A stretch of 64,000 nt of DNA from Oscillospiraceae bacterium (GTDB lineage: Bacteria; Bacillota; Clostridia; Oscillospirales; Oscillospiraceae): NCBI GenBank assembly GCA_902761635.1, contig CACWLG010000003.1, positions 41,376 to 105,375 on the forward strand. Direction: 5' to 3'. Below, in pieces: positions 1-64,000 of the stretch (positions within the stretch are counted from its first letter, which is position 1; the number at the start of each line of letters is the position of its first letter). Under the pieces are notes generated by a model, which saw only the letters and a list, made by a program, of their open reading frames with translations, did no database searches and was not told the DNA's origin. Both the position numbers and the translations under genes were made by a program.

Positions 1-638
1 CTCATGAAAAGCTGCTTGAGCGCTTCCGCAGCGAGAACATTCCGATCATGGTCGGAACACAGATGGTGACAAAGGGGCTCAATTTTGAAAACGTCACTCT
101 GGTTGGCGTCATATCGGCGGATCAAAGCCTTTATGCAGGGAGCTATCGCGCCGGTGAGCGCAGCTTTTCTCTTATCACACAGGTGGTGGGCAGAAGCGGC
201 CGCGGACAAAAACCGGGGCGGGCGGTGATCCAGACCTTTACACCGGAGAATGAAGTGATCCTGCAGGCGGCAAAACAGGATTATCCCGCTTTTTACCGCT
301 CTGAAATCGAATTGAGAAAACTGCAGCACACACCTCCTTTTTCGGAGCTCCTGTCCATTACCGTCTCCGGTATGAGTGAGGAGCGTGTGTATCTCACATG
401 CAGGATGATACGCGCAAGGCTTGACGGATTGATCGGGCAGGGGTTCAATGCCGAAATCCTTGGCCCGGCACCGCTGGCCGTGGTGAAAGTAAATAACAGA
501 TACCGTTACCGCGTCATGATATACGGCGGCGTCAATGCCGGACTTCGCGGGACGATCGCCGGCGTTGTCATGGAATTTTGCCAGGACAGGCGCTTTTCCG
601 ATGTAACAATTTACGCAGATAATGATCCAAACGATTAA
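1..638 (+). CDS. priA: Primosomal protein N' (PriA helicase), C-terminal part; 5' end outside window
   Basis: This is the last 211 residues of PriA, read in the frame that begins at base 3. PriA is the 3'-5' DNA helicase that restarts stalled replication forks. The visible part starts in the second helicase lobe: 'VGTQMVTKGLNFENVTLVGV' is the motif V region and 'QVVGRSGRGQKPGRAVIQT' is motif VI with its arginine finger. The C-terminal domain of the family follows ('LRKLQHTPPFSELL'). The zinc-binding cysteines lie upstream of the window. It leads the conserved Firmicutes run priA-def-fmt-rsmB-rlmN and ends 15 bases before def, so it is very probably cotranscribed with it. Confidence 0.95.
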   Translation, partial: HEKLLERFRSENIPIMVGTQMVTKGLNFENVTLVGVISADQSLYAGSYRAGERSFSLITQVVGRSGRGQKPGRAVIQTFTPENEVILQAAKQDYPAFYRSEIELRKLQHTPPFSELLSITVSGMSEERVYLTCRMIRARLDGLIGQGFNAEILGPAPLAVVKVNNRYRYRVMIYGGVNAGLRGTIAGVVMEFCQDRRFSDVTIYADNDPND

Positions 639-653
639 AGATGGGAGAAAAAT

Positions 654-1157
654 ATGGCACGCAGAAACATTCTCACCAAGGAAGAGCCGGGACTGTACAA
701 AAAATGCCGTCCTGTAACAGAATTTAATCCGAGGCTGCATCAGCTTCTGGATGATATGGCCGATACACTGTCGACGGAGAACGGTGTCGGACTGGCAGCC
801 CCCCAGGTCGGGGTACTGCGCCGCGCTGTTATTGTGCTGGAGACCAATGTCCCGGAAGGGGAAGAGGAGCGCCTCATCGAGCTTGTCAATCCCGAGATCA
901 TTGAGAGCTCCGGCGAGCAATATGGCGCGGAAGGCTGCCTGAGTGTTCCGGGAGAATACGGAATGGTGAGAAGACCGCTGAATGTAAAGGTCCGCGCTCA
1001 GGATCGAAACGGGAATTTCTTCGAGGTGGAGGGAACCGGCCTTACTGCCCGCTGCTTCTGCCATGAGATCGACCATCTCAACGGGATCGTTTTTACCTCC
1101 AAGTGTGAACGCATGCTGAGTGAAGAGGAGCTTGAATCCGGAACAGTCGAAGAGTAA
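654..1157 (+). CDS. def: Peptide deformylase
   Basis: Removes the formyl group from the N-terminal methionine of new proteins; a cytoplasmic metalloenzyme. All three family motifs are intact in the 167 residues: GVGLAAPQVG (44-53), EGCLS with the metal cysteine at 95, and HEIDH (137-141) with the two metal histidines and the catalytic glutamate. The length is normal for the bacterial enzyme. It starts at ATG 654 behind a GGGAGAAAA ribosome-binding stretch. Its partner fmt, which adds the formyl group, follows 13 bases downstream, so formylation and deformylation are encoded together. Confidence 0.97.
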   Translation: MARRNILTKEEPGLYKKCRPVTEFNPRLHQLLDDMADTLSTENGVGLAAPQVGVLRRAVIVLETNVPEGEEERLIELVNPEIIESSGEQYGAEGCLSVPGEYGMVRRPLNVKVRAQDRNGNFFEVEGTGLTARCFCHEIDHLNGIVFTSKCERMLSEEELESGTVEE

Positions 1158-1170
1158 GGCGGGAGCTGCT

Positions 1171-2091
1171 ATGCGTATCGTATTTATGGGGACGCCGGAC
1201 TTTGCGGCGGCCTCGCTGAAAAAGCTGATCGAAGAAAAATATGAAATTGCCGGTGTCTTTACCCAGCCTGACAAACCCAGAGGCCGCGGCATGGAGATGA
1301 GCTTTTCACCGGTGAAGGAGCTTGCTCTTGCGCATGATCTGCCGGTTTTTCAGCCGGAGAAGATGCGCGACGGGACGGCTTTGCAGATCATAAAAGAGCT
1401 GCAGCCGGATATTATGGTGGTCGTTGCCTACGGCCGCATTCTTCCGGATGATCTTCTGGCCGTACCGAAGTATGGCGCTGTGAACGTTCATGGCTCTCTG
1501 CTGCCGAAATACCGCGGGGCTGCCCCCATCCAGTGGGCCGTGCTGAACGGAGATGAGAAAAGCGGCGTTACGACCATGTACCTGGCCCATGACATGGATG
1601 CCGGGGATATCATATATCGGGAAGAGACTGCGATCGGGGAGTTCGAGACTGCCGGTGAGCTTTTTGACCGCCTGATGGAAATAGGAGCCGCTCTTTTGGT
1701 CAGGACCCTGCGGGACATCGAAGCCGGTACAGCACCGCGCATCCCTCAGGATCATGAGCAGGCCAGCTATTGCAAAATGCTGGATAAATCCATTTGCCCC
1801 ATAGACTGGAACCGATCGCCGCGTGAAATCGTCAAACAGATATACGGACTGCAGCCCTGGCCTGTGGCGACCATGGAGCTTGACGGGAAGACTCTCCGCG
1901 TCTTTGCTGCGGCGTACACAGAGCTCAGCACGGGCAAAGAGCCCGGAACTGTCGTCCGTGCGGATGAAGCGGGAATTGCCATGGCGTGTGCGGATGGCCG
2001 GTGTCTGCTGATTACCGAGCTTCAGGCTCCCGGCAAGAAGCGTATGAAGGCTGCCGAATTCCTGCGGGGACACCGGATCAGGACAGAATGA
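1171..2091 (+). CDS. fmt: Methionyl-tRNA formyltransferase
   Basis: Transfers a formyl group from 10-formyl-tetrahydrofolate to initiator Met-tRNA. I place the start at ATG 1171 (306 aa, 'MRIVFMGTPDF') and not at an in-frame ATG 51 bases upstream, because 1171 follows a GGGAG ribosome-binding site, gives the canonical N-terminus and does not run into def. The formyl-transfer core carries 'NVHGSLLPKYRGAAPIQWA' with the catalytic His, and 'MDAGDI' with the catalytic Asp region. A C-terminal anticodon-arm-binding domain follows ('KTLRVFAA'). The stop codon overlaps the rsmB start (ATGA), indicating translational coupling. Confidence 0.96.
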   Translation: MRIVFMGTPDFAAASLKKLIEEKYEIAGVFTQPDKPRGRGMEMSFSPVKELALAHDLPVFQPEKMRDGTALQIIKELQPDIMVVVAYGRILPDDLLAVPKYGAVNVHGSLLPKYRGAAPIQWAVLNGDEKSGVTTMYLAHDMDAGDIIYREETAIGEFETAGELFDRLMEIGAALLVRTLRDIEAGTAPRIPQDHEQASYCKMLDKSICPIDWNRSPREIVKQIYGLQPWPVATMELDGKTLRVFAAAYTELSTGKEPGTVVRADEAGIAMACADGRCLLITELQAPGKKRMKAAEFLRGHRIRTE

Positions 2092-3407
2092 GCAGAAACG
2101 AAAATGCGCGTGCGGCGGCACTGGAGACGCTGGTCCGCTGCCGAAGGGACGCTTCCTGGTCCGGAGCGGCTATTGATGCGGCTGTACGCAAATACGGCCT
2201 CGACCGACGAGATGCGGCGCTGGCCTCACGGCTTTGTCTCGGCGTCCTGCAGAATGAGAGCCTGTGCGATTATTATATCGGCTGCTTCTGCCCGTCAAAA
2301 CTGGAGCCCATGCTGCGGGATATTCTCCGCCTCGGAGTGTATCAGCTCCTTTTCATGGAGCGTATCCCGGCACGTGCTGCCGTCAGTGAGACGGTGGAGC
2401 TCTGCCGCCTGAAAGGGCTGTCTCGTGCTGCCGGGCTTACCAACGCGGTATTGCGCCGCATTGCCAAAGAGCATGATGCTCTGCCGGAGATTCCCGGTGA
2501 GGGAACGGCCGCGTATCTCTCCATACGCTACAGTCATCCCCAGTGGCTTTGTGAGCTTTTGGCCGCTGAGAAGGGTTATTCGTTTGCCGAGGCTTTTCTT
2601 GCCTGCAACAACGAGGCCCCGGGGCTATGCATCCAGGTCAATACGCTCAAGATGACGACTGAGCAGTATGCCGGGAAGCTGGAAGACGCCGGGTATGCCT
2701 TTCGTATTTGTGAGCCGGAAGGCTGCATCAAGCTTGAGAAGGGGATCGCATCTGAGCTGCCGGGCTATGAAGAGGGCCTTTTCTATGTGCAGGATCGCGC
2801 TGCGCGCCTTGCGGTTGAGATTGCAGCTCCCACACCCGGCATACATATGCTGGATGCCTGTGCCTGCCCGGGCGGAAAGAGCTTTGCTGCCGCCGTTCGT
2901 ATGGGAAACTGCGGCAGCATTCTCTCCTGTGATATTCACGAAAAGAAGCTGCAGGTCCTTGAACGCGGCGCCGAAAGGCTTGGAATCGACTGCATCCAGA
3001 CACGGGCCATGGATGCACGAGTCTATAATCCGCTCCTTGCAGAGAGCTTTGATGTCGTGATTGCGGACGTGCCGTGTTCCGGCCTGGGTGTGATTGCCAA
3101 GAAGCCGGAAATCCGCACGAAGGATCCGAAAAGCCTGAAGGGGCTGCCCGAGATCCAGTTTTCCATCCTGGAAAACCTGAGCCGCTATGTCAAACCCGGC
3201 GGGGTACTGCTGTATTCGACCTGTACAATACTGAAAGCGGAGAATGAGGAGCCTGTGCTTCGGTTTCTGGATACACACACAGAGTACCGCCTCGAGGCAT
3301 TTTCTGCTAACAATATCCAGAGCGAGAGCGGCATGTATACATTCTGGCCCAATGTGGATGAGACAGACGGCTTTTTTGCCGCAAAACTGAGAAGGATATC
3401 GGACTGA
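2088..3407 (+). CDS. rsmB: 16S rRNA (cytosine-967-C5)-methyltransferase RsmB
   Basis: Methylates a cytosine of 16S rRNA. The protein has 439 residues from ATG 2088, which overlaps the fmt stop by four bases; the longer open frame upstream lies inside fmt and is not used. The N-terminal third is the NusB-like RNA-binding domain ('ALETLVRCRRDASW', 'GLTNAVLRRI'). The SAM-binding motif is 'DACACPGGKSFAA'. The two catalytic cysteine motifs of m5C RNA methyltransferases are present as 'DVPCSG' and 'YSTCTI'. It sits in the usual place between fmt and rlmN. Confidence 0.95.
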   Translation: MSRNENARAAALETLVRCRRDASWSGAAIDAAVRKYGLDRRDAALASRLCLGVLQNESLCDYYIGCFCPSKLEPMLRDILRLGVYQLLFMERIPARAAVSETVELCRLKGLSRAAGLTNAVLRRIAKEHDALPEIPGEGTAAYLSIRYSHPQWLCELLAAEKGYSFAEAFLACNNEAPGLCIQVNTLKMTTEQYAGKLEDAGYAFRICEPEGCIKLEKGIASELPGYEEGLFYVQDRAARLAVEIAAPTPGIHMLDACACPGGKSFAAAVRMGNCGSILSCDIHEKKLQVLERGAERLGIDCIQTRAMDARVYNPLLAESFDVVIADVPCSGLGVIAKKPEIRTKDPKSLKGLPEIQFSILENLSRYVKPGGVLLYSTCTILKAENEEPVLRFLDTHTEYRLEAFSANNIQSESGMYTFWPNVDETDGFFAAKLRRISD

Positions 3408-4474
3408 TGATGGAAGAAAACGAGAGAAAAGACATTCTTTCCCTGCTGCCGGAGGAGCTGGAGGCAGAGCTTGCCGCCCTTGGAGAGCCGCGCTTTCGCG
3501 CTGCCCAAATCTTCCAGTGGCTGAGCCGCGGCGTGCGCAGCTTTGAAGGGATGACCAACCTCTCAAAAGAGCTTCGCGCAAAGCTTGATGCGCACTTCTT
3601 CCTGTATGAGCCGAAGGTGCTGAGCAAGCAGGTCTCAGCTATGGACGGCACGATAAAATATCTCTGGGAGCTATGCGACGGGAACGCAGTTGAGACCGTT
3701 GTAATGAGCTATAAGCACGGGAACACGGTCTGCGTGTCTTCTCAGGTGGGGTGTCGGCAGGGCTGTGCTTTCTGTGCGTCCACCATCGGTGGGCTGGTGC
3801 GAAATCTCAGGGCCTCCGAGATCCTGGATGAGGTGCTTTTTTCTGAGCTGGATTCCGGAAAGAAAATCTCCAACATCGTGCTCATGGGCATCGGAGAGCC
3901 TCTGGATAATTTTGACAATGTCATGCGCTTTCTGGAGCTTGTCAATCATCCGAAGGGCATGAATATCGGGATGCGCCATATCTCCCTGTCTACCTGCGGA
4001 ATCATTGAGAAGTTTCCTGCGCTGGAAGCGCGGGATTTACAGCTCACGCTCTCGGTCTCGCTTCACGCTCCCGACGATGAAACGCGCTCACGCATCATGC
4101 CGGCAAACCATGGGCGCGGGGTCGCGGCCTTGATCGGTGCCTGCAGAGACTATTATGAGAAGACCGGGCGGCGCATTTCGTTTGAGTATGCCATGATCGA
4201 CGGCGTCAATGACAGTCCGGAACAGGCAAGGCTGCTCGCAAAGCACGCGCGTGCAGTCGCGGCACATGTGAATTTGATCCCTTTGAATCATGTGGAGGAG
4301 CGGCCTTTCCAGCCTTCCACACCGGAACATATGAAGAGCTTTATCAACATTCTTGAGGAGAATGGCGTCAACGTCACAGTGCGGCGCAGACTCGGCAGTG
4401 ATGTGGATGCCTCCTGCGGACAGCTCCGAAGAAAAATGCAGAAAACGCAGAAGGGAGGACAGAGGTCAACGTGA
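3407..4474 (+). CDS. rlmN: Dual-specificity 23S rRNA/tRNA adenine-C2 methyltransferase RlmN (radical SAM)
   Basis: Methylates A2503 of 23S rRNA and A37 of some tRNAs by radical SAM chemistry. The 355 residues carry the [4Fe-4S] cysteine motif CRQGCAFC (CxxxCxxC), the glycine-rich SAM region 'GIGEPLDNFDNV', and the C-terminal mechanistic cysteine in 'GSDVDASCGQL'. It begins at ATG 3407, sharing one base with the rsmB stop. A second ATG follows immediately, so the start is uncertain by one codon. Its stop overlaps the GTG of the phosphatase gene. Confidence 0.96.
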   Translation: MMEENERKDILSLLPEELEAELAALGEPRFRAAQIFQWLSRGVRSFEGMTNLSKELRAKLDAHFFLYEPKVLSKQVSAMDGTIKYLWELCDGNAVETVVMSYKHGNTVCVSSQVGCRQGCAFCASTIGGLVRNLRASEILDEVLFSELDSGKKISNIVLMGIGEPLDNFDNVMRFLELVNHPKGMNIGMRHISLSTCGIIEKFPALEARDLQLTLSVSLHAPDDETRSRIMPANHGRGVAALIGACRDYYEKTGRRISFEYAMIDGVNDSPEQARLLAKHARAVAAHVNLIPLNHVEERPFQPSTPEHMKSFINILEENGVNVTVRRRLGSDVDASCGQLRRKMQKTQKGGQRST

Positions 4475-5217
4475 AAAGCTATGGTTTGACAGACAAGGGT
4501 GCCGTCAGAAAAAACAATCAGGATTGCTTTATTCTGGAAAAATGTGAGACCGGAGGCTGCCTGATCGCCGCGCTGTGCGACGGGATGGGCGGCGCCAAAG
4601 CGGGCGGCATCGCAAGCCAGCTTTCCAATAAGGCCTTTGTCTCCTATATTTATATGAAGCTTATGGCCAGGCTTCCCCGCAACGCCGATTACAAGCGTAT
4701 TCTCGAGGATGCCTGCGCAGAAGCAAACGGCGTAGCCTATGAATATTCCCATTTTGATGAAGACTTTGACGGAATGGGCACCACCATTGTCGGAGGCGTG
4801 ATTAAGAATAACGGGAATGGGCATATTATCAATGTGGGTGACAGCCGTGCCTATCTGATCTCCCGGCGTTCAAACAGCATCCGCCAGATCACCAAGGATC
4901 ATTCTCTGGTCGGAGAGCTGGTGGAGGCCGGCGCCATAACCCCTGAACAGGCGCGCAACCACCCGCGGAAAAATGTGATCACGCGTGCACTCGGTTCCGA
5001 GGCGCAAGTGAAGTGTGATTACTTTACCTTTACCCTGCAAAACAGCGACATTCTCCTGATGTGCTCGGACGGCCTCTCCAATATCGTTTCCGATCTGGAG
5101 ATGCTTGAATATGCCCGGGAATTTCCAGAACCCGAGGAGCTCTGCCGGTCGCTGATGAGCAAGGCGCTCAATCGCGGCGCGAGGGATAATGTTACGATTG
5201 TGGCGGTAATGCGCTGA
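4471..5217 (+). CDS. prpC: PP2C-type serine/threonine protein phosphatase PrpC/Stp
   Basis: Dephosphorylates targets of the adjacent PASTA kinase. The 248-residue protein is a single PPM/PP2C domain with the metal-binding motifs in order: 'GAVRKNNQD', 'CDGMGGAKAG', 'DGMGTTIVGG', 'VGDSRAY', 'CSDGL' and 'GARDNVT'. Length and motif spacing match B. subtilis PrpC. It starts with GTG at 4471, overlapping the rlmN stop by four bases, and prkC follows 23 bases after its stop. The phosphatase-kinase pair is a standard Firmicutes module controlling cell wall metabolism, dormancy and germination. Confidence 0.95.
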   Translation: MKSYGLTDKGAVRKNNQDCFILEKCETGGCLIAALCDGMGGAKAGGIASQLSNKAFVSYIYMKLMARLPRNADYKRILEDACAEANGVAYEYSHFDEDFDGMGTTIVGGVIKNNGNGHIINVGDSRAYLISRRSNSIRQITKDHSLVGELVEAGAITPEQARNHPRKNVITRALGSEAQVKCDYFTFTLQNSDILLMCSDGLSNIVSDLEMLEYAREFPEPEELCRSLMSKALNRGARDNVTIVAVMR

Positions 5218-5240
5218 GGAGCCCCGGAACGGAGTACGCT

Positions 5241-6920
5241 ATGGACTACAAGGATAAATATATAGGCATGGTCTTTGACGATCGCTATGAGATTCAGGAG
5301 CTGATCGGCGAGGGCGGCATGTCTGTGGTGTACAAGGCGCAGGACCTGCGTCTGAACCGCAGCGTTGCAGTCAAGGTCATGCGGGATGAAATGGCGGCAG
5401 ACGAGGACTTTCGCCGCACCTTCTGTGCCGAAGCCCATGCTGTCGCGATGCTCTCCAACCCCAATATCGTGGCGGTTTATGATGTCAGCCACAGTGATGA
5501 AATCGAATACATAGTTATGGAACTTGTAGACGGTATCACGCTGAGGCAATACATGGACCGGCGCGGGGCGCTGCAATGGCGGGAAGTCGTTCACTTTACC
5601 CGCCAGATTGCCCGCGCCCTTGCGCACGCCCACGAGCGCGGCATTATCCACCGGGACATCAAGCCCCAGAATATTATGATGCTGCGGGACGGGACCGTCA
5701 AGGTGGAGGATTTCGGCATAGCCGCGCTGGAAAACGAGGTGCAGGAGCATGACGGGCAGGCGATCGGGTCGATCCATTATATCGCACCGGAGCAGGCCCG
5801 CGGGGAACTGCCGGATGCAAGGAGCGATCTCTATTCTCTGGGTATTATGATGTATGAGATGCTCACAGCCCAAAAGCCTTATGAGGGAGATACCATCGCT
5901 GAAATTGCCGTAAAGCATATCAATTCCACGGCAGCTGCGCCTCACGAGCTCGTTGAAGGCGTACCGCCGGAGCTCGAGCGCATCACGCTCAAGGCCATGT
6001 GCGCCGATATCGCGCAGCGCTACCAGAGTGCCAATGAGCTGCTGGCAGATCTTGAGCTTTTTCTGCAGGAGCAGCTCAAACCGGCCGAGCCGGAGGAAAA
6101 ACCGCTGGAAAACCCTGCTGTAGTGCCCATCCGTTCTGTAAGTGAGATGGACAAAGAGCGCTTTCTGCTCCGCCATCGCAGAGCCCGCCGCGTTACCTTT
6201 CTTATGGGCAGCTTCGGTGCGCTTGCGCTTTGCGTTGTGATGTTCGTGTTCATGTGGGATTTCTGGCTCAAGGAAGTGTTCTCTCCGGCCGAACGCATCA
6301 GCCTGCCGAACTTTGTCGGCAGCGATTATCAGCGGATTGTTGAGAATGCAGAGCTTGCGACACTTTACAGCTTTGATGTTGTCTATGTCATCAATACCGA
6401 AACCGAGAGCGGGACCGTCCTGTCCCAGAACCCCGATCCGGGACGGAGCATGATGATCACGCCGGACGGGATCAAGGTTGAGCTCTCTGTCAGTACCGGG
6501 AAGGTCTTCAGCGCAGTCCCGGATGTTGTCAATCTGGATTATCGAGAGGCAAAGAACCGCCTGCAGAAAGCGGGCTTTATCGTCGATATTGAAAACGCGA
6601 CCTCCGGAAGCGTTACCAAGGACTATGTCATCAGCACGAGCCCCATGGCAGGCGAACAGATGAGCTCCGGCTCCACCGTCTATGTCGTGGTCAGCAGCGG
6701 ACCCCAGACCAGCTATGTCCGTATGCCGAATGTGATCGGTCTTTCAGAGGAGGCCGCCATCACCCGCCTGGAGAGCGCCGGACTGAGCTTCGGAGGTTCC
6801 GACCGGGTATACAGCGATGTGGATGCCGGAACCGTGATCGGCCAGAGCACTGACGCCTTTACGGAGATTGAGGAGCACTCAAAGATTTCTCTGAAAATAT
6901 CTCTGGGACCACAGCTGTAA
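5241..6920 (+). CDS. prkC: Serine/threonine protein kinase PrkC with three PASTA domains
   Basis: A membrane Hanks-type kinase sensing muropeptides or lipid II. The 559 residues comprise a cytoplasmic kinase domain (about 1-275): glycine loop GEGGMSVV at 23-30, ATP lysine in 'AVKVM' at 45, catalytic loop HRDIKPQN, then DFG and an APE-like 'APEQ'. A juxtamembrane linker follows, then one transmembrane segment near 318-340, then three extracellular PASTA repeats beginning at about 348, 415 and 484. All catalytic residues are present. It has the usual partner (prpC upstream) and the usual follower (rsgA). Confidence 0.95.
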
Positions 6921-6962
6921 TGCATAAGACAATCGAGGATTCGATACAGGAGTCACCGAAGC

Positions 6963-7850
6963 ATGGTTGAAGGAATCATCATGAAAGCCCTCAGCGGTTT
7001 TTACTATGTAGCCGCAGGGGGACAGATCATTGACTGTAAAGCCCGTGGACGATTTCGCCTGGACGGCAGTTCGCCGCTGGTAGGCGACCGCGTCCAATGC
7101 AGCCTCGACGCAAACGGAAAAGGCCGTGTGGATGTGGTACATGAGCGGAAAAACTGGTTTATCCGTCCTGCGGTAGCCAATATTGATACCCTTGTCTTTG
7201 TTGCGGCAAACACAAATCCCGTCACGGATCCATTCCTGATCGACCGCTTTTCCGTCATTTCGGCGGAGGCGGGCTGTGAACTTGTGATCTGTATCAACAA
7301 GACCGATCTTGACCCGGGGGATGAGCTCTATGCCGTCTTCACGAAAGCCGGCTTTCCGGTCGTGCGCACCAGCGCGGAAACCGGCGCCGGGCTGGAGGAG
7401 CTGACGCGGCTGCTGAAGGGAAAGGTCTGCGCTTTCAGCGGCAACTCGGGCGTCGGGAAATCCAGCATCCTCAACGCCCTGCTGCCGGAGGCACATATCA
7501 AGACCGCCGAGGTGAGCGATAAGCTCGGCCGCGGCAAACATACGACACGCCATGTGGAGCTCTATGCGCTGGGAGAAGATACCTATATTGCGGATACGCC
7601 CGGTTTTGCCTCCTTGGATGTCACAATGACGAATGTGATCCTGAAGGAACGGCTTCAGTATGACTTTCCGGATTTTGAGCCTTATCTTGGCAGATGCCGT
7701 TTTATGGACTGTATGCATTTGAAGGAACCGGACTGTGCCGTTACCGCCGCCGTCGCCTCAGGCGAGATCTCACAGAGCCGGTACCGCTCCTATGCGCGCC
7801 TTTATGAGATCAGCGCCCAGCACAAATTCTGGGAATATAAGGATGACTAA
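6963..7850 (+). CDS. rsgA: Ribosome small-subunit-dependent GTPase A (RsgA/CpgA)
   Basis: A circularly permuted GTPase that acts late in 30S assembly. The 295 residues show an N-terminal OB fold ('VGDRVQCSL'), then the permuted G motifs in the order G4 'NKTDLD', G1 'GNSGVGKSS' and G3 'DTPGF'. A C-terminal zinc knuckle follows, with Cys and His residues in 'CRFMDCMHLKEPDC'. The start ATG 6963 follows a CAGGAG ribosome-binding site by ten bases. In B. subtilis rpe and thiN follow this gene; here they are absent and a small membrane protein plus spoVM come next. Confidence 0.95.
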   Translation: MVEGIIMKALSGFYYVAAGGQIIDCKARGRFRLDGSSPLVGDRVQCSLDANGKGRVDVVHERKNWFIRPAVANIDTLVFVAANTNPVTDPFLIDRFSVISAEAGCELVICINKTDLDPGDELYAVFTKAGFPVVRTSAETGAGLEELTRLLKGKVCAFSGNSGVGKSSILNALLPEAHIKTAEVSDKLGRGKHTTRHVELYALGEDTYIADTPGFASLDVTMTNVILKERLQYDFPDFEPYLGRCRFMDCMHLKEPDCAVTAAVASGEISQSRYRSYARLYEISAQHKFWEYKDD

Positions 7851-7955
7851 AACATGCGGTAAGCGCGGGTCCTTTGCGCAGCGCTGCCTGAACAGAATAA
7901 TAAAATGACCTCCCGCATATGCTGTATTGAGTTCACAGCGCGGGGGGCGTTTTTT

Positions 7956-8108
7956 ATGCACAGAGGGCGTCGTTGTCTCTGGGGACTGGTCGCCATTATC
8001 CTGGGACTGGTCATAATGCTGTCCCTGGTTTTACCGTCGCAATTCTGGTGGTTTCTGGCAGCGGCGGCGCTGATCGGGTTTGGGTTTTGGTATATTCGAT
8101 GCTGCTGA
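7956..8108 (+). CDS. Small membrane protein of unknown function (50 aa), upstream of spoVM
   Basis: I do not recognise a named family. From ATG 7956 the protein has 50 residues: a basic N-terminus (MHRGRRC), then two hydrophobic stretches ('WGLVAIILGLVIMLSLVL' and 'WWFLAAAALIGFGFWYI') separated by a proline-containing turn, and a basic, cysteine-rich end (IRCC). It is probably a membrane hairpin. A longer in-frame start at 7905 exists, but its extra 17 codons look non-coding. A GGGGGG run lies seven bases upstream as a possible ribosome-binding site. Its place between rsgA and the sporulation genes spoVM and sipL suggests a sporulation role; this is inference. Confidence 0.6.
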   Translation: MHRGRRCLWGLVAIILGLVIMLSLVLPSQFWWFLAAAALIGFGFWYIRCC

Positions 8109-8142
8109 CGAATCGACAGTGTCGACAGGAAAGGAGACGGCA

Positions 8143-8208
8143 ATGAAGGTGATCATTTTTCGGATGCCCCGGTTTCTGGCGAGAATCCTGATCAGACTGC
8201 AGGTATAA
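8143..8208 (+). CDS. spoVM: Stage V sporulation protein M (SpoVM), 21 aa
   Basis: ATG 8143 follows a strong AAAGGAGA ribosome-binding site and encodes 21 residues, MKVIIFRMPRFLARILIRLQV in one-letter form less the final V (20 shown by the pattern MKxxxxRxPRFLxxIL). The pattern lines up without gaps to B. subtilis SpoVM (MK..., then a basic residue-hydrophobic-Pro9-basic-Phe-Leu), including the proline at position 9 known to be needed for shallow insertion at convex membrane. SpoVM marks the forespore surface and recruits the coat ATPase SpoIVA. This version lacks the last five or so residues of the 26-aa Bacillus peptide. Synteny supports it strongly: in B. subtilis spoVM also lies just downstream of the prpC-prkC-rsgA run. 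Confidence 0.85.
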   Translation: MKVIIFRMPRFLARILIRLQV

Positions 8209-8334
8209 TCCTGAGCGAGACAGAATAGGCTGTACAAGACGGGAGCGCCGGCTGCGCCTCTCGGGAGATCTCCATCTGCCGCTTATGGAGATCGAGTATG
8301 CGATCCAGATTCGAGCGGCAGAATGGAGCGTCGC

Positions 8335-9828
8335 ATGGATATCAGCTTTGAAAGCAGGGAAATCCCGATTTACAGAGAATACTGTCACCAGGCCAAGCGT
8401 GTACAGGAGAGTGCGGAGTGTGTTGTCCCGGATACGGATGCGGACATCGAGAAGGTCGCGGCGGTGCAGAGCCGTGCCTTTCTTAAGAGCAAGGATCTCA
8501 GCGCAAGGGGAATCCTTGTCACCGGAGAACTGACAGCCTGCGTCCTGTATATCCGGGACGGCAAGAACGGAATCTCCTCTCTGACTGTACGGCAGCCTTT
8601 TTCCATGGAGTTTGAGACAGAACCGCCCGAGTCGGAGACGCTGGCACAGGTTGCTCTCTTTGTCCAGGGGACAGACGTGCGCCTTATTAACCCGCGCAAA
8701 ATATCGGTAGGCTTCGAGGTGGAAGGGGAGCTCAGCTGCTATTGCAGTGAAAAGCTGCGTATAGAGTCCACGCTCCCGGAAAACACATACGGACTTCACG
8801 TTCGGGTGGAAGAAAACGCGCTGACGCTTCCGAACGCCGTTTGTGAAAAGAGTATGGCAATCAACGAACAGTTCAGCTTCCCGGGGGACGAAGCCCCGAG
8901 CGGCCTTGCGGCAGCGCAGGCGGAGCTGCTTGTGAAAGACTGTCAGATGATCGGCACAAAAGTCATCATAAAAGGCAGCGCCGAGGTCAAAATCCATGCT
9001 TTTACAGAAGCGGGAGAGTGCCCCGGGGAAAGCAGCTTTTCATCACCTTTTTCCCAGATCGTCGATGTCGGGGCAGATTGCATGCATCTGTGTTCGGTGA
9101 GACCGGAGATCACAGGCGCCTATTATGATCTGGTGGATACCATAAACGGAGACAAGGCATTGGATATGGAATTGCATGCGGTGCTTCAGATCATCTGCGC
9201 AGAGAAGCATTCGATCCGCTGCATTACGGATGCGTACAGCAATCTTATGCCCGCCGACCTGCTGTATCGGACACAGGAGTACCGGCAAATCACGGAAGAA
9301 AAAAACTTGGAACTCAAAGCGGAGGAGAGTGTGCGGCTGATGGAAGAATGCCGGGAACTGCTTGCGGTCTTTCCGTCTCTCTCCCGTATGACGGCAGAGC
9401 CGGGAAAGATCAGCGTCTCGGTAAACCTGGATCTTCTGATAAGAAACGGAGAAGGCGAGCTGAGCTCAGGGCGGAGGACGATCACGCTGACACAGGAACT
9501 CGACTGCAGTGAGTTTCGGATCCGGCGTGTTCGGGCAGCCAATGTAAGCGCAAAGGCAGAGGGAGAAACCGTAAACTGTGCCATTACACTTGAAATCTGT
9601 GTTCAACCGGTGGGGAAGAAGGAAGTGAGCATGGTGGACGGTGTGATCCTGGATGAAGGAAGCAGCTATATACAGGAGTCTCTGCCCACACTGACACTGG
9701 TCAGAGCACAGGGAGAGAGCCTCTGGTCTCTGGCAAAAAAATATCATTCCAGCGAGGAAATGATTCTCGAGATGAACGAAAATGCAGATCAGACAAAGAA
9801 CATGCTTCTCATTCCCAAGTGTATATGA
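8335..9828 (+). CDS. sipL: SipL-like spore coat morphogenetic protein (DUF3794 repeats plus C-terminal LysM)
   Basis: From ATG 8335 the protein has 497 residues. I prefer this start over the ATG 12 bases earlier because GGAG (8325-8328) then sits six bases upstream. The body consists of repeated beta-rich DUF3794 units, recognisable by 'VVPDTDADIEKVAAVQ', 'GILVTGELTACVLYI' and the later 'LLIRNGEGELSSGRRTI', and it ends in a LysM domain ('VRAQGESLWSLAKKYHS ... LLIPK'). This is the architecture of C. difficile SipL, which binds SpoIVA during coat assembly. No signal peptide is visible, as expected for a mother-cell protein. Its position next to spoVM fits that role. The exact symbol is by architecture, not alignment. 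Confidence 0.8.
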   Translation: MDISFESREIPIYREYCHQAKRVQESAECVVPDTDADIEKVAAVQSRAFLKSKDLSARGILVTGELTACVLYIRDGKNGISSLTVRQPFSMEFETEPPESETLAQVALFVQGTDVRLINPRKISVGFEVEGELSCYCSEKLRIESTLPENTYGLHVRVEENALTLPNAVCEKSMAINEQFSFPGDEAPSGLAAAQAELLVKDCQMIGTKVIIKGSAEVKIHAFTEAGECPGESSFSSPFSQIVDVGADCMHLCSVRPEITGAYYDLVDTINGDKALDMELHAVLQIICAEKHSIRCITDAYSNLMPADLLYRTQEYRQITEEKNLELKAEESVRLMEECRELLAVFPSLSRMTAEPGKISVSVNLDLLIRNGEGELSSGRRTITLTQELDCSEFRIRRVRAANVSAKAEGETVNCAITLEICVQPVGKKEVSMVDGVILDEGSSYIQESLPTLTLVRAQGESLWSLAKKYHSSEEMILEMNENADQTKNMLLIPKCI

Positions 9829-9906
9829 TAGTACACTCTGCGGGCTTTTCCTTGTCCGATATATTGGAGAGCCGGGAAAAGTTTTCCCGATGAACCGAAT
9901 AAACCA

Positions 9907-9943
9907 GTGCAGGAGCACAGCCTTTTCGGCTGTGCTCCTGCAC
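9907..9943 (-). terminator. Long perfect hairpin between convergent sipL and the CNMP gene pair
   Basis: Arms 9907-9922 and 9928-9943 are perfectly complementary over 16 bp around a five-base loop (ttttc). It lies four bases beyond the stop of the minus-strand gene and 78 bases beyond the sipL stop. On the minus strand it is followed by the T-rich TGGTTTATT, so it best serves that strand; it may act on both. Confidence 0.75.
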
Positions 9944-9947
9944 AATA

Positions 9948-10415
9948 TCAGCGCAGTCCGCTGTTGGTATACTCTTCACAGTACAGATCCATATGCTCCG
10001 CGATCCATGCGCTCCTGGGGTCGCCTCTCCGCTGCTCCTGATCGTTTTCGTAGATCGTCTTGCAGACATCCATATATTTTTGGGTGGTCTCACGCAGGCG
10101 GTGACTGAGCTGCTTCATCAAGAGCAGAAGCTGTTCCGGCTTATCCTTGAAATACAGGTTCAAATCTGCTTCGTCAATCTCGACCAGCTCTGTTCCATCC
10201 TCCAGGGCAACAGCGGTTGCGGTTCTCGGCAGGCAGCCGATCAGGCCGATTTCACCAAAGAGCTCGTCCTTTTCAAGCTCGGCGATCTTTTTCTGGTTTT
10301 CCGTCTCATAGTTAATGAAAACCCCAATCAAGCCGCGATTGACACAGTACATACTGGTATCAAAGGACCCCTGCTTGAAAACGATCTGGTTTTTTTCAAA
10401 GGTCAATTTTTTCAT
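9948..10415 (-). CDS. Cyclic nucleotide-binding (CNMP) domain protein without DNA-binding domain
   Basis: The 155 residues form one CRP-like beta-barrel: 'MKKLTFEKNQIVFKQGSF' opens the barrel and 'DELFGEIGLIGCLPRTATAVALED' is the phosphate-binding cassette (FGE...RTA). A helical tail follows ('LLLLMKQLSHRLRETTQKYMDVCKTIYEND'). No helix-turn-helix follows, so it is not a CRP/FNR transcription factor; it is probably a stand-alone ligand sensor acting on a partner. The start ATG 10415 has an AAAGGGG ribosome-binding site. It is a tandem paralogue of the upstream gene, 18 bases apart, and shares its helical tail pattern. Ligand and partner cannot be told from the sequence. Confidence 0.8.
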   Translation of the reverse strand: MKKLTFEKNQIVFKQGSFDTSMYCVNRGLIGVFINYETENQKKIAELEKDELFGEIGLIGCLPRTATAVALEDGTELVEIDEADLNLYFKDKPEQLLLLMKQLSHRLRETTQKYMDVCKTIYENDQEQRRGDPRSAWIAEHMDLYCEEYTNSGLR

Positions 10416-10433
10416 CAGTGCCGCCCCTTTCTG

Positions 10434-10910
10434 TCAGACTTCACCATAGAAGTTAAAACCGCTGTAAAAATCGCACAGCTTTGTGATCTTGTCCATCAGC
10501 GTTGCACTCTTCTTTTTTCCGGTCTTTTCCGCCTCAGCCGTCTCGTACACCGTTCGGCAGGCATCCAGATAGTCGGTGGTCGTGTTGCGAAGCCGAATGC
10601 ACATTTGTTCCATCATCTGCAGGACCTTAACCGGGTTCTGTTCAAAATATGAGAAGAAGTCCTGTTCTGTCACAACTGTGAGAACCGTATCATCTTCCAG
10701 AACAACAGCCGTGGCTGTGCGGGGAGCCTGATCCAAAAGCCCCATCTCGCCAAAGACATCGGCGGATGCCAGGTGGGCTATCTTTTTTTCATGGGGTCCT
10801 TTATAGTCATAATAGATCCCAACAGACCCATTTTGAATCTCATACATGCATTCGCCAAGATCTCCCTGACGGAAGACTATTGCGCCGCGCGGATAGGATC
10901 TAACATCCAT
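10434..10910 (-). CDS. Cyclic nucleotide-binding (CNMP) domain protein, tandem paralogue
   Basis: 158 residues from ATG 10910, chosen over an upstream in-frame start because a perfect AGGAGG lies eight bases before it. One CNMP domain is visible: 'YPRGAIVFRQGDLGECMYEI', then the cassette 'ADVFGEMGLLDQAPRTATAV'. A helical tail follows ('MMEQMCIRLRNTTTDYLDACRTVYE') that clearly matches the neighbour's tail. There is no DNA-binding domain and no membrane segment. It is the first gene of a two-gene minus-strand operon with its own sigma-A-type promoter. The pair probably arose by duplication, and the products may form a heteromer. Confidence 0.8.
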   Translation of the reverse strand: MDVRSYPRGAIVFRQGDLGECMYEIQNGSVGIYYDYKGPHEKKIAHLASADVFGEMGLLDQAPRTATAVVLEDDTVLTVVTEQDFFSYFEQNPVKVLQMMEQMCIRLRNTTTDYLDACRTVYETAEAEKTGKKKSATLMDKITKLCDFYSGFNFYGEV

Positions 10911-10964
10911 AGTATCAACCTCCTGTATAAATATGTCAAATTTGAAAGAATCAGATCTGGTAAG

Positions 10965-10993
10965 ATTATACACAATGAATAAGAAAAAAACAA
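10965..10993 (-). promoter_or_regulatory. Sigma-A-type promoter of the CNMP gene pair
   Basis: On the minus strand, TTGTTT (10993-10988) and TATAAT (10970-10965) are separated by 17 bases, 55 bases upstream of the ATG at 10910. Confidence 0.65.
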
Positions 10994-11171
10994 GAGAAGA
11001 TCTTTGCTTCTGTCAAGAATAATGCATAGGGGCCTGATAACAGAAAGTATTCCCCGGATTTGAACGGAAATGGATCATAACTTCTGTCAACGCGGTTCAT
11101 TATGAATAAACTGATAAATTGATTTCCGCCTCTATCCAATCGCAGGATTCTGTGCTATATTATCATCAATT

Positions 11172-11202
11172 GCAAAAAAAGAAGCCGGCATCTGCCGACT
11201 TC
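11172..11202 (-). terminator. Intrinsic terminator of tRNA-Arg
   Basis: Directly behind the tRNA on the minus strand, GAAGTCGGCA pairs with TGCCGGCTTC (one G-U pair). The stem is followed by seven T residues. Confidence 0.85.
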
Positions 11203-11204
11203 CC

Positions 11205-11281
11205 TGGCACCCACGGGAGGATTCGAACCTCTGGCCTGCCGCTTAGGAGGCGGCCGCTCTATCCTGCTGAGCTACGTGGGC
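11205..11281 (-). tRNA. tRNA-Arg (anticodon CCT)
   Basis: The minus strand folds into a full cloverleaf of 77 bases including an encoded CCA end. The acceptor arm is GCCCACG pairing with CGTGGGT (one G-U). The D stem is GCTC/GAGC. The anticodon stem is GCCGC/GCGGC with loop CTCCTAA (anticodon CCT, reading AGG). The T arm has loop TTCGAAT and one mismatch at the base of its stem. It has its own promoter and terminator, so it is a single-gene unit. Confidence 0.95.
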
Positions 11282-11297
11282 AAATTCAAGCTTATAT

Positions 11298-11326
11298 ATT
11301 TTACAGCATAAAGCATGTAAAGTCAA
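11298..11326 (-). promoter_or_regulatory. Sigma-A promoter of tRNA-Arg
   Basis: On the minus strand TTGACT (11326-11321) and TAAAAT (11303-11298) are 17 bases apart, 17 bases upstream of the mature tRNA 5' end. It diverges from the ABC transporter gene. Confidence 0.8.
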
Positions 11327-11354
11327 TATGTACTTCGCGCGAAAGGGAGACTCT

Positions 11355-14285
11355 ATGCTTAAACTCAGTCAGATCAGGAAGGATTATGAAGTTGGCGATA
11401 CCGTAGTACACGCGCTCAAAGGAATCGACCTGGAGTTCAGAGAGAACGAGTTTGTCGCCATTCTCGGCCATTCCGGCTGCGGCAAGACTACGCTTCTGAA
11501 TATCATCGGCGGCCTTGATCATTATACGTCCGGTGATCTCATCATCAACAGCAAATCAACCAAACGCTTTACAGACGCTGACTGGGACGCCTACCGCAAC
11601 CACTCCATCGGTTTTGTTTTTCAGTCCTACAATCTGATTCCGCACCAGACCGTGCTGGCGAATGTTGAACTGGCGCTTACCTTGTCCGGCGTCGGCCCGT
11701 CCGAGAGACGGCAGCGGGCGAGTGAAGCGCTCGCCAAGGTCGGGCTGGGAGACCAGCTGAACAAAAAGCCCAGTCAGATGTCCGGCGGCCAGATGCAGCG
11801 TGTTGCCATCGCGCGCGCCCTTGTCAACAATCCCGATATCCTGCTGGCGGATGAACCGACCGGCGCCCTTGATACAGAAACCTCGATACAGATCATGGAC
11901 CTGCTGAAAGAGATTTCCCGGGATAAGCTCATCATTATGGTCACCCATAACCCAGAGCTGGCTCTCGATTATGCAAGCCGTATCATACGGCTCAAGGATG
12001 GCGTCATAACGGATGACAGCGATCCCTATGAATCCGGTACAGGCGATACGGCAGAATCCGGCCGAACGGCGCGCGGGGACAGGACCTCCATGAGCTTTTT
12101 TACAGCACTGTCGCTGTCCACAAACAATCTTCTGACAAAAAAAGCCCGCACGATCCTGACCGCTTTTGCCGGCAGCATAGGTATTATCGGTATTGCGCTT
12201 ATTATGTCGCTCTCAAACGGTATTCAGAATTATATTAACAAGGTTCAGGAGGATACCCTGTCCAGCTACCCGATCACGATCCAGGCAGAGAGCGTGGATA
12301 TGACAAGCATGATGACATCCCTTATGGGAGTTCAGGCAGAGGCGGAGGAAAACCAGCACGAGCGAGACGCGGTCTATTCCAGCACGATTCTCTATGATAT
12401 GATGAACTCCATGGTTTCGGCGGAGACACAGAAGAACAATCTCAAATCCTTTAAGCAATACATTGAGCGCGATTCCTCCGACATATCTTCGCACATCAGC
12501 TCCATCCAATACTCCTATGACCTGGACATGAACATCTATGCGGAAGACTGTGACGGGGTCATCGTTAAAACCGATGTGACGGAACTGTTCCAGCGGGCCA
12601 TGAGCGCCACCTTTGGCGGCGATTACAGCAGCTATTTTTCTACCTTCGGACAGGCTTATAACATGATGAATGCCTGGCAGGAGATGCTGCCCGGTGACAA
12701 CGGCGAAGCGATCAGCCCGATGCTCAAGCAGCAGTATGATATTATCTATGGCAAGTGGCCGGAGCGCTATGACGAGGTTGTACTGTTCATCGACAAAAAC
12801 AACAATGTATCAGACCTGACACTCTATGCCCTTGGACTGAAATCCAGCGCGAACCTCTCTGAGGATATGGAGACCTTCATCAATCAGGAGGATCTCAATA
12901 CCGAGATGGAGAGATGGTCCTATGAAGAAATCTGCGCGCTGAACCTGAGATATATCTTCCCGACGGATGAATACCGTTACGATGAGGAGGAGAATGTCTA
13001 CACAAATGTTGCGGATGAGGACATTGGCCTTCGAACGCTCTTTATGAACGGCCTGCCTATCCGGATCGTCGGAATAGCCCGTCAAACGGACGAGGCACTC
13101 TCGGGTATGATCAACAGCGGCACAGTTGGCTTCACACACAATCTGGTGGAATACGTGGTCGGCGAGGCGGAAAAGAAACCGCTGGTGGCAAAACAGCTTG
13201 CACACCCTGAGATTGATGTGATCAATGGACTGCCCTTCCTTGAGGAGAATGATGAGGCGGCGACCAAGCTCCGCAAGATCGAGGCGGCAAAGGACTACAT
13301 CAACAGTGCGGACAACGAAAAGCTTGGCAAGCTCTATGTGGAGTTTATGACGGTTCCGGAGGACTCCTATATAGAAGAGCAGCTTGATGAGCAGATGAAG
13401 GACCTGACACGCAAGGATGTGGAGGATATGGTGCTTCAGTTTTACCCGGGCTACGCCTCTTTCCTCAAGGAAATGGACGACGATACGCTGATGGACTATA
13501 TCCGAAACATGCTTACCCAAACCGTCAAGGAACAGTATGCTGTTCAGATGCGAAACATGTACGCATACCTTTCGGATGAATCGCTGGCAAGGGACTTTTC
13601 GCTGCTGTCCCTGGAGGATGACGATTACGTATGGCTGTATGATAATGCCATGCCGCCGACTTATTCTGACAGTACGCTGCACAAAAACCTCAAGACCCTT
13701 GGATATGTTGATCTTGAAAGCCCGAGCATGATCAATATTTACGCGTCCTCCTTCGAGGATAAGGACGCCATTGCCGATGAAATCACAGCGTATAACGAAA
13801 AGGTACCAGAGGAGGATCAGATCGAATACACGGACATTGTGGCGCTGCTGATGAAGTCTGTCTCCACCATCATCAATGTTATCAGCTATGTACTGATCGC
13901 ATTTGTGGCGATCTCTCTGGTCGTCTCCTCCATCATGATCGGCATTATCACCTATATCAGCGTGCTGGAGCGTACCAAGGAAATCGGTATTTTGCGTGCC
14001 ATCGGCGCGTCCAAGCGCGATGTGTCCCGCGTTTTTAATGCGGAAACCTTTATCATAGGCTTGTTTGCGGGCTTGATCGGTATCGGATTGACCCTTTTGC
14101 TGAACATTCCGATCAATATCATCATCCACGATCTGACAGGAATCCAAAACATCAATTCCAGCCTTCCTCTGATCGGGGCGGTCGGCTTAGTCGTGGTCAG
14201 TGTTATGCTCACCTTTGTTGCAGGCCTGATCCCATCGGGACTTGCGGCGAAGAAAGACCCGGTCGAGGCACTGCGAAACGAATAA
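11355..14285 (+). CDS. ABC transporter, fused ATP-binding and FtsX/MacB-type permease
   Basis: 976 residues from ATG 11355 (behind AAAGGGAGA), placed after an in-frame upstream ATG with no ribosome-binding site. Residues 1-230 are a LolD/MacB-type ATPase: Walker A 'GHSGCGKTT', signature 'MSGGQMQRVAIARAL', Walker B 'ILLADEPTGALD' and the H-loop 'VTHNPE'. A transmembrane segment follows near 255-280, then about 570 residues of extracytoplasmic domain. Three C-terminal membrane segments form the FtsX permease ('ISYVLIAFVAISLVVSSIMIG', 'ERTKEIGILRAIGASKRDVS'). The layout is that of exporters of peptides, antibiotics or lipoproteins. Substrate unknown; no two-component system is adjacent. Confidence 0.9.
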   Translation: MLKLSQIRKDYEVGDTVVHALKGIDLEFRENEFVAILGHSGCGKTTLLNIIGGLDHYTSGDLIINSKSTKRFTDADWDAYRNHSIGFVFQSYNLIPHQTVLANVELALTLSGVGPSERRQRASEALAKVGLGDQLNKKPSQMSGGQMQRVAIARALVNNPDILLADEPTGALDTETSIQIMDLLKEISRDKLIIMVTHNPELALDYASRIIRLKDGVITDDSDPYESGTGDTAESGRTARGDRTSMSFFTALSLSTNNLLTKKARTILTAFAGSIGIIGIALIMSLSNGIQNYINKVQEDTLSSYPITIQAESVDMTSMMTSLMGVQAEAEENQHERDAVYSSTILYDMMNSMVSAETQKNNLKSFKQYIERDSSDISSHISSIQYSYDLDMNIYAEDCDGVIVKTDVTELFQRAMSATFGGDYSSYFSTFGQAYNMMNAWQEMLPGDNGEAISPMLKQQYDIIYGKWPERYDEVVLFIDKNNNVSDLTLYALGLKSSANLSEDMETFINQEDLNTEMERWSYEEICALNLRYIFPTDEYRYDEEENVYTNVADEDIGLRTLFMNGLPIRIVGIARQTDEALSGMINSGTVGFTHNLVEYVVGEAEKKPLVAKQLAHPEIDVINGLPFLEENDEAATKLRKIEAAKDYINSADNEKLGKLYVEFMTVPEDSYIEEQLDEQMKDLTRKDVEDMVLQFYPGYASFLKEMDDDTLMDYIRNMLTQTVKEQYAVQMRNMYAYLSDESLARDFSLLSLEDDDYVWLYDNAMPPTYSDSTLHKNLKTLGYVDLESPSMINIYASSFEDKDAIADEITAYNEKVPEEDQIEYTDIVALLMKSVSTIINVISYVLIAFVAISLVVSSIMIGIITYISVLERTKEIGILRAIGASKRDVSRVFNAETFIIGLFAGLIGIGLTLLLNIPINIIIHDLTGIQNINSSLPLIGAVGLVVVSVMLTFVAGLIPSGLAAKKDPVEALRNE

Positions 14286-14301
14286 GGATTCTCATAGTAC
14301 G

Positions 14302-14350
14302 ACCCGGAAGCTCACGGATTATAACGGAAGCTTCCGGGTTTTGCTGTTTT
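14302..14350 (+). terminator. Terminator of the ABC transporter gene
   Basis: ACCCGGAAGCT (14302-14312) pairs perfectly over 11 bp with AGCTTCCGGGT (14329-14339). A T-rich tail follows (TTTGCTGTTTT). Confidence 0.8.
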
Positions 14351-14396
14351 GGATGCAGGATTTTTCTGGAAAGAGGCAGTTTAATCCGATTATTTG

Positions 14397-14426
14397 TTGA
14401 CAGAAGCGGATTGAACGATGTATTAT
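14397..14426 (+). promoter_or_regulatory. Sigma-A-type promoter upstream of the P-type ATPase-like gene
   Basis: TTGACA (14397-14402) and TATTAT (14421-14426) are 18 bases apart, 47 bases before the ATG at 14473. Confidence 0.65.
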
Positions 14427-14472
14427 AACATGATGTAGGAAAATGCCCGAAAATGTCTTAAGGTGATACTGT

Positions 14473-16452
14473 ATGGGAAAGCATCTCGCGCCGAAGCAAA
14501 AGCACGAGCTGAATTTCATAAATAGAATAACGCCTGTCATAAACGGACTGAAGCCATTGGCCAAGGCAGTCAGGGAAACACCCGAGAAGAAGGTGTCCGC
14601 TCGCTCGATCAGGAAAGTACCGACGATGGGACGGCACCCCTGGATTTTTTACGTCGTTTCCGCACTGCTGCTGGTCGTTATCCGTTTTCTACCCATTGAA
14701 GGCTGGATGGTGCCCGCAGCCTATGCGATTCCCGCGCTGCTGGCCATCACAGAGCATGCAGCCGCAGCGTATGAGAAAATCCGTTCCGGAGAATATCTGA
14801 ACCGCCCGCTTCTGTGCTGCGCTGCCGCTGTCCTGCTGTTTGCAACAAAGCTGTATACGGAATCCGTTCTGCTTCTTATTCTTGCTTTTGCCGCGGCCTG
14901 CATGGAGAGGCGGCTCTCAGAACAAAGTGAAGGTGAGCGCGCGAAGACTGCCGAGATCCTCCCGGAATATGCCATCCTTATAACGGAGGAGGGAAACGAG
15001 CGCGTTGACCCGGCCACAGTTAATCCCGGTGATATCCTGCTGGTGCCGGCCGGAGAGAGGATCCCCCTGGACGGCGTGATTGTGGATGGTATCACAACCA
15101 TTGATACTGCCGCTGTTTCAGGGCAGCGCTCTCCTTGGGCTGTCAATGTCGGCTACAAGGTCTATTCCGGCTGCCGGAATTTGACAAGCGATATCCGGAT
15201 TAGAGTTTCGCGGCCCTATGAGCAGTCAACAGCAAAGAGAATCGTCAAGGTCGCCGAAGCCGCTGTAGACTTTCCGCCTGAGCAGGAGAGAGCGGCTGTA
15301 CGCTGCCAGCATATACTGATCCCCGCCTTGCTTGGTCTTGTCCTCATTGTGGGGCTTATCCTGCCGCTTTTCCGGGGGGAGTGGATTTCACACGGACGAC
15401 GCGCTGCGGTTGTGCTCATTGCTGCCTGTATGCTGATGCACAGCTTTTCCATTTCGCTGCTGTACAGCAGGGCCTTGTCTGTTATGGAAGCCCTCGGCGT
15501 ATTTTCAAAAGGAAAAGACTGTCTGGAATCAATTGCACGCGCTGAAACGATGATTTTCGATAAAACCGGTACGATCACAGAGGGCCGTTATACCGTAACG
15601 GACGTTTATCCCGTGAAGATGAGCGAGAAACAGCTTTTGACGATTGCGGCTGCAGGAGAAAGCTTTTCGCGGCATCCGATCGCAGCGGCTGTCCGGGAGG
15701 CTGCCGGCAAGCTGGATGAACGCGTCGCAAAGGCAACGAAGCTTTATGAGATCCCCGGCAGAGGCATCAGCGCGATCGTGGGCGGACGCCGCATCCTGAT
15801 CGGCAACGCAGCTCTGCTTGAAGAGTATGGGATCAAGTATAACATTCCATCCCACCCGGGAACAGCCATTCATGTATCTGTGGATACGCGGTACTGCGGT
15901 TATATCATGGTGACGGACAAGGTGCGCCGCCGCGCTTTTGACGCCCTGGAGACACTGCGTGTAAACGGAATTAAAAAGCTTGTCCTTCTGACAGGGGATG
16001 TGATTTCGGTGGCAAGGCCGATCGCCTCCCGTCTCAACTTTGATATGCTTCGCGCCGAGCTGAAGCCCGAGGATAAGGTGAAGGCTGTCAATTATCTGAT
16101 GAAGAACAAGGGGACCCACTCCACCATCGCGTTTGTGGGTGACGGTGAGAACAGCGGGAAGATCATGTCCCATGCCGATACGGGCATTGCGATGGGTTCA
16201 CTCGGCTCGGACAGTGCGCTCGCCTCTGCCGATGTTATGGTTATGGACCGGGACATCTTCAAGATCACAAGACTCCTGACGGTTTCCCGGCTTGTTTACC
16301 GCGCAGCGCTTGAAAACTTCGCCGCCGGTGCGGGCGGATGTGCCCTGCTTGTGATCCTCGGCGTCTTCGGTGTGATTTCGCCCCTTGCGGCAGAGCTCCT
16401 GGGCTTCCTCCTCAGTGCGGCTCTGCTTGCAAATACATTCAGAATCAAATGA
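14473..16452 (+). CDS. P-type ATPase (P1B-like) with altered catalytic and metal motifs
   Basis: 659 residues. The order of domains is that of P1B metal pumps: membrane segments, actuator domain, membrane pair, then phosphorylation/nucleotide domain with 'FDKTGTITEG', the nucleotide-domain 'SRHPIAAA' and 'LLTGD'. Three hallmark motifs are changed. The actuator TGE is SGQ ('TAAVSGQRSPW'). The membrane CPx metal motif is missing ('AACMLMHSFSISLLYS'). The GDGxND hinge reads GDGENS. The N-terminus (1-50) is basic with no metal-binding domain. The phosphorylated Asp is intact, so it may still phosphorylate, but efficient transport is doubtful. It may be a regulatory relative; function unknown. The HAD phosphatase gene follows after 10 bases. 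Confidence 0.75.
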   Translation: MGKHLAPKQKHELNFINRITPVINGLKPLAKAVRETPEKKVSARSIRKVPTMGRHPWIFYVVSALLLVVIRFLPIEGWMVPAAYAIPALLAITEHAAAAYEKIRSGEYLNRPLLCCAAAVLLFATKLYTESVLLLILAFAAACMERRLSEQSEGERAKTAEILPEYAILITEEGNERVDPATVNPGDILLVPAGERIPLDGVIVDGITTIDTAAVSGQRSPWAVNVGYKVYSGCRNLTSDIRIRVSRPYEQSTAKRIVKVAEAAVDFPPEQERAAVRCQHILIPALLGLVLIVGLILPLFRGEWISHGRRAAVVLIAACMLMHSFSISLLYSRALSVMEALGVFSKGKDCLESIARAETMIFDKTGTITEGRYTVTDVYPVKMSEKQLLTIAAAGESFSRHPIAAAVREAAGKLDERVAKATKLYEIPGRGISAIVGGRRILIGNAALLEEYGIKYNIPSHPGTAIHVSVDTRYCGYIMVTDKVRRRAFDALETLRVNGIKKLVLLTGDVISVARPIASRLNFDMLRAELKPEDKVKAVNYLMKNKGTHSTIAFVGDGENSGKIMSHADTGIAMGSLGSDSALASADVMVMDRDIFKITRLLTVSRLVYRAALENFAAGAGGCALLVILGVFGVISPLAAELLGFLLSAALLANTFRIK

Positions 16453-16462
16453 GAGAGGGACT

Positions 16463-17029
16463 ATGAGAACCTACGATTTTGACAAAACGATTTTCTATCC
16501 GGACAGCTCGGCCTGCTTTTACCGCTTTTGCCTGCTTCACCATCCCGCGGCCCTGCTTCCGACGCTCCCGGAGAGCATCCGAAGCTATATCGCCTACAGG
16601 CAAGGCTCCAAGAGCGCGAAAGAGCTCAAGCAGCAGCTCTTTTCGTTCTTGCCCGCTTTACGGGATTTGGACGGGACAGTCAGCAGTTTCTGGAAGAAGA
16701 ACGAGAAGCGCCTCGGCGCCTGGTATCTCGCACAGAAGCGCAGTGACGATCTCATCCTCTCTGCTTCTCCCCGTTTTCTGCTCCAGCCGATCTGCGATAA
16801 ACTCGGCGTATCGCTGATCGCAACCGAGATGGATCAGCACACAGGAAAGATCAACGGTCTGAACTGTCATGATCATGAGAAGGTTCGCAGGTTTTATGAA
16901 CAGTTTCCGGGCGCTCACACCGAGGCTTTTTATTCCGATTCCCTCAGTGACAGTCCGATGGCTGAAATTGCCGATGCTGCGTTTCTGGTCAAAAAGCACA
17001 GGCTGTCGCCGTGGCCCGGGAAAAAATGA
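16463..17029 (+). CDS. HAD-IB family phosphatase
   Basis: 188 residues from ATG 16463. The nucleophile motif is at the very N-terminus ('YDFDKTIF'). Motif II is the serine in 'ILSASPRF'. Motifs III/IV are the lysine region and 'YSDSLSDSPM'. This pattern is typical of SerB/PGP-like HAD-IB enzymes with a small helical cap. The substrate cannot be read from the sequence. It is 10 bases behind the P-type ATPase-like gene and so probably cotranscribed with it. Confidence 0.8.
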   Translation: MRTYDFDKTIFYPDSSACFYRFCLLHHPAALLPTLPESIRSYIAYRQGSKSAKELKQQLFSFLPALRDLDGTVSSFWKKNEKRLGAWYLAQKRSDDLILSASPRFLLQPICDKLGVSLIATEMDQHTGKINGLNCHDHEKVRRFYEQFPGAHTEAFYSDSLSDSPMAEIADAAFLVKKHRLSPWPGKK

Positions 17030-17042
17030 TACGTTGTTTACA

Positions 17043-17073
17043 GCAGAGCTCCACAGGTATTGTGGGGCTCTGC
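17043..17073 (+). terminator. Hairpin between the HAD gene and the spoIIIA operon
   Basis: GCAGAGCTCCACA (17043-17055) pairs with TGTGGGGCTCTGC (17061-17073) over 13 bp with one G-U pair and a five-base loop. There is no clean T-run (TTCTGCA), so termination strength is uncertain. Confidence 0.6.
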
Positions 17074-17124
17074 TTCTGCATAACGGGACAGGCAGAGGCA
17101 TAGATTGTCCATGGGGGTGAGAGA

Positions 17125-17985
17125 ATGGAGGCTTGGAAGATCGTGCTCGGCTTGCTTCCGGAGAAACTGTCCGGGGCGGTTGCGCCATATTCGATGGCTG
17201 AAGAAATCAGACTTCGGCTCGGGAGAACACCGGGCGTTGTGCTTGCCGGTAAGGAGCAAAGCCTTTCGGAGGCCCGCGTTTCCCGAGACGATCTGCAGCG
17301 CATCATGGAAAAGGCAACCGGCGCCTCTCTCCACGCCGCAGCCTCAGCACTGAGCGCCGGATACATTGCCTATAAAGGCGTGCGGATCGGCGTGTGCGGG
17401 GAAGCCGTTTACATTGGGGATCGGCTGAACGGACTGCGGAATATAAGCTCTCTTTCCGTTCGTATCCCACATGCGGTTTCAAAAGAATGCAGCTGCCTGA
17501 TTGACAGTCTCCTCTGGCCCCAGCCGGAAAGCACCCTGATCTGTGCGCCGCCCGGTGTCGGAAAGACAAGCTTTCTGCGCGAATTGATCCGCCGGTCGGC
17601 AGAGCTGCCTTTGCGCGTAGCTGTTATTGATGAGCGGAATGAACTGTCTGCCAGCTTCACAGGGGAAGCCCAGTTTGATTTGGGGCAGGGAAGTGATGTC
17701 GTGATCGGCATACGAAAACCCCAGGCAGCCATGATGCTTTTGCGGGGGATGAATCCGCAGATCATCGCCATGGACGAGATCACCCAGGAAACGGATCTGC
17801 AGGTGATCGAGCAGGTCGCTGGCTGCGGTGTGCTGCTCTATGCCACGGTGCATGGGAAAAACCGGGAAGACATGAAGAAGCGCCCCATATACAGGAGCCT
17901 TCTGGAGCATGGCTTTTTTCATACGCTCGTGACGATCCGCTGTATCGGCGGAAGGAGGATTTATGAGAGGGAGTCACTGACATGA
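17125..17985 (+). CDS. spoIIIAA: Stage III sporulation protein AA (SpoIIIAA), AAA-type ATPase
   Basis: The cytoplasmic ATPase of the SpoIIIA-SpoIIQ channel linking mother cell and forespore; related to type II/IV secretion ATPases. The 286 residues contain the family N-terminal region ('AEEIRLRLGRTPGVVL') and the conserved 'GYIAYKGVRIGVCGEAVY'. Walker A is 'CAPPGVGKTSFLREL', the Walker B region is 'LRVAVIDERNE' and the late motif is 'PQIIAMDEIT'. It starts at ATG 17125 behind GGGGGTGAG. It overlaps spoIIIAB by four bases and opens an eight-gene operon in canonical AA-AH order. Confidence 0.95.
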   Translation: MEAWKIVLGLLPEKLSGAVAPYSMAEEIRLRLGRTPGVVLAGKEQSLSEARVSRDDLQRIMEKATGASLHAAASALSAGYIAYKGVRIGVCGEAVYIGDRLNGLRNISSLSVRIPHAVSKECSCLIDSLLWPQPESTLICAPPGVGKTSFLRELIRRSAELPLRVAVIDERNELSASFTGEAQFDLGQGSDVVIGIRKPQAAMMLLRGMNPQIIAMDEITQETDLQVIEQVAGCGVLLYATVHGKNREDMKKRPIYRSLLEHGFFHTLVTIRCIGGRRIYERESLT

Positions 17986-18494
17986 CGAAAACCCTGGGCT
18001 TTTCCTCAATCCTGCTTGCAGCGCTCCTCTTTTCTGTGCAGCGGATCGAGGAGCAGAGAAGACTCACGATCGCCTTGCGGTCATACTGCGATATGCTCGA
18101 ACAGATGATCGGCTTGCTTGAGATTCAGGCTCCGCCGATGCCCGAGCTGTTAAGCGCGCTTTCCTGCTGCTGTACCGGTCCGGCGGCAGGATTTGTCGGG
18201 CGTCTCTATCAATCTATGGAGAGCCTGGGTACGGAGAGTTTTCAGGTGCTCTGGCAGAAATCTCTGACGGCGTCAGCCGGCGGCCTGGACAAAGACGCGC
18301 AGCAGGCGCTGGATTCCCTGGGAAGCGTTCTGGGGCGTTATGATCTGAAAACACAACTGGACGCGGCCCGTACCTGCCTGCGCACGCTGCGGCAGCGCCA
18401 GGAAAGGATGCAGCAGTCCCTGCCGCAGTCAAGACGCCTGATCTTCGGTGTTGCGCTCTCTGCGGCCATGCTGTTGGGGATTATACTGATTTAG
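17982..18494 (+). CDS. spoIIIAB: Stage III sporulation protein AB (SpoIIIAB)
   Basis: 170 residues, the usual length. One membrane segment lies at each end: 'LGFSSILLAALLFSVQ' near the N-terminus and 'LIFGVALSAAMLLGIILI' at the C-terminus. A long helical domain resembling GspF-type secretion proteins lies between them ('LRSYCDMLEQMIGLLEI', 'KTQLDAARTCLRTLRQRQERMQQSLPQ'). It is thought to act as the membrane partner of the SpoIIIAA ATPase. The start overlaps the spoIIIAA stop (ATGA). Made in the mother cell during engulfment. Confidence 0.93.
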   Translation: MTKTLGFSSILLAALLFSVQRIEEQRRLTIALRSYCDMLEQMIGLLEIQAPPMPELLSALSCCCTGPAAGFVGRLYQSMESLGTESFQVLWQKSLTASAGGLDKDAQQALDSLGSVLGRYDLKTQLDAARTCLRTLRQRQERMQQSLPQSRRLIFGVALSAAMLLGIILI

Positions 18495-18502
18495 GAGATA
18501 CA

Positions 18503-18697
18503 ATGGATGTCGATTTGATTTTCAAAATCGCAGCAGTCGGAATCCTTGTTGCGGTGTTGAACATTCTTCTGCAGCGTTCCGGCAGAGACGAACAGGCGCT
18601 GATGACAACGATCACAGCTCTTGTCGTGGTCCTGATGGTGGTCGTGCAGAAAATCAGCGAGCTGTTTCATATGATCAAAGCGCTTTTTGGCCTGTAG
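18503..18697 (+). CDS. spoIIIAC: Stage III sporulation protein AC (SpoIIIAC)
   Basis: A 64-residue membrane protein with two hydrophobic helices ('IFKIAAVGILVAVLNILLQ' and 'ALMTTITALVVVLMVVVQKI') joined by a short charged loop (RSGRDEQ). Length and pattern are exactly those of SpoIIIAC, a small integral membrane component of the SpoIIIA channel. It is preceded by TAGGAGATACA as ribosome-binding site and lies between spoIIIAB and spoIIIAD. Confidence 0.93.
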   Translation: MDVDLIFKIAAVGILVAVLNILLQRSGRDEQALMTTITALVVVLMVVVQKISELFHMIKALFGL

Positions 18698-18701
18698 AAG
18701 T

Positions 18702-19088
18702 ATGGAGCTTTTGATAAAATGTACAGCCCTGGCATTGTTCAGCGCGATTTCCGCTTTGCTGATCCGCCGTATCAATCCGGAGCTGTCTCTTGCAATCAGC
18801 GCTGCTGCGGCCGTCGTGATCCTGCTCTCCGCCGTTATGCTGCTGCGGGAACTGACGGAATCCATGAAGGAGCTGGAGCACGTTTTCGGCAGTCAGATCG
18901 TACAGGCGAGACCGATCCTGAAATGCTTAGGCATAGCTCTCATCTCAAAATTTGGTTCGGATCTCTGCAAGGACGCTTCACAATCCGCCCTCGCGGCGGC
19001 GGTTGAGACAGCCGGAAGCCTGTGCGCGGCTGCAGTTGCAATGCCCATGATTCTCACACTCATGACAACAATAGGCGGTATGCTATGA
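18702..19088 (+). CDS. spoIIIAD: Stage III sporulation protein AD (SpoIIIAD)
   Basis: 128 residues from ATG 18702. A TTG start 15 bases earlier would overlap spoIIIAC and looks unlikely. It contains about four membrane helices ('IKCTALALFSAISALLI', 'LSLAISAAAAVVILLSAVMLL', and a C-terminal pair including 'GSLCAAAVAMPMILTLMTTI'). The conserved middle is 'ILKCLGIALISKFGSDLCKDA'-like, typical of the family. It follows spoIIIAC by four bases and overlaps spoIIIAE by four, so it is translationally coupled on both sides. Confidence 0.93.
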   Translation: MELLIKCTALALFSAISALLIRRINPELSLAISAAAAVVILLSAVMLLRELTESMKELEHVFGSQIVQARPILKCLGIALISKFGSDLCKDASQSALAAAVETAGSLCAAAVAMPMILTLMTTIGGML

Positions 19089-20179
19089 GACAACTGTTTT
19101 GCGTTCTTCTGCTGATCCCCTTGTTTTTCTGCAAAGCCCATGCGCAGGAGCTGACCCCGAGCGCAATGGATATTTTTGATGCTGAAATCATGGAGAGGGG
19201 ATTGAGCGAGGAAGAGGCGGAAATCAGCGGAGAACTCGGCGACGGCGTTTATGATATAGGCGCAGCACTCACAAGACTCTGGCGTGGCGTTTTTGAAAAG
19301 CTCAGGCTGGAAATGCATACCGGGCTTGGATTTGCGTTGTCCCTGCTGGCTCTCGTCTTCCTGTGCGCCTTTGCGTCCGCTGTCTGTACCATCAGTCAGA
19401 TCCGGGATGCCATCGAGATCTGCGGCGTGTCCACAGCCGCGATGCTGTTGACGGGAAGCATGAACAGCCTTGTGTCGCAGACAGTCGAGGCGATTTACCG
19501 TCTGTCTGATTATTCCAAAGCGGCTTTGCCGGTACTCTACACGGCCGCCGCAGCCAGCGGTGCGGTAAGCTCCTCGGCTGTGCGCTATGCGGCGGCGAGC
19601 CTGGCACTCGATGTGATGATGAGTCTTTCACAAAAAACGGTCATCCCCCTCATCTATGCGTATCTCGCATTGACGCTTGGCGCATCCGTCTTCCCCAATC
19701 CCTTGCTTGAGGCGATGCAGCAGCTTTCAAACTGGGCGGCGAAGACGGTGCTGAAGGCATCGACCATTGCTTTCACTGCCTGTCTGAGCATAAGCTCCCT
19801 TATCAGTACCGGCGTCGACGCTGCCGCAGTAAAGGCCACGCGGACGGTCATCTCCGCAAGCCTTCCCGTCGTGGGAGGCATGCTTTCCGATGCCTCGGCT
19901 GCGGTCCTTGCGGCCGCGGGTGTTGTGCGCAGCTGTACAGGCGCTTTTGGACTGATGGCTGTCAGCGCCATGTGCGTGGGACCAATCGCGCTTCTGTCGG
20001 TGAAATCCTGCATGTTCAAGGCGGTGGCGGCAGCGGCTGATTCCGTCCAGAATGCACGCCTGAGAAAACTCTTTTCCGGATTGGGAAACGCGATCGGACT
20101 GCTGATGGGCTTGCTCGGATGCAGCGCGATCATGCTCTTTCTCTCCTTCGCGGCAGGAATGAAGGCGGTGACAGCCTGA
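19085..20179 (+). CDS. spoIIIAE: Stage III sporulation protein AE (SpoIIIAE)
   Basis: 364 residues from ATG 19085, which overlaps the spoIIIAD stop; the longer upstream frame is not used. It has a cleavable-looking signal peptide ('MRQLFCVLLLIPLFFCKAHA'), a short extracytoplasmic acidic stretch, and then about six or seven membrane helices, the usual topology of this multi-span channel component. Alanine- and serine-rich helices ('AAAASGAVSSSAVRYAAASL') are typical of the family. The stop shares one base with the spoIIIAF start. Confidence 0.93.
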   Translation: MRQLFCVLLLIPLFFCKAHAQELTPSAMDIFDAEIMERGLSEEEAEISGELGDGVYDIGAALTRLWRGVFEKLRLEMHTGLGFALSLLALVFLCAFASAVCTISQIRDAIEICGVSTAAMLLTGSMNSLVSQTVEAIYRLSDYSKAALPVLYTAAAASGAVSSSAVRYAAASLALDVMMSLSQKTVIPLIYAYLALTLGASVFPNPLLEAMQQLSNWAAKTVLKASTIAFTACLSISSLISTGVDAAAVKATRTVISASLPVVGGMLSDASAAVLAAAGVVRSCTGAFGLMAVSAMCVGPIALLSVKSCMFKAVAAAADSVQNARLRKLFSGLGNAIGLLMGLLGCSAIMLFLSFAAGMKAVTA

Positions 20180-20658
20180 TGTCGGCGGCTTTGCGTTCTT
20201 TGATTGCCGTGTCGCTGATCGGCGGCGCGGCCTTGCATATCTGTCCCCCAAACGGAACGAGACAGATATTGAAGCTTCTGATCACGGCAATTCTCGCCGC
20301 TGCGGTGCTGACCCCGCTTCGAGAGCTGGACTATGATCTCCTCGGCCTGGAGGAGGCAAAGCTCGCCAGCGCTGAGGCAAGGATCATTCAGGAAAGCAGG
20401 CAGCGTGAAAGAAGCCTGAAAGAGCAGGCTTTCATACGCAATTGTGAGGCATATATTCAGTCTCATGCCGAAGAGCTGGGAATACATGTGGAGAATATCA
20501 GGCTCAGCGTTGTCAGAACAGGAGAAGAGCGTTGGGAGCCGTATTCCGTTTCGGTGGAGGTATCGGGAAATACAGCGGCGACGGAGGAGCTTTGTCAACT
20601 GATACAAACGGAGCTTGGGATTCCCGCGGAAAGGCAGGTCTGGACTTTGCATGAATAA
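20179..20658 (+). CDS. spoIIIAF: Stage III sporulation protein AF (SpoIIIAF)
   Basis: 159 residues from ATG 20179. Two N-terminal membrane helices ('LRSLIAVSLIGGAALHI' and 'ILKLLITAILAAAVLTPL') are followed by a charged helical linker. A C-terminal ring-building-motif-like domain follows ('NCEAYIQSHAEELGIHVENIRLSVV ... VSVEVSGNTAATEELCQLIQTELGI'), which is normal for SpoIIIAF. It overlaps spoIIIAE by one base and spoIIIAG by eight. Confidence 0.9.
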   Translation: MSAALRSLIAVSLIGGAALHICPPNGTRQILKLLITAILAAAVLTPLRELDYDLLGLEEAKLASAEARIIQESRQRERSLKEQAFIRNCEAYIQSHAEELGIHVENIRLSVVRTGEERWEPYSVSVEVSGNTAATEELCQLIQTELGIPAERQVWTLHE

Positions 20659-20977
20659 AGAAACAAATGCTCTCGGAGCTGCCATAGAGAAATGGAAATA
20701 CCCTCTTCTGATCCTGCTGATCGGCCTTCTGCTGATGCTGATCCCGACCTCAAAGGAACGGGAGGAACCTGCAGCCGATGCGCAGGAGGCCCTCGCCGCG
20801 GTCCTGGCAAGCACGCAGGGCGTCGGAGAAGCGCAGGTCCTCATCTCCGATCATGGCGTGGTGGTGGCCTGTACCGGAGCTTCAAATGCCTCCGTCAGAC
20901 TTGACATTATCCGCGCTGTAGGCTCATATACTGGATTTGGCTCTGATAAGATCACGATCTTGAAATTGAAAAAGTAG
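20651..20977 (+). CDS. spoIIIAG: Stage III sporulation protein AG (SpoIIIAG), unusually short form
   Basis: 108 residues from ATG 20651, identified by position between AF and AH, one N-terminal membrane helix ('YPLLILLIGLLLMLIPT') and a single ring-building domain. That domain reads 'EALAAVLASTQGVGEAQVLI' then 'GVVVACTGASNASVRLDI' and ends 'SDKITILKLKK'. The B. subtilis protein is about 229 residues. Here the long segment between the first strand and the conserved 'GVVV' strand is absent. In Bacillus that segment includes the inserted beta-strands building the vertical wall of the 30-subunit ring. The frame is open and uninterrupted, so this is a genuine short form and not a frameshift. Confidence 0.85.
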   Translation: MNKETNALGAAIEKWKYPLLILLIGLLLMLIPTSKEREEPAADAQEALAAVLASTQGVGEAQVLISDHGVVVACTGASNASVRLDIIRAVGSYTGFGSDKITILKLKK

Positions 20978-20996
20978 CGGGGAGGAGAAATCTGCC

Positions 20997-21536
20997 ATGA
21001 AGAATCGAAAAAGGAATTTGACGATGCTGGCTGTGATGATGTTCGTGTGTGCGGCCGTCGCATTGAACTGGAGCTATAACAGCCGCTGGGGAAAGCCGGA
21101 TGCAGAGATGGTCTATGCCGAAGATGAAGCCATGCAGGCAGCACAGATGGATTTTGAGAAAACACTGATGACGTCAGGGACAGAATACTTTGCGGAGGCG
21201 CGGCTGACCAGACAGGTATCACGGGACGAAGCGCTGGAGCTTTTACAGACTGCGGCGTCATCGGAATCGGCCTCGCAGGATACCATTGACGGGGCCATGT
21301 TCGCCATCAGCAATATGGCGGCCTGCTCCATGCAGGAGGCGCAGATCGAAAACCTGCTGCTGGCAAAGAATTTTGAAGACTGCGTGGTCTACATCGGGGC
21401 TGATAAAGTCACGGTCGCGGTCCCTGCACCCATGGAGGGACTCAGTGAGGAGGCGGTGGCGCGCATCACAGAGGTGATCTGCACCGAAACCGATTACAGT
21501 CCTGCGCAGCTCAGCATTATTGAGGTGAAGGCATAA
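20997..21536 (+). CDS. spoIIIAH: Stage III sporulation protein AH (SpoIIIAH)
   Basis: 179 residues: one membrane helix near the N-terminus ('LTMLAVMMFVCAAVALNWSY'), an acidic helical linker, and a C-terminal YscJ/FliF-type ring domain ('EAQIENLLLAKNFEDCVVYIGADKVTVAVPAP'). SpoIIIAH binds the forespore protein SpoIIQ across the intermembrane space. The ribosome-binding site GGGGAGGAG precedes ATG 20997. It is the last gene of the operon and is followed at once by a repeat element. Confidence 0.93.
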   Translation: MKNRKRNLTMLAVMMFVCAAVALNWSYNSRWGKPDAEMVYAEDEAMQAAQMDFEKTLMTSGTEYFAEARLTRQVSRDEALELLQTAASSESASQDTIDGAMFAISNMAACSMQEAQIENLLLAKNFEDCVVYIGADKVTVAVPAPMEGLSEEAVARITEVICTETDYSPAQLSIIEVKA

Positions 21537-21540
21537 AACA

Positions 21541-21998
21541 CAGGGGCTGTGAAAAAAATCCGCACTGTTCATACCGCGTAATCTCAACACCGCAGGGGCT
21601 GCCTCCCTCGACGGCCCGGCGGAAAAAACCATAAGGCAACACCGCACAATCCGCCTTCGGCATCTCCTGGAAAATATGTGCCCTGATTTCGTCACTTTTT
21701 CTTGAGGTACACAATACGATTTGCTTCGCTCACATGCATAAGTTCGCGTTAGCCAAATCAAAGATTTGGACGCTCACTTAAGTACATCTGCGAAAAAGTG
21801 CCTTTATCAGAACCCATATTTTCTCAGGATCTGCTCTTGCCGAATTATGCGGTATTGCCTAAAAAATACAGACCTTCGGCGAATTCGTATTTTTGTACGT
21901 TTTCGCCGAAGGCTGTTATCATTTTATGAGGCTGTTCTTCGCGAGGCGTCCGGGAGGCCGCCCTCTGCGAAGGCAGCCGGCTTTTTTCACAGCTCCTG
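21541..21998. mobile_element. Composite non-coding repeat element with 22-bp terminal inverted repeats (copy 1)
   Basis: A 458-base element. Its ends, 21541-21562 (CAGGGGCTGTGAAAAAAATC...) and the reverse complement of 21977-21998 (CAGGAGCTGTGAAAAAAGCC...), match at about 19 of 22 positions. It contains no credible gene. Inside it lies a second element with its own inverted ends (21634-21860). An 11-bp hairpin (CCTTCGGCGAA / TTCGCCGAAGG) lies near 21872-21912. Much of the left and right flank recurs at 62934-63210. The structure is that of a MITE, a non-autonomous element mobilised by a transposase elsewhere; that is inference. It fills the gap between spoIIIAH and the asp23 gene, and no other feature is seen there apart from the region just before 22094. 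Confidence 0.75.
21634..21860. repeat. Inner small repeat element nested in the composite element (long version)
   Basis: Left end AGGCAACACCGCACAAT (21634-21650) and right end ATTATGCGGTATTGCCT (21844-21860) are inverted repeats matching at 15 of 17 positions. The trinucleotide TAA abuts both ends, as expected for a target duplication. The same element occurs as a compact 110-base copy at 60264-60373. Compared with that copy, this one carries two extra internal stretches (roughly 21714-21780 and 21793-21842). Confidence 0.75.
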
Positions 21999-22093
21999 AA
22001 ATTTTTGCATATTCAATTAAAAATTCAAGAAAACGCTTCCTTTTTTTACGGAAACGTGATACAATAACATGATTTTAATTTGGAGGGTTCATT

Positions 22094-22456
22094 ATGGGTG
22101 AGAATTATATCAGCTGCCAGCTTGACAAGGGCAGTATCAATATATCGGAGGAAGTGATCATCGACGTTGTAAAGACCGCTGTGTGCGAGGTGGACGGGGT
22201 AGCCGGCCTCTCCTATGCCGCCGGCTCTGAGATCGCCGAGCTGATCGGTCTGAAAACAGTCAGCAAGGGTGTGAAGGTACAGTTCGTGGACGAGAAGATC
22301 ATCGTCGATGTGATCGTCAATGTCATGTACGGCAGCAATATCGTTCAGGTCGCGCGTGAAGTACAGGAAAAGGTCATTTCCCTCGTGCAGGCTTACACAG
22401 GAATTGAGCAGGCTGAGGTCAACGTACATGTTTCCGGTATTTCCTTTGACAAGTAA
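22094..22456 (+). CDS. Asp23/Gls24 family envelope stress protein (YqhY-like)
   Basis: 120 residues forming a single Asp23 domain: 'GSINISEEVIIDVVKTAVCEVDGVAGL', then 'KGVKVQFVDEKIIVDVIVNVMYG' and 'QVAREVQEKVISLVQAYTGIEQAEVNVHVSGI'. Family members help regulate fatty-acid or envelope homeostasis. The B. subtilis orthologue yqhY also lies directly upstream of nusB, which decides the assignment. Ribosome-binding site GGAGG precedes ATG 22094. TACAAT at 22060-22065 may be a -10 box, but no good -35 is visible. In B. subtilis accB-accC separate spoIIIAH from this gene; here the repeat element does. Confidence 0.88.
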   Translation: MGENYISCQLDKGSINISEEVIIDVVKTAVCEVDGVAGLSYAAGSEIAELIGLKTVSKGVKVQFVDEKIIVDVIVNVMYGSNIVQVAREVQEKVISLVQAYTGIEQAEVNVHVSGISFDK

Positions 22457-22474
22457 TCCGGAGGTGATCATACC

Positions 22475-22924
22475 ATGACCAGAACCACGGCAAGAGAGCT
22501 TGCCATTCAACTCGGCTTTGCCGCTGCCGTTACGGGAGAATCCCCGCAAGAACTCCTGGATCGCTTTTTCGAGCCGGAGCACTTTGCCAGCCTTTCACCG
22601 GAGGACGAGCTGTACGCGCAGTTTCCGGATGAAAAACAGATGGATTATATCACCCGCCTCGTCACCCTGACGCATGCGCACCGGGATGAGATTGATGAAC
22701 AGATCCGGCGTTATTCCAAAGGCTGGAGGGTGGAGCGTATTTCCAAAACCGCTCTTGCCGTTCTGCGCTGCGCACTGTGCGAAATCCTTTATATGGATGA
22801 TATTCCCAACGCCGCAGCCATCAATGAGGCGGTAGAGCTTGCCAAAGGCTATGACGAGCCTGACACGGTCGCCTTTGTCAACGGTGTTCTCGGCGGCTTT
22901 ATGCGCGGCGATGCGGAGAATTGA
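22475..22924 (+). CDS. nusB: Transcription antitermination factor NusB
   Basis: 149 residues, all helical, with the family N-terminus ('TTARELAIQLGFAAA') and the conserved C-terminal stretch 'RISKTALAVLRCALCEILYMDDIPNAAAINEAVELAKGYDEP'-like, including 'FVNGVLGGF'. NusB with NusE (S10) forms the antitermination complex on rRNA operons. The start ATG 22475 follows GGAGGTGAT. The stop overlaps the region of the xseA start, in the conserved order nusB-xseA-xseB-ispA-dxs. Confidence 0.94.
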   Translation: MTRTTARELAIQLGFAAAVTGESPQELLDRFFEPEHFASLSPEDELYAQFPDEKQMDYITRLVTLTHAHRDEIDEQIRRYSKGWRVERISKTALAVLRCALCEILYMDDIPNAAAINEAVELAKGYDEPDTVAFVNGVLGGFMRGDAEN

Positions 22925-22926
22925 GC

Positions 22927-24141
22927 ATGGAACAGGCGATGAGCGTTACCGCGCTCAATCTCTATATCCGGGATCTCCTTGACAGTCAGCCGTTCTTGTC
23001 GCATGTCTGTGTCAGGGGCGAGCTGTCAAACTACAAGATATATCCCTCCGGGCATCATTACTTCACCTTGAAAGACAGCGAAAGCAGCCTCAAGTGTGTC
23101 ATGTTCAAGAGCAGCGCCATGAAGCTGCGCTTTCGCCCGGAGAGCGGTATGAGCGTTACGGTCTGGGGCCGGGTCTCCGTCTATCCGAGGGACGGCGCAT
23201 ATCAGCTTTACTGCACACAGATCTTGCCCGAAGGGACGGGCGATCTTCAGGTCGCGTTTGAACAGCTCAAGGCGAAGCTCGATGCCGAAGGCCTTTTTGA
23301 CCCGGCGCATAAGAAAGCGCTCCCTCGCTTCCCGGGGCGAATCGCGATCATCACCTCCTCGGCCGGCGCGGCCGTCCATGATATGATCCGCATTCTCGGA
23401 AAGCGCTGGCCGATGACAAAACTGATTCTGCTCCCGGTGCGCGTGCAGGGACAGGAAGCCCCGGCAGAAATTGCAGGGGCAATTCGCTATGCGAACGAAT
23501 TTGAGGTTGCGGATCTCATTATCACAGGCCGCGGCGGCGGATCCATTGAGGATCTCTGGGCCTTTAACGACGAACGGGTCGCGCGCGCCATCTATGCATC
23601 CCGACTCCCGGTGATCTCCGCAGTGGGGCACGAACCGGATGTGACGATTTCCGATTATGTTGCGGACAGGCGCGCCTCTACTCCCTCCAATGCGGCGGAG
23701 ATCGCAGTACCCGACTGCCGGGAAATCATGGATCTTCTCGTCGGATACAAGCTTCGCGCCTCGGGCGGCATGCGAAAAAAGATGGATGCCCTGCGGCAGC
23801 AGCTTGAGGCATATGCCGCCCGACGTGTCATGACGGCGCCCGCCGCCGCAATTGATCTCAGGCGCATGGAACTCGATCATCTGCGTGAGCGGCTTGCCTC
23901 CGCGCAGGAACAGAAGAACAGCCGCTGTCGGCAGCGCTTTGTGTCTCTTACAGCGTCCCTGGAGGCCATGAGTCCGCTGCGGGTATTGACGCGCGGCTAC
24001 ACGATCGCAAGCAACGAGCAGGGGCGCTGCATCCGCTCGGCGGCGCAGCTGCAGAAGGGTGACAGGTTCCGGCTTCGCCTCTATGACGGCGACGCCGACT
24101 GCCTTGTGGAAGAGGTGGAGAGAAATAAAAAATGGCTGTAA
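22927..24141 (+). CDS. xseA: Exodeoxyribonuclease VII large subunit
   Basis: 404 residues from ATG 22927, which has GGAG eight bases upstream; an in-frame TTG at 22921 and an ATG at 22939 are alternatives. The N-terminal OB fold ('VCVRGELSNYKIYPSGHHYFTLKD') is followed by the nuclease core ('IAIITSSAGAAVHDMIRI', 'GRGGGSIEDLWAFNDE', 'SAVGHEPDVTISDYVADRRASTPS'). A coiled-coil C-terminal arm ends in 'LTRGYTIA'. All conserved core residues are present. It degrades single-stranded DNA with XseB. It overlaps xseB by ten bases. Confidence 0.95.
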   Translation: MEQAMSVTALNLYIRDLLDSQPFLSHVCVRGELSNYKIYPSGHHYFTLKDSESSLKCVMFKSSAMKLRFRPESGMSVTVWGRVSVYPRDGAYQLYCTQILPEGTGDLQVAFEQLKAKLDAEGLFDPAHKKALPRFPGRIAIITSSAGAAVHDMIRILGKRWPMTKLILLPVRVQGQEAPAEIAGAIRYANEFEVADLIITGRGGGSIEDLWAFNDERVARAIYASRLPVISAVGHEPDVTISDYVADRRASTPSNAAEIAVPDCREIMDLLVGYKLRASGGMRKKMDALRQQLEAYAARRVMTAPAAAIDLRRMELDHLRERLASAQEQKNSRCRQRFVSLTASLEAMSPLRVLTRGYTIASNEQGRCIRSAAQLQKGDRFRLRLYDGDADCLVEEVERNKKWL

Positions 24142-24383
24142 AAAAGAATGCAATCAGTTTTGAGGATGCTCTCAGCAGACTCGATGAGATCGTCCGCCAT
24201 CTGGAAAAGGGCGACCTGCCCTTGAACGACTCGCTCTCCCTGTATGAGGAGGGGACCGGCTTGATCAATGCCTGCAGCAAGATGCTGGACGATGCGGAGC
24301 AAAAAGTAGTCAAGCTGAAAAAAGGGCCGGACCGCAGCCCTGTCGAATGCGAATTTGAGGATGACAACGGAAATGACAGCTGA
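24132..24383 (+). CDS. xseB: Exodeoxyribonuclease VII small subunit
   Basis: 83 residues: two helices with the family pattern 'SFEDALSRLDEIVRHLEKGDLPLNDSLSLYEEG' split by a short turn, and 'LDDAEQKVVKL' closing the second helix. Several copies wrap the coiled-coil arm of XseA. It overlaps xseA at its start and the ispA gene at its end, so all three are translationally coupled. Confidence 0.94.
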   Translation: MAVKKNAISFEDALSRLDEIVRHLEKGDLPLNDSLSLYEEGTGLINACSKMLDDAEQKVVKLKKGPDRSPVECEFEDDNGNDS

Positions 24384-25242
24384 AGAATACAGAGTCAAAA
24401 TAGATGCCGCACTGGCTGAGTACTTTAAGCTCCCGGATACGCTCCCTCAGTCCGGCCTTGCCAAATCCATGCGATACAGCCTTTTGGCAGGCGGAAAGCG
24501 GATCCGCCCCATGCTGGTGCTGGAGTTTTGCCGCATTGCCGGCGGGGATCCCGAAAAGGCAATGCCGATCGCCTGCGCCATTGAAATGCTGCATACCTAC
24601 AGTCTGATCCATGATGATCTTCCCTGCATGGATAACGATGAGCTTCGGCGCGGGAAGCCGACAAATCACGTCGTGTTTGGCGAATGCACCGCGACTTTGG
24701 CAGGGGACACGCTGCAGGCGGAGGCGTTTGGGACGATCCTGCGCTCGGAGCTGTCGGCTGAACGGCGGGCTGCCTGCGCCGAGATCCTTGCCGGAGCTGT
24801 CGGACTGGATGGAATGTGCGGCGGACAATACCTCGATACGATCTGGGAAGGGCGCGATCTGACAGAGAAGGAGCTCACGGAGATCAACAGCCGCAAAACA
24901 GGCGCACTGCTTGTGGCTGCCTGTCAGATGGGCGTTGCCGCAGCAGGCGGTACGGAAAAGATGCTGGACTGCGCCGGACACTTCGGGGCAGCCCTCGGCA
25001 TGGCGTTTCAAATCCGTGACGACATGCTCGATGAAATGAGTACGGTTGAGATGCTCGGTAAACCGATCGGCTCTGACAGGCAGCAGGATAAGCACACCTA
25101 TATGCTGCTGATGGGTCGGGACGGCTGCGAGAAGACCGTTCATGAGCTTACGGAATTTGCAAAAAAAATTCTTTGTGAAGCGTTTGAAGATACGGCATTT
25201 TTATGCAAGCTCGCGGATGCGCTCTCCGTGAGGGAAAAATAA
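24373..25242 (+). CDS. ispA: Polyprenyl synthetase, farnesyl/geranyl diphosphate synthase type
   Basis: Condenses isopentenyl diphosphate with allylic diphosphates. From ATG 24373 there are 289 residues; ATG 24361 is an alternative but has no room for a ribosome-binding site. Motifs: substrate-binding 'GGKRIRP', first aspartate-rich motif in 'HDDLPCMDND', second aspartate-rich motif 'DDMLD', and 'KQTGA'-like 'RKTGALL'. The residues before the first motif suggest a short-chain (C15) product, by analogy. Its product pathway is fed by dxs, the next gene. Confidence 0.93.
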   Translation: MTAEEYRVKIDAALAEYFKLPDTLPQSGLAKSMRYSLLAGGKRIRPMLVLEFCRIAGGDPEKAMPIACAIEMLHTYSLIHDDLPCMDNDELRRGKPTNHVVFGECTATLAGDTLQAEAFGTILRSELSAERRAACAEILAGAVGLDGMCGGQYLDTIWEGRDLTEKELTEINSRKTGALLVAACQMGVAAAGGTEKMLDCAGHFGAALGMAFQIRDDMLDEMSTVEMLGKPIGSDRQQDKHTYMLLMGRDGCEKTVHELTEFAKKILCEAFEDTAFLCKLADALSVREK

Positions 25243-25274
25243 AACCGTTGCGGCGGGGTTTTCAGGGGAATGAT

Positions 25275-27131
25275 TTGAGTATACTAGAGAATATCAATTC
25301 GTCTGCAGATATCAAGAAACTGAGCGCTGTTGAATTGGAAGCACTCAGCGAAGAGCTGCGCCGTTTTGAAATTGAAAGCATTGCCCGCACCGGCGGTCAT
25401 CTTGCATCCAATCTCGGGACGGTGGAGCTCACGCTTGCGCTGCACCGCGTATATGACACATCCAGGGACAGAATCGTCTTCGATGTAGGACATCAGTGCT
25501 ATACACACAAAATCATTACCGGACGGCGCGATGCTTTTCGTACGCTGCGCCAGAGGGGCGGGATCTCCGGTTTCCCAAAGCCGAATGAGGCGGTGGACGA
25601 CGCTTTTATCGCCGGCCATGCCTCGGCGTCCATTTCCGCGGCAATCGGCATGGCACGGGCCCGCACGCTGCAAAATGCCGATTATGATGTGGCCGCTGTT
25701 CTCGGCGATGGTGCGCTGACCGGCGGACTATCCTATGAGGGCTTATGCAACACTGCCGCCAGCGGAGAACCGATCGTTATTATTCTCAATGACAACAACA
25801 TGTCCATCAGCGAGAACGTCGGCGGTACAGCGAGACTTTTGCAGTCGCTGCGCATCAAGCCCGGCTATATCAATTTCAAAAAATGGTTTCGCAGCGCGTC
25901 CGCCCGTACCCGCTGGGTATATGACTTCGTACACAGGACCAAGGAGAGACTCAAGTCCTGGATCCTGCCGAGCAATGTTTTCAGTGATATGGGGCTGTAT
26001 TATCTCGGCCCTGTTGACGGGCACAACCTCGTACAGCTGGAGAATGCGATTCGGCTTGCCCGGGAATTGAAACGGCCTGTACTGCTCCATGTGCTTACAC
26101 GCAAGGGCAAGGGATGCGCCTATGCGGAGGCGCACCCTGATAAATATCACGGGGTCGGCGGCTTCGATCCTCTCACCGGAGAATTGGTGCCTGCGGGGCT
26201 TGGCTTTTCGGACAGAATGGGAGAGTATCTCTGCCAGCTTGCCGAACATGACAGCCGCATTGTCGCAATTACCGCGGCGATGGCCAGCGGCACGGGGACG
26301 GAGTGCTTTGCCGCGAAGTTTCCCGACCGCTTCTTCGATGTCGGCATTGCGGAAGGCCATGCCGTAACAATGGCGGCGGCCATGGCAAAGCAGGGACTCC
26401 TCCCGGTATTTGCCGTATATTCCAGCTTCCTGCAGCGAAGCTTTGATATGCTGATCCACGATGTGGCTCTGCTGAAGCTGCACGTTGTGCTTTGCGTCGA
26501 TCGTGCCGGTCTGGTCGGCAGCGATGGTGAGACCCATCAGGGCCTTTTTGATATCAGCTTTCTCGGCGCTGTCCCCGGCATGACGGTGCTGTGTCCGGCG
26601 AGCTTCGCAGAGCTCCACAACATGCTCGATTACGCGCTGCACAGCGTCGCAGGACCTGTTGCCGTCCGTTATCCCCGAGGCGGTGAGGGCGTATATACCG
26701 ATTGCAGCATGCATGCGGAAAGCGTAATACGGGAGGGAACAGACCTGAGTATCGTGTGCTATGGCACGATGATCAACGAGGCGCTTGCAGCAGCTGAAAA
26801 GCTCGCGGTTCAGGGGATCTCGGCAGAGATCATCAAGCTTGGCATCGTCTTCCCGAATGACTACGAGCTGTGTCTTGCCTCTCTTCTTAAAACAAAACGT
26901 CTTCTGGCGGCGGAAGAGGTCTGCGCGGCAGGCTGTATCGGAGAGCGGATTCTTGCGGCCTGTGCGGTGAAAGAGATTCATTTGAAGGCTGTGAAGCTTT
27001 TGAACCTGGGAGACGGGATCATCCCTCACGGCTCTGTACAGGAGCTTCGTCATGACTATGGAATAGATGCGGACGAGATCGTACGTTCCTCGGCGGAACT
27101 CTGCGGGCGTGATCTGGTGGTGGAAACATGA
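25275..27131 (+). CDS. dxs: 1-deoxy-D-xylulose-5-phosphate synthase
   Basis: First enzyme of the MEP isoprenoid pathway; thiamine-diphosphate dependent. I place the start at TTG 25275 because AGGGGA lies just upstream and the N-terminus ('SILENINSSADIKKLS') then matches the family. The ATG 72 bases earlier lies inside ispA and adds a non-homologous stretch. The 618 residues contain 'GGHLASNLGTVELTLALH', 'DVGHQCYTHKI', the ThDP motif 'GDGALTGG...NDNNMSIS', the pyrimidine domain 'FDVGIAEGHAVTMAA' and the transketolase C-domain. It overlaps tlyA by four bases. Confidence 0.95.
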   Translation: MSILENINSSADIKKLSAVELEALSEELRRFEIESIARTGGHLASNLGTVELTLALHRVYDTSRDRIVFDVGHQCYTHKIITGRRDAFRTLRQRGGISGFPKPNEAVDDAFIAGHASASISAAIGMARARTLQNADYDVAAVLGDGALTGGLSYEGLCNTAASGEPIVIILNDNNMSISENVGGTARLLQSLRIKPGYINFKKWFRSASARTRWVYDFVHRTKERLKSWILPSNVFSDMGLYYLGPVDGHNLVQLENAIRLARELKRPVLLHVLTRKGKGCAYAEAHPDKYHGVGGFDPLTGELVPAGLGFSDRMGEYLCQLAEHDSRIVAITAAMASGTGTECFAAKFPDRFFDVGIAEGHAVTMAAAMAKQGLLPVFAVYSSFLQRSFDMLIHDVALLKLHVVLCVDRAGLVGSDGETHQGLFDISFLGAVPGMTVLCPASFAELHNMLDYALHSVAGPVAVRYPRGGEGVYTDCSMHAESVIREGTDLSIVCYGTMINEALAAAEKLAVQGISAEIIKLGIVFPNDYELCLASLLKTKRLLAAEEVCAAGCIGERILAACAVKEIHLKAVKLLNLGDGIIPHGSVQELRHDYGIDADEIVRSSAELCGRDLVVET

Positions 27132-27922
27132 AAAAGATTCGGCTGGATCAGCTTGTATTTGATCTTGGATTGACAGAAAGCCGGGAACGGGCAAAAACCA
27201 CGATTATGAGCGGCCTGGTCTTCGTGAACGGGCAGCGGGTGGACAAGCCCGGAACTGCCGTGGATCCTTCATCAAAAATTGAGATTCATGGAGAAGCGAT
27301 CCCCTTCGTGAGCCGAGGCGGCTATAAGCTCGACAAAGCTCTTCGGGTTTTTCCGGTCGATCCGGCAGGAAAAATCTGCCTGGACTGCGGAGCTTCAACC
27401 GGGGGGTTTACGGATGTACTGCTTCAGCATGGCGCAAAGAAGGTCTATGCCGTAGATGTAGGCTACGGACAACTGGCATGGAAGCTGCGTACAGATGAGC
27501 GAGTTATCAATCTGGAGAGAACCAATCTGCGGTATATCTCCACAGAACAGATTCCGGAGCCCATTGATCTGGCTGTGATGGACGTTTCCTTTATTTCCAT
27601 CCGGCTTGTGATCCCTGCCGTAAAAGCCCTGTTGCGTCCTGACGCTGATTTTATCTGTCTGATCAAGCCTCAGTTTGAGGCCGGACGTGAGGAAGTCGGG
27701 AAAAAAGGCGTTGTTCGTGACAGCGAAGTGCATGAGCGCGTGGTCCGGGAGATTCTGGATTTTGTCCCGACAGTTGGATTAACGGCAGTGGGTCTCGACT
27801 ATTCCCCCATAAAAGGGCCGGAGGGAAATATCGAATATCTCTGCCATTTGAAGAACGGCTTGAGAGAGTCTGAAAATTTTGATGTAAAAGCGCTGATTGC
27901 CTCTTCCCATGAACACTTGTGA
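27128..27922 (+). CDS. tlyA: TlyA family RNA 2'-O-methyltransferase (S4 domain + FtsJ-like)
   Basis: 264 residues. The N-terminal S4 RNA-binding domain ('IRLDQLVFDLGLTESRERAKTTI', 'VFVNGQRV') precedes an FtsJ-like methyltransferase with SAM motif 'LDCGASTGGFTDVLLQHGAKKV', 'AVDVGYGQL' and the catalytic-lysine region 'LIKPQFEAG'. In mycobacteria TlyA methylates both ribosomal subunits; in Firmicutes (YqxC) the function is less certain. It sits in its usual place after dxs, with a four-base overlap. Confidence 0.92.
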   Translation: MKKIRLDQLVFDLGLTESRERAKTTIMSGLVFVNGQRVDKPGTAVDPSSKIEIHGEAIPFVSRGGYKLDKALRVFPVDPAGKICLDCGASTGGFTDVLLQHGAKKVYAVDVGYGQLAWKLRTDERVINLERTNLRYISTEQIPEPIDLAVMDVSFISIRLVIPAVKALLRPDADFICLIKPQFEAGREEVGKKGVVRDSEVHERVVREILDFVPTVGLTAVGLDYSPIKGPEGNIEYLCHLKNGLRESENFDVKALIASSHEHL

Positions 27923-27946
27923 TATGGTATAATCATTTGGTATAAT
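27917..27946 (+). promoter_or_regulatory. Probable internal promoter for nadK-argR-recN
   Basis: TTGTGA (27917-27922, its last three bases being the tlyA stop) and TATAAT (27941-27946) are 18 bases apart. GGTATAATCAT is repeated at 27926-27936 and 27939-27949, giving two overlapping -10-like boxes. The distance to nadK is 88 bases. Confidence 0.5.
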
Positions 27947-28033
27947 CATGCAGTAAATGTAAAATGAGAGTGTGCGTATACAGAAAGCCGCATACATTTC
28001 AAATCGGATGAGTCGGAGTGCCCGGAGGTTTTT

Positions 28034-28879
28034 ATGATTGCCATCTGCCCAAATCCCTTCCGCGACAAGGATTGCGAGCTCAGCAGGCGCGTAGCCTCAC
28101 TTTTGAATGAACATGGATTTGAAACCTGTTACTGTCCGATCTTCGCGGACGATGGGGATAAGATCCTGCCGGAGGATATCTCTTTTACACCGATTGCTGA
28201 CATTGCGTCCTCCTGCTCCCTGATCGTAGTCATCGGGGGTGACGGCACGATCCTCCATGCCGCCAGGGATATACATCCCCAGGCGGTTCCCTTGCTTGGC
28301 ATTAATCTTGGGACGAAGGGTTTCATGGCAAATCTCGAGCCGGAAGAGTATGAATACGTGCTCAAGGCGGCAAGAGGGGAATATGACCTCAGCCGCCGGA
28401 TGAAGCTGGATGTCAGCCTCTATCGGGAAGGTGTTGAAATCTGCCGGGATCAGGCGCTGAACGATATCGTCATGCACGGCTACGGCGACTGCATCAAGGT
28501 TGCGGCGCTCTGCAACGGCAACCGGATCACATCCTTTTCCGGCGACGGGATCATTCTTTCCACGCCGACCGGTTCAACCGGATATTCCATGTCTGCCGGC
28601 GGGCCGATCGTGGAGCCGAATGCAGAAAACATTATCATCAGTCCCATTTGTGCACATATGATGAGCTCTCGCAGCTTCGTCCTCGGACCGGACAACACCA
28701 TCACCGTTGAAATGGAAAAGCAGCATGATCGGCGCGCATACCTTTCGGTAGACGGCTGCTCTGTAACGGATCTGTGCGGCGGAGACAAGATCATTGTCCG
28801 CCGCTCCGGCAGTTATACGCTTATGGTAGATCTCGGCCTCAGAAACTTTTATGCAGTTGCATATGAAAAACTAAGGTAA
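28034..28879 (+). CDS. nadK: NAD kinase
   Basis: Phosphorylates NAD to NADP. The 281 residues carry the diagnostic 'IGGDGTILHAAR', 'NLGTKGFMANL' (NE/D region), 'NDIVMHG', and 'STPTGSTGYSMSAGGPIVEP'. The C-terminal beta-sandwich includes 'RSFVLGPDNTITVEME' and 'SVDGC'. ATG 28034 follows CCGGAGG. In many Clostridia nadK lies exactly here, between tlyA and argR. A possible promoter precedes it. Confidence 0.95.
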   Translation: MIAICPNPFRDKDCELSRRVASLLNEHGFETCYCPIFADDGDKILPEDISFTPIADIASSCSLIVVIGGDGTILHAARDIHPQAVPLLGINLGTKGFMANLEPEEYEYVLKAARGEYDLSRRMKLDVSLYREGVEICRDQALNDIVMHGYGDCIKVAALCNGNRITSFSGDGIILSTPTGSTGYSMSAGGPIVEPNAENIIISPICAHMMSSRSFVLGPDNTITVEMEKQHDRRAYLSVDGCSVTDLCGGDKIIVRRSGSYTLMVDLGLRNFYAVAYEKLR

Positions 28880-28901
28880 ATAAACAACAGGAGGATACAT
28901 G

Positions 28902-29351
28902 ATGAAACTCGGCAGACAGAGCGTTATCATGGAAATTATCAGCGAAAGAGACATTGAGACTCAAAATCAGCTCATGGAAGCCCTGGCGGAACGGGGGGTT
29001 AAAAGTACCCAGGCGACGCTGTCCAGGGACATTCGGGACATGCGGCTTGTAAAGGAACTTGGGCCGAAAGGAAACTATCGGTATGTCGCTGCTGCCAAGC
29101 AGGACACGCCGGATCTGGATCAACGGTTGAAGAAGATTTTTAAGGAGAGTGTGATCTCTTATGATCTCGCTCAGAATATCCTGGTCATCAAAACACTGCC
29201 CGGCCTTGCCAACGGTGCCTGCTCCGCGCTGGACGGCATGAGTATTGAGGGCCTTGTCGGGACGCTCGCCGGTGATGATACGGCTTTTCTCGCTATGAGA
29301 GACAATGTCTGCGCGACGAATCTTTATAAAGAAATAGACCAGCTCTTTTAA
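28902..29351 (+). CDS. argR: Arginine repressor ArgR/AhrC
   Basis: 149 residues from ATG 28902, seven bases behind AGGAGG; the adjacent ATG 28899 would leave only four. N-terminal winged helix (about 1-70) with 'IETQNQLMEALAERGVKSTQATLSRDIRDM'-like DNA-binding pattern. The C-terminal hexamerisation and arginine-binding domain contains 'GTLAGDDTAFLAMRD', with the aspartate pair that contacts arginine. It regulates arginine synthesis and breakdown; no arginine gene lies in this window. In Bacillus it also precedes recN. Confidence 0.95.
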   Translation: MKLGRQSVIMEIISERDIETQNQLMEALAERGVKSTQATLSRDIRDMRLVKELGPKGNYRYVAAAKQDTPDLDQRLKKIFKESVISYDLAQNILVIKTLPGLANGACSALDGMSIEGLVGTLAGDDTAFLAMRDNVCATNLYKEIDQLF

Positions 29352-29369
29352 TCTGACAGGGGGCAGCGT

Positions 29370-31067
29370 ATGCTCAACGAACTCCATATTGAAAACATTG
29401 CCGTCATTGAGCGAGCCGATATCAGCTTCGGACGGGGGCTCAATATCCTGACCGGTGAGACCGGCGCCGGCAAGTCCATCGTCATTGATTCTCTCGGCGC
29501 CGTACTGGGGGAGAGAGTCAGCCGTGAGCTCGTGCGTCATGGTGCGGAGAAGGGACTTGTCACCGCGGCTTTTGACGTGGAGGGATGTGAGCGCTGGCTT
29601 GAAGAAAACGAAATCGAAGCCGATGACGAGCTGATTATCCAGCGCCGCATCAGCGCCGACGGGAAAAGCAGCTGCCGCATATGCGGCAGTCCTGTCACGG
29701 CTGCGCAGCTTAAAGAACTTGCCTCGCTGCTTGTCGATATTCACGGGCAGAATGACGGCCGTCAGCTCATGGATGAAAGGCGGCACAGGGAATATCTTGA
29801 CCGCTTCGGCATCAGCACGGAGGAATTAAACGCCTATAAAAGCTGCTATCAGCAGTATGCAGCCATCAAAAAGGAACTATCCTCTCTGGAGATGGATGAG
29901 ATCGAGAAAGAACGGCTCAGCGACAGCCTCCGTTACCAGATCGAGGAACTGGAAAGAGCCGCGCTGAAAGCAGGGGAGTACGACAGCATCTGCGCACGGC
30001 GCGACCTGCTCCACAATGCTGAAAAGCTCAGCGAATCTCTCGACACCGCGATCGCCATGCTCTCCGGCGAAGAGGAAAACGCATTATCTCTGACGCAGAA
30101 TGCAGCCTATTATATCGGTAAAGCCAGCGCTTATGCGCCCGAGCTTGAGAATACCGCCCAGACGCTGAACAATGCCGCCTTCAGCCTCTCAGACGCTGCG
30201 GAAAGCCTGCGGGATTTTCGTGAAAGCCTCGACTTCTCGCCGGGTGAGTATGACAGCCTGGAGTCCCGTATTTCGCTGCTCAACAAGCTTCAGCGAAAAT
30301 ATGGCCGGGATGAAGACGGGCTGATCGACTACCTGGCCGATTGCAGGCAGAAGCTGGATAACATTCAGTATGCCGATGAGCGCAGTGAAAAGCTGAGAAA
30401 AGAGCTGAAGGAAGCAGAGGCTGTGTGCCTGAAGGCTGCGGATCATCTCAGCAGGCTTCGGCACAATGCCGCAAGGCTCCTGGAGGAGCGTATCAGCAGT
30501 GAGCTCCGGCAGCTCAATATGCCGTCTGTACGCTTTGCCGTTGCGTTTTCCGCCCTCTCCGGTTCTCCCGGATTTGACGTGAATGGGAGTGATGAGATCC
30601 GTTTTGTCATGTCCGCCAACGCCGGTGAGGAGCTGGGGCGTATCAGCCGCATTGCTTCCGGCGGTGAGCTGAGCCGGATCATGCTGGCAATGAAAAACGT
30701 CTTCGCCGAGAAGGATCCCGTCGCAACCATGGTGTTTGACGAGATTGATACCGGCGTCTCCGGCATAGCGGCCCAGCGTGTGGGGGAGAAGCTTTATACC
30801 GTTGCTCTCGGCAAACAGGTCATGTGTGTCACACATCTGCCCCAAATTGCCGCTATGGCGGATCAGCATTATCTGATCCGAAAGCAGGAGCGCGGCGGTC
30901 GTACTTATACGGAGGTATTGCCATTGGACAGGGATGGCCGCAGGCATGAGCTTGCCAGACTCCACGGCGGTGACAATATCACCGAAACAACACTGCTGAG
31001 CGCGGAGGAACAGCTTACAGCCTGTGAACGCTTTAAGGCCGGACTGAACACGAAACAATTCGCTTGA
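29370..31067 (+). CDS. recN: DNA repair protein RecN
   Basis: A 565-residue SMC-like ATPase for double-strand break repair. Walker A is 'LTGETGAGKSIVIDSLGAVLG'-type near residue 30. A long coiled-coil middle part runs about 150-360. The ABC signature is 'ASGGELSRIMLAMK' and Walker B is 'MVFDEIDTGVSG', with the family ending 'CVTHLPQIAAMADQHY'. It closes the nusB-recN run. spoIVB and spo0A, which follow in Bacillus, are absent here. Its stop codon lies inside the -35 box of the next promoter. Confidence 0.95.
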   Translation: MLNELHIENIAVIERADISFGRGLNILTGETGAGKSIVIDSLGAVLGERVSRELVRHGAEKGLVTAAFDVEGCERWLEENEIEADDELIIQRRISADGKSSCRICGSPVTAAQLKELASLLVDIHGQNDGRQLMDERRHREYLDRFGISTEELNAYKSCYQQYAAIKKELSSLEMDEIEKERLSDSLRYQIEELERAALKAGEYDSICARRDLLHNAEKLSESLDTAIAMLSGEEENALSLTQNAAYYIGKASAYAPELENTAQTLNNAAFSLSDAAESLRDFRESLDFSPGEYDSLESRISLLNKLQRKYGRDEDGLIDYLADCRQKLDNIQYADERSEKLRKELKEAEAVCLKAADHLSRLRHNAARLLEERISSELRQLNMPSVRFAVAFSALSGSPGFDVNGSDEIRFVMSANAGEELGRISRIASGGELSRIMLAMKNVFAEKDPVATMVFDEIDTGVSGIAAQRVGEKLYTVALGKQVMCVTHLPQIAAMADQHYLIRKQERGGRTYTEVLPLDRDGRRHELARLHGGDNITETTLLSAEEQLTACERFKAGLNTKQFA

Positions 31068-31092
31068 CTTTGCTAATCATATAAAGTATAAT
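31064..31092 (+). promoter_or_regulatory. Sigma-A promoter of the tyrS leader
   Basis: TTGACT (31064-31069) and TATAAT (31087-31092) are exactly 17 bases apart. The -35 box contains the TGA stop of recN. Confidence 0.85.
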
Positions 31093-31097
31093 GCCAC

Positions 31098-31362
31098 ATG
31101 TTAACGCGATGACGGACAGAAGTAGATCGTCCACAGCCTGTGCAGAGAGCCCTTCGGCTGCTGAAAGAAGGGAGAGGCAGACGCTTGAATACAGTCCTGA
31201 GCGGCATACCGAAAGCTGGACAAGTAGGCTATGACGGGTGCGCCCGGTACAGCGTTTGAGTGCATTGCACTCGCTGAGGTTTTTGCTGTGAAGCAAAAGC
31301 GTTCAGAGGTGGTACCGCATGAAAATGCCCTCTGTCTTCCGGGACAGAGGGTTTTCTTTTTT
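31098..31362 (+). ncRNA. T-box riboswitch, tyrosine-specific, controlling tyrS
   Basis: The leader has the T-box elements in order: Stem I with the AGAGAG motif near 31145, a specifier loop with GAA-TAC-A at 31187-31193 (tyrosine codon TAC at 31190-31192), and the conserved T-box sequence AGGTGGTACCGC at 31307-31318, whose TGGT can pair with an ACCA tRNA end. It ends in a terminator of nine perfect pairs (31328-31336 with 31343-31351) followed by TTTTCTTTTTT. Uncharged tRNA-Tyr should stabilise the antiterminator and allow tyrS expression. Confidence 0.93.
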
Positions 31363-31388
31363 CAGAATAAAACAACAGGAGAGAAAAA

Positions 31389-32612
31389 ATGGGTATTTAC
31401 GAAGAACTGGTGGCCCGCGGACTGATCGCCCAGGTCACAGACGAAAATGAAATCCGCGACATGGTCAACAACGGCAAAGCCACCTTCTATATCGGCTTTG
31501 ACTGTACGGCTGACTCCCTCCATGTCGGACACTTCATGGCGCTTTGTCTGATGAAGCGTTTGCAGATGGCGGGCAACAAGCCCATCGCGCTGATCGGCGA
31601 CGGAACGACACTGATCGGCGACCCCTCCGGGCGCACCGATATGCGCAAGATGCTGACCAAGGAAGATATTCGCCATAATGCCGAGTGCTTCAAGCGCCAG
31701 ATGGAGAAATTCATTGATTTCTCAGATAACAAAGCGCTGATGCTCTATAACTCGGAATGGCTGGTACCGCTCAATTATATCGAGCTTTTGCGTGAGGTTG
31801 GCGCATGCTTCTCAGTCAACAACATGCTGCGCGCTGAGTGCTACAAGCAGCGCATGGAACGCGGACTCAGCTTCCTGGAGTTCAACTACATGATCATGCA
31901 GTCCTATGACTTCTACTACATGTTCCAGCATTACGGCTGCAACATGCAGTTCGGCGGCAACGATCAGTGGAGCAATATGCTGGGCGGTACGGAGCTGATC
32001 CGCAAAAAGCTCGGCAAGGATGCCCACTGCATGACCATCACCCTGCTGCTCAACTCCGAAGGCAAGAAGATGGGCAAGACTGCCGCCGGTGCGGTCTGGC
32101 TCGATCCCAACAAGACAAGCCCATACGAGTTTTATCAGTACTGGCGCAATGTGGGTGACGCGGATGTCCTCAAGTGCATTCGCATGCTGACCTTCCTCCC
32201 GCTGGAGCAGATTGACGAGATGGATAAATGGGAGGGCAGCCAGCTCAACCGCGCCAAGGAAATCCTGGCCTATGAGCTGACAAGCCTTGTCCACGGGGAG
32301 GAAGAGGCCAAAAAAGCGGAGGCTTCTGCAAAGGCCCTTTTTGCCGGCGGCGCTGATGGCGGCGATATCCCCACGACGGAGCTTTCGGAAGCCGATCTCG
32401 TTGACGGAGCGCTGGATATTTTGACCATCCTTGTGAAGTCCGGATTGTGCGCCTCCAAGTCTGAAGCACGCCGCAATGTCCAGCAGGGCGGTGTCACGGT
32501 CGATGATGCCAAGGTCAGCGATATTGCCGCAGGCTATGATGCCGACGCGCTGCGTAAGGGGATCATTGTTCGACGCGGCAAGAAGAATTATAACAAGGTC
32601 ATTCTCAAATGA
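31389..32612 (+). CDS. tyrS: Tyrosyl-tRNA synthetase
   Basis: 407 residues, class Ic. The HIGH-type motif is 'HVGH' within 'DSLHVGHFMAL'. Tyrosine recognition includes 'YIGFDCTAD' and 'QFGGNDQWSNMLGG'. The KMSKS loop is 'KKMGKT'. A C-terminal S4-like tRNA-binding domain ends the protein ('SKSEARRNVQQGGVTVDD'). It starts at ATG 31389 behind AACAGGAGAG. The tyrosine T-box immediately upstream confirms the amino-acid specificity independently. Confidence 0.97.
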   Translation: MGIYEELVARGLIAQVTDENEIRDMVNNGKATFYIGFDCTADSLHVGHFMALCLMKRLQMAGNKPIALIGDGTTLIGDPSGRTDMRKMLTKEDIRHNAECFKRQMEKFIDFSDNKALMLYNSEWLVPLNYIELLREVGACFSVNNMLRAECYKQRMERGLSFLEFNYMIMQSYDFYYMFQHYGCNMQFGGNDQWSNMLGGTELIRKKLGKDAHCMTITLLLNSEGKKMGKTAAGAVWLDPNKTSPYEFYQYWRNVGDADVLKCIRMLTFLPLEQIDEMDKWEGSQLNRAKEILAYELTSLVHGEEEAKKAEASAKALFAGGADGGDIPTTELSEADLVDGALDILTILVKSGLCASKSEARRNVQQGGVTVDDAKVSDIAAGYDADALRKGIIVRRGKKNYNKVILK

Positions 32613-32623
32613 CAGAATATAAG

Positions 32624-32656
32624 AATGAGGCTGTTTATCGCAGCCTCATTTTCTTT
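32624..32656 (+). terminator. Terminator of tyrS (overlapping the convergent gene's stop)
   Basis: AATGAGGCTG (32624-32633) pairs perfectly with CAGCCTCATT (32641-32650), followed by TTCTTT. The stop codon of the minus-strand protease gene lies within the right arm, so the hairpin probably serves both strands. Confidence 0.85.
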
Positions 32657-33323
32657 CGACCAGGAGCACGTTGCTGACAAAGCTGAGGCTGTATCTGTGT
32701 ATATACTCCTCAAAATCCTGACGTTTCATATAATACAGCCGTCCCCATGAAGAGATGCGCAGCCAGTTTTCATCCATCCCGGTGACGGTGAAGAAGTGTT
32801 GTCTGGCGCCGGCTGCCGGAGTAAAGCCGTCTGGGCCGGATTGAATATAAAAGCGAACACGCCGTTTTCCCCAGATCTGCGGAAAGTTTGGCCCGACAGA
32901 CATGATGACGGGGATATCCTGCCGCAGCATGTCTTCTGTCCTTTGCCACAGGCTGCCCGGGGAAAAACACCATCGTGCAGAATACGGCATCTGCTGTTCC
33001 CGCAGAAAACGCTGGACACCGGCCATGAGCATCACGCCGTTGATCCCGGCATAGGGAATCATCGGGAAATACCGCTGATTCATGCGTGAAATACAGACCT
33101 TATAGGCAGAAAGGGGAACAGGCTGTGTTTCAAGCAAGTCATCAAAAAAGGCAACGGAACCCGGCATCTGCCAGACACTGAGATACAGGAGCAGATCGTT
33201 TGCCGCAATAATCCCGCACCCACAGCGCCGAATCATTGGATTGTCCGAAAACTGTTGTCCGCCGCCATAGCTTGCCCTGCCTTGGACGTCCACAGAGATA
33301 TAAGGATGCTGAAGCTCAAGCAT
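32646..33323 (-). CDS. C39-like (papain-fold) cysteine peptidase family protein
   Basis: 225 residues from ATG 33323. The alternative ATG 33335 would be almost at the predicted transcription start, whereas 33323 has GGTGAT six bases upstream. The N-terminal 'RRCGCGIIAANDLLLYL' resembles the catalytic cysteine helix of C39/papain-like enzymes. A later His ('ARQHFFTVTGM') followed by 'LRISSWGRLYYM' matches the His and Asn/Asp-side strand of the fold. No signal peptide or membrane segment is seen, so it appears cytoplasmic. No bacteriocin precursor or exporter is adjacent. The family call is from motifs only; substrate unknown. Confidence 0.65.
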   Translation of the reverse strand: MLELQHPYISVDVQGRASYGGGQQFSDNPMIRRCGCGIIAANDLLLYLSVWQMPGSVAFFDDLLETQPVPLSAYKVCISRMNQRYFPMIPYAGINGVMLMAGVQRFLREQQMPYSARWCFSPGSLWQRTEDMLRQDIPVIMSVGPNFPQIWGKRRVRFYIQSGPDGFTPAAGARQHFFTVTGMDENWLRISSWGRLYYMKRQDFEEYIHRYSLSFVSNVLLVERK

Positions 33324-33340
33324 TTCGATCACCATAATGC

Positions 33341-33369
33341 AGTATATACTATCCGCCGAGCTTCTTCAA
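33341..33369 (-). promoter_or_regulatory. Probable promoter of the C39-like gene
   Basis: On the minus strand TTGAAG (33369-33364) and TATACT (33346-33341) are 17 bases apart, giving an expected start about 10 bases before the ATG at 33323. Confidence 0.5.
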
Positions 33370-33460
33370 GATAAAGCTTTCTGTGTTCAATCGCATGCGA
33401 GGATGTGCTCAGCGTTGGCTGTATTCTTTTTATCTGCCCCGGCGTTCGGTATCCGATACT

Positions 33461-33489
33461 TGACAAGCGAACGATCGTTCTCTATTATA
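33461..33489 (+). promoter_or_regulatory. Promoter with a 12-bp palindromic operator between -35 and -10
   Basis: TTGACA (33461-33466) and TATTAT (33484-33489) are 17 bases apart. The spacer contains the perfect palindrome GAACGATCGTTC. A palindrome of this sequence and placement resembles a TetR-family operator and would block RNA polymerase when bound. No tetR gene is in the window. It drives the leader and acetyltransferase gene downstream. Confidence 0.65.
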
Positions 33490-33554
33490 AGGTGGCGCCA
33501 AGGATAATCCGTCCCGCGGGACTGATTATAAAACTATTTATAGGAGAGTGCTTT

Positions 33555-33590
33555 TTGAAAAAGTACAGCACACCGGAGATTGCGGCCTGA
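33555..33590 (+). CDS. Possible 11-codon leader peptide
   Basis: TTG 33555 lies eight bases behind AGGAG and opens the 11-codon frame (M)KKYSTPEIAA. The last codons form the 5' arm of a hairpin (33578-33586), so translation would cover that arm, a typical arrangement for a leader peptide controlling RNA folding. The sequence also resembles starts of some peptide precursors (KKY-x-x-PE), but nothing follows the stop. There is no direct evidence that it is translated. Confidence 0.4.
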   Translation: MKKYSTPEIAA

Positions 33591-33624
33591 CCGGGAGGTT
33601 TGCCGCAATCACACAAACCTCCCG
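33578..33624 (+). promoter_or_regulatory. Two competing hairpins in the acetyltransferase leader
   Basis: Hairpin A pairs GATTGCGGC (33578-33586) with GCCGCAATC (33602-33610). Hairpin B pairs CGGGAGGTTTG (33592-33602) with CAAACCTCCCG (33614-33624). The arms interleave, so the two stems exclude each other or form a strained pseudoknot. No T-run follows B, so it may affect ribosome access or RNA stability more than termination. Confidence 0.55.
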
Positions 33625-33666
33625 CCGGCAGGCAATTGATGTCAACAATGTTCAGGAGGATAAACA

Positions 33667-34293
33667 ATGAATACAAATGACTATACCATTCGTTTGGAAA
33701 AAACCGAAGAACGCGCAGCGGTAGAAAACCTTGTGCGGGAAGCGTTCTGGAACGTATACCGTCCGGGCTGCAGTGAGCATTATGTGATCCATGTGCTCCG
33801 GGATGATCCGGCCTTTGTAAAAGAGCTGGACTTTGTCATGGAGCAAAACGGCAGGCTGATCGGGCAGAACATGTTCATGCGCACAGTCATCAACGCCGAT
33901 GACGGACGGGTCATCCCCGTTCTGACCATGGGGCCGATCGGGATTCTGCCGGAATGCAAGCGCAGGGGCTATGGGAAAAAGCTGCTGGACTATTCGCTGG
34001 AGAAGGCTGCTGCCATGGGTTTTGGCGCTGTTCTGTTTGAGGGCAGCATCGGCTTCTATGGGAAGAGCGGCTTTGCGTATGCGCGTTCCTTCGGTATCCG
34101 CTATCATGATCTGCCCGAAGGGGCGGACGATTCCTTTTTTCTCTGCAAGGAGCTGATCCCCGGTTACCTCAGCAGTGTCACCGGCGTCTATCAGACACCG
34201 CAGGGATATTATGTGAAGGATGCGGATGTGGAGGCTTTTGACAGGGCTTTTCCACCCAAGGAAAAGCTGAGACTGCCAGGCCAGATATTCTGA
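33667..34293 (+). CDS. GNAT family N-acetyltransferase
   Basis: 208 residues. The acetyl-CoA site is visible in 'LTMGPIGILPECKRRGYGKKLLDYSLEKAAAMG', of which the R-x-x-G-x-G-type pyrophosphate loop is 'CKRRGYGKKL'. The preceding strand carries 'QNGRLIGQNMFMRTVI'. The C-terminal third ('VKDADVEAFDRAFPPKEKL') is typical of YhbS-like members. Ribosome-binding site AGGAGG precedes ATG 33667 by several bases. The substrate is unknown; small-molecule or protein N-acetylation is possible. It is the only intact gene behind the operator-containing promoter and leader. Confidence 0.88.
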   Translation: MNTNDYTIRLEKTEERAAVENLVREAFWNVYRPGCSEHYVIHVLRDDPAFVKELDFVMEQNGRLIGQNMFMRTVINADDGRVIPVLTMGPIGILPECKRRGYGKKLLDYSLEKAAAMGFGAVLFEGSIGFYGKSGFAYARSFGIRYHDLPEGADDSFFLCKELIPGYLSSVTGVYQTPQGYYVKDADVEAFDRAFPPKEKLRLPGQIF

Positions 34294-34312
34294 ACGCAGG
34301 GTGAAACGGCGG

Positions 34313-34347
34313 GAGCCGGCAGATCCTCCGGGAACTGCCGGCTCTTT
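34313..34347 (+). terminator. Hairpin after the acetyltransferase gene
   Basis: GAGCCGGCAG (34313-34322) pairs perfectly with CTGCCGGCTC (34335-34344), followed by TTTC. It is a short-tailed terminator, so some read-through into the next frame is possible. Confidence 0.65.
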
Positions 34348-34371
34348 CACAAAAGGTAAAAGGAGAAAGCA

Positions 34372-34701
34372 ATGCAGAAGCTGATCCTGGACATGATGGC
34401 CTCCGTCGGTGTGACCGAGGAAGAACTGAGAGCAAAGCGCGTGGTCAGTACCCCGTCCGGTGACGAACTGTCCTGGGAGTATCTCCATTATGTACAGACG
34501 CATCCCGTTCATTGGGATGTACCGACTGAGATCCTGTACGGGCGTAAGGATGCACTGAGTACCTATGGGACGATTGCCGCATTTGCCATGAGTCACGGGG
34601 CCGGGCTGACGGTGATGGAAAACGGGGAGCACTGGTTTCATACGGCGGAGCAGATGCGCTTTCTGGACAATTGGATCACGGAATGTGAGAATGCAGGGTA
34701 G
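34372..34701 (+). pseudogene. C-terminal half of an alpha/beta hydrolase (probable gene remnant)
   Basis: The 109-residue frame starts at ATG 34372 with a good AGGAGA ribosome-binding site. It contains only the back half of an alpha/beta hydrolase: the catalytic-acid strand 'VPTEILYGRKDAL' and the catalytic-His segment 'LTVMENGEHWFHTAEQMRFLDNWI'. The nucleophile elbow (G-x-S-x-G) and the front strands are absent, and upstream lies a terminator hairpin. It is either a decayed hydrolase or a short protein without hydrolase activity. Intact homologues are about 200-250 residues. Confidence 0.65.
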
Positions 34702-34758
34702 CCGCTTCAGCCTGCGTTTTCATTTTTTGACATTATGATGGTAATTTGAAGGACATTA

Positions 34759-34767
34759 TGCTATAAT
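34759..34767 (+). promoter_or_regulatory. Extended -10 promoter of the EAL gene
   Basis: TGCTATAAT is an extended -10 box (TG-n-TATAAT). No convincing -35 lies 17 bases upstream, although TTGACA occurs further away near 34726. Confidence 0.45.
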
Positions 34768-34861
34768 AAAAACATTCTCTGAGAATAATGCGCGGGTCAT
34801 GTGTTTAGTCTGTGAAAAGCCCGGGCTTCTTCTCAAGCTCATCTTCGCGGAGGATGGAATA

Positions 34862-36598
34862 ATGTATGAGGTCAAGCGCGACATGGAGCGACGAGGACGG
34901 GAAATGCCTGTCATCGTGCAGCCGCCGATGAAAAACGCTGAGTACAGCGTGGAGGAGATCCGGACATTCCTGCAGGAAATGTCCGGCAGGTACGATCTTG
35001 CCCGCGTGGTGGACCCGGTTGAATGCCGCATCCTGGAATTTGCCGAGGACGGAAAGGTCTCAATGAACGAGCGCTGCTACGGGATCTGGAACGCGGAGCA
35101 GAAGTGTATTAATTGCTCCAGCGCCCTGGCGTGCCGTACAAACCTTCATCAGGAAAAGGCTGAGCATTTTCAGGATCGGGATTATTTTATCCAGTCAAAC
35201 CCCGTGAAGCTGAAACTGCAGGACGGAAGCACCTTTGATGCGGTCGTGGAGCTCGTGAATGTAAAGGGACCCGGATATGCCGGTGCCAATGACCGGGAGG
35301 CTGAGAACATCGGCAGCAGGGCCGCCCACTATCTTGCCCACCATGACAGCCTCACAAACGTCCTCAATGCTGACGCCTTCTATGAACTCTCCAGGGATAT
35401 GGTAACGAACAGGCCCGAGACGCCCTGGGTGATGATCACGGGCAATATCATGAACTTTCGTCTGATCAATACGCTCTTCGGCGTCTTCAAGGGCAATGAG
35501 GCGCTGGTCAGAACAGCCTCTATGCTGCGGGAATTGTCTGAGCAGGCGAGGGGCCTGTGCGGGCGCCTGGGAGGCGACCAGTTTGCCGTACTCATCCCGC
35601 AGGGCAAGTATCATGAGAAGGCGCTGCAGGAGATCGCCGGGAGACTGACAAAGATCTACAGCAGCGGGATGTTCACCTTCTGCATCCACTTCGGTGTTTA
35701 CATGATCGACGATCCGCACATTCCGGTTTCCGTCATGTGCGGGCGCGCCAATTCCGCCCTGCGCACGATCCGTGAGGATTTGACAAGAACATTCGCATAT
35801 TTTGATGACAGCCTCCTGCAAAAGATCCTGCTTGAGCAGGCAGTGATCGGCGGCTTTGAAGAAGCCTTGAGGAACAGGCAATTCAAGATGTATCTGCAGC
35901 CCCAGGTCGACAGAGACGGCCGCATATTCGGCGCCGAGGCCCTTGTGAGATGGCAAAAAACCGATGGCAGCATCATGATGCCGGGCGACTTTATCGAGAC
36001 GCTGGAGGGTGCGGGCCTGATTCAGAAGCTCGATATCTATATGTGGGAATGCGCGGTCAGACAGCTCAGTGCTTGGAAGGGGACAGAGAAAGGACAGCTT
36101 GCAATCTCGGTCAACATGTCTGCAAAAGATTTCTACAGTATTGATGTATATGATGTGCTGACAAGACTTGTGGAGAAATACGGCGTGGAGTGCCGCCTGC
36201 TTCGGCTGGAGATCACGGAAACAGCCTTGCTTGCTGAACCGGAAAAGAGCCTTAAGGTCGTTTCCAGACTGCGGGAGAGGGGCTTTTTCGTTGAGATCGA
36301 CGACTTCGGAAGCGGCTACTCCTCGCTGAGTCTGCTGAAGAACATCAAGGCGGACATACTGAAAATCGACATGGGCTTTCTGCACGAAATCAACGACAGT
36401 GAGCGCAGTCGCATTATCCTGCGCTCGGTGATCAATCTGGCCGGCGATCTTGGGATGGAGGTCCTCACAGAGGGAGTGGAGACTGAACAGCAGCTTCAAT
36501 GCCTTTCGGATATGGGCTGCAGTTCGTTCCAGGGTTACTACTTCTCCCGTCCGATCCCGGTTGAGGTGTTTGAAGCAAAGTACGCGGCAGTGGAATAA
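34862..36598 (+). CDS. EAL-domain cyclic-di-GMP phosphodiesterase with altered GGDEF domain
   Basis: 578 residues from ATG 34862, eight bases behind GGAGG; an upstream ATG at 34799 lacks a ribosome-binding site. The N-terminal ~150 residues look PAS-like, with a cysteine cluster in 'CYGIWNAEQKCINC' and a further Cys eight residues on. The GGDEF domain (about 165-315) has GGDQF in place of GGDEF, so cyclase activity is unlikely. The EAL domain (about 325-578) keeps 'AEALVRW', the metal ligands in 'NMSAKD', 'EITET', 'DDFGSGYSSL' and 'EGVE', so it should hydrolyse c-di-GMP. No membrane segment. The GGDQF domain may act as a GTP-binding regulator. Confidence 0.9.
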   Translation: MYEVKRDMERRGREMPVIVQPPMKNAEYSVEEIRTFLQEMSGRYDLARVVDPVECRILEFAEDGKVSMNERCYGIWNAEQKCINCSSALACRTNLHQEKAEHFQDRDYFIQSNPVKLKLQDGSTFDAVVELVNVKGPGYAGANDREAENIGSRAAHYLAHHDSLTNVLNADAFYELSRDMVTNRPETPWVMITGNIMNFRLINTLFGVFKGNEALVRTASMLRELSEQARGLCGRLGGDQFAVLIPQGKYHEKALQEIAGRLTKIYSSGMFTFCIHFGVYMIDDPHIPVSVMCGRANSALRTIREDLTRTFAYFDDSLLQKILLEQAVIGGFEEALRNRQFKMYLQPQVDRDGRIFGAEALVRWQKTDGSIMMPGDFIETLEGAGLIQKLDIYMWECAVRQLSAWKGTEKGQLAISVNMSAKDFYSIDVYDVLTRLVEKYGVECRLLRLEITETALLAEPEKSLKVVSRLRERGFFVEIDDFGSGYSSLSLLKNIKADILKIDMGFLHEINDSERSRIILRSVINLAGDLGMEVLTEGVETEQQLQCLSDMGCSSFQGYYFSRPIPVEVFEAKYAAVE

Positions 36599-36609
36599 AT
36601 ATACAGCAG

Positions 36610-36649
36610 GCGGCCCGCAGAAGCAAAAAATAAAGCAGCAGCGGGCCGC
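36610..36649 (+). terminator. Possible terminator of the EAL gene
   Basis: GCGGCCCGC (36610-36618) pairs with GCGGGCCGC (36641-36649) around a 22-base A-rich loop, followed by TCTTAAT. A second, weaker hairpin (36665-36671 with 36687-36693) is followed by CCTTTTC. Apart from these and the pyr promoter and leader, nothing else is seen between 36598 and 36933. Confidence 0.5.
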
Positions 36650-36767
36650 TCTTAATCTGCCGGAAGGACCTTTCTGCGCATATGACAGGTCCTCCTTTTC
36701 GCTGCTCTTACGCCTGTCTGCCGGAATCTGACAGAGAGAAAAGCCCGTTTTCTGTCTATTTCGCCGA

Positions 36768-36797
36768 TTGACAGAAAAAGCAATCAGCCTTTATAAT
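36768..36797 (+). promoter_or_regulatory. Sigma-A promoter of the pyrimidine/purine gene run
   Basis: TTGACA (36768-36773) and TATAAT (36792-36797), both perfect, are separated by 18 bases. It lies 135 bases upstream of pyrC. Confidence 0.85.
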
Positions 36798-36812
36798 ATG
36801 CCATACTTTAAG

Positions 36813-36915
36813 GCGGTCCAGAGAGATCGGCAAGGCATGAAATCAAGGCTTGTGAGTGCTGTTTCACAGGCTTTGCATTGTTGTCTTACCGGTGGACGGT
36901 AAGGCTTTTGCTTTT
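36813..36915 (+). promoter_or_regulatory. PyrR-type attenuator leader of the pyr genes
   Basis: The stretch GGTCCAGAGAGATCGGCAAG at 36815-36834 matches the PyrR-binding loop pattern (TCCAGAGAGG-x-T...GCAAGG) with small deviations. It is followed by an intrinsic terminator: CTTACCG (36885-36891) pairs with CGGTAAG (36897-36903), then GCTTTTGCTTTT. UMP-bound PyrR would be expected to favour termination when pyrimidines are plentiful. No pyrR gene lies in the window, so the regulator is inferred. Confidence 0.75.
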
Positions 36916-36932
36916 CATGGGAGGCACTGCGC

Positions 36933-38139
36933 ATGATTGTATTCGACCGAGTGAGAAAAATTGGCAGCAGCGAAGTCAGCCCTCTTTGTCTGGATACTGC
37001 ACGCGCAGACTGCGCCTGCCTGAATCATGAAAAATATACACTGATGCCCGGTTTCTGCGATGTGCATGTGCATTTTCGCGAGCCGGGTTTTTCTTATAAA
37101 GAAACTATTAAAACCGGAAGTATTGCGGCGGCACACGGCGGGTATACGGCAGTGTGCACAATGCCGAATCTCAAGCCGGTGTGTGACAGTCCGGAACACC
37201 TACGGCTGCAGCAGGACAGCATTGACCGCAGCGCCTGCATTGGGGTCTACCCCTACGCCGCTATTACCAAGGACCAGGCAGGGGAGCAGCTTGCCGATCT
37301 CGAAGCCCTGGCCCCGCATGTGATCGCCTTTTCGGATGACGGGCATGGCGTGCAGTCGGAAGCGCTGATGCGCGAGGCCATGATACGGGCCAGGGATCTC
37401 GGCAAGATGATCGTTGCACACTGCGAGGACAACAGCCTCCTTCGCGGCGGTTATATTCATGAAGGAAGCTATGCCGCCCGCCACAGACACAAGGGCATTT
37501 GCAGTGAGAGCGAGTGGCGGCAGATCGAGCGGGATCTGAAGCTGGCGGAGGAGACCGGCTGTGCCTACCACATCTGCCACATCTCCACAAGCGAGAGCGT
37601 CTCCCTCATCCGGGAAGCAAAGAAAAGCGGCGTCAATGTAACGTGTGAAACAGCGCCGCACTACCTGCTGCTGGACGAGAACGACCTGGAGGAGGACGGC
37701 CGCTTCAAGATGAATCCGCCCCTTCGGGAAACCGCGGATCGCAAGGCGCTTCAGGACGGGCTGCTTGACGGCACTATCGACATGATCGCCACTGACCATG
37801 CGCCGCACAGCCCGGAGGAAAAGAGCCGGGGGCTCGCCGGCAGCGCCTTCGGCATCGTGTGTCTTGAGACGGCATTCCCGCTGCTGTATACGAATTTTGT
37901 AAAATCGGGCTTTATCTCCTTGGAGAAGCTGATGGAGCTTTTGGCATACAATCCGCGCAAGCGGTTTGGCATCCCGCTTGGGAATGACTTTTCCATCTGG
38001 GATCTTGAAGAACAATACACGATCAATCCTGAGGACTTCCTGTCCAAGGGGAGAGCGAGCCCCTTTACCGGCCGTCCGGTTTACGGCAGGTGTCTGCTCA
38101 CGGTATATCAGGGGAATGCGGTTTATAAAGGAGAATATC

Positions 38140-38162
<23 letters not shown>
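36933..38162 (+). CDS. pyrC: Dihydroorotase
   Basis: 409 residues, class I (amidohydrolase type). Metal ligands are in 'DVHVHFREPG' near the N-terminus, 'AHCED' and 'HICHIST', with the catalytic aspartate in 'ATDHAPHS'. 'MNPPLR' is the substrate loop. The enzyme cyclises carbamoyl-aspartate to dihydroorotate. The start ATG 36933 follows GGGAGG. It opens the pyr run behind the PyrR-type leader and overlaps carB by 23 bases. Confidence 0.95.
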
Positions 38163-41313
<3,151 letters not shown>

Positions 41314-41316
41314 GCC

Positions 41317-42051
41317 ATGCAGCAGGGAATCTTTACTGTGGCCGAAAACAGGCCTCTGAACGATAAGGTCTCGCGCCTTGTCCTGCGGGGGGATGCTTCG
41401 GCGGTCAAGAGACCGGGCCAGTTTGTTCAGCTGCGTCTGCCGGATCTCTATCTGCGCCGGCCTTTCTCGGTGTGCGACCGGGATGCCGACAGCTTCACCA
41501 TCCTCTTTGAGATGGTCGGCAAGGGGACAGAGAAGCTGCGAGCTATGAAAACCGGCGATGAACTTGATGTTCTGACCGGCCTCGGGAACGGCTTTGACCT
41601 GAACGCCGGCGGTGACATGCCGCTGCTCATCGGCGGCGGCACCGGCCTGTCCCCGCTCTATTGGCTGGCAAAGGAATTAATGAAGCGGCAGAAACAGCCG
41701 ATCGCGCTGCTGGGCTTCAACACCGTGTCCGATGTATTTTACGAGGACGCCTTCCGCACTCTTGGCGTGGAAACCGTTGTCTCGACGGTCGATGGCAGCT
41801 ATGGCATGAAGGGCTTTGTCACGGAGGCTATGAACCGGGAGCATTCCGGCTTTTATGCCTGTGGGCCGGAGGCCATGATGAAGGCTGTGTGCGCGTGTAC
41901 GGACAAGCCGGGACAACTGAGCCTTGACAAGCGCATGGGCTGCGGCTTCGGGGCCTGCATGGGCTGCACGGTGAAAACAAATAACGGCCTCAAGCGTATC
42001 TGCAAGGACGGGCCGGTGCTCTCAAGCGGGGAGGTAATATGGGAGATTTGA
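41317..42051 (+). CDS. pyrK: Dihydroorotate dehydrogenase B, electron transfer subunit
   Basis: 244 residues. FAD-binding ferredoxin-reductase fold with 'LRRPFSVCDRD' as the flavin site and 'LLIGGGTGLSPLYWLAKEL' as the NAD site. The C-terminal [2Fe-2S] cluster cysteines lie in 'CGFGACMGC' and a further 'RICKDGP'. It passes electrons from PyrD to NAD, so this organism uses the NAD-linked class 1B enzyme. It starts three bases after carB and overlaps pyrD by 13 bases. Confidence 0.95.
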   Translation: MQQGIFTVAENRPLNDKVSRLVLRGDASAVKRPGQFVQLRLPDLYLRRPFSVCDRDADSFTILFEMVGKGTEKLRAMKTGDELDVLTGLGNGFDLNAGGDMPLLIGGGTGLSPLYWLAKELMKRQKQPIALLGFNTVSDVFYEDAFRTLGVETVVSTVDGSYGMKGFVTEAMNREHSGFYACGPEAMMKAVCACTDKPGQLSLDKRMGCGFGACMGCTVKTNNGLKRICKDGPVLSSGEVIWEI

Positions 42052-42950
42052 GCGTCAATCTCTGCGGGATCAAACTGGATAACCCTGTGATCCCTGCCTC
42101 CGGCACCTTCGGCTACGGATACGAATATGCGCAGCTGTACGATATCAACTGCCTCGGCACCTTCTCCTTCAAGGGCACTACCCTGGAGATGCGCGCAGGA
42201 AATCCGCTGCCCCGCATTGCGGAAACAAACGCAGGCATGCTCAATGCCGTAGGGCTTCAAAATCCTGGTGTGGACGCGGTGATCCGGGAGGAACTCCCAA
42301 AGCTGGCGAAGGTCTTTCATAAGCCTGTCATTGCCAACGTCAGCGGGTTTTCTGTGGCGGAATATGCGGAGGTCTGCCGCAGACTGGACGCTGTACCCGA
42401 GGTAGGCTGGCTGGAGGTCAACATCAGCTGCCCGAATGTTCACGGCGGGGGCATGAGCTTTGGAACCGATCCGAAAGCCGCCGCAGAAGTCACAAGAGCT
42501 GTGAAGGAAGCTGCCGCAAAACCCGTGATCGTAAAGCTCTCGCCCAATGTCACGGATATTGCGGAGATTGCCGGAGCCTGTGAAGACGCAGGGGCTGACG
42601 CGCTGAGCCTGATCAACACCGTCATGGCCCTGCGCATAGATCTCAAAACGAAAAGACCGGTGCTTGCCAATACGACCGGCGGGCTCTCCGGCCCGGCGGT
42701 GTTTCCGCTGGCCCTGCGCATGGTGTGGCAGGTGTACGAGGCTGTCAGTATCCCAATCATCGGCCTCGGCGGCATACAGAGCGCGGAGGACGTGATCGAG
42801 ATGATGCTGGCCGGCGCGACGGCGGTGCAGCTTGGCGCTGCCAATCTGGTGAACCCCTTTGCCTGCCGGGATATCATTGATGCGCTGCCGGAAACCATGG
42901 AGCGCTATGGAATCAAGAAATTATCAGAACTTACAGGAGGTGCCCACTGA
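42039..42950 (+). CDS. pyrD: Dihydroorotate dehydrogenase B, catalytic subunit
   Basis: 303 residues, class 1B. The FMN TIM barrel begins '[22 protein letters not shown]'. The catalytic cysteine is in '[16 protein letters not shown]'. Phosphate-binding '[24 protein letters not shown]' lies near the end. It oxidises dihydroorotate to orotate and works as a heterotetramer with PyrK, whose gene overlaps it. It shares one base with the pyrF start. Confidence 0.95.
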
Positions 42951-43648
42951 TGGGAAAAGACGTGATCGTTGCCTGTGATTTTTCGGGTGCGGAGGAGACC
43001 TTTGCCTTCCTTGAAAGATTCACCGAAGAAAAGCCCTTTGTCAAGATCGGCATGGAGCTATTCTACGCTGCCGGCCCGCAGATCGTACGGGACATCAAGG
43101 CTCGCGGGCACAGGATCTTTCTGGATCTGAAGCTCCATGACATCCCGAATACCGTACAAAAGGCCATGCGGGTACTGTCCAATCTGGATGTGGATATCGT
43201 AAACCTCCACGCCGGCGGGACAGCTGCCATGATGCGCGCAGCGCTGGAGGGACTGACACGTCCGGACGGTACCCGTCCGCTGCTCATTGCGGTCACCCAG
43301 CTCACCAGCACGGACGAGCAGACCATGAAAAGCGAATTGCTCATCGACCGTGCGCTGGACGAGGTGGTCATGCACTATGCCCATAACGCCGCGCAGGCGG
43401 GGCTCGACGGCGTGGTGTGTTCACCGCTGGAAGCCGGCAAAGTCCATGAAAAATGCGGCGAGAGCTTTCTCACCGTCACCCCCGGCGTCCGTTTCGCAGA
43501 CAATGAGATCGGCGACCAGAAGCGTGTCACAACGCCGGCACAGGCAAAGGAGCTGGGCTCTGATTATATCGTGGTAGGAAGGCCTGTCACGAAAGCGGCA
43601 GATCCTGTGGCTGCTTACCGCAGATGTGTAAAGGAGTTTGTGGGATGA
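42950..43648 (+). CDS. pyrF: Orotidine 5'-phosphate decarboxylase
   Basis: 232 residues. The catalytic D-K-x-x-D tetrad is visible in '[14 protein letters not shown]', following '[14 protein letters not shown]'. The late phosphate loop is '[18 protein letters not shown]'. It makes UMP from OMP. The start overlaps the pyrD stop by one base, and the stop overlaps the pyrE start by four, so translation is coupled in both directions. Confidence 0.95.
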
Positions 43649-44286
43649 AGAAAACGATTGCAAAGGATCTGCTGAAAATCGGGGCGGTCTTTTTCCGTCC
43701 GGACGAGCCCTTCACCTGGGCAAGCGGCATCAAAAGCCCCGTTTACTGTGATAACCGTCTGACCCTCACCGCCCCGGAGGTGCGGCTGGATGTGGAAAAG
43801 GGCCTTGCGGAGCTTATCCGGGAATACTACCCGGAGGCGGAGGTCCTGATGGGCACCTCCACCGCCGGTATTGCCCATGCGGCTATCACGGCGCACATCC
43901 TGAACATGCCCATGGGCTATGTGCGCTCCGGCGCAAAGGATCACGGGCGGCAGAACCAAATTGAGGGAAAGCTGGAGCCGGGACAGAAGGTCGTCGTGGT
44001 GGAGGATCTCATCTCCACCGGCGGGAGCGTCCTGGAGGTGGTCAATGTCCTGCGTGAGGCGGGAGCCCGGGTTCTCGGCATTGTCAGCATCTTTACCTAC
44101 GGAATGAAGAAGGGCCTGGAGAGACTGCAGGCGGCTTCGGTGGAAAACCACTCCCTGACCGATTTTGATACCGTTGCCGCCGTTGCGGCAGAGGAAGGCT
44201 ATATCCGCCCGGAGGACGTGGCACGGCTGATCGCCTTCCGCAATAACCCCTCTGACGAGAGCTGGATCGGGGAGGGCAGGGAATGA
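43645..44286 (+). CDS. pyrE: Orotate phosphoribosyltransferase
   Basis: 213 residues from ATG 43645; an in-frame ATG 21 bases earlier lies in pyrF and has no role. '[16 protein letters not shown]' binds orotate, '[10 protein letters not shown]' and '[10 protein letters not shown]' form the flexible loop side, and the PRPP loop is '[16 protein letters not shown]'. It joins orotate to PRPP, giving OMP for PyrF. It overlaps both pyrF and pyrB by four bases. Confidence 0.95.
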
Positions 44287-45206
44287 GGAGCCTGATCGAC
44301 ATCCTGGATTTTTCGGTGGAGGAGCTGCAGGAGCTAATTGATACCGCAAACGATATCATCGCCCATCCCGAAAAATACAGCGAACGCTGCCGCGGCAAGA
44401 AGCTTGCTACGCTCTTCTTTGAGCCCTCCACCCGCACGCGGCTGAGCTTTGAGGCCGCCATGTATGAGCTGGGCGGCAACGTGATCGGCTTTTCCGAGGC
44501 AAGAAGCTCCTCCGCTGCCAAGGGGGAGAGTGTGGCGGACACAGCCCGCGTCATCTCCTGCTATGCGGATATCATCGCCATGCGTCATCCGAAGGAAGGG
44601 GCGCCCCTCGTGGCTGCCATGAACGCCTCCATTCCCGTCATCAACGCCGGTGACGGCGGACACAATCACCCCACCCAGACCCTGGCGGATCTGCTGACCA
44701 TCTATCGGGAGAAGGGACGCTTCGAGCATCTTACGGTGGGCTTCTGCGGGGACCTGAAATTCGGCCGCACGGTGCACTCGCTAATATGCGCGCTTTCGCG
44801 CTATGAAGACATCCGCGTTGTACTGATCTCACCGGAAGAGCTGAAGCTCCCCAGCTACGTCAAGAAGGATGTGCTGGCGGCAAATCATATCCCTTATGTC
44901 CAGACAACGGATCTCGAATCGGTCATGCCCGATCTGGATATCCTCTACATGACCCGGGTCCAGCGGGAGCGCTTTTTTAACGAGGAGGACTATCTGCGCC
45001 TCAAGGACAGCTACATTCTGACACCGGAGCGGCTCTGGAACGCAAAGGCGGATCTGAGCATCCTGCATCCGCTGCCGCGTGTCAATGAGATCAGCGTCGC
45101 CATTGACGACGATCCCCGTGCCTGCTATTTCAAACAGGTGCTCTACGGCAAATATATGCGCATGGCGCTGATCCTCAAGCTATTACAGGAGGCGGGAAGA
45201 CTGTGA
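44283..45206 (+). CDS. pyrB: Aspartate carbamoyltransferase, catalytic subunit
   Basis: 307 residues. The carbamoyl-phosphate site '[13 protein letters not shown]' and the loop '[13 protein letters not shown]' are intact. '[18 protein letters not shown]' and the aspartate-side '[10 protein letters not shown]' follow. The presence of a regulatory-chain gene (pyrI) directly behind, with a four-base overlap, indicates the allosteric PyrB-PyrI holoenzyme and not the free trimer of Bacillus. Confidence 0.95.
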
Positions 45207-45619
45207 ATATTGACTCCATCCAGAACGGCATTGTGATCGACCACATCACCGCCGGACAGGGCATGCGCCTGTATGAGCTGCTTGGCCTTGAAAAGCTCGA
45301 GTGCTCGGTTGCGATCATCAAAAACGTAGTCAGCCGCAAGCTCGGCAAGAAGGATATTATCAAAATCGACTCCGGCATCCATGTGGACTTTGATGTGATC
45401 GGCTATGTAGATCCCGGTGCTACGGTCAATATCATCCGGGAGGGCAGGCTTATTGAAAAGCGGACCATTGACATGCCGGAGACGCTTACAAACGTGATCT
45501 TCTGTAAAAATCCCCGCTGCATCACATCCACCGAGCAGGAGCTCAAGCATGTTGTGAAGCTGACCGACCGGAGAAACAAGGTATACCGCTGCCTCTATTG
45601 TGAGACGAAGGCGAACTGA
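45203..45619 (+). CDS. pyrI: Aspartate carbamoyltransferase, regulatory subunit
   Basis: 138 residues from GTG 45203. The N-terminal allosteric domain ('[21 protein letters not shown]', nucleotide-binding 'GKKDIIKID') is followed by the zinc domain with four cysteines in 'CKNPRC' and 'CLYC'. CTP and UTP feedback is expected from the family. It overlaps pyrB by four bases, and purE starts 11 bases after it, so the pyr genes pass into the pur genes without a gap. Confidence 0.93.
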
Positions 45620-45630
45620 GGGAGGACTCT

Positions 45631-46119
45631 ATGAGAAAGGCTGCGATCATCATGGGCAGCGACAGCGATCTGCCCGTCATGGAAAAGGCTGTCAAGATCC
45701 TGCGGGAGCTGGAGATTCCCTTTGAGGCCCACGTCTATTCCGCACACCGAACCCCTGAGCAGGCGCGGGATTTTGCGCTGCATGCAAGAGAAAACGGCTT
45801 TGGCGTGATCCTTGCCGCCGCGGGAATGGCGGCACACCTGGCCGGGGCCATTGCCGCAAACACCACCCTGCCCGTCATCGGCATCCCCTGCAAGGGCCCG
45901 GCACTCGACGGGATGGACGCGCTGCTGTCCACGGTGCAGATGCCCTCCGGAATCCCGGTGGCGACTGTCGGGATCAATAATGGTGCCAATGCCGCCCTGC
46001 TTGCCGCCGAAATCCTCGCGGTGCAGGACGCGGCGCTTGCGGAAAAACTGCACGCCAGGCGGCTTGCCGATATGAAGGCTGTGCTGGACAAGGATGCCGG
46101 CATCGGCGAAAGACTTTGA
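45631..46119 (+). CDS. purE: 5-(carboxyamino)imidazole ribonucleotide mutase (PurE)
   Basis: 162 residues. The family start '[17 protein letters not shown]' is followed by 'SAHRTPEQ' with the catalytic histidine, and '[24 protein letters not shown]'. The substrate loop ends '[14 protein letters not shown]'. It resembles class I PurE, which works with PurK; no purK lies in the window. It opens the purine half of the run, 28 bases before purC. Confidence 0.94.
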
Positions 46120-46146
46120 GAAATCAAATATGAAGGAGATATAAAC

Positions 46147-46833
46147 ATGGAAAAGAAACTCGTTTACACCGGAAAGACCAAGAACGTTTACGCCCTTGAT
46201 AACGGCAATTACCTGCTCAAGTTCAAGGATGACTGCACCGGCAAGGACGGCGTGTTCGACCCAGGCGAGAATTCTGTCGGTCTGACCATCGACGGTGTGG
46301 GTGATGTGAATCTTCGCATGTCCATCTATTTCTTTGAGAAGATCAACGCCGCCGGCATCCGCACACACTATGTCAGCGCTGATCTCAAGGATACTACCAT
46401 GGAAGTGCTGCCCGCAAAGGTTTTCGGCAAGGGCCTGGAGGTCATTTGCCGTCACAAGGCCGTGGGTTCCTTTATCCGCCGCTACGGCGATTATATCGAG
46501 CCGGGCGCCGATCTGCCCGCTTATGTGGAGATGACCTTTAAGAATGATGAAAAGGGTGACCCCCTCGTCACCAAGGACGGTCTGATCGTTCTCGGTGTCA
46601 TGAGCGGCGAGCAGTATGATGAGATCAAGCGCATGACCCAGCAGATTACGCAGATCGTTGCCGATGAGATGAAGGCGCGCGGTCTGGTGCTTTATGACAT
46701 CAAGTTCGAGTACGGCTACGATGCCGACGGCAAGGTCATGCTCATTGACGAGATCGCCTCCGGCAACATGCGTGTATATAAGGATGGGGAGTACATTGAC
46801 CCGATGACTCTCTCCCGTCTGTTTTTTGCCTGA
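46147..46833 (+). CDS. purC: SAICAR synthetase (phosphoribosylaminoimidazole-succinocarboxamide synthase)
   Basis: 228 residues. N-terminal '[25 protein letters not shown]' is the ATP-side glycine loop, '[12 protein letters not shown]' is the substrate arginine region, and '[18 protein letters not shown]' is the metal-binding end. It joins aspartate to CAIR. The start ATG 46147 follows AAGGAGATATAAAC. The stop overlaps purF by one base. Confidence 0.94.
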
Positions 46834-48257
46834 TGGGCGGTTTCTTCGGCGCCATATCCAGGCGCGACATTGTTCTTGACGTTTTCTTCGGAACCGACTA
46901 TCACAGTCATCTCGGCACACGCAACGCCGGTATGGCGATCTGGAACAGGGAAGAGGGCTTCTGCCGTCAGATCCACTCCATCGCAAATACTCCCTTCCGT
47001 ACGCGCTTTGAAAAGGACCTTGCTGATTTCAAGGGCTCCAGCGGCATAGGCTGCATCAGCGACTCCGATCCGCAGCCGCTGCTGGTTCGCTCCCATCTCG
47101 GCATTTATGTCATCACCACGGTGGGGCAGATCAACAATGCTGAGGAACTGGTGGAGACTTATTTCTCGGACCACGGCCACCAGCTTATGGCGATGAGCTC
47201 CGGAAAGATCAACATGACGGAGCTGGTTGCAGCCCTCATCAACGAGTGCGAGTCTCTCCCTGAGGGAATTCTGAACGCCCAGAGGCAAATCGACGGGTCG
47301 ATGACGATCCTGCTCATGACTTCTGACGGGGAGATCATTGCCGCCCGCGACCGCTTTGGCAGGCTCCCTGTGCTCATTGGCGCTGACAGGGACGGTCACT
47401 GTGTTGCCTTTGAATCCTTTGCCTATCAGAAGCTCGGATACCACAGCGTACACGAGCTTGGCCCGCAGGAGATTGTGCGCATAACGGCTGATGGCTATGA
47501 GACGCTGTCACCTCCCACGGATAAGATGAAAATCTGCGCCTTTCTCTGGACCTATTACGGGTATCCGAACTCCAATTATGAGGGCGTGAACGTGGAGCTT
47601 ATGCGCTATCGCAACGGGGAAATCATGGCCCGTGACGAGAAGGCTGCCGGTAAAATGCCGAATGTGGATTATGTGGCGGGCGTACCGGACTCCGGCATCC
47701 CGCATGCCATTGGCTATGCCAACCACAGCGGCAAGCCCTTCGCACGGCCCTTCGTCAAGTATACGCCGACCTGGCCGCGATCCTTTATGCCTGCCAACCA
47801 GGATGTGCGCGATCAGGTGGCGAAGATGAAGCAAATTCCTGTGCCCGAACTGATTGAGGACAAGAAGCTCCTGTTTGTGGATGACTCCATCGTCCGCGGT
47901 ACCCAGCTGCAGGGCACGGTGGATTTTCTCTTTGAATCCGGAGCTGCCGAGGTACACATGCGCTCGGCCTGCCCGCCCATCATGTATGCCTGCAAGTATT
48001 TGGCCTTTTCCCGCAGCAACAGCGACCAGGATCTTCTGGCCCGCCGCGTTGTCCGGAAGCTCGAAGGTGAAGCGGGACTCAAGCATCTGGAGGAATACAG
48101 CGACGCTTCCACTGAAAGAGGACAGTGCCTGCTGCACGCCATCTGTGAAGAGCTGGGCTTCGATTCCCTGGGTTATCAGTCTCTGGACGGCCTGCTGGAG
48201 GCCATCGGCATCGACCATGAAAAAATCTGCACTTACTGCTGGACAGGAAAGGAATAA
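46833..48257 (+). CDS. purF: PurF-type amidophosphoribosyltransferase lacking the glutaminase nucleophile
   Basis: 474 residues. The C-terminal phosphoribosyltransferase half is intact: 'VAGVPDSGIPHAIGYA', 'KYTPTWPRSFMPANQD' and the PRPP loop 'LLFVDDSIVRGTQLQG'. The N-terminal glutaminase-fold half starts MGGFFGAI, where active enzymes start M-C-G-x-x-G, so the catalytic Cys1 is Gly. The usual His-Asn-Gly-Asn stretch reads 'TTVGQINNAEEL', and the substrate-arginine stretch also differs ('GIGCISDSDPQPL'). Glutamine hydrolysis should not occur; ammonia-dependent synthesis of phosphoribosylamine is the simplest reading. Its operon position, between purC and purM, supports the PurF role. Confidence 0.88.
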   Translation: MGGFFGAISRRDIVLDVFFGTDYHSHLGTRNAGMAIWNREEGFCRQIHSIANTPFRTRFEKDLADFKGSSGIGCISDSDPQPLLVRSHLGIYVITTVGQINNAEELVETYFSDHGHQLMAMSSGKINMTELVAALINECESLPEGILNAQRQIDGSMTILLMTSDGEIIAARDRFGRLPVLIGADRDGHCVAFESFAYQKLGYHSVHELGPQEIVRITADGYETLSPPTDKMKICAFLWTYYGYPNSNYEGVNVELMRYRNGEIMARDEKAAGKMPNVDYVAGVPDSGIPHAIGYANHSGKPFARPFVKYTPTWPRSFMPANQDVRDQVAKMKQIPVPELIEDKKLLFVDDSIVRGTQLQGTVDFLFESGAAEVHMRSACPPIMYACKYLAFSRSNSDQDLLARRVVRKLEGEAGLKHLEEYSDASTERGQCLLHAICEELGFDSLGYQSLDGLLEAIGIDHEKICTYCWTGKE

Positions 48258-48262
48258 GAGTC

Positions 48263-49300
48263 ATGACCAAGTCGCATTCCGCCTCGTACGCCGCCGCCGG
48301 TGTGAACATCGAAGCCGGATATGAAGGCGTAAAGCTCATGAAAAAGCATGTGGAGCGCACCGTGATCCCCGGCGTCGTATCGGATATCGGCGGTTTCGGC
48401 GGCCTGTTTTCTCCTGATTTTGCCGGCATGCGCGAGCCCGTTCTGGTCTCCGGCACGGACGGTGTCGGCACCAAGCAGCGCATTGCCCAGCTGATGGGAA
48501 AGCACGACACCGTGGGCATCGACTGCGTGGCCATGTGTGTCAACGATATCGTATGCTGCGGCGCAAGGCCTCTGTTCTTCCTGGACTATATCGCCATCGG
48601 CAAGAACGATCCCGAGAAGGTCGCGACGCTGGTCTCCGGTGTTGCCGAGGGCTGTGTGCGCGCAGACTGCGCTTTGATCGGCGGCGAGACGGCCGAGCAT
48701 CCCGGTACCATGCAGCCGGATGACTACGATCTGGCGGGGTTCTCTGTGGGGCTTGTTGACAGAGAGAAGGTCATCGATCGCAGCAGGGTCGGCAAGGGCG
48801 ACGCCGTGATCGCGCTCGCGTCCAGCGGTCTGCACTCCAACGGCTTCTCTCTGGTGCGCAAGGTCTTTGATGTGGAGCGCGCCGATCTTGGCGTATATGT
48901 TCCCGAGCTGAGCATGACACTCGGCGAGGCGCTGCTGACCCCGACAAAGATCTATGTGAAGTCGGTCCTCTCGGCAATCGAGATTGCCGATGTGCACGGT
49001 ATCAGCCACATCACGGGCGGCGGCTTCTATGAGAATATTCCGCGCTCAGTTCCGGAGGGCTTTTGCGCCAGAATTGAGAAGCGTGCCGTAAAGGTGCCGC
49101 CCGTCTTCACGCTCCTGCAGGAGAAGGGACAGATCCCTGAGCGGGATATGTTCAATACCTTCAACATGGGCGTCGGCATGATCCTGATCGTCTCCGCAGA
49201 TACGGCGGACAGGGCGCTTCACGCCCTGCAGGACGCCGGTGAAAATGCCTATATGATCGGTGAAATCGCCGGGGGAGAGGACAAGATATGTCTCATATAA
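48263..49300 (+). CDS. purM: Phosphoribosylformylglycinamidine cyclo-ligase (AIR synthetase)
   Basis: 345 residues. 'SYAAAGVNIEAGYEGVKLM' is the family N-terminus, 'SGTDGVGTKQRIA' the ATP/substrate loop, 'DCVAMCVNDIVCCGARPLFFLDY' the metal site, and 'IGGETAEHPGTM' follows. The C-terminal domain contains 'HITGGGFYENIPR'. Makes AIR from FGAM. Its stop lies 13 bases inside the next gene. Confidence 0.95.
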   Translation: MTKSHSASYAAAGVNIEAGYEGVKLMKKHVERTVIPGVVSDIGGFGGLFSPDFAGMREPVLVSGTDGVGTKQRIAQLMGKHDTVGIDCVAMCVNDIVCCGARPLFFLDYIAIGKNDPEKVATLVSGVAEGCVRADCALIGGETAEHPGTMQPDDYDLAGFSVGLVDREKVIDRSRVGKGDAVIALASSGLHSNGFSLVRKVFDVERADLGVYVPELSMTLGEALLTPTKIYVKSVLSAIEIADVHGISHITGGGFYENIPRSVPEGFCARIEKRAVKVPPVFTLLQEKGQIPERDMFNTFNMGVGMILIVSADTADRALHALQDAGENAYMIGEIAGGEDKICLI

Positions 49301-49905
49301 GAGCGGCCGTGCCGGATGGCATTCTCGCCGGGGCAATGGTTTCCATCGGCGGCACGGTGCTGCTGTCTGTTGATAACCGTTATATCGGGGCGGCGCTGTT
49401 CAGTATCGCACTGCTGGTCATCTGCTATTTCGGCTTCAATCTCTATACCGGCAAGGTGGGCTTTCTCTGGAACACCCACGGCAGAGCGGAGCTCTCCATG
49501 GCCTTCCTGGGCCTTCTGGGAAATCTCATCGGCGCCGTGCTTTCCGCTTTGCTGATCGCTGCGGCTCTGCCGCAGCTTCGGGAGACTGCCATAGCTGCCT
49601 GCGAAAAACGCCTTGTGCAGCTTCCGGTACAAACCCTGCTGCGCGGTTTCTTCTGCGGGATCCTGATGTACAGCGCCGTTTGGATCTATCGGGAGAAAAA
49701 AACCGCAGCCGGTATTCTCTTCTGCATCCCGGTTTTCATTCTCGCTGGCTTTGAGCATTCCGTTGCGGACATGTTCTATTTTGCGCTTGCCGGGCTCTTC
49801 ACACCAAAAGCGCTTGTCTTCATCCTGCTTGCGGTGCTCGGAAACAGTCTCGGCGGCATGTTTATCCCAGCAGTCCAGAGCCTGAAAGGAGAGAAAAAGC
49901 CATGA
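49288..49905 (+). CDS. Formate/nitrite transporter (FNT) family channel
   Basis: 205 residues with six membrane helices (about 9-27, 32-52, 69-94, 115-133, 140-168, 173-194). The FNT signature is clear: 'GFFCGILMYSAVW' in helix 4 and 'FILAGFEHSVADMFYF' in helix 5, with the channel histidine of FocA-type proteins. It is shorter than typical FNT proteins (about 270-285) because the cytosolic ends are minimal. It overlaps purM by 13 bases and purN by four, so it is embedded in the pur run. Formate import for formyl-THF synthesis (purN, AICAR transformylase, fhs) is the likely role; by inference. Confidence 0.85.
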   Translation: MSHIRAAVPDGILAGAMVSIGGTVLLSVDNRYIGAALFSIALLVICYFGFNLYTGKVGFLWNTHGRAELSMAFLGLLGNLIGAVLSALLIAAALPQLRETAIAACEKRLVQLPVQTLLRGFFCGILMYSAVWIYREKKTAAGILFCIPVFILAGFEHSVADMFYFALAGLFTPKALVFILLAVLGNSLGGMFIPAVQSLKGEKKP

Positions 49906-50522
49906 CAAAAGCAAAAATTGCCGTGCTGGTCTCCGGCGGCGGCACCAATCTGCAGGCCCTGATCGACGCGGAGAGAGCCGGCAAAATCAAAAGCGGCGAG
50001 ATCGTGCTGGTCGTCTCCAACAGCGCCTCTGCCTATGCGCTGGAACGGGCGAAAAACGCCGGGATCGAGAGCCTGACCCTCACGCGCAAGGACTGCGGCG
50101 GGCAGGAATCTTTCGAGAAAAAGCTCATGGAAGCGTTGGATGAGAGGGGGATTGACCTCATCATTCTCGCGGGCTTTATGAGCATTCTGAGCGAGCGCTT
50201 CACGGCACATTATCCGAAACGCATCATCAACATCCACCCGGCTCTGATCCCCGCTTTCTGCGGCAAGGGCTATTATGGACTGAAGGTACACGAGGCAGCG
50301 CTGAGCTGCGGTGTCAAGGTCACCGGCGCCACCGTGCACTACGTCAACGAGATCCCGGACGGGGGAGAGATCATTCTCCAGAAGGCGGTCAATATCCGAC
50401 CCGGCGACACAGCGGAGCTTTTGCAGCGGCGTGTCATGGAGCAGGCGGAGTGGAAGCTCCTGCCCCGGGCGGCGGAGCTTGTCTGCCGGAAACTTATGAG
50501 AGAGAAAGGAAAACGCATATGA
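49902..50522 (+). CDS. purN: Phosphoribosylglycinamide formyltransferase (GART)
   Basis: 206 residues. 'IAVLVSGGGTNLQALIDA' is the phosphate loop, 'LAGFMSILSERF' the folate side, and 'INIHPALIPAFCGKGYYG' contains the catalytic histidine. The catalytic Asp follows after 'TVHYVNEIPDGG'. Uses 10-formyl-THF, linking it to fhs further down and to the formate channel immediately upstream. It overlaps the following gene by four bases. Confidence 0.95.
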   Translation: MTKAKIAVLVSGGGTNLQALIDAERAGKIKSGEIVLVVSNSASAYALERAKNAGIESLTLTRKDCGGQESFEKKLMEALDERGIDLIILAGFMSILSERFTAHYPKRIINIHPALIPAFCGKGYYGLKVHEAALSCGVKVTGATVHYVNEIPDGGEIILQKAVNIRPGDTAELLQRRVMEQAEWKLLPRAAELVCRKLMREKGKRI

Positions 50523-51232
50523 ATATCTATGAAGTCGGCTCGATCGCCGAAAAGCTTGCAGGCAACACCTACCCCGGCCGCGGCATCATCCTCGGCCTGA
50601 CGCCGGACGGCACGCGCTCTGTCGCGGCCTACTTCATCATGGGCAGGAGCGTCAACAGCCGCAATCGCGTCTTCCTCTCCGAGCCTGACGGCATCCGCAC
50701 GCAGGCCCATGATCCGGCCCTGCTGAAGGATCCGAGTCTCATCATCTACCACCCCGTGCGCGAATACGGGGACTGGCTTATCGTCACAAACGGCGACCAG
50801 ACCGATACCGTTTGGGAAACTCTAAAGAAGGGCGGGGACTTTGAAAGCGCCCTGCGCACACGCTGCTTTGAGCCGGACGGGCCCAATTGGACGCCGCGCA
50901 TTTCCGGCCTGATTGATCTCAAGACAGGGGAATACAGACTCTCCATTCTCAAATCCGCCGATGCCGAGGGCTCTGCCTGCCTGCGTCAGACCTTTGAATA
51001 CGCGCCGCTGCCCGGGCTTGGACACTTTCTGCACACCTATGTCTGTGACGGGGACCCCATTCCCAGCTTTCAGGGTGAGCCAGAACGGGTGGAGACCCTG
51101 GACGATATCGACGCCTATACCGATCTCTTGTGGAAAAACCTGAACGCAGACAATAAGATCTCTCTCTATGTACGCTATACCGCGCTCAAGGGAGGGGCCG
51201 TTGAGCAGCGCATTGTCAATAAACACATTTGA
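50519..51232 (+). CDS. purO: IMP cyclohydrolase, PurO-like
   Basis: 237 residues from ATG 50519; the longer frame upstream lies inside purN. The sequence shows the PurO-type IMP cyclohydrolase pattern: 'NTYPGRGIILGLTPDG', 'AYFIMGRSVNSRNRVF' and 'VYTALKGG'-like 'RYTALKGGAVEQRIV'. This family was defined in archaea and occurs in some Clostridia. It closes the purine ring (FAICAR to IMP), replacing the N-terminal domain of PurH. It lies directly before the separate AICAR transformylase, which fits well. Confidence 0.82.
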   Translation: MNIYEVGSIAEKLAGNTYPGRGIILGLTPDGTRSVAAYFIMGRSVNSRNRVFLSEPDGIRTQAHDPALLKDPSLIIYHPVREYGDWLIVTNGDQTDTVWETLKKGGDFESALRTRCFEPDGPNWTPRISGLIDLKTGEYRLSILKSADAEGSACLRQTFEYAPLPGLGHFLHTYVCDGDPIPSFQGEPERVETLDDIDAYTDLLWKNLNADNKISLYVRYTALKGGAVEQRIVNKHI

Positions 51233-51244
51233 TGGAGGCAGAGC

Positions 51245-52423
51245 ATGAAAGAATTTGAACTCAAGTACGGCTGCAACCCCAACCAGAAGCCCGCAAAGAT
51301 CTATATGAAGGATGGCTCCGAACTGCCTGTCACGGTTCTCAACGGCCGCCCCGGCTATATCAACTTCCTTGATGCCCTTAACTCCTGGCAGCTTGTCAAG
51401 GAATTGAAGGAGGCTACGGGTCTGCCTTCTGCCGCATCCTTCAAGCACGTCTCCCCGGCAGGCGCTGCGGTGGGTCTTCCTCTTTCCGAGACTGACAGGA
51501 AGATCTACTTCGTGCATGAAGATGCAGCGCTCAGCCCCATCGCCTGTGCGTATATCCGCGCCCGCGGGGCAGACCGCCTGTGCTCTTACGGCGACTGGGC
51601 CGCCCTCAGTGATACCTGCGACGCCGCCACCGCCGCTTACCTGAAGGACGAGGTGTCCGACGGCATCATCGCTCCCGGCTACACCGAAGAGGCACTTGAG
51701 ATTCTTAAAACCAAGAAAAAGGGCGCCTATAACGTCGTACAGATCGACCCTGCCTATGTTCCCGCTGCGCAGGAGTGCAAGGATGTGTTCGGCGTCACCT
51801 TTGAGCAGGGGCACAATAGCTTCCGCATTGATGAGAGTCTGCTTGAGAATATCGTGACTGAGAATAAGGATCTTCCGCAGCAGGCGAAGATCGACATGAT
51901 CGTTGCGCTCATCACTCTCAAATATACCCAGTCCAACTCCGTCTGCTACGTAAAGGACGGGCAGGCCATCGGCGTCGGCGCCGGCCAGCAGAGCCGTATC
52001 CACTGCACACGCCTTGCCGGTCAGAAGGCTGACAACTGGTATCTGCGTCAAAATCCCAAGGTGCTGGGTCTGCCTTTCATCGACGGCATCCGCCGTGCTG
52101 ACCGGGACAACGCCATCGACGTCTACACCTCTGATGAATATGACGACATCCTGCGTGACGGCGAGTGGCAGAAGGTCTTCAAGGTACAGCCCGAGGTTCT
52201 GACCGCAGAGGAGAAAAAAGCCTGGATCGCTACGCAGAGCGGTGTGACCTGCGGCAGCGACGCCTTCTTCCCCTTCGGCGACAACGTAGAGCGCGCGCGC
52301 AAGTCCGGCGTGCAGTACATTGCAGAACCTGGCGGCTCCATCCGTGACGATCATGTGATTGATACAGCCAACAAGTACGGCATTGTCATGGCCTTCACCG
52401 GCATGCGTCTTTTCCACCACTAA
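51245..52423 (+). CDS. purH: AICAR transformylase (stand-alone PurH C-terminal domain)
   Basis: 392 residues, equal to the AICAR formyltransferase half of PurH; the IMP cyclohydrolase half is absent. The start 'FELKYGCNPNQKPAKIY' and the catalytic Lys-His in 'ASFKHVSPAGAA' are typical. 'TLKYTQSNSVCYVKDGQ' and 'GVGAGQQSRIHCTRLA' form the rest of the active site. Uses 10-formyl-THF. ATG 51245 follows GGAGGCAGAGC. With the preceding cyclohydrolase gene it performs the last two steps to IMP as separate proteins. Confidence 0.92.
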   Translation: MKEFELKYGCNPNQKPAKIYMKDGSELPVTVLNGRPGYINFLDALNSWQLVKELKEATGLPSAASFKHVSPAGAAVGLPLSETDRKIYFVHEDAALSPIACAYIRARGADRLCSYGDWAALSDTCDAATAAYLKDEVSDGIIAPGYTEEALEILKTKKKGAYNVVQIDPAYVPAAQECKDVFGVTFEQGHNSFRIDESLLENIVTENKDLPQQAKIDMIVALITLKYTQSNSVCYVKDGQAIGVGAGQQSRIHCTRLAGQKADNWYLRQNPKVLGLPFIDGIRRADRDNAIDVYTSDEYDDILRDGEWQKVFKVQPEVLTAEEKKAWIATQSGVTCGSDAFFPFGDNVERARKSGVQYIAEPGGSIRDDHVIDTANKYGIVMAFTGMRLFHH

Positions 52424-52438
52424 GGGAAGGAGAACCGT

Positions 52439-53710
52439 ATGAAAGTACTGGTTGTCGGAGGCGGCGGGCGTGAGCACGCCGTGATCCGAAAGCTCAGAGA
52501 GAACGGGGACATTACGGAAATCTATGCGCTGCCCGGAAACGGCGGCATCGCTGCGGATGCGGAATGTGTGCCCATTGCCGCGACTGATATTCCTGGCATC
52601 ACAGCCTTTGCGGCGGAGAAGGGGATCGACTATGCCGTCGTGACCCCGGATGACCCGCTGGTACTTGGCTGTGTGGACGCACTGGAGGAAAAGGGGATTG
52701 CCTGCTTCGGCCCGCATGCCAATGCTGCCATCATTGAGGGAAGCAAGGTTTTTTCAAAAAACCTCATGAAGAAATACGGCATTCCGACCGCCGGCTATGA
52801 GACCTTTGAGGACCTTGACGCGGCACTTGCCTATCTGGAGACTGCTCCGCTGCCCACGGTCATCAAGGCTGACGGCCTCGCCCTCGGCAAAGGCGTCATC
52901 ATCGCCGGGACGCGTGAAGAAGCCCGCGCCGCCGTCACCGATATGATGCAAAACGGCCGCTTCGGCAAGAGTGGAGAGCGCATCGTAATCGAGGAATTCC
53001 TCGAAGGGCCGGAGGTATCCGTGCTCGCCTTTACGGACGGCAAGACGGTCAAGCCCATGGTCTCCTCCATGGATCACAAACGTGCAGGGGATTACGACAC
53101 CGGTCTCAACACCGGCGGTATGGGAACAGTCGCGCCGAATCCCTTTTTCACCCCGGAGATCGCCGCACGGTGCATGGAGGAAATCTTTCTGCCCACCGTC
53201 GCCGCCATGAATGCCGAGGGCAGAGTCTTCAAGGGCTGTCTTTATTTTGGCCTCATGCTCACATCGGGCGGGCCAAAGGTCATCGAGTACAATTGCCGCT
53301 TCGGTGATCCGGAAACCCAGGTGGTGCTGCCGCTTTTGGAGAGCGATCTCTTCACCGTCATGCGTGCCGTTACGGAGGAGCGCCTTGCCGAGACGGAGGT
53401 GCGCTTTCGTGAGAAAAACGCCTGCTGCGTGATCCTCGCCTCCAAGGGTTATCCGGAGAGCTATCAGAAGGGTTACCCGCTTACCATCCCGGAGAGTGTG
53501 CGGGAACAGGTCTATGTTGCGGGCGCGAGGCTTCAGGATGGGAAGCTTGTCACTGCCGGCGGGCGTGTCGTGGGCTGCACGGCTGTCGGGGATACGCTGG
53601 CTGAGGCGGTCAGCGCAGCCTACAAGATCGCCGATCAGGTAAAGTTTGAGAACGCATACTGTCGCCGTGACATCGGGGCCAGGGCCCTGCAGGCGGCGCA
53701 GGAGGTTTGA
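52439..53710 (+). CDS. purD: Phosphoribosylamine-glycine ligase (GAR synthetase)
   Basis: 423 residues, ATP-grasp enzyme. N-terminal 'KVLVVGGGGREHAVIRKL', the ATP lysine region 'TVIKADGLALGKGVIIA', and 'YNCRFGDPETQVVLPLLESDL' with the metal ligands. 'GGMGTVAPNPFF' is the conserved glycine loop. Makes GAR from the phosphoribosylamine supplied by PurF. It begins behind GGGAAGGAG, and purL follows one base after its stop. Confidence 0.95.
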   Translation: MKVLVVGGGGREHAVIRKLRENGDITEIYALPGNGGIAADAECVPIAATDIPGITAFAAEKGIDYAVVTPDDPLVLGCVDALEEKGIACFGPHANAAIIEGSKVFSKNLMKKYGIPTAGYETFEDLDAALAYLETAPLPTVIKADGLALGKGVIIAGTREEARAAVTDMMQNGRFGKSGERIVIEEFLEGPEVSVLAFTDGKTVKPMVSSMDHKRAGDYDTGLNTGGMGTVAPNPFFTPEIAARCMEEIFLPTVAAMNAEGRVFKGCLYFGLMLTSGGPKVIEYNCRFGDPETQVVLPLLESDLFTVMRAVTEERLAETEVRFREKNACCVILASKGYPESYQKGYPLTIPESVREQVYVAGARLQDGKLVTAGGRVVGCTAVGDTLAEAVSAAYKIADQVKFENAYCRRDIGARALQAAQEV

Positions 53711-53711
53711 A

Positions 53712-56700
53712 ATGGTATTTCGCGTATTTGTAGAGAAAAAACCGGGACTGGACAATGACGCACAGAGCCTTCTGAACGACGCCAGAACACTACTTGGCAT
53801 TCAGGGGCTGGAGCGTGTACGGCTCTTGAACCGCTACGACGCAGACAATATCAGTGAAGAGCTCTTCAACTATGCGGTCAGAACTGTCTTCTCCGAACCG
53901 CAGCTTGATCTGACGTACACACACCCGGAGCTGGGGGAGGCAAGGGTCTTCGCTGTTGAATACCTGCCGGGGCAATTCGACCAGCGGGCCGATTCCGCTG
54001 CACAGTGTATTCAGATCATCTCTCGGGGTGAGCGTCCCCTTGTGCGCTCGGCCAAAGTATATGCCCTGTACGGAAAACTCACCGACACGGAGATCGACGA
54101 GATCAAAAAATACGTCATCAACCCCGTGGAGGCGCGGGAGGCTTCACTTGATACGGCGGATACCCTGGCCGTACAGTATGAGATTCCAACCACGGTGGAG
54201 ACGCTGCACGGTTTTACAAAGCTCAGCCGCGCAGAACTGGAGAACTTTGTTGTACACTATGGCCTTGCCATGGATGCCGATGATATTGCTTTCTGCCAGG
54301 CATATTTCCAGAAGGAAGGCCGCGATCCCACCATCACGGAGATCCGGGTGCTGGATACCTATTGGTCGGACCATTGCCGCCACACCACCTTCAACACCGT
54401 GATCGACAGCGTAAGCTTTGAAGATTCACTGCTCCAGAATGCGTATGAGGCATATCTGGAGACCCGCCGCGCCCTGAAGCGCAAAAAGCCGGTGTGCCTC
54501 ATGGATTTGGCGACGCTTGCCGTCAAAGCCCTGCGAGAGCAGGGAAAGCTTGAAAAGCTCGACGAGTCGGAGGAGATCAATGCCTGCACGGTCAGGATCA
54601 CGGTAAAGACGGACGGGAAGGACGAGCCCTGGCTTCTGCTCTTTAAGAACGAGACGCACAACCATCCCACAGAGATCGAGCCCTTTGGCGGCGCGGCCAC
54701 CTGCATCGGCGGCGCGATCCGCGATCCGCTTTCAGGCCGTGCGTATGTTTACGGGGCCATGCGCGTGACCGGCGCCGCAGATCCCACGGTTCCAATCAGC
54801 GAAACGCTGCCCGGCAAGCTTCCCCAGCGCAAGATCGTCACCACGGCTGCGGCGGGATATTCCTCTTACGGCAATCAGATCGGGCTTGCCACCGGCATTG
54901 TGGACGAGCTCTATCACCCCGGCTATGCCGCCAAGCGTATGGAAATCGGCGCAGTCATCGCTGCGGCTCCCGCAGAGAATGTGCGGCGCGAAACGCCGGC
55001 AGCGGGGGATGTTGTGATCCTCCTCGGCGGCAGCACCGGTCGTGATGGCATCGGCGGCGCCACCGGCTCTTCCAAGGCGCACAATGCGCACTCAGTCGAG
55101 ACCTGCGGTGCCGAAGTGCAGAAAGGAAACGCCCCCGAGGAGCGCAAGCTCCAGCGGCTTTTCCGCAACGGAGACGCTTGCCGCATGATCAAGCGCTGCA
55201 ACGACTTCGGCGCAGGCGGCGTATCCGTGGCCATAGGTGAGCTTGCCGACGGTCTTGATATTGATCTCAACAGAGTACCCCGCAAGTACGAGGGCCTGGA
55301 CGGAACCGAGCTTGCCATCAGCGAATCGCAGGAGCGCATGGCCGTAGTGGTTGATGCACGGGATGCGGATGCCTTTCTTGCTCTGGCAGCTCAGGAAAAT
55401 CTGCAGGCCTGTCCTGTTGCCGTTGTGAAAGCGGAGCCTCGTCTGACCATGCGCTGGAACGGTGAGACCATTGTTGATCTGAGCCGTGCTTTCCTTGATA
55501 CAAACGGCGCAGAAAAACACATCACTGTCTCTGTTGCAGCGCCGCAGACGTATCGCAGACAGGTTTCCGGCAGCTTTGCGGAGAACTACAGGTCTCTTGC
55601 CTTGGATCTCAACTGCTGCTCCAGGCGCGGGCTCTCCGAGCGCTTTGACTCCACCATCGGGGCCGGAACCGTACTCATGCCCTTCGGCGGCAGGAACCAG
55701 CTCACGCCCATCCAGGCCATGGTACAGAAAATCTCCGTAGAGAAGAAGCACACGGATGACTGTTCTCTGATGGCTTGGGGCTACAATCCCTTCATCACCG
55801 AGAAGAGCCCTTATCACGGGGCCTTTATCGCGGTGATCGAATCTGTATGCAAGCTGGTTGCGACGGGCGCAAAGTTTGAAGATGTTTACCTGAGCTTTCA
55901 GGAGTATTTTGAACGTCTCGGAAAGGATGCCAAACGCTGGGGAAAACCGCTTGCGGCTCTGCTTGGCGCCTTCCGGGCTCAGATGGATCTGGGGATCGGG
56001 GCCATCGGCGGCAAGGATTCCATGAGCGGCTCCTTTGAAAAGCTCGACGTGCCGCCGACGCTGGTTTCCTTTGCGGTCACGACAGAAAAACAGCAGAATA
56101 TCGTCTCTCCCGAGCTCAAGGCGGCCGGGCATTATCTGATGCGTCTTGCACCGGAATATGATGAGAACGGCCTGCCCGTGGCTTCGTCGCTGATAAAGCT
56201 TTTTGACCGGGTCACAAAGCTGCTGCGCAGCGGTGAAGCTGTGTCATGCTGCACGCCGGGCTATGGCGGCATTGCGGAAGCGGTATTCAAGATGGCGCTC
56301 GGCAACGCCGTGGGCGTCACTTTTCAAGACGGGCTGAGCGTGGATGCTCTCTTCGGCTATGATTACGGTGCCTTCCTGCTGGAGACAAAGGAAATCCTTC
56401 CCGACGCGCAGATGATCGGCCGCACAGTCGAAAGGCCGACGCTGTGCCTGGATGGGGAAGAGCTTACACTCTCTGACCTGCTTGCAAGCTATGAAAACCG
56501 CCTCGAGCCGGTATACAGCTGCAACATCCCAACCGCAGCACAGAAGATGGAAACCTTCACTTACCACTGTGAAAAACGCGCTGCGCCCGCTTATCTGTGC
56601 GCAAAGCCCATGGTCCTGATTCCGGCCTTCCCAGGCACCAACTGTGAATATGACAGCGCAAAAGCTGTGCGCGACGCCGGCTGCGATGCGGAGATCTTTG

Positions 56701-57401
56701 TTATCAACAATCTCAGCGCCGACGGCATTGCGCGCAGTGTGGAGAGCTTTGCCGAAAAACTGAAAACAGCACAGATCGTGTTCATCCCCGGCGGCTTTTC
56801 CGGCGGTGACGAACCGGACGGGTCCGGCAAATTTATCACCGCCTTTTTCCGCAACGCCGCCGTCAAGGAGGGGGTGGCGGCACTTTTGGAAAAACGCGAC
56901 GGCCTTATGTGCGGCATCTGCAACGGCTTCCAGGCGCTGATCAAGCTGGGGCTGGTGCCTTATGGGAGAATCATGGAACCCGACGAGAGCTGCCCGACGC
57001 TGAGCGTTAATACCATCGGCCGCCACCAGTCCCGGATCGTTCGCACGCGCATTGCGTCCAATAAATCCCCGTGGCTTGCGCTGACCAACGTGGGGGATGT
57101 TTACAGCGTTCCGATCTCCCATGGCGAGGGGCGTTTCCTGGCGGATGAGGCGCTGATCCATTCTCTGGCGGAAAACGGTCAGATCGCCACACAGTATGTA
57201 GACTTTGAGGATAAAGCTACGGGCGACGTGCACTTCAATCCCAACGGTTCGCTCTTTGCCATAGAGGGCATTACCTCCCCGGATGGTCGCGTCTTCGGCA
57301 AGATGGGCCACTCTGAGCGCATTGGCGCTGGTCTCTATCGCAATGTTCCCGGCAATTACGATATCCGCATGTTTGAAGCGGCAGCAAAATACTTTCACTG
57401 A
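53712..57401 (+). CDS. purL: Phosphoribosylformylglycinamidine synthase, single-chain form
   Basis: 1229 residues from ATG 53712, behind GGAGG; an upstream in-frame ATG lies inside purD. It is the large fused enzyme (PurS-like, PurL and PurQ domains). Central parts carry 'TYWSDHCRHTTF', 'FKNETHNHPTEIEPFGGAAT' and 'GGKDSMSGSF'. The C-terminal glutaminase is intact: nucleophile in 'MCGICNGFQAL' and the His-Glu pair in 'SHGEGRFL'. The contrast with the glutaminase-negative PurF is notable. fhs follows 33 bases later. Confidence 0.95.
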   Translation: MVFRVFVEKKPGLDNDAQSLLNDARTLLGIQGLERVRLLNRYDADNISEELFNYAVRTVFSEPQLDLTYTHPELGEARVFAVEYLPGQFDQRADSAAQCIQIISRGERPLVRSAKVYALYGKLTDTEIDEIKKYVINPVEAREASLDTADTLAVQYEIPTTVETLHGFTKLSRAELENFVVHYGLAMDADDIAFCQAYFQKEGRDPTITEIRVLDTYWSDHCRHTTFNTVIDSVSFEDSLLQNAYEAYLETRRALKRKKPVCLMDLATLAVKALREQGKLEKLDESEEINACTVRITVKTDGKDEPWLLLFKNETHNHPTEIEPFGGAATCIGGAIRDPLSGRAYVYGAMRVTGAADPTVPISETLPGKLPQRKIVTTAAAGYSSYGNQIGLATGIVDELYHPGYAAKRMEIGAVIAAAPAENVRRETPAAGDVVILLGGSTGRDGIGGATGSSKAHNAHSVETCGAEVQKGNAPEERKLQRLFRNGDACRMIKRCNDFGAGGVSVAIGELADGLDIDLNRVPRKYEGLDGTELAISESQERMAVVVDARDADAFLALAAQENLQACPVAVVKAEPRLTMRWNGETIVDLSRAFLDTNGAEKHITVSVAAPQTYRRQVSGSFAENYRSLALDLNCCSRRGLSERFDSTIGAGTVLMPFGGRNQLTPIQAMVQKISVEKKHTDDCSLMAWGYNPFITEKSPYHGAFIAVIESVCKLVATGAKFEDVYLSFQEYFERLGKDAKRWGKPLAALLGAFRAQMDLGIGAIGGKDSMSGSFEKLDVPPTLVSFAVTTEKQQNIVSPELKAAGHYLMRLAPEYDENGLPVASSLIKLFDRVTKLLRSGEAVSCCTPGYGGIAEAVFKMALGNAVGVTFQDGLSVDALFGYDYGAFLLETKEILPDAQMIGRTVERPTLCLDGEELTLSDLLASYENRLEPVYSCNIPTAAQKMETFTYHCEKRAAPAYLCAKPMVLIPAFPGTNCEYDSAKAVRDAGCDAEIFVINNLSADGIARSVESFAEKLKTAQIVFIPGGFSGGDEPDGSGKFITAFFRNAAVKEGVAALLEKRDGLMCGICNGFQALIKLGLVPYGRIMEPDESCPTLSVNTIGRHQSRIVRTRIASNKSPWLALTNVGDVYSVPISHGEGRFLADEALIHSLAENGQIATQYVDFEDKATGDVHFNPNGSLFAIEGITSPDGRVFGKMGHSERIGAGLYRNVPGNYDIRMFEAAAKYFH

Positions 57402-57434
57402 AGCATAATAAAAAAAGAAAAAAGAGGTACGACC

Positions 57435-59111
57435 ATGACTTACAAAACCGATATTGAGATCGCGCAGGAATGCGTCATGCAGCCCATCGGGGAGATTGCG
57501 CGCCGAGCTCATGTGGATGAAAGGTATCTGGAGCAGTATGGCCGTTATAAGGCAAAGATCGACCCGGCGCTGCTGCGGGAGACAGATCGGGAAAACGGCA
57601 GGCTCGTGCTTGTCACGGCGATCACTCCCACTCCTGCCGGAGAGGGTAAGACCACCACAACCATCGGCCTGGCAGACGGTCTGCGGCGCATTGGCAAGGA
57701 TGTCGTCGTGGCTTTGCGTGAGCCGTCCCTCGGCCCTGTTTTCGGGATCAAGGGCGGCGCAGCCGGAGGCGGCTATGCTCAGGTGGTGCCCATGGAGGAT
57801 ATCAACCTCCACTTTACCGGTGACTTTCATGCCATCGGCGCCGCCAACAACCTGCTGGCTGCCATGCTCGACAACCATATCCAGCAGGGCAACAGCCTGC
57901 ATATCGACCCTCGCCGCATTACCTGGAAGCGCTGCGTAGATATGAATGACCGACAGCTCCGCTTTGTGGTGGACGGCCTCGGCGGCAAGGTCAACGGCAC
58001 GCCGCGCGAAGACGGCTTCGACATTACCGTAGCAAGCGAGATCATGGCGGTATTCTGCCTGGCTTCCTCCATTACCGATCTCAAGGAGCGCCTCAGCCGC
58101 ATCATCGTAGGCTACAGCTATGAGGGCAAACCTGTCACCGCCGGTGACCTCAAGGCAGTCGGCGCCATGGCGGCCCTCCTGAAGGATGCACTCAAGCCCA
58201 ACCTGGTGCAGACACTGGAGGGAACGCCCGCTTTTGTGCACGGCGGACCCTTTGCCAACATCGCCCACGGCTGCAACTCTGTCATGGCAACGCGCATGGC
58301 GATGAAGATGGGCGATTATACCGTTACGGAGGCCGGCTTCGGTGCGGATCTTGGGGCAGAGAAATTCCTCGACATCAAATGCCGTATGGCGGGACTGAAG
58401 CCTGACGCGGTGGTGATCGTCGCCACAGTCCGCGCGCTCAAAATGCATGGAGGCCTGCCCAAGACGGAGCTCAATACAGAAGACCTCGGTGCACTGGAGA
58501 AGGGTGTCCCGAATCTGCTGCGTCATGTGTCCAACATTCGGTACGTCTATGGCCTGCCCTGTGTGGTTGCTGTCAACCGCTTCCCTTCGGATACAGATGC
58601 AGAGATTGATTTCATCATAGAAAAGTGTCGTGAACTCGGCGTCAACACAGTGCTCTCCACTGTCTGGGCCGAGGGAGGCAAGGGCGGAGAAGCGCTGGCA
58701 CGTGAGGTCGTTCGGCTCTGCGAGGAAGAGAAGGGCGATTTCCGCTTCTCCTATGAACTCGACTGCAGCATGGAGGAAAAGATCCGGGCAATCGTCACGC
58801 GGATATACGGCGGCAGAGACATCAGCATTCTGCCTGCTGCCCAGAAGCAGATTGACGAACTTACAAAGCTCGGCTTTGCAGGGCTCCCGGTCTGCATCGC
58901 CAAGACCCAGTATAGCTTTTCCGACGATCCCACGAAGCTTGGCGCGCCGGAGGATTTCACCGTCACGGTGAAAAATGTCAAGGTCTCGGCCGGTGCCGGC
59001 TTTATCGTAGTCCTCACGGGCGACATCATGACCATGCCGGGGCTGCCCAAGGTCCCCGCTGCCGAGAAGATCGACGTGGATGAGGACGGCAGAATCAGTG
59101 GTCTTTTCTAA
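57435..59111 (+). CDS. fhs: Formate-tetrahydrofolate ligase
   Basis: 558 residues, the usual length. The P-loop is '[18 protein letters not shown]', '[18 protein letters not shown]' is the formyl-phosphate/folate region, and '[15 protein letters not shown]' and '[13 protein letters not shown]' follow. It makes 10-formyl-THF from formate and ATP, feeding PurN and AICAR transformylase. It also belongs to the Wood-Ljungdahl methyl branch, but no other acetogenesis gene is here, so supply of purine formyl groups is the likely role. ATG 57435 follows AAAGAGGTACGACC. Confidence 0.96.
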
Positions 59112-59136
59112 GCGGGATCGTTAAGGAGAACGGATT

Positions 59137-60258
59137 ATGAAATCCAAGAAGTTATCGGAAAAGCCGTGGTATAACGGCGCAGTAATTGCCTGTATCGGCG
59201 TGGCATTTTTTGCGCTTTTGATGAATCTCGGCACGGTGCTTTCTTCTGTGAAAGATTTCCTCGGAAATTTCGATTCTGTCATGTTGGGTGTCGTTTTTGC
59301 GTATATATTGAATCCGCTTGCTGCGTTTTTTGACAACAAGGTTCTGGGAAAACTCATGAGAAAAGGGAATACGCGCTGGTACATCTCCGTGACGCTGGGA
59401 ATCGTGACAGCGATTCTGGCCCTGCTGCTTCTGATTGGCACGCTGATTCCCCAGCTTGTGCAGAGCATTTCCCTCTTTGCAGACAACTATGAAGAATATG
59501 CCGAAACACTTATCAACTGGCTCAAGGGGAGCCGACTGGAAGCGATACTCAAAACCGAAAAGCTGCAGACGCTTTCACAGAACGCCTTGGCCTCCATTTC
59601 TGATTTCGTGCGTGAAAACGCCGGCAGAATCCTGAGCGCCGCAGCAAACTCCGGCAAGGGCATCATTTCCACAGCAATCGCAATGATCGTCGGCGTCTAC
59701 CTGCTTGCCGACAAAGAGCGGGTCCTGAACGGCCTTTCACGCCTGGTACAGATATTTCTTCGCAAAGAGACGGCTGAGAACGCTCTCAGCTTTATAAAGC
59801 GTTGCGATAAGATCCTCATGAGTTATCTGGGGCAGAGCCTTCTGGAGTCTGTGATCGTCGGCGCTGTCAATGCTGTTTTTATGCTGGCCTGCGGGATGCA
59901 GTATGCGGGCCTGATTTCTGTGATTGTCGCGGTGACGAATCTAATCCCCAATTTTGGCCCTATTATCGGCATGGTCATCGGTGCCTTTGTCCTGCTGCTG
60001 GTCAATCCGCTTCACGCGCTGATGTTCTTTATCTTCTCCATCGTCCTCCAGTTTGTGGACGGCTATATCCTCAAACCGAAGATTTTCTCCGGCTCTCTTG
60101 GCGTCTCCGGCCTTCTGATCCTGGTAGCCGGCATCGTTCTGGGCAATCTCTTCGGCGTTATGGGGATGCTGCTCTCAATCCCTGCTGCTGCAATCATGAG
60201 CTTTATCTATCAGGACTACTTCCTTCCGCGGCAGGAAACACGCCGTGCGCAGAAATAA
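59137..60258 (+). CDS. AI-2E family membrane transporter
   Basis: 373 residues with about eight membrane helices and the family layout: two N-terminal helices ('AVIACIGVAFFALLMNLG', 'MLGVVFAYILNPLAAFFDN'), a helical soluble insertion (about 110-170), then 'GIISTAIAMIVGVYLLADKERV'. 'LIPNFGPIIGMVIGAFVLLLVNP' and the C-terminal 'GIVLGNLFGVMGMLLSIPAAAI' (each typical of the family) close it. Substrate uncertain; the family name comes from one E. coli member, and others act as ion antiporters. It begins 25 bases behind fhs and may share its transcript. Confidence 0.9.
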   Translation: MKSKKLSEKPWYNGAVIACIGVAFFALLMNLGTVLSSVKDFLGNFDSVMLGVVFAYILNPLAAFFDNKVLGKLMRKGNTRWYISVTLGIVTAILALLLLIGTLIPQLVQSISLFADNYEEYAETLINWLKGSRLEAILKTEKLQTLSQNALASISDFVRENAGRILSAAANSGKGIISTAIAMIVGVYLLADKERVLNGLSRLVQIFLRKETAENALSFIKRCDKILMSYLGQSLLESVIVGAVNAVFMLACGMQYAGLISVIVAVTNLIPNFGPIIGMVIGAFVLLLVNPLHALMFFIFSIVLQFVDGYILKPKIFSGSLGVSGLLILVAGIVLGNLFGVMGMLLSIPAAAIMSFIYQDYFLPRQETRRAQK

Positions 60259-60263
60259 ACCTA

Positions 60264-60373
60264 AGGCAACACCGCACAATCCGCCTTCGGCATCTCCTGG
60301 AAAATTTGTGCCCTGATTTCGTCACTTTTTCTTGAGGTACACAAAGTACATCTGCGAATTATGCGGTATTGCC
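60264..60373. repeat. Compact copy of the small inverted-repeat element (copy 2)
   Basis: 110 bases with ends AGGCAACACCGCACAAT (60264-60280) and ATTATGCGGTATTGCC (60358-60373), inverted repeats with two mismatches. CTAA stands on both sides, consistent with a target-site duplication. The interior matches the inner element at 21634-21860 nearly base for base where they align. It lies five bases after the AI-2E gene and contains no gene. Its compact form suggests this is the basic mobile unit. Confidence 0.8.
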
Positions 60374-60387
60374 CTAATAAAGAAAAG

Positions 60388-60437
60388 CAAGAGCACAGAC
60401 GTTGATCCGGAAATCCGGTTCAACGTCTGTGCTCTTG
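60388..60437 (-). terminator. Long hairpin terminator between AI-2E gene and aldo/keto reductase gene
   Basis: Arms 60388-60405 and 60420-60437 are complementary over 18 bp (CAAGAGCACAGACGTTGA). An inner CCGG/CCGG pair closes an AAAT loop after one T-T mismatch. On the minus strand a T-rich stretch follows (CTTTTCTTTATT), so it mainly serves the aldo/keto reductase gene. Between 60437 and 60542 I see nothing further. Confidence 0.75.
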
Positions 60438-60541
60438 TCCGAGAGAATCCTTGCCGATGAATGCGGGATCACGTCTTCGGCACAGTGTCCATACCGTACC
60501 GCTGATGATCGTACCGTGAAACAGACCTGGCGGCTCGATTC

Positions 60542-61729
60542 TTATTTGGACTTGCGATACATAAAAGCGCGCGCGGCTTGAATGGCAATTTTGTAGGGCA
60601 GGGGGCGCAGAGCCTGGTCAGCTTCCTGAAGCTTGTCCCGGATCGGGATACTCTGCGGGCAGTGCTGTTCACATTTTCCGCATCGGATACACTGTGAGGC
60701 AAACCCCGGCTCCCTTGTCAGTCCCACGGTTTGGATAAACTGTCTGCGTCCGGCGCTCTTGGATTCGGAAAACATGGTGTTATAGCTGCGGAAAATTCCG
60801 GGGATGTCCACCCCTTTGGGACATGGCATGCAATACCGGCAGCCGGTGCAGCCGACCTTCTCCTTCTCACGGATTGCGCATGTGACCTTCTCCAGCGTTT
60901 CAAAATCTTCCGCAGTGAAGGCACCCGCCGTGGCTTCGCTTGCGGTGCGGCAGTTTGCCTCTACCATCTCAACGGAGTTCATGCCGGAGAGAACGACTGT
61001 GACCTCCGGCTGATTGTACAGCCAGCGAAGGCCCCATTCCGCAGGACTCCAATTGCGGGCGCTCTCCTTCATGGCCTGCTTTGCCGCCTCAGGCAGCATG
61101 TTGACGAGCTTGCCGCCTCGCAGCGGTTCCATGATCATCACCGCGAGGCCTTTTGCGGCAGCAGCCTGCAAACCGGCTTTGCCCGCCTGGGAGACCTCAT
61201 CCAGATAATTATACTGGATCTGACAGAAATCCCAGTCATAATCCTGCAATATCTTCAGGAAATTCTCCGTGTTCCCGTGATAAGAAAAGCCGATATTGCG
61301 AATGGAGCCGTTCTGCTTTTTCTCCTCAATCCACTCCAGAATACCGACCTTCTTCAGCTTTTCCCACATAGCCACATCGGTCAGATGGTGCATAAGATAA
61401 TAATCCACGTAATCTGTACGCAGGCGGCTGAGTTCCTCATTGAAATAGCGATCCAGTGCCGCACGATTCCCTACCAGATACTGGGGCAGCTTGGTCGCAA
61501 GCTTGATCTTTTCCCGGATGTGGTTGCGTTCAAAGATTTCTCCCACAGCGGCCTCACTGCCGGGATAGATATAGGCGGTATCGTAGTAATTGACGCCGTT
61601 GCGATAAGCGGTCATAAGCTCTTTTTCGGCCTTGTCGATGTCGATGCCGCTGCCCTTCCTGGTAAAACGCATACAGCCATAACCCAGAATACTCAGCTCG
61701 CTGCCTTTTCGATCTTTTCTGTATTGCAT
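60542..61729 (-). CDS. Aldo/keto reductase with C-terminal 4Fe-4S ferredoxin domain
   Basis: 395 residues from ATG 61729, preceded by GGAGGTAATCAG; an in-frame upstream ATG is not needed. The TIM barrel has the catalytic Tyr in 'VNYYDTAYIYPGSE', the Lys in 'IKLATKLPQYL' and His in 'DYYLMHHLTD'. The C-terminal domain holds two cysteine clusters, 'CTGCRYCMPCPKGV' and 'CIRCGKCEQHCPQSI', as in clostridial ferredoxin-type aldo/keto reductases. The physiological substrate is unknown. It is downstream of the diiron-protein gene on the same strand, 17 bases apart. Confidence 0.92.
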   Translation of the reverse strand: MQYRKDRKGSELSILGYGCMRFTRKGSGIDIDKAEKELMTAYRNGVNYYDTAYIYPGSEAAVGEIFERNHIREKIKLATKLPQYLVGNRAALDRYFNEELSRLRTDYVDYYLMHHLTDVAMWEKLKKVGILEWIEEKKQNGSIRNIGFSYHGNTENFLKILQDYDWDFCQIQYNYLDEVSQAGKAGLQAAAAKGLAVMIMEPLRGGKLVNMLPEAAKQAMKESARNWSPAEWGLRWLYNQPEVTVVLSGMNSVEMVEANCRTASEATAGAFTAEDFETLEKVTCAIREKEKVGCTGCRYCMPCPKGVDIPGIFRSYNTMFSESKSAGRRQFIQTVGLTREPGFASQCIRCGKCEQHCPQSIPIRDKLQEADQALRPLPYKIAIQAARAFMYRKSK

Positions 61730-61746
61730 CTGATTACCTCCAACAG

Positions 61747-62133
61747 TCACAGCAAAGACATAATCATGTCGCCGTGCCGGTGTTCATCGTTCTTGACGCT
61801 TTCCACTTCGGAAAAACGAGCCGCTACTGATATATATTTTTTCTCTGCGTCATATTCTCCCTTTGCAATCATCGGGTATAGCTTTTTCCTGCCGATGACT
61901 CTGTACAGGCTTGGCAGCAGGATCGCTTTTGTGCTTTTTGGCTTAAGCACCTCGCCGGTCATGGCTTTGAAGACAGCGGCATGTCTGCCTTCTTCAGCGG
62001 CAAGCTGCCGAAAGATCTCCGCATCTTTTTCCTCCGTTACCGTTTTCGCCAGTGCGTTGTACATTTTCACCGCATCCAGTTCTCCCTGCTGCGCTTTAAG
62101 AAGAACTTTTCTTTCTTCCTTTGAAATGGCCAT
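61747..62133 (-). CDS. Ferritin-like diiron protein, rubrerythrin-related
   Basis: 128 residues from ATG 62133, behind AGGAG. A longer in-frame start adds 29 residues of unlikely sequence. The four-helix diiron pattern is visible: a Glu in 'GELDAVKMYNALAK', E-x-x-H in 'AAEEGRHAAVF', Glu in 'KGEYDAEKKY' and E-x-x-H in 'KNDEHRHGDMI'. There is no C-terminal rubredoxin domain, so it is a short rubrerythrin-like protein or sulerythrin type. A role in peroxide or oxygen defence is likely, and it is paired with the Fe-S aldo/keto reductase gene. Confidence 0.82.
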   Translation of the reverse strand: MAISKEERKVLLKAQQGELDAVKMYNALAKTVTEEKDAEIFRQLAAEEGRHAAVFKAMTGEVLKPKSTKAILLPSLYRVIGRKKLYPMIAKGEYDAEKKYISVAARFSEVESVKNDEHRHGDMIMSLL

Positions 62134-62221
62134 TTGAATCACTCCTGCTTCTTGTATAAAAGGTTGGCTGAAATTCTTTGTACGATTTTTGAATATCAGC
62201 AGAAACGTGGAATAATGCATT

Positions 62222-62251
62222 ATTATACCTGATTACAGTATATACGGTGAA
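62222..62251 (-). promoter_or_regulatory. Probable promoter of the diiron protein-aldo/keto reductase operon
   Basis: On the minus strand TTCACC (62251-62246) and TATAAT (62227-62222) are 18 bases apart, 88 bases before the ATG. The rest of 62252-62514 holds no gene I can support; GTTCTTAT and ATAAGAAC form an 8-bp inverted repeat near 62400. Confidence 0.5.
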
Positions 62252-62514
62252 CGAAGCTGTGTAAAGAGTAATTTTAATAGAGCAGATAGGAAAGAAAAGT
62301 GCGATAAGCTGAAAGCATGAATTGAAGACCAAGATCACCGTCCGGGCAGAAAGACTGCGTGAAACGAGAGCAGAAGCAGCACGCTGTTTCTGCACATCGT
62401 TCTTATGGGTTACACAATAAGAACAAACTGTAAACAATTCCTGATTCACAATTTCATCATTGAATAGGTATCTGCAAAGGAGTAAAATCCGCAGAGCGAA
62501 AGGAGGGAGGCCTC

Positions 62515-62931
62515 ATGAAACGGGTATTGATAGCGGCTCTTGCAGCAGTCCTGTTAGTATCTGCATGCGGGAAAGAAACACCTGCGCCGCAGACAGTCAC
62601 GGTCTCGCTGGAATCCAATCCGACTACCGGCTACAGCTGGCAGGCTGCGCAGACGGAAGAGCTCTTTAAGATTGATAAAATCTATTCGGAAAAGGAACAT
62701 CCTGAGGGGGTGGTTGGTGCTGGAGGAAATGAAACCTTCACATTCACCCCGCTGAAAGCAGGAAAAACTGAAGTAACGCTGACTTATGCCAGACCATGGG
62801 AAGGCGGAGAACAGGCCGATCAAGTTGTGTATGTTTTCGAGATTGATCACGATTTGCAAGTAAAAATGCTCAACGGATACAGTACTGGTGTCGATGAGCC
62901 CATCCCGGCACCAACGCCCAGTATCCAATGA
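62515..62931 (+). CDS. Lipoprotein with chagasin-like (I42) cysteine-protease-inhibitor domain
   Basis: 138 residues. A lipoprotein signal peptide ends in the lipobox 'LLVSAC' (Cys about residue 19). The rest is one immunoglobulin-like chagasin domain with all three inhibitory loops recognisable: 'NPTTGYSW', 'GVVGAGGNE' and 'RPWEGG'. A proline-rich tail follows ('PIPAPTPSIQ'). Members block papain-family proteases; here it would sit on the outer face of the membrane. ATG 62515 follows AAAGGAGGGAGGCCTC. It stands alone, followed at once by a repeat element. Confidence 0.85.
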   Translation: MKRVLIAALAAVLLVSACGKETPAPQTVTVSLESNPTTGYSWQAAQTEELFKIDKIYSEKEHPEGVVGAGGNETFTFTPLKAGKTEVTLTYARPWEGGEQADQVVYVFEIDHDLQVKMLNGYSTGVDEPIPAPTPSIQ

Positions 62932-62933
62932 AT

Positions 62934-63210
62934 AGGGGCTGAAAAAACTGCACGATTCATACCGCGTAATAGCAACACCGCAGGGGCGGGCGCCTTCGAT
63001 CGCCCGGCGTAAAAAACCATAAAGGCAACACCGCACAATCCGCCTTCGGCATCTCCTGGAAAATTTGTGCCCTGATTTCGTCACTTTTTCTTGAGGTACA
63101 CAAAGTACATCTGCGATTTGTGTACGTTTTCGCCGAAGGCTGTTATCATTTTATGAGGCTCTTCTTCGCGGGGCGTCCGGGAGGCCGCCTCCTGCGAAGG
63201 CAGCCGGCTT
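62934..63210. mobile_element. Composite repeat element, copy 3 (internally deleted, right end truncated)
   Basis: Starts AGGGGCTGAAAAAACTGCAC at 62934, matching the left flank of the composite element at 21541. It continues with the inner left end GGCAACACCGCACAAT near 63023-63038, and the inner body. At about 63116 it jumps directly into the right flank of the outer element (GTACGTTTTCGCCGAAGG...) without the inner right end. The outer right inverted repeat is missing beyond 'GCCGGCTT' (63210). It contains no gene. The remainder up to 63283 shows nothing else. Confidence 0.75.
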
Positions 63211-63282
63211 CAAGATTTCTCGTCTTCATCAGGTGAATAATCTGCTCGCCGATCCGCACACTCCATTTTCATCAGCGCTTCC

Positions 63283-63807
63283 TCAGAGGACGATAACGGT
63301 TTCATCCAGCGGTTTACGCTTAGCATGCAAGTGAGCAGGGCGGCTGTCTTCGCTTGGATACCCCAATGCCAACATCATTACCGGAATGTGATTGGCAGGC
63401 AGCTCAAATGTGTCAATTACAGATCTGGAATCAAAGCCGCGTATCCATAAGCTGTGTATACCGAGGTCCTCCGCTTCGAACATCATGATTGCAGCGACAA
63501 TGCTTGCGTCCTGCTCACCGGCATTATACAGCTCATAGCACCGATCACCGGGGTTTTTCCATACGGTTTCACTGTCATAGCAGACCAAAAGCACAAGCGG
63601 GCAAGAATAGAGCGAGGCTTTTGTTCTACGTGCCTTTTCCAATGCATCGGGACTTTTCAGGACATAGATACGCTGCGGCTGATAGTTGCATGCTGTCGGC
63701 GCAATACGTCCTGCCTCCAGGATTTTCTGCAGTTTCTCATCTTCCACCGGCCGAGAATCGAAATGCCTTTCTGAATAACGATTGCATGCCAATTCCATAA
63801 ACGTCAT
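63283..63807 (-). CDS. Nitroreductase family protein
   Basis: 174 residues from ATG 63807, eight bases behind AGGAG; a GTG nine bases upstream is too close to that site. FMN-binding N-terminal motif 'NRYSERHFDSRPVEDEKLQKILEAGRIAPTACNYQPQ' pattern (arginine-serine-x-arginine type) is typical, as are 'DASIVAAIMMFEAEDLGIHSLWI' and 'MMLALGYPSED'. It is a flavin reductase of unknown substrate, common in gut anaerobes. It is a single-gene unit with its own promoter. Confidence 0.9.
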   Translation of the reverse strand: MTFMELACNRYSERHFDSRPVEDEKLQKILEAGRIAPTACNYQPQRIYVLKSPDALEKARRTKASLYSCPLVLLVCYDSETVWKNPGDRCYELYNAGEQDASIVAAIMMFEAEDLGIHSLWIRGFDSRSVIDTFELPANHIPVMMLALGYPSEDSRPAHLHAKRKPLDETVIVL

Positions 63808-63848
63808 GGTCTTCACTCCTTGATAGAAAATACTGATGGATCAACTCT

Positions 63849-63877
63849 ATTATATTACATGCCCGCTGTCAGTACAA
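63849..63877 (-). promoter_or_regulatory. Sigma-A-type promoter of the nitroreductase gene
   Basis: On the minus strand TTGTAC (63877-63872) and TATAAT (63854-63849) are 17 bases apart, 41 bases upstream of the ATG. Confidence 0.65.
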
Positions 63878-63953
63878 GATGAAGTGAAGATCTTGATCGG
63901 GATGTAGCGTTACAATAGATGTGAGACTAAGGGAATAGAAAAAAGCGGTTGAG

Positions 63954-64000
63954 TTTGTTAGAATGAAGCTACCACACCACCAAACTAACAAAAGGAGCTC
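63954..64000 (+). other. Upstream region of a plus-strand gene beginning beyond the window
   Basis: AAAGGAG (63991-63997) at the very end looks like a ribosome-binding site for a gene starting just outside. TTTGTTAG (63954-63961) and CTAACAAA (63985-63992) form an 8-bp inverted repeat whose right arm touches that site, so a stem there could hide it. Confidence 0.35.

Follow-up and report, generated by a model that had tools for sequence, protein, structure and literature searches.

Purine synthesis opens with a textbook case of glutamine-fed nitrogen transfer, a step that is also a control point of the pathway. The canonical enzyme is PurF (EC 2.4.2.14, TIGR01134), represented by the enzyme of E. 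coli and by the B. subtilis structures 1gph and 1ao0. In E. coli PurF, the glutamine loop comprises R73-E84 and the flexible loop of the phosphoribosyltransferase (PRTase) domain K326-L350, and the ammonia channel has one wall made up of Y74 and I335 (PMC7953260). A departure from this design has been described in archaea. Each crenarchaeon studied is reported to carry, beside a normal PurF, a second copy without the N-terminal cysteine, named PurF', which clusters with purine genes and for which dependence on ammonia was only proposed (PMC3261824). The same source reports that E. coli PurF lost the use of glutamine and kept the use of ammonia when Cys1 was replaced (Mei and Zalkin 1989, as cited in PMC3261824).

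Here we describe a separate family of bacterial PurF relatives, which we call PurF*. It includes an open reading frame (ORF) in the purine operon of an Oscillospiraceae bacterium, within the 64,000-nucleotide stretch of DNA that was analysed as a whole (the window; Table 1). We found no report of such a bacterial family among open-licence PMC papers.

Table 1. Genes of the purine operon in the window, and sites within PurF* (residue numbers of E. coli PurF where so indicated).
Feature	Position	Strand	Basis or remark
pyrE (phosphoribosyltransferase fold)	43645..44286	+	PF00156; name by context, start by eye
pyrB	44283..45206	+	
pyrI	45203..45619	+	
purE	45631..46119	+	
purC, short form	46147..46833	+	stop overlaps PurF* start
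PurF*, 474 aa, dismantled glutamine site	46833..48257	+	ORF; TIGR01134 171 bits (cut-off 350); residue alignment
purM	48263..49300	+	
Formate/nitrite transporter family (FNT) channel	49288..49905	+	
purN	49902..50522	+	
PurO-like IMP cyclohydrolase	50519..51232	+	PF07826
Stand-alone AICAR transformylase domain protein	51245..52423	+	PF01808
purD	52439..53710	+	
purL fused to PurQ-type class I glutaminase domain	53712..57401	+	GATase_5, residues 965-1228
fhs, formate-tetrahydrofolate ligase	57435..59111	+	
Gly2 codon, replacing the Cys1 nucleophile	46836..46838	+	Gly in 100/100 PurF*; Cys in 41/41 canonical
E. coli glutamine-loop residues 73-80, missing at aa 75/76	47055..47060	+	alignment; missing in 100/100
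Val97, replacing E. coli Asn101	47121..47123	+	alignment
Cys235, Fe-S ligand position 1	47535..47537	+	C in 100/100
PRTase flexible loop, rewritten: KYTPTWPRSFM (aa 309-319)	47757..47789	+	alignment
PRPP loop DDSIVRGTQ (aa 350-358); E. coli T374 is Gln	47880..47906	+	alignment
Cys387, Fe-S ligand position 2	47991..47993	+	C in 100/100
Cys466 and Cys469 (CTYC), Fe-S positions 3 and 4	48228..48239	+	99% C, 1% gap (100 rows)

Loss of the glutamine site and conservation of the domain

Among solved structures, the window protein is closest to 1ao0 and 1gph of B. subtilis PurF (E ~1e-42). The curated purF model of NCBIfam, TIGR01134, gave it only 171.1 bits against a cut-off of 350, which places PurF* outside the curated family as a relative of PurF. 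The named genome collection contained at least 593 related stretches. Our alignment holds 100 PurF* sequences, namely the window protein, 80 from named loci and 19 others; these are kin rather than independent observations, several are partial at one end, and three further partial sequences (L056, L057 and L084) were kept outside the alignment. The comparison set of canonical PurF had 48 members, of which 41 entered the residue alignment after 7 with incomplete N-termini had been dropped.

An earlier note on this DNA, made from the sequence alone, had described the protein as a PurF with glycine in place of cysteine at position 2. The N-terminus indeed reads MGGFFG, and the glycine is shared by all aligned members of the family. 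The start codon itself appears sound. The purC stop and the PurF* ATG overlap as TGATG, and the 11 codons that lie in frame between this ATG and the preceding stop include no ATG, GTG or TTG. The upstream frame does contain one Cys codon, two codons ahead of the Met. However, this cysteine does not adjoin the GxFG motif; starts could be located for 95 of the 100 members, and of these just 22 have a Cys in frame upstream. A restored Cys1 is therefore not supported, and an upstream start of this kind was ruled out; nor did we find support for a frameshift that would bring the cysteine back.

The losses extend well beyond the nucleophile (numbering follows E. coli PurF in the alignment of 100 PurF*). 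Arg26 is Leu in all 100 sequences, H71 is Cys in 90%, Asn101 is replaced by Val, Ile or Thr next to a retained G102, and Asp127 has mostly become Ser or Gly. Because the glutamine loop spans R73-E84 (PMC7953260), the missing piece, residues 73-80, corresponds to the core of this loop and includes Arg73. With it goes Y74 of the channel wall, and its partner I335 is Met or Thr in 98% of the sequences; hence, the ammonia channel known from E. coli is not intact in PurF*. The alterations that the earlier note had seen in the Asn-Gly and arginine motifs are thus real, and the alignment with E. coli PurF points to a glutamine site that has been dismantled rather than mis-annotated.

The PRPP half tells a different story, albeit not quite the one told before. 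The PRPP loop and PRPP-site residues of canonical PurF are present in PurF*, with T374, which is Gln in 100/100, as the exception: R332, T333 (as Ser), K349, D366, D367, R371 and T373 are retained in 100/100 and R342 in 99. The motif DDSIVRGT is unaltered in the window protein and varies across the family only by Ile to Val or Leu in 5%. Yet the earlier description of this half as perfect was too strong. Besides the change of T374, the flexible loop, KNRYVGRTFI in canonical PurF, reads KYTPTWPRSFM in PurF* with a fixed insertion of one residue, and in the 'RPDS' motif the Arg and Asp that are invariant in canonical PurF are changed. Since the flexible loop and T374 are changed throughout the family, the acceptor reaction could differ from that of canonical PurF. 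The four conserved cysteines occupy the positions of the Fe-S ligands of B. subtilis PurF.

The former glutaminase domain is conserved. The ratio of mean identity in the N-terminal half to that in the C-terminal half was 0.895 for the 100 PurF* and 0.899 for the 48 canonical PurF. Measured against the PRPP half, conservation of the dead domain thus equals that of the live domain in canonical PurF, and the dead domain does not look as if it were decaying. In seven hand-picked pairs, dN/dS ranged from 0.05 to 0.23 in the N half and from 0.02 to 0.11 in the C half, with dN higher in the N half in 7/7 pairs; in the pair that includes the window, dS was saturated (1.7 in the N half). Hence, constraint is mostly weaker on the N half than on the C half, but the N half is clearly under purifying selection. 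Seven polar residues specific to PurF* (D22, H24, S25, H48, R56, D77 and N127) are invariant in the 100 sequences, and canonical PurF lacks two short insertions that PurF* has at aa 57-59 and 124-126. The role of scaffold that the earlier note assigned to the domain is a guess; given these invariant polar residues and insertions, the domain may do more.

Genomic context and distribution of PurF*

In the window, PurF* lies between purC and purM in an operon that runs from pyrE to fhs in the order of Table 1. The rest of the purine pathway is largely present in this genome, with purB on another contig of the same assembly. The window purC encodes a short protein of 228 aa that scored 117 bits, below the purC model cut-off of 190. 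For the final purine steps, the operon encodes a PurO-like IMP cyclohydrolase and, separately, an AICAR transformylase (50519-52423) instead of a bifunctional PurH. An FNT gene sits between purM and purN in the window (49288-49905), as it does at L103, L138, L149, L150, L154, L164, L168, L191 and L193; among the 80 named loci this arrangement occurs in 7, and in the window fhs lies downstream. The channel may supply formate for formyl-tetrahydrofolate and thereby for the two formyl transfers of the pathway.

Similar surroundings are common in the family. Within the DNA available for each of the 80 named loci, which by their titles come mainly from gut and rumen Clostridia, 61 had PurF* flanked by purE or purC upstream and by purM downstream, 5 had purine genes on one side only and 14 had none; these 14 include all 10 Coriobacteriia (by title or lineage). 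At five loci (L110, L112, L116, L126 and L128), PurF* and a canonical purF are neighbours in one operon, in either order. Conversely, in 10 operons from genomes with PurF* only (L196-L205), no purF was found between purE (or purC) and purM, and PurF* is located elsewhere.

Is PurF* the only PurF of its host? The earlier note had named a second, canonical purF in the same genome as one result that would count against its reading. Neither TIGR01134 nor a search with the PurF* protein revealed a second full-length PurF in the window assembly, which is 85.8% complete; the four other matches were GlmS, AsnB and two AsnB-like proteins, all with Cys1. Other genomes give a mixed picture. PurF* was present in 22 genomes of a class sample of 60, where canonical PurF was also present in 13 and absent in 8, and one (G250) had an extra fragment only. 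This fragment, at L083 555-893, is a C-terminal PurF*-like piece beside an intact PurF* gene. Among the genomes of 48 of the 80 named loci, for which completeness is not stated, a PurF over the cut-off accompanied PurF* in 20 and none over the cut-off was found in 28, including Evtepia gabavorous KLE1738 and Adlercreutzia equolifaciens DFI.6.87.

A larger class sample comprised 195 genomes, all at least 95% complete except the window's own. Here, PurF* occurred in 60 genomes, of which 42 had a further PurF match, so that PurF* is not a simple replacement in these, and 18 had a single PurF match (the window genome and 17 others). Canonical PurF over the TIGR01134 cut-off was found in 0 of these 17 highly complete PurF*-only genomes. 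Their completeness was judged by the stated values together with purM and purD. PurM was over its cut-off in 24/24 genomes (the 17 and 7 more), and purD was present in 36/36 PurF*-only genomes, a set partly overlapping with the 17, and over the cut-off in 35; the presence of purD is partly expected, because it often shares the operon with PurF*. PurB failed as an independent marker of completeness, since TIGR00928 at E <= 1e-60 detected it in 13 of the 36 genomes and not in the other 23. These 23 may carry a divergent purB, as does genome G493, which is outside the 36. There, the gene (L182 13235-14662) encodes a divergent adenylosuccinate lyase with the Pfam domains Lyase_1 and ADSL_C. G493 is a single contig of 1.67 Mb in which PurF* is the sole PurF found, within one operon of purE, purC, PurF*, purM, purN-purO, purB, AICAR transformylase, purD and purL, the last being cut by the end of the analysed stretch. 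Fusion of purN and purO was seen at this locus, L182. The PurF*-only state is not general, however: in a phylum-wide sample of 249 genomes, canonical PurF was over the cut-off in 233, and only in the window genome did the best match fall in the PurF* range.

A tree of 68 PurF* and 6 canonical rows separated the two with support of 100/100. The PurF*-only state changes about 18 times on this tree, and at least 10 of these changes are forced by well-supported branches, although draft genomes can inflate the count; the tree omits L083 (G250), and L128 is labelled as bearing canonical PurF by its neighbour gene. Nine PurF* from Coriobacteriia (L127, L129, L131, L134, L135, L136, L140, L141 and L142) nest within those of Clostridia with support of 99/98, which suggests that PurF* moved between the two phyla.

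Nitrogen source and alternative explanations

With its glutamine site lost, how could PurF* serve purine synthesis? We think it reasonably probable that this bacterium starts purine synthesis with PurF*, that the enzyme combines PRPP with ammonia from solution to 5-phosphoribosylamine, and that the former glutaminase domain was kept for the fold and as an inlet for NH3. In detail, the domain would no longer hydrolyse glutamine, having lost the nucleophile, Arg73, the core of the closing loop, Asn101 and Asp127. It would still hold the two-domain fold together, and NH3 would travel to the PRPP site by way of the former glutamine pocket, which without its closing loop would stand open as an inlet. 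Dissolved ammonia would then be the partner of PRPP. We infer what reaction takes place, where the ammonia comes from and that an inlet exists from residues, gene order and occurrence; among these, formation of phosphoribosylamine by the predicted synthase is likely, and free ammonia is the best-supported reading of its substrate. It is also the simpler source, as E. coli PurF deprived of Cys1 kept its use of ammonia in the work cited by PMC3261824. Bacteria in which PurF* is the only PurF found would thus probably use ammonia directly at this step. This need not apply to their metabolism at large: the window genome keeps PurL with its glutaminase domain, GlmS, AsnB and a CarA-like gene, and the bacterium is therefore not generally ammonia-dependent. 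The overall interpretation of the earlier note, a dead domain kept as scaffold with free ammonia or a partner glutaminase feeding the first step, accords with the dead glutamine site, the largely present pathway and the lack of canonical PurF over the cut-off in 17/17 genomes; its perfect PRPP half does not stand.

Ammonia might instead be delivered in trans by a glutaminase docked on the dead domain. The conservation of this domain would fit such docking, and the PurQ-type domain of PurL, encoded in the same operon, is the one candidate that can be named, although another amidotransferase might serve. Yet PurL needs its own ammonia, and a dedicated partner did not emerge from the operons: when ORFs on the same strand and at least 110 aa long were examined, 14 were unassigned, and none of them recurs in more than two loci. 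Likewise, no stand-alone glutaminase partner was found among the class I and class II domain matches of genomes G493 and G000. In G493, the class II model PF13522 matched one ORF, taken as GlmS by its size, and the class I model PF00117 matched two long ORFs, which by their length we take to be GuaA and PyrG, and one peptidase C26-type hydrolase. A divergent domain could escape this search, as PF13522 does not catch PurF* itself, and so could any other domain outside the reach of the two models. On balance, we regard delivery in trans as unlikely. Alternatively, the pocket might have been rebuilt for another nitrogen donor or an allosteric effector, which would give the domain a new activity or ligand. 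The seven invariant polar residues, the two insertions and the low dN/dS of the domain in the hand-picked pairs are what one might expect in that case; however, conservation of residues can equally be structural, and dN exceeded that of the PRPP half in every pair, so that we consider a new ligand quite unlikely.

A further explanation might be that PurF* is a non-catalytic regulator or subunit, with the work done by a normal PurF. The 42 genomes with a further PurF match and the five loci where the two genes adjoin are in line with this idea. It is contradicted, however, by the 17 highly complete PurF*-only genomes, all of which have purM, unless an unrelated enzyme makes phosphoribosylamine there, and the retained PRPP-site residues also argue against it; accordingly, we give it very little probability. 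Practically negligible is the chance that the family is an artefact of a wrong start, a frameshift, a pseudogene or an assembly gap hiding a normal purF. The 85.8% completeness of the window assembly and the unstated completeness of the 48 named-locus genomes leave some room for such a gap. Against it stand the abundance of related stretches, a change common to every aligned member, the low dN/dS, and the recurrence of the same state in 17 genomes that are at least 95% complete, among them a single contig. This refutes the artefact for the family, whereas in the window genome a canonical purF may still come to light in a finished assembly.

A broader possibility is one that we put forward as speculative and somewhat doubtful: a large lineage of anaerobic Clostridia, and the Coriobacteriia that received the gene from it, might make purines de novo without a glutamine-dependent first step, with the domain rebuilt into a new, conserved site, either an ammonia inlet or a sensor of another ligand, such that purine output would track ammonia instead of glutamine.

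Comparison with known PurF proteins

An ammonia-driven first step in common gut bacteria would have consequences. The purine and glutamine needs predicted from their genomes would have to be revised, and at this step they should respond differently to glutamine analogues. PurF* would then also be a natural PurF with its two half-reactions separated.

Canonical PurF and PurF* share the two-domain layout, the PRPP loop, the Fe-S cysteine positions of the B. subtilis type and the place in the purine operon. They differ in that PurF*, at ~28-39% identity in matched stretches and 171 versus 350 bits, is without Cys1, Arg26, Arg73, Tyr74, Asn101, Asp127 and the loop core, and has an altered flexible loop. 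The E. coli Cys1 mutants, as described in PMC3261824 (citing Mei and Zalkin 1989), match what is predicted for PurF*, no use of glutamine and continued use of ammonia. These are laboratory replacements of one residue, however, whereas PurF* is a natural family in which the whole site is lost.

The closest precedent is crenarchaeal PurF' (PMC3261824). It has in common with PurF* the lack of the N-terminal cysteine, the linkage to purine genes and the possible use of ammonia. In many PurF' the cysteine is replaced by Ala or Val, whereas bacterial PurF* has Gly. Moreover, PurF' was described beside a normal PurF, while no canonical PurF was found in the window genome, and none over the cut-off in 28/48 named-locus genomes and in the 17/17 picked as PurF*-only. 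What sets PurF* apart from PurF' is that it is bacterial, carries Gly and is in many genomes the sole PurF found. It makes the 2011 proposal on archaeal PurF' testable in culturable bacteria.
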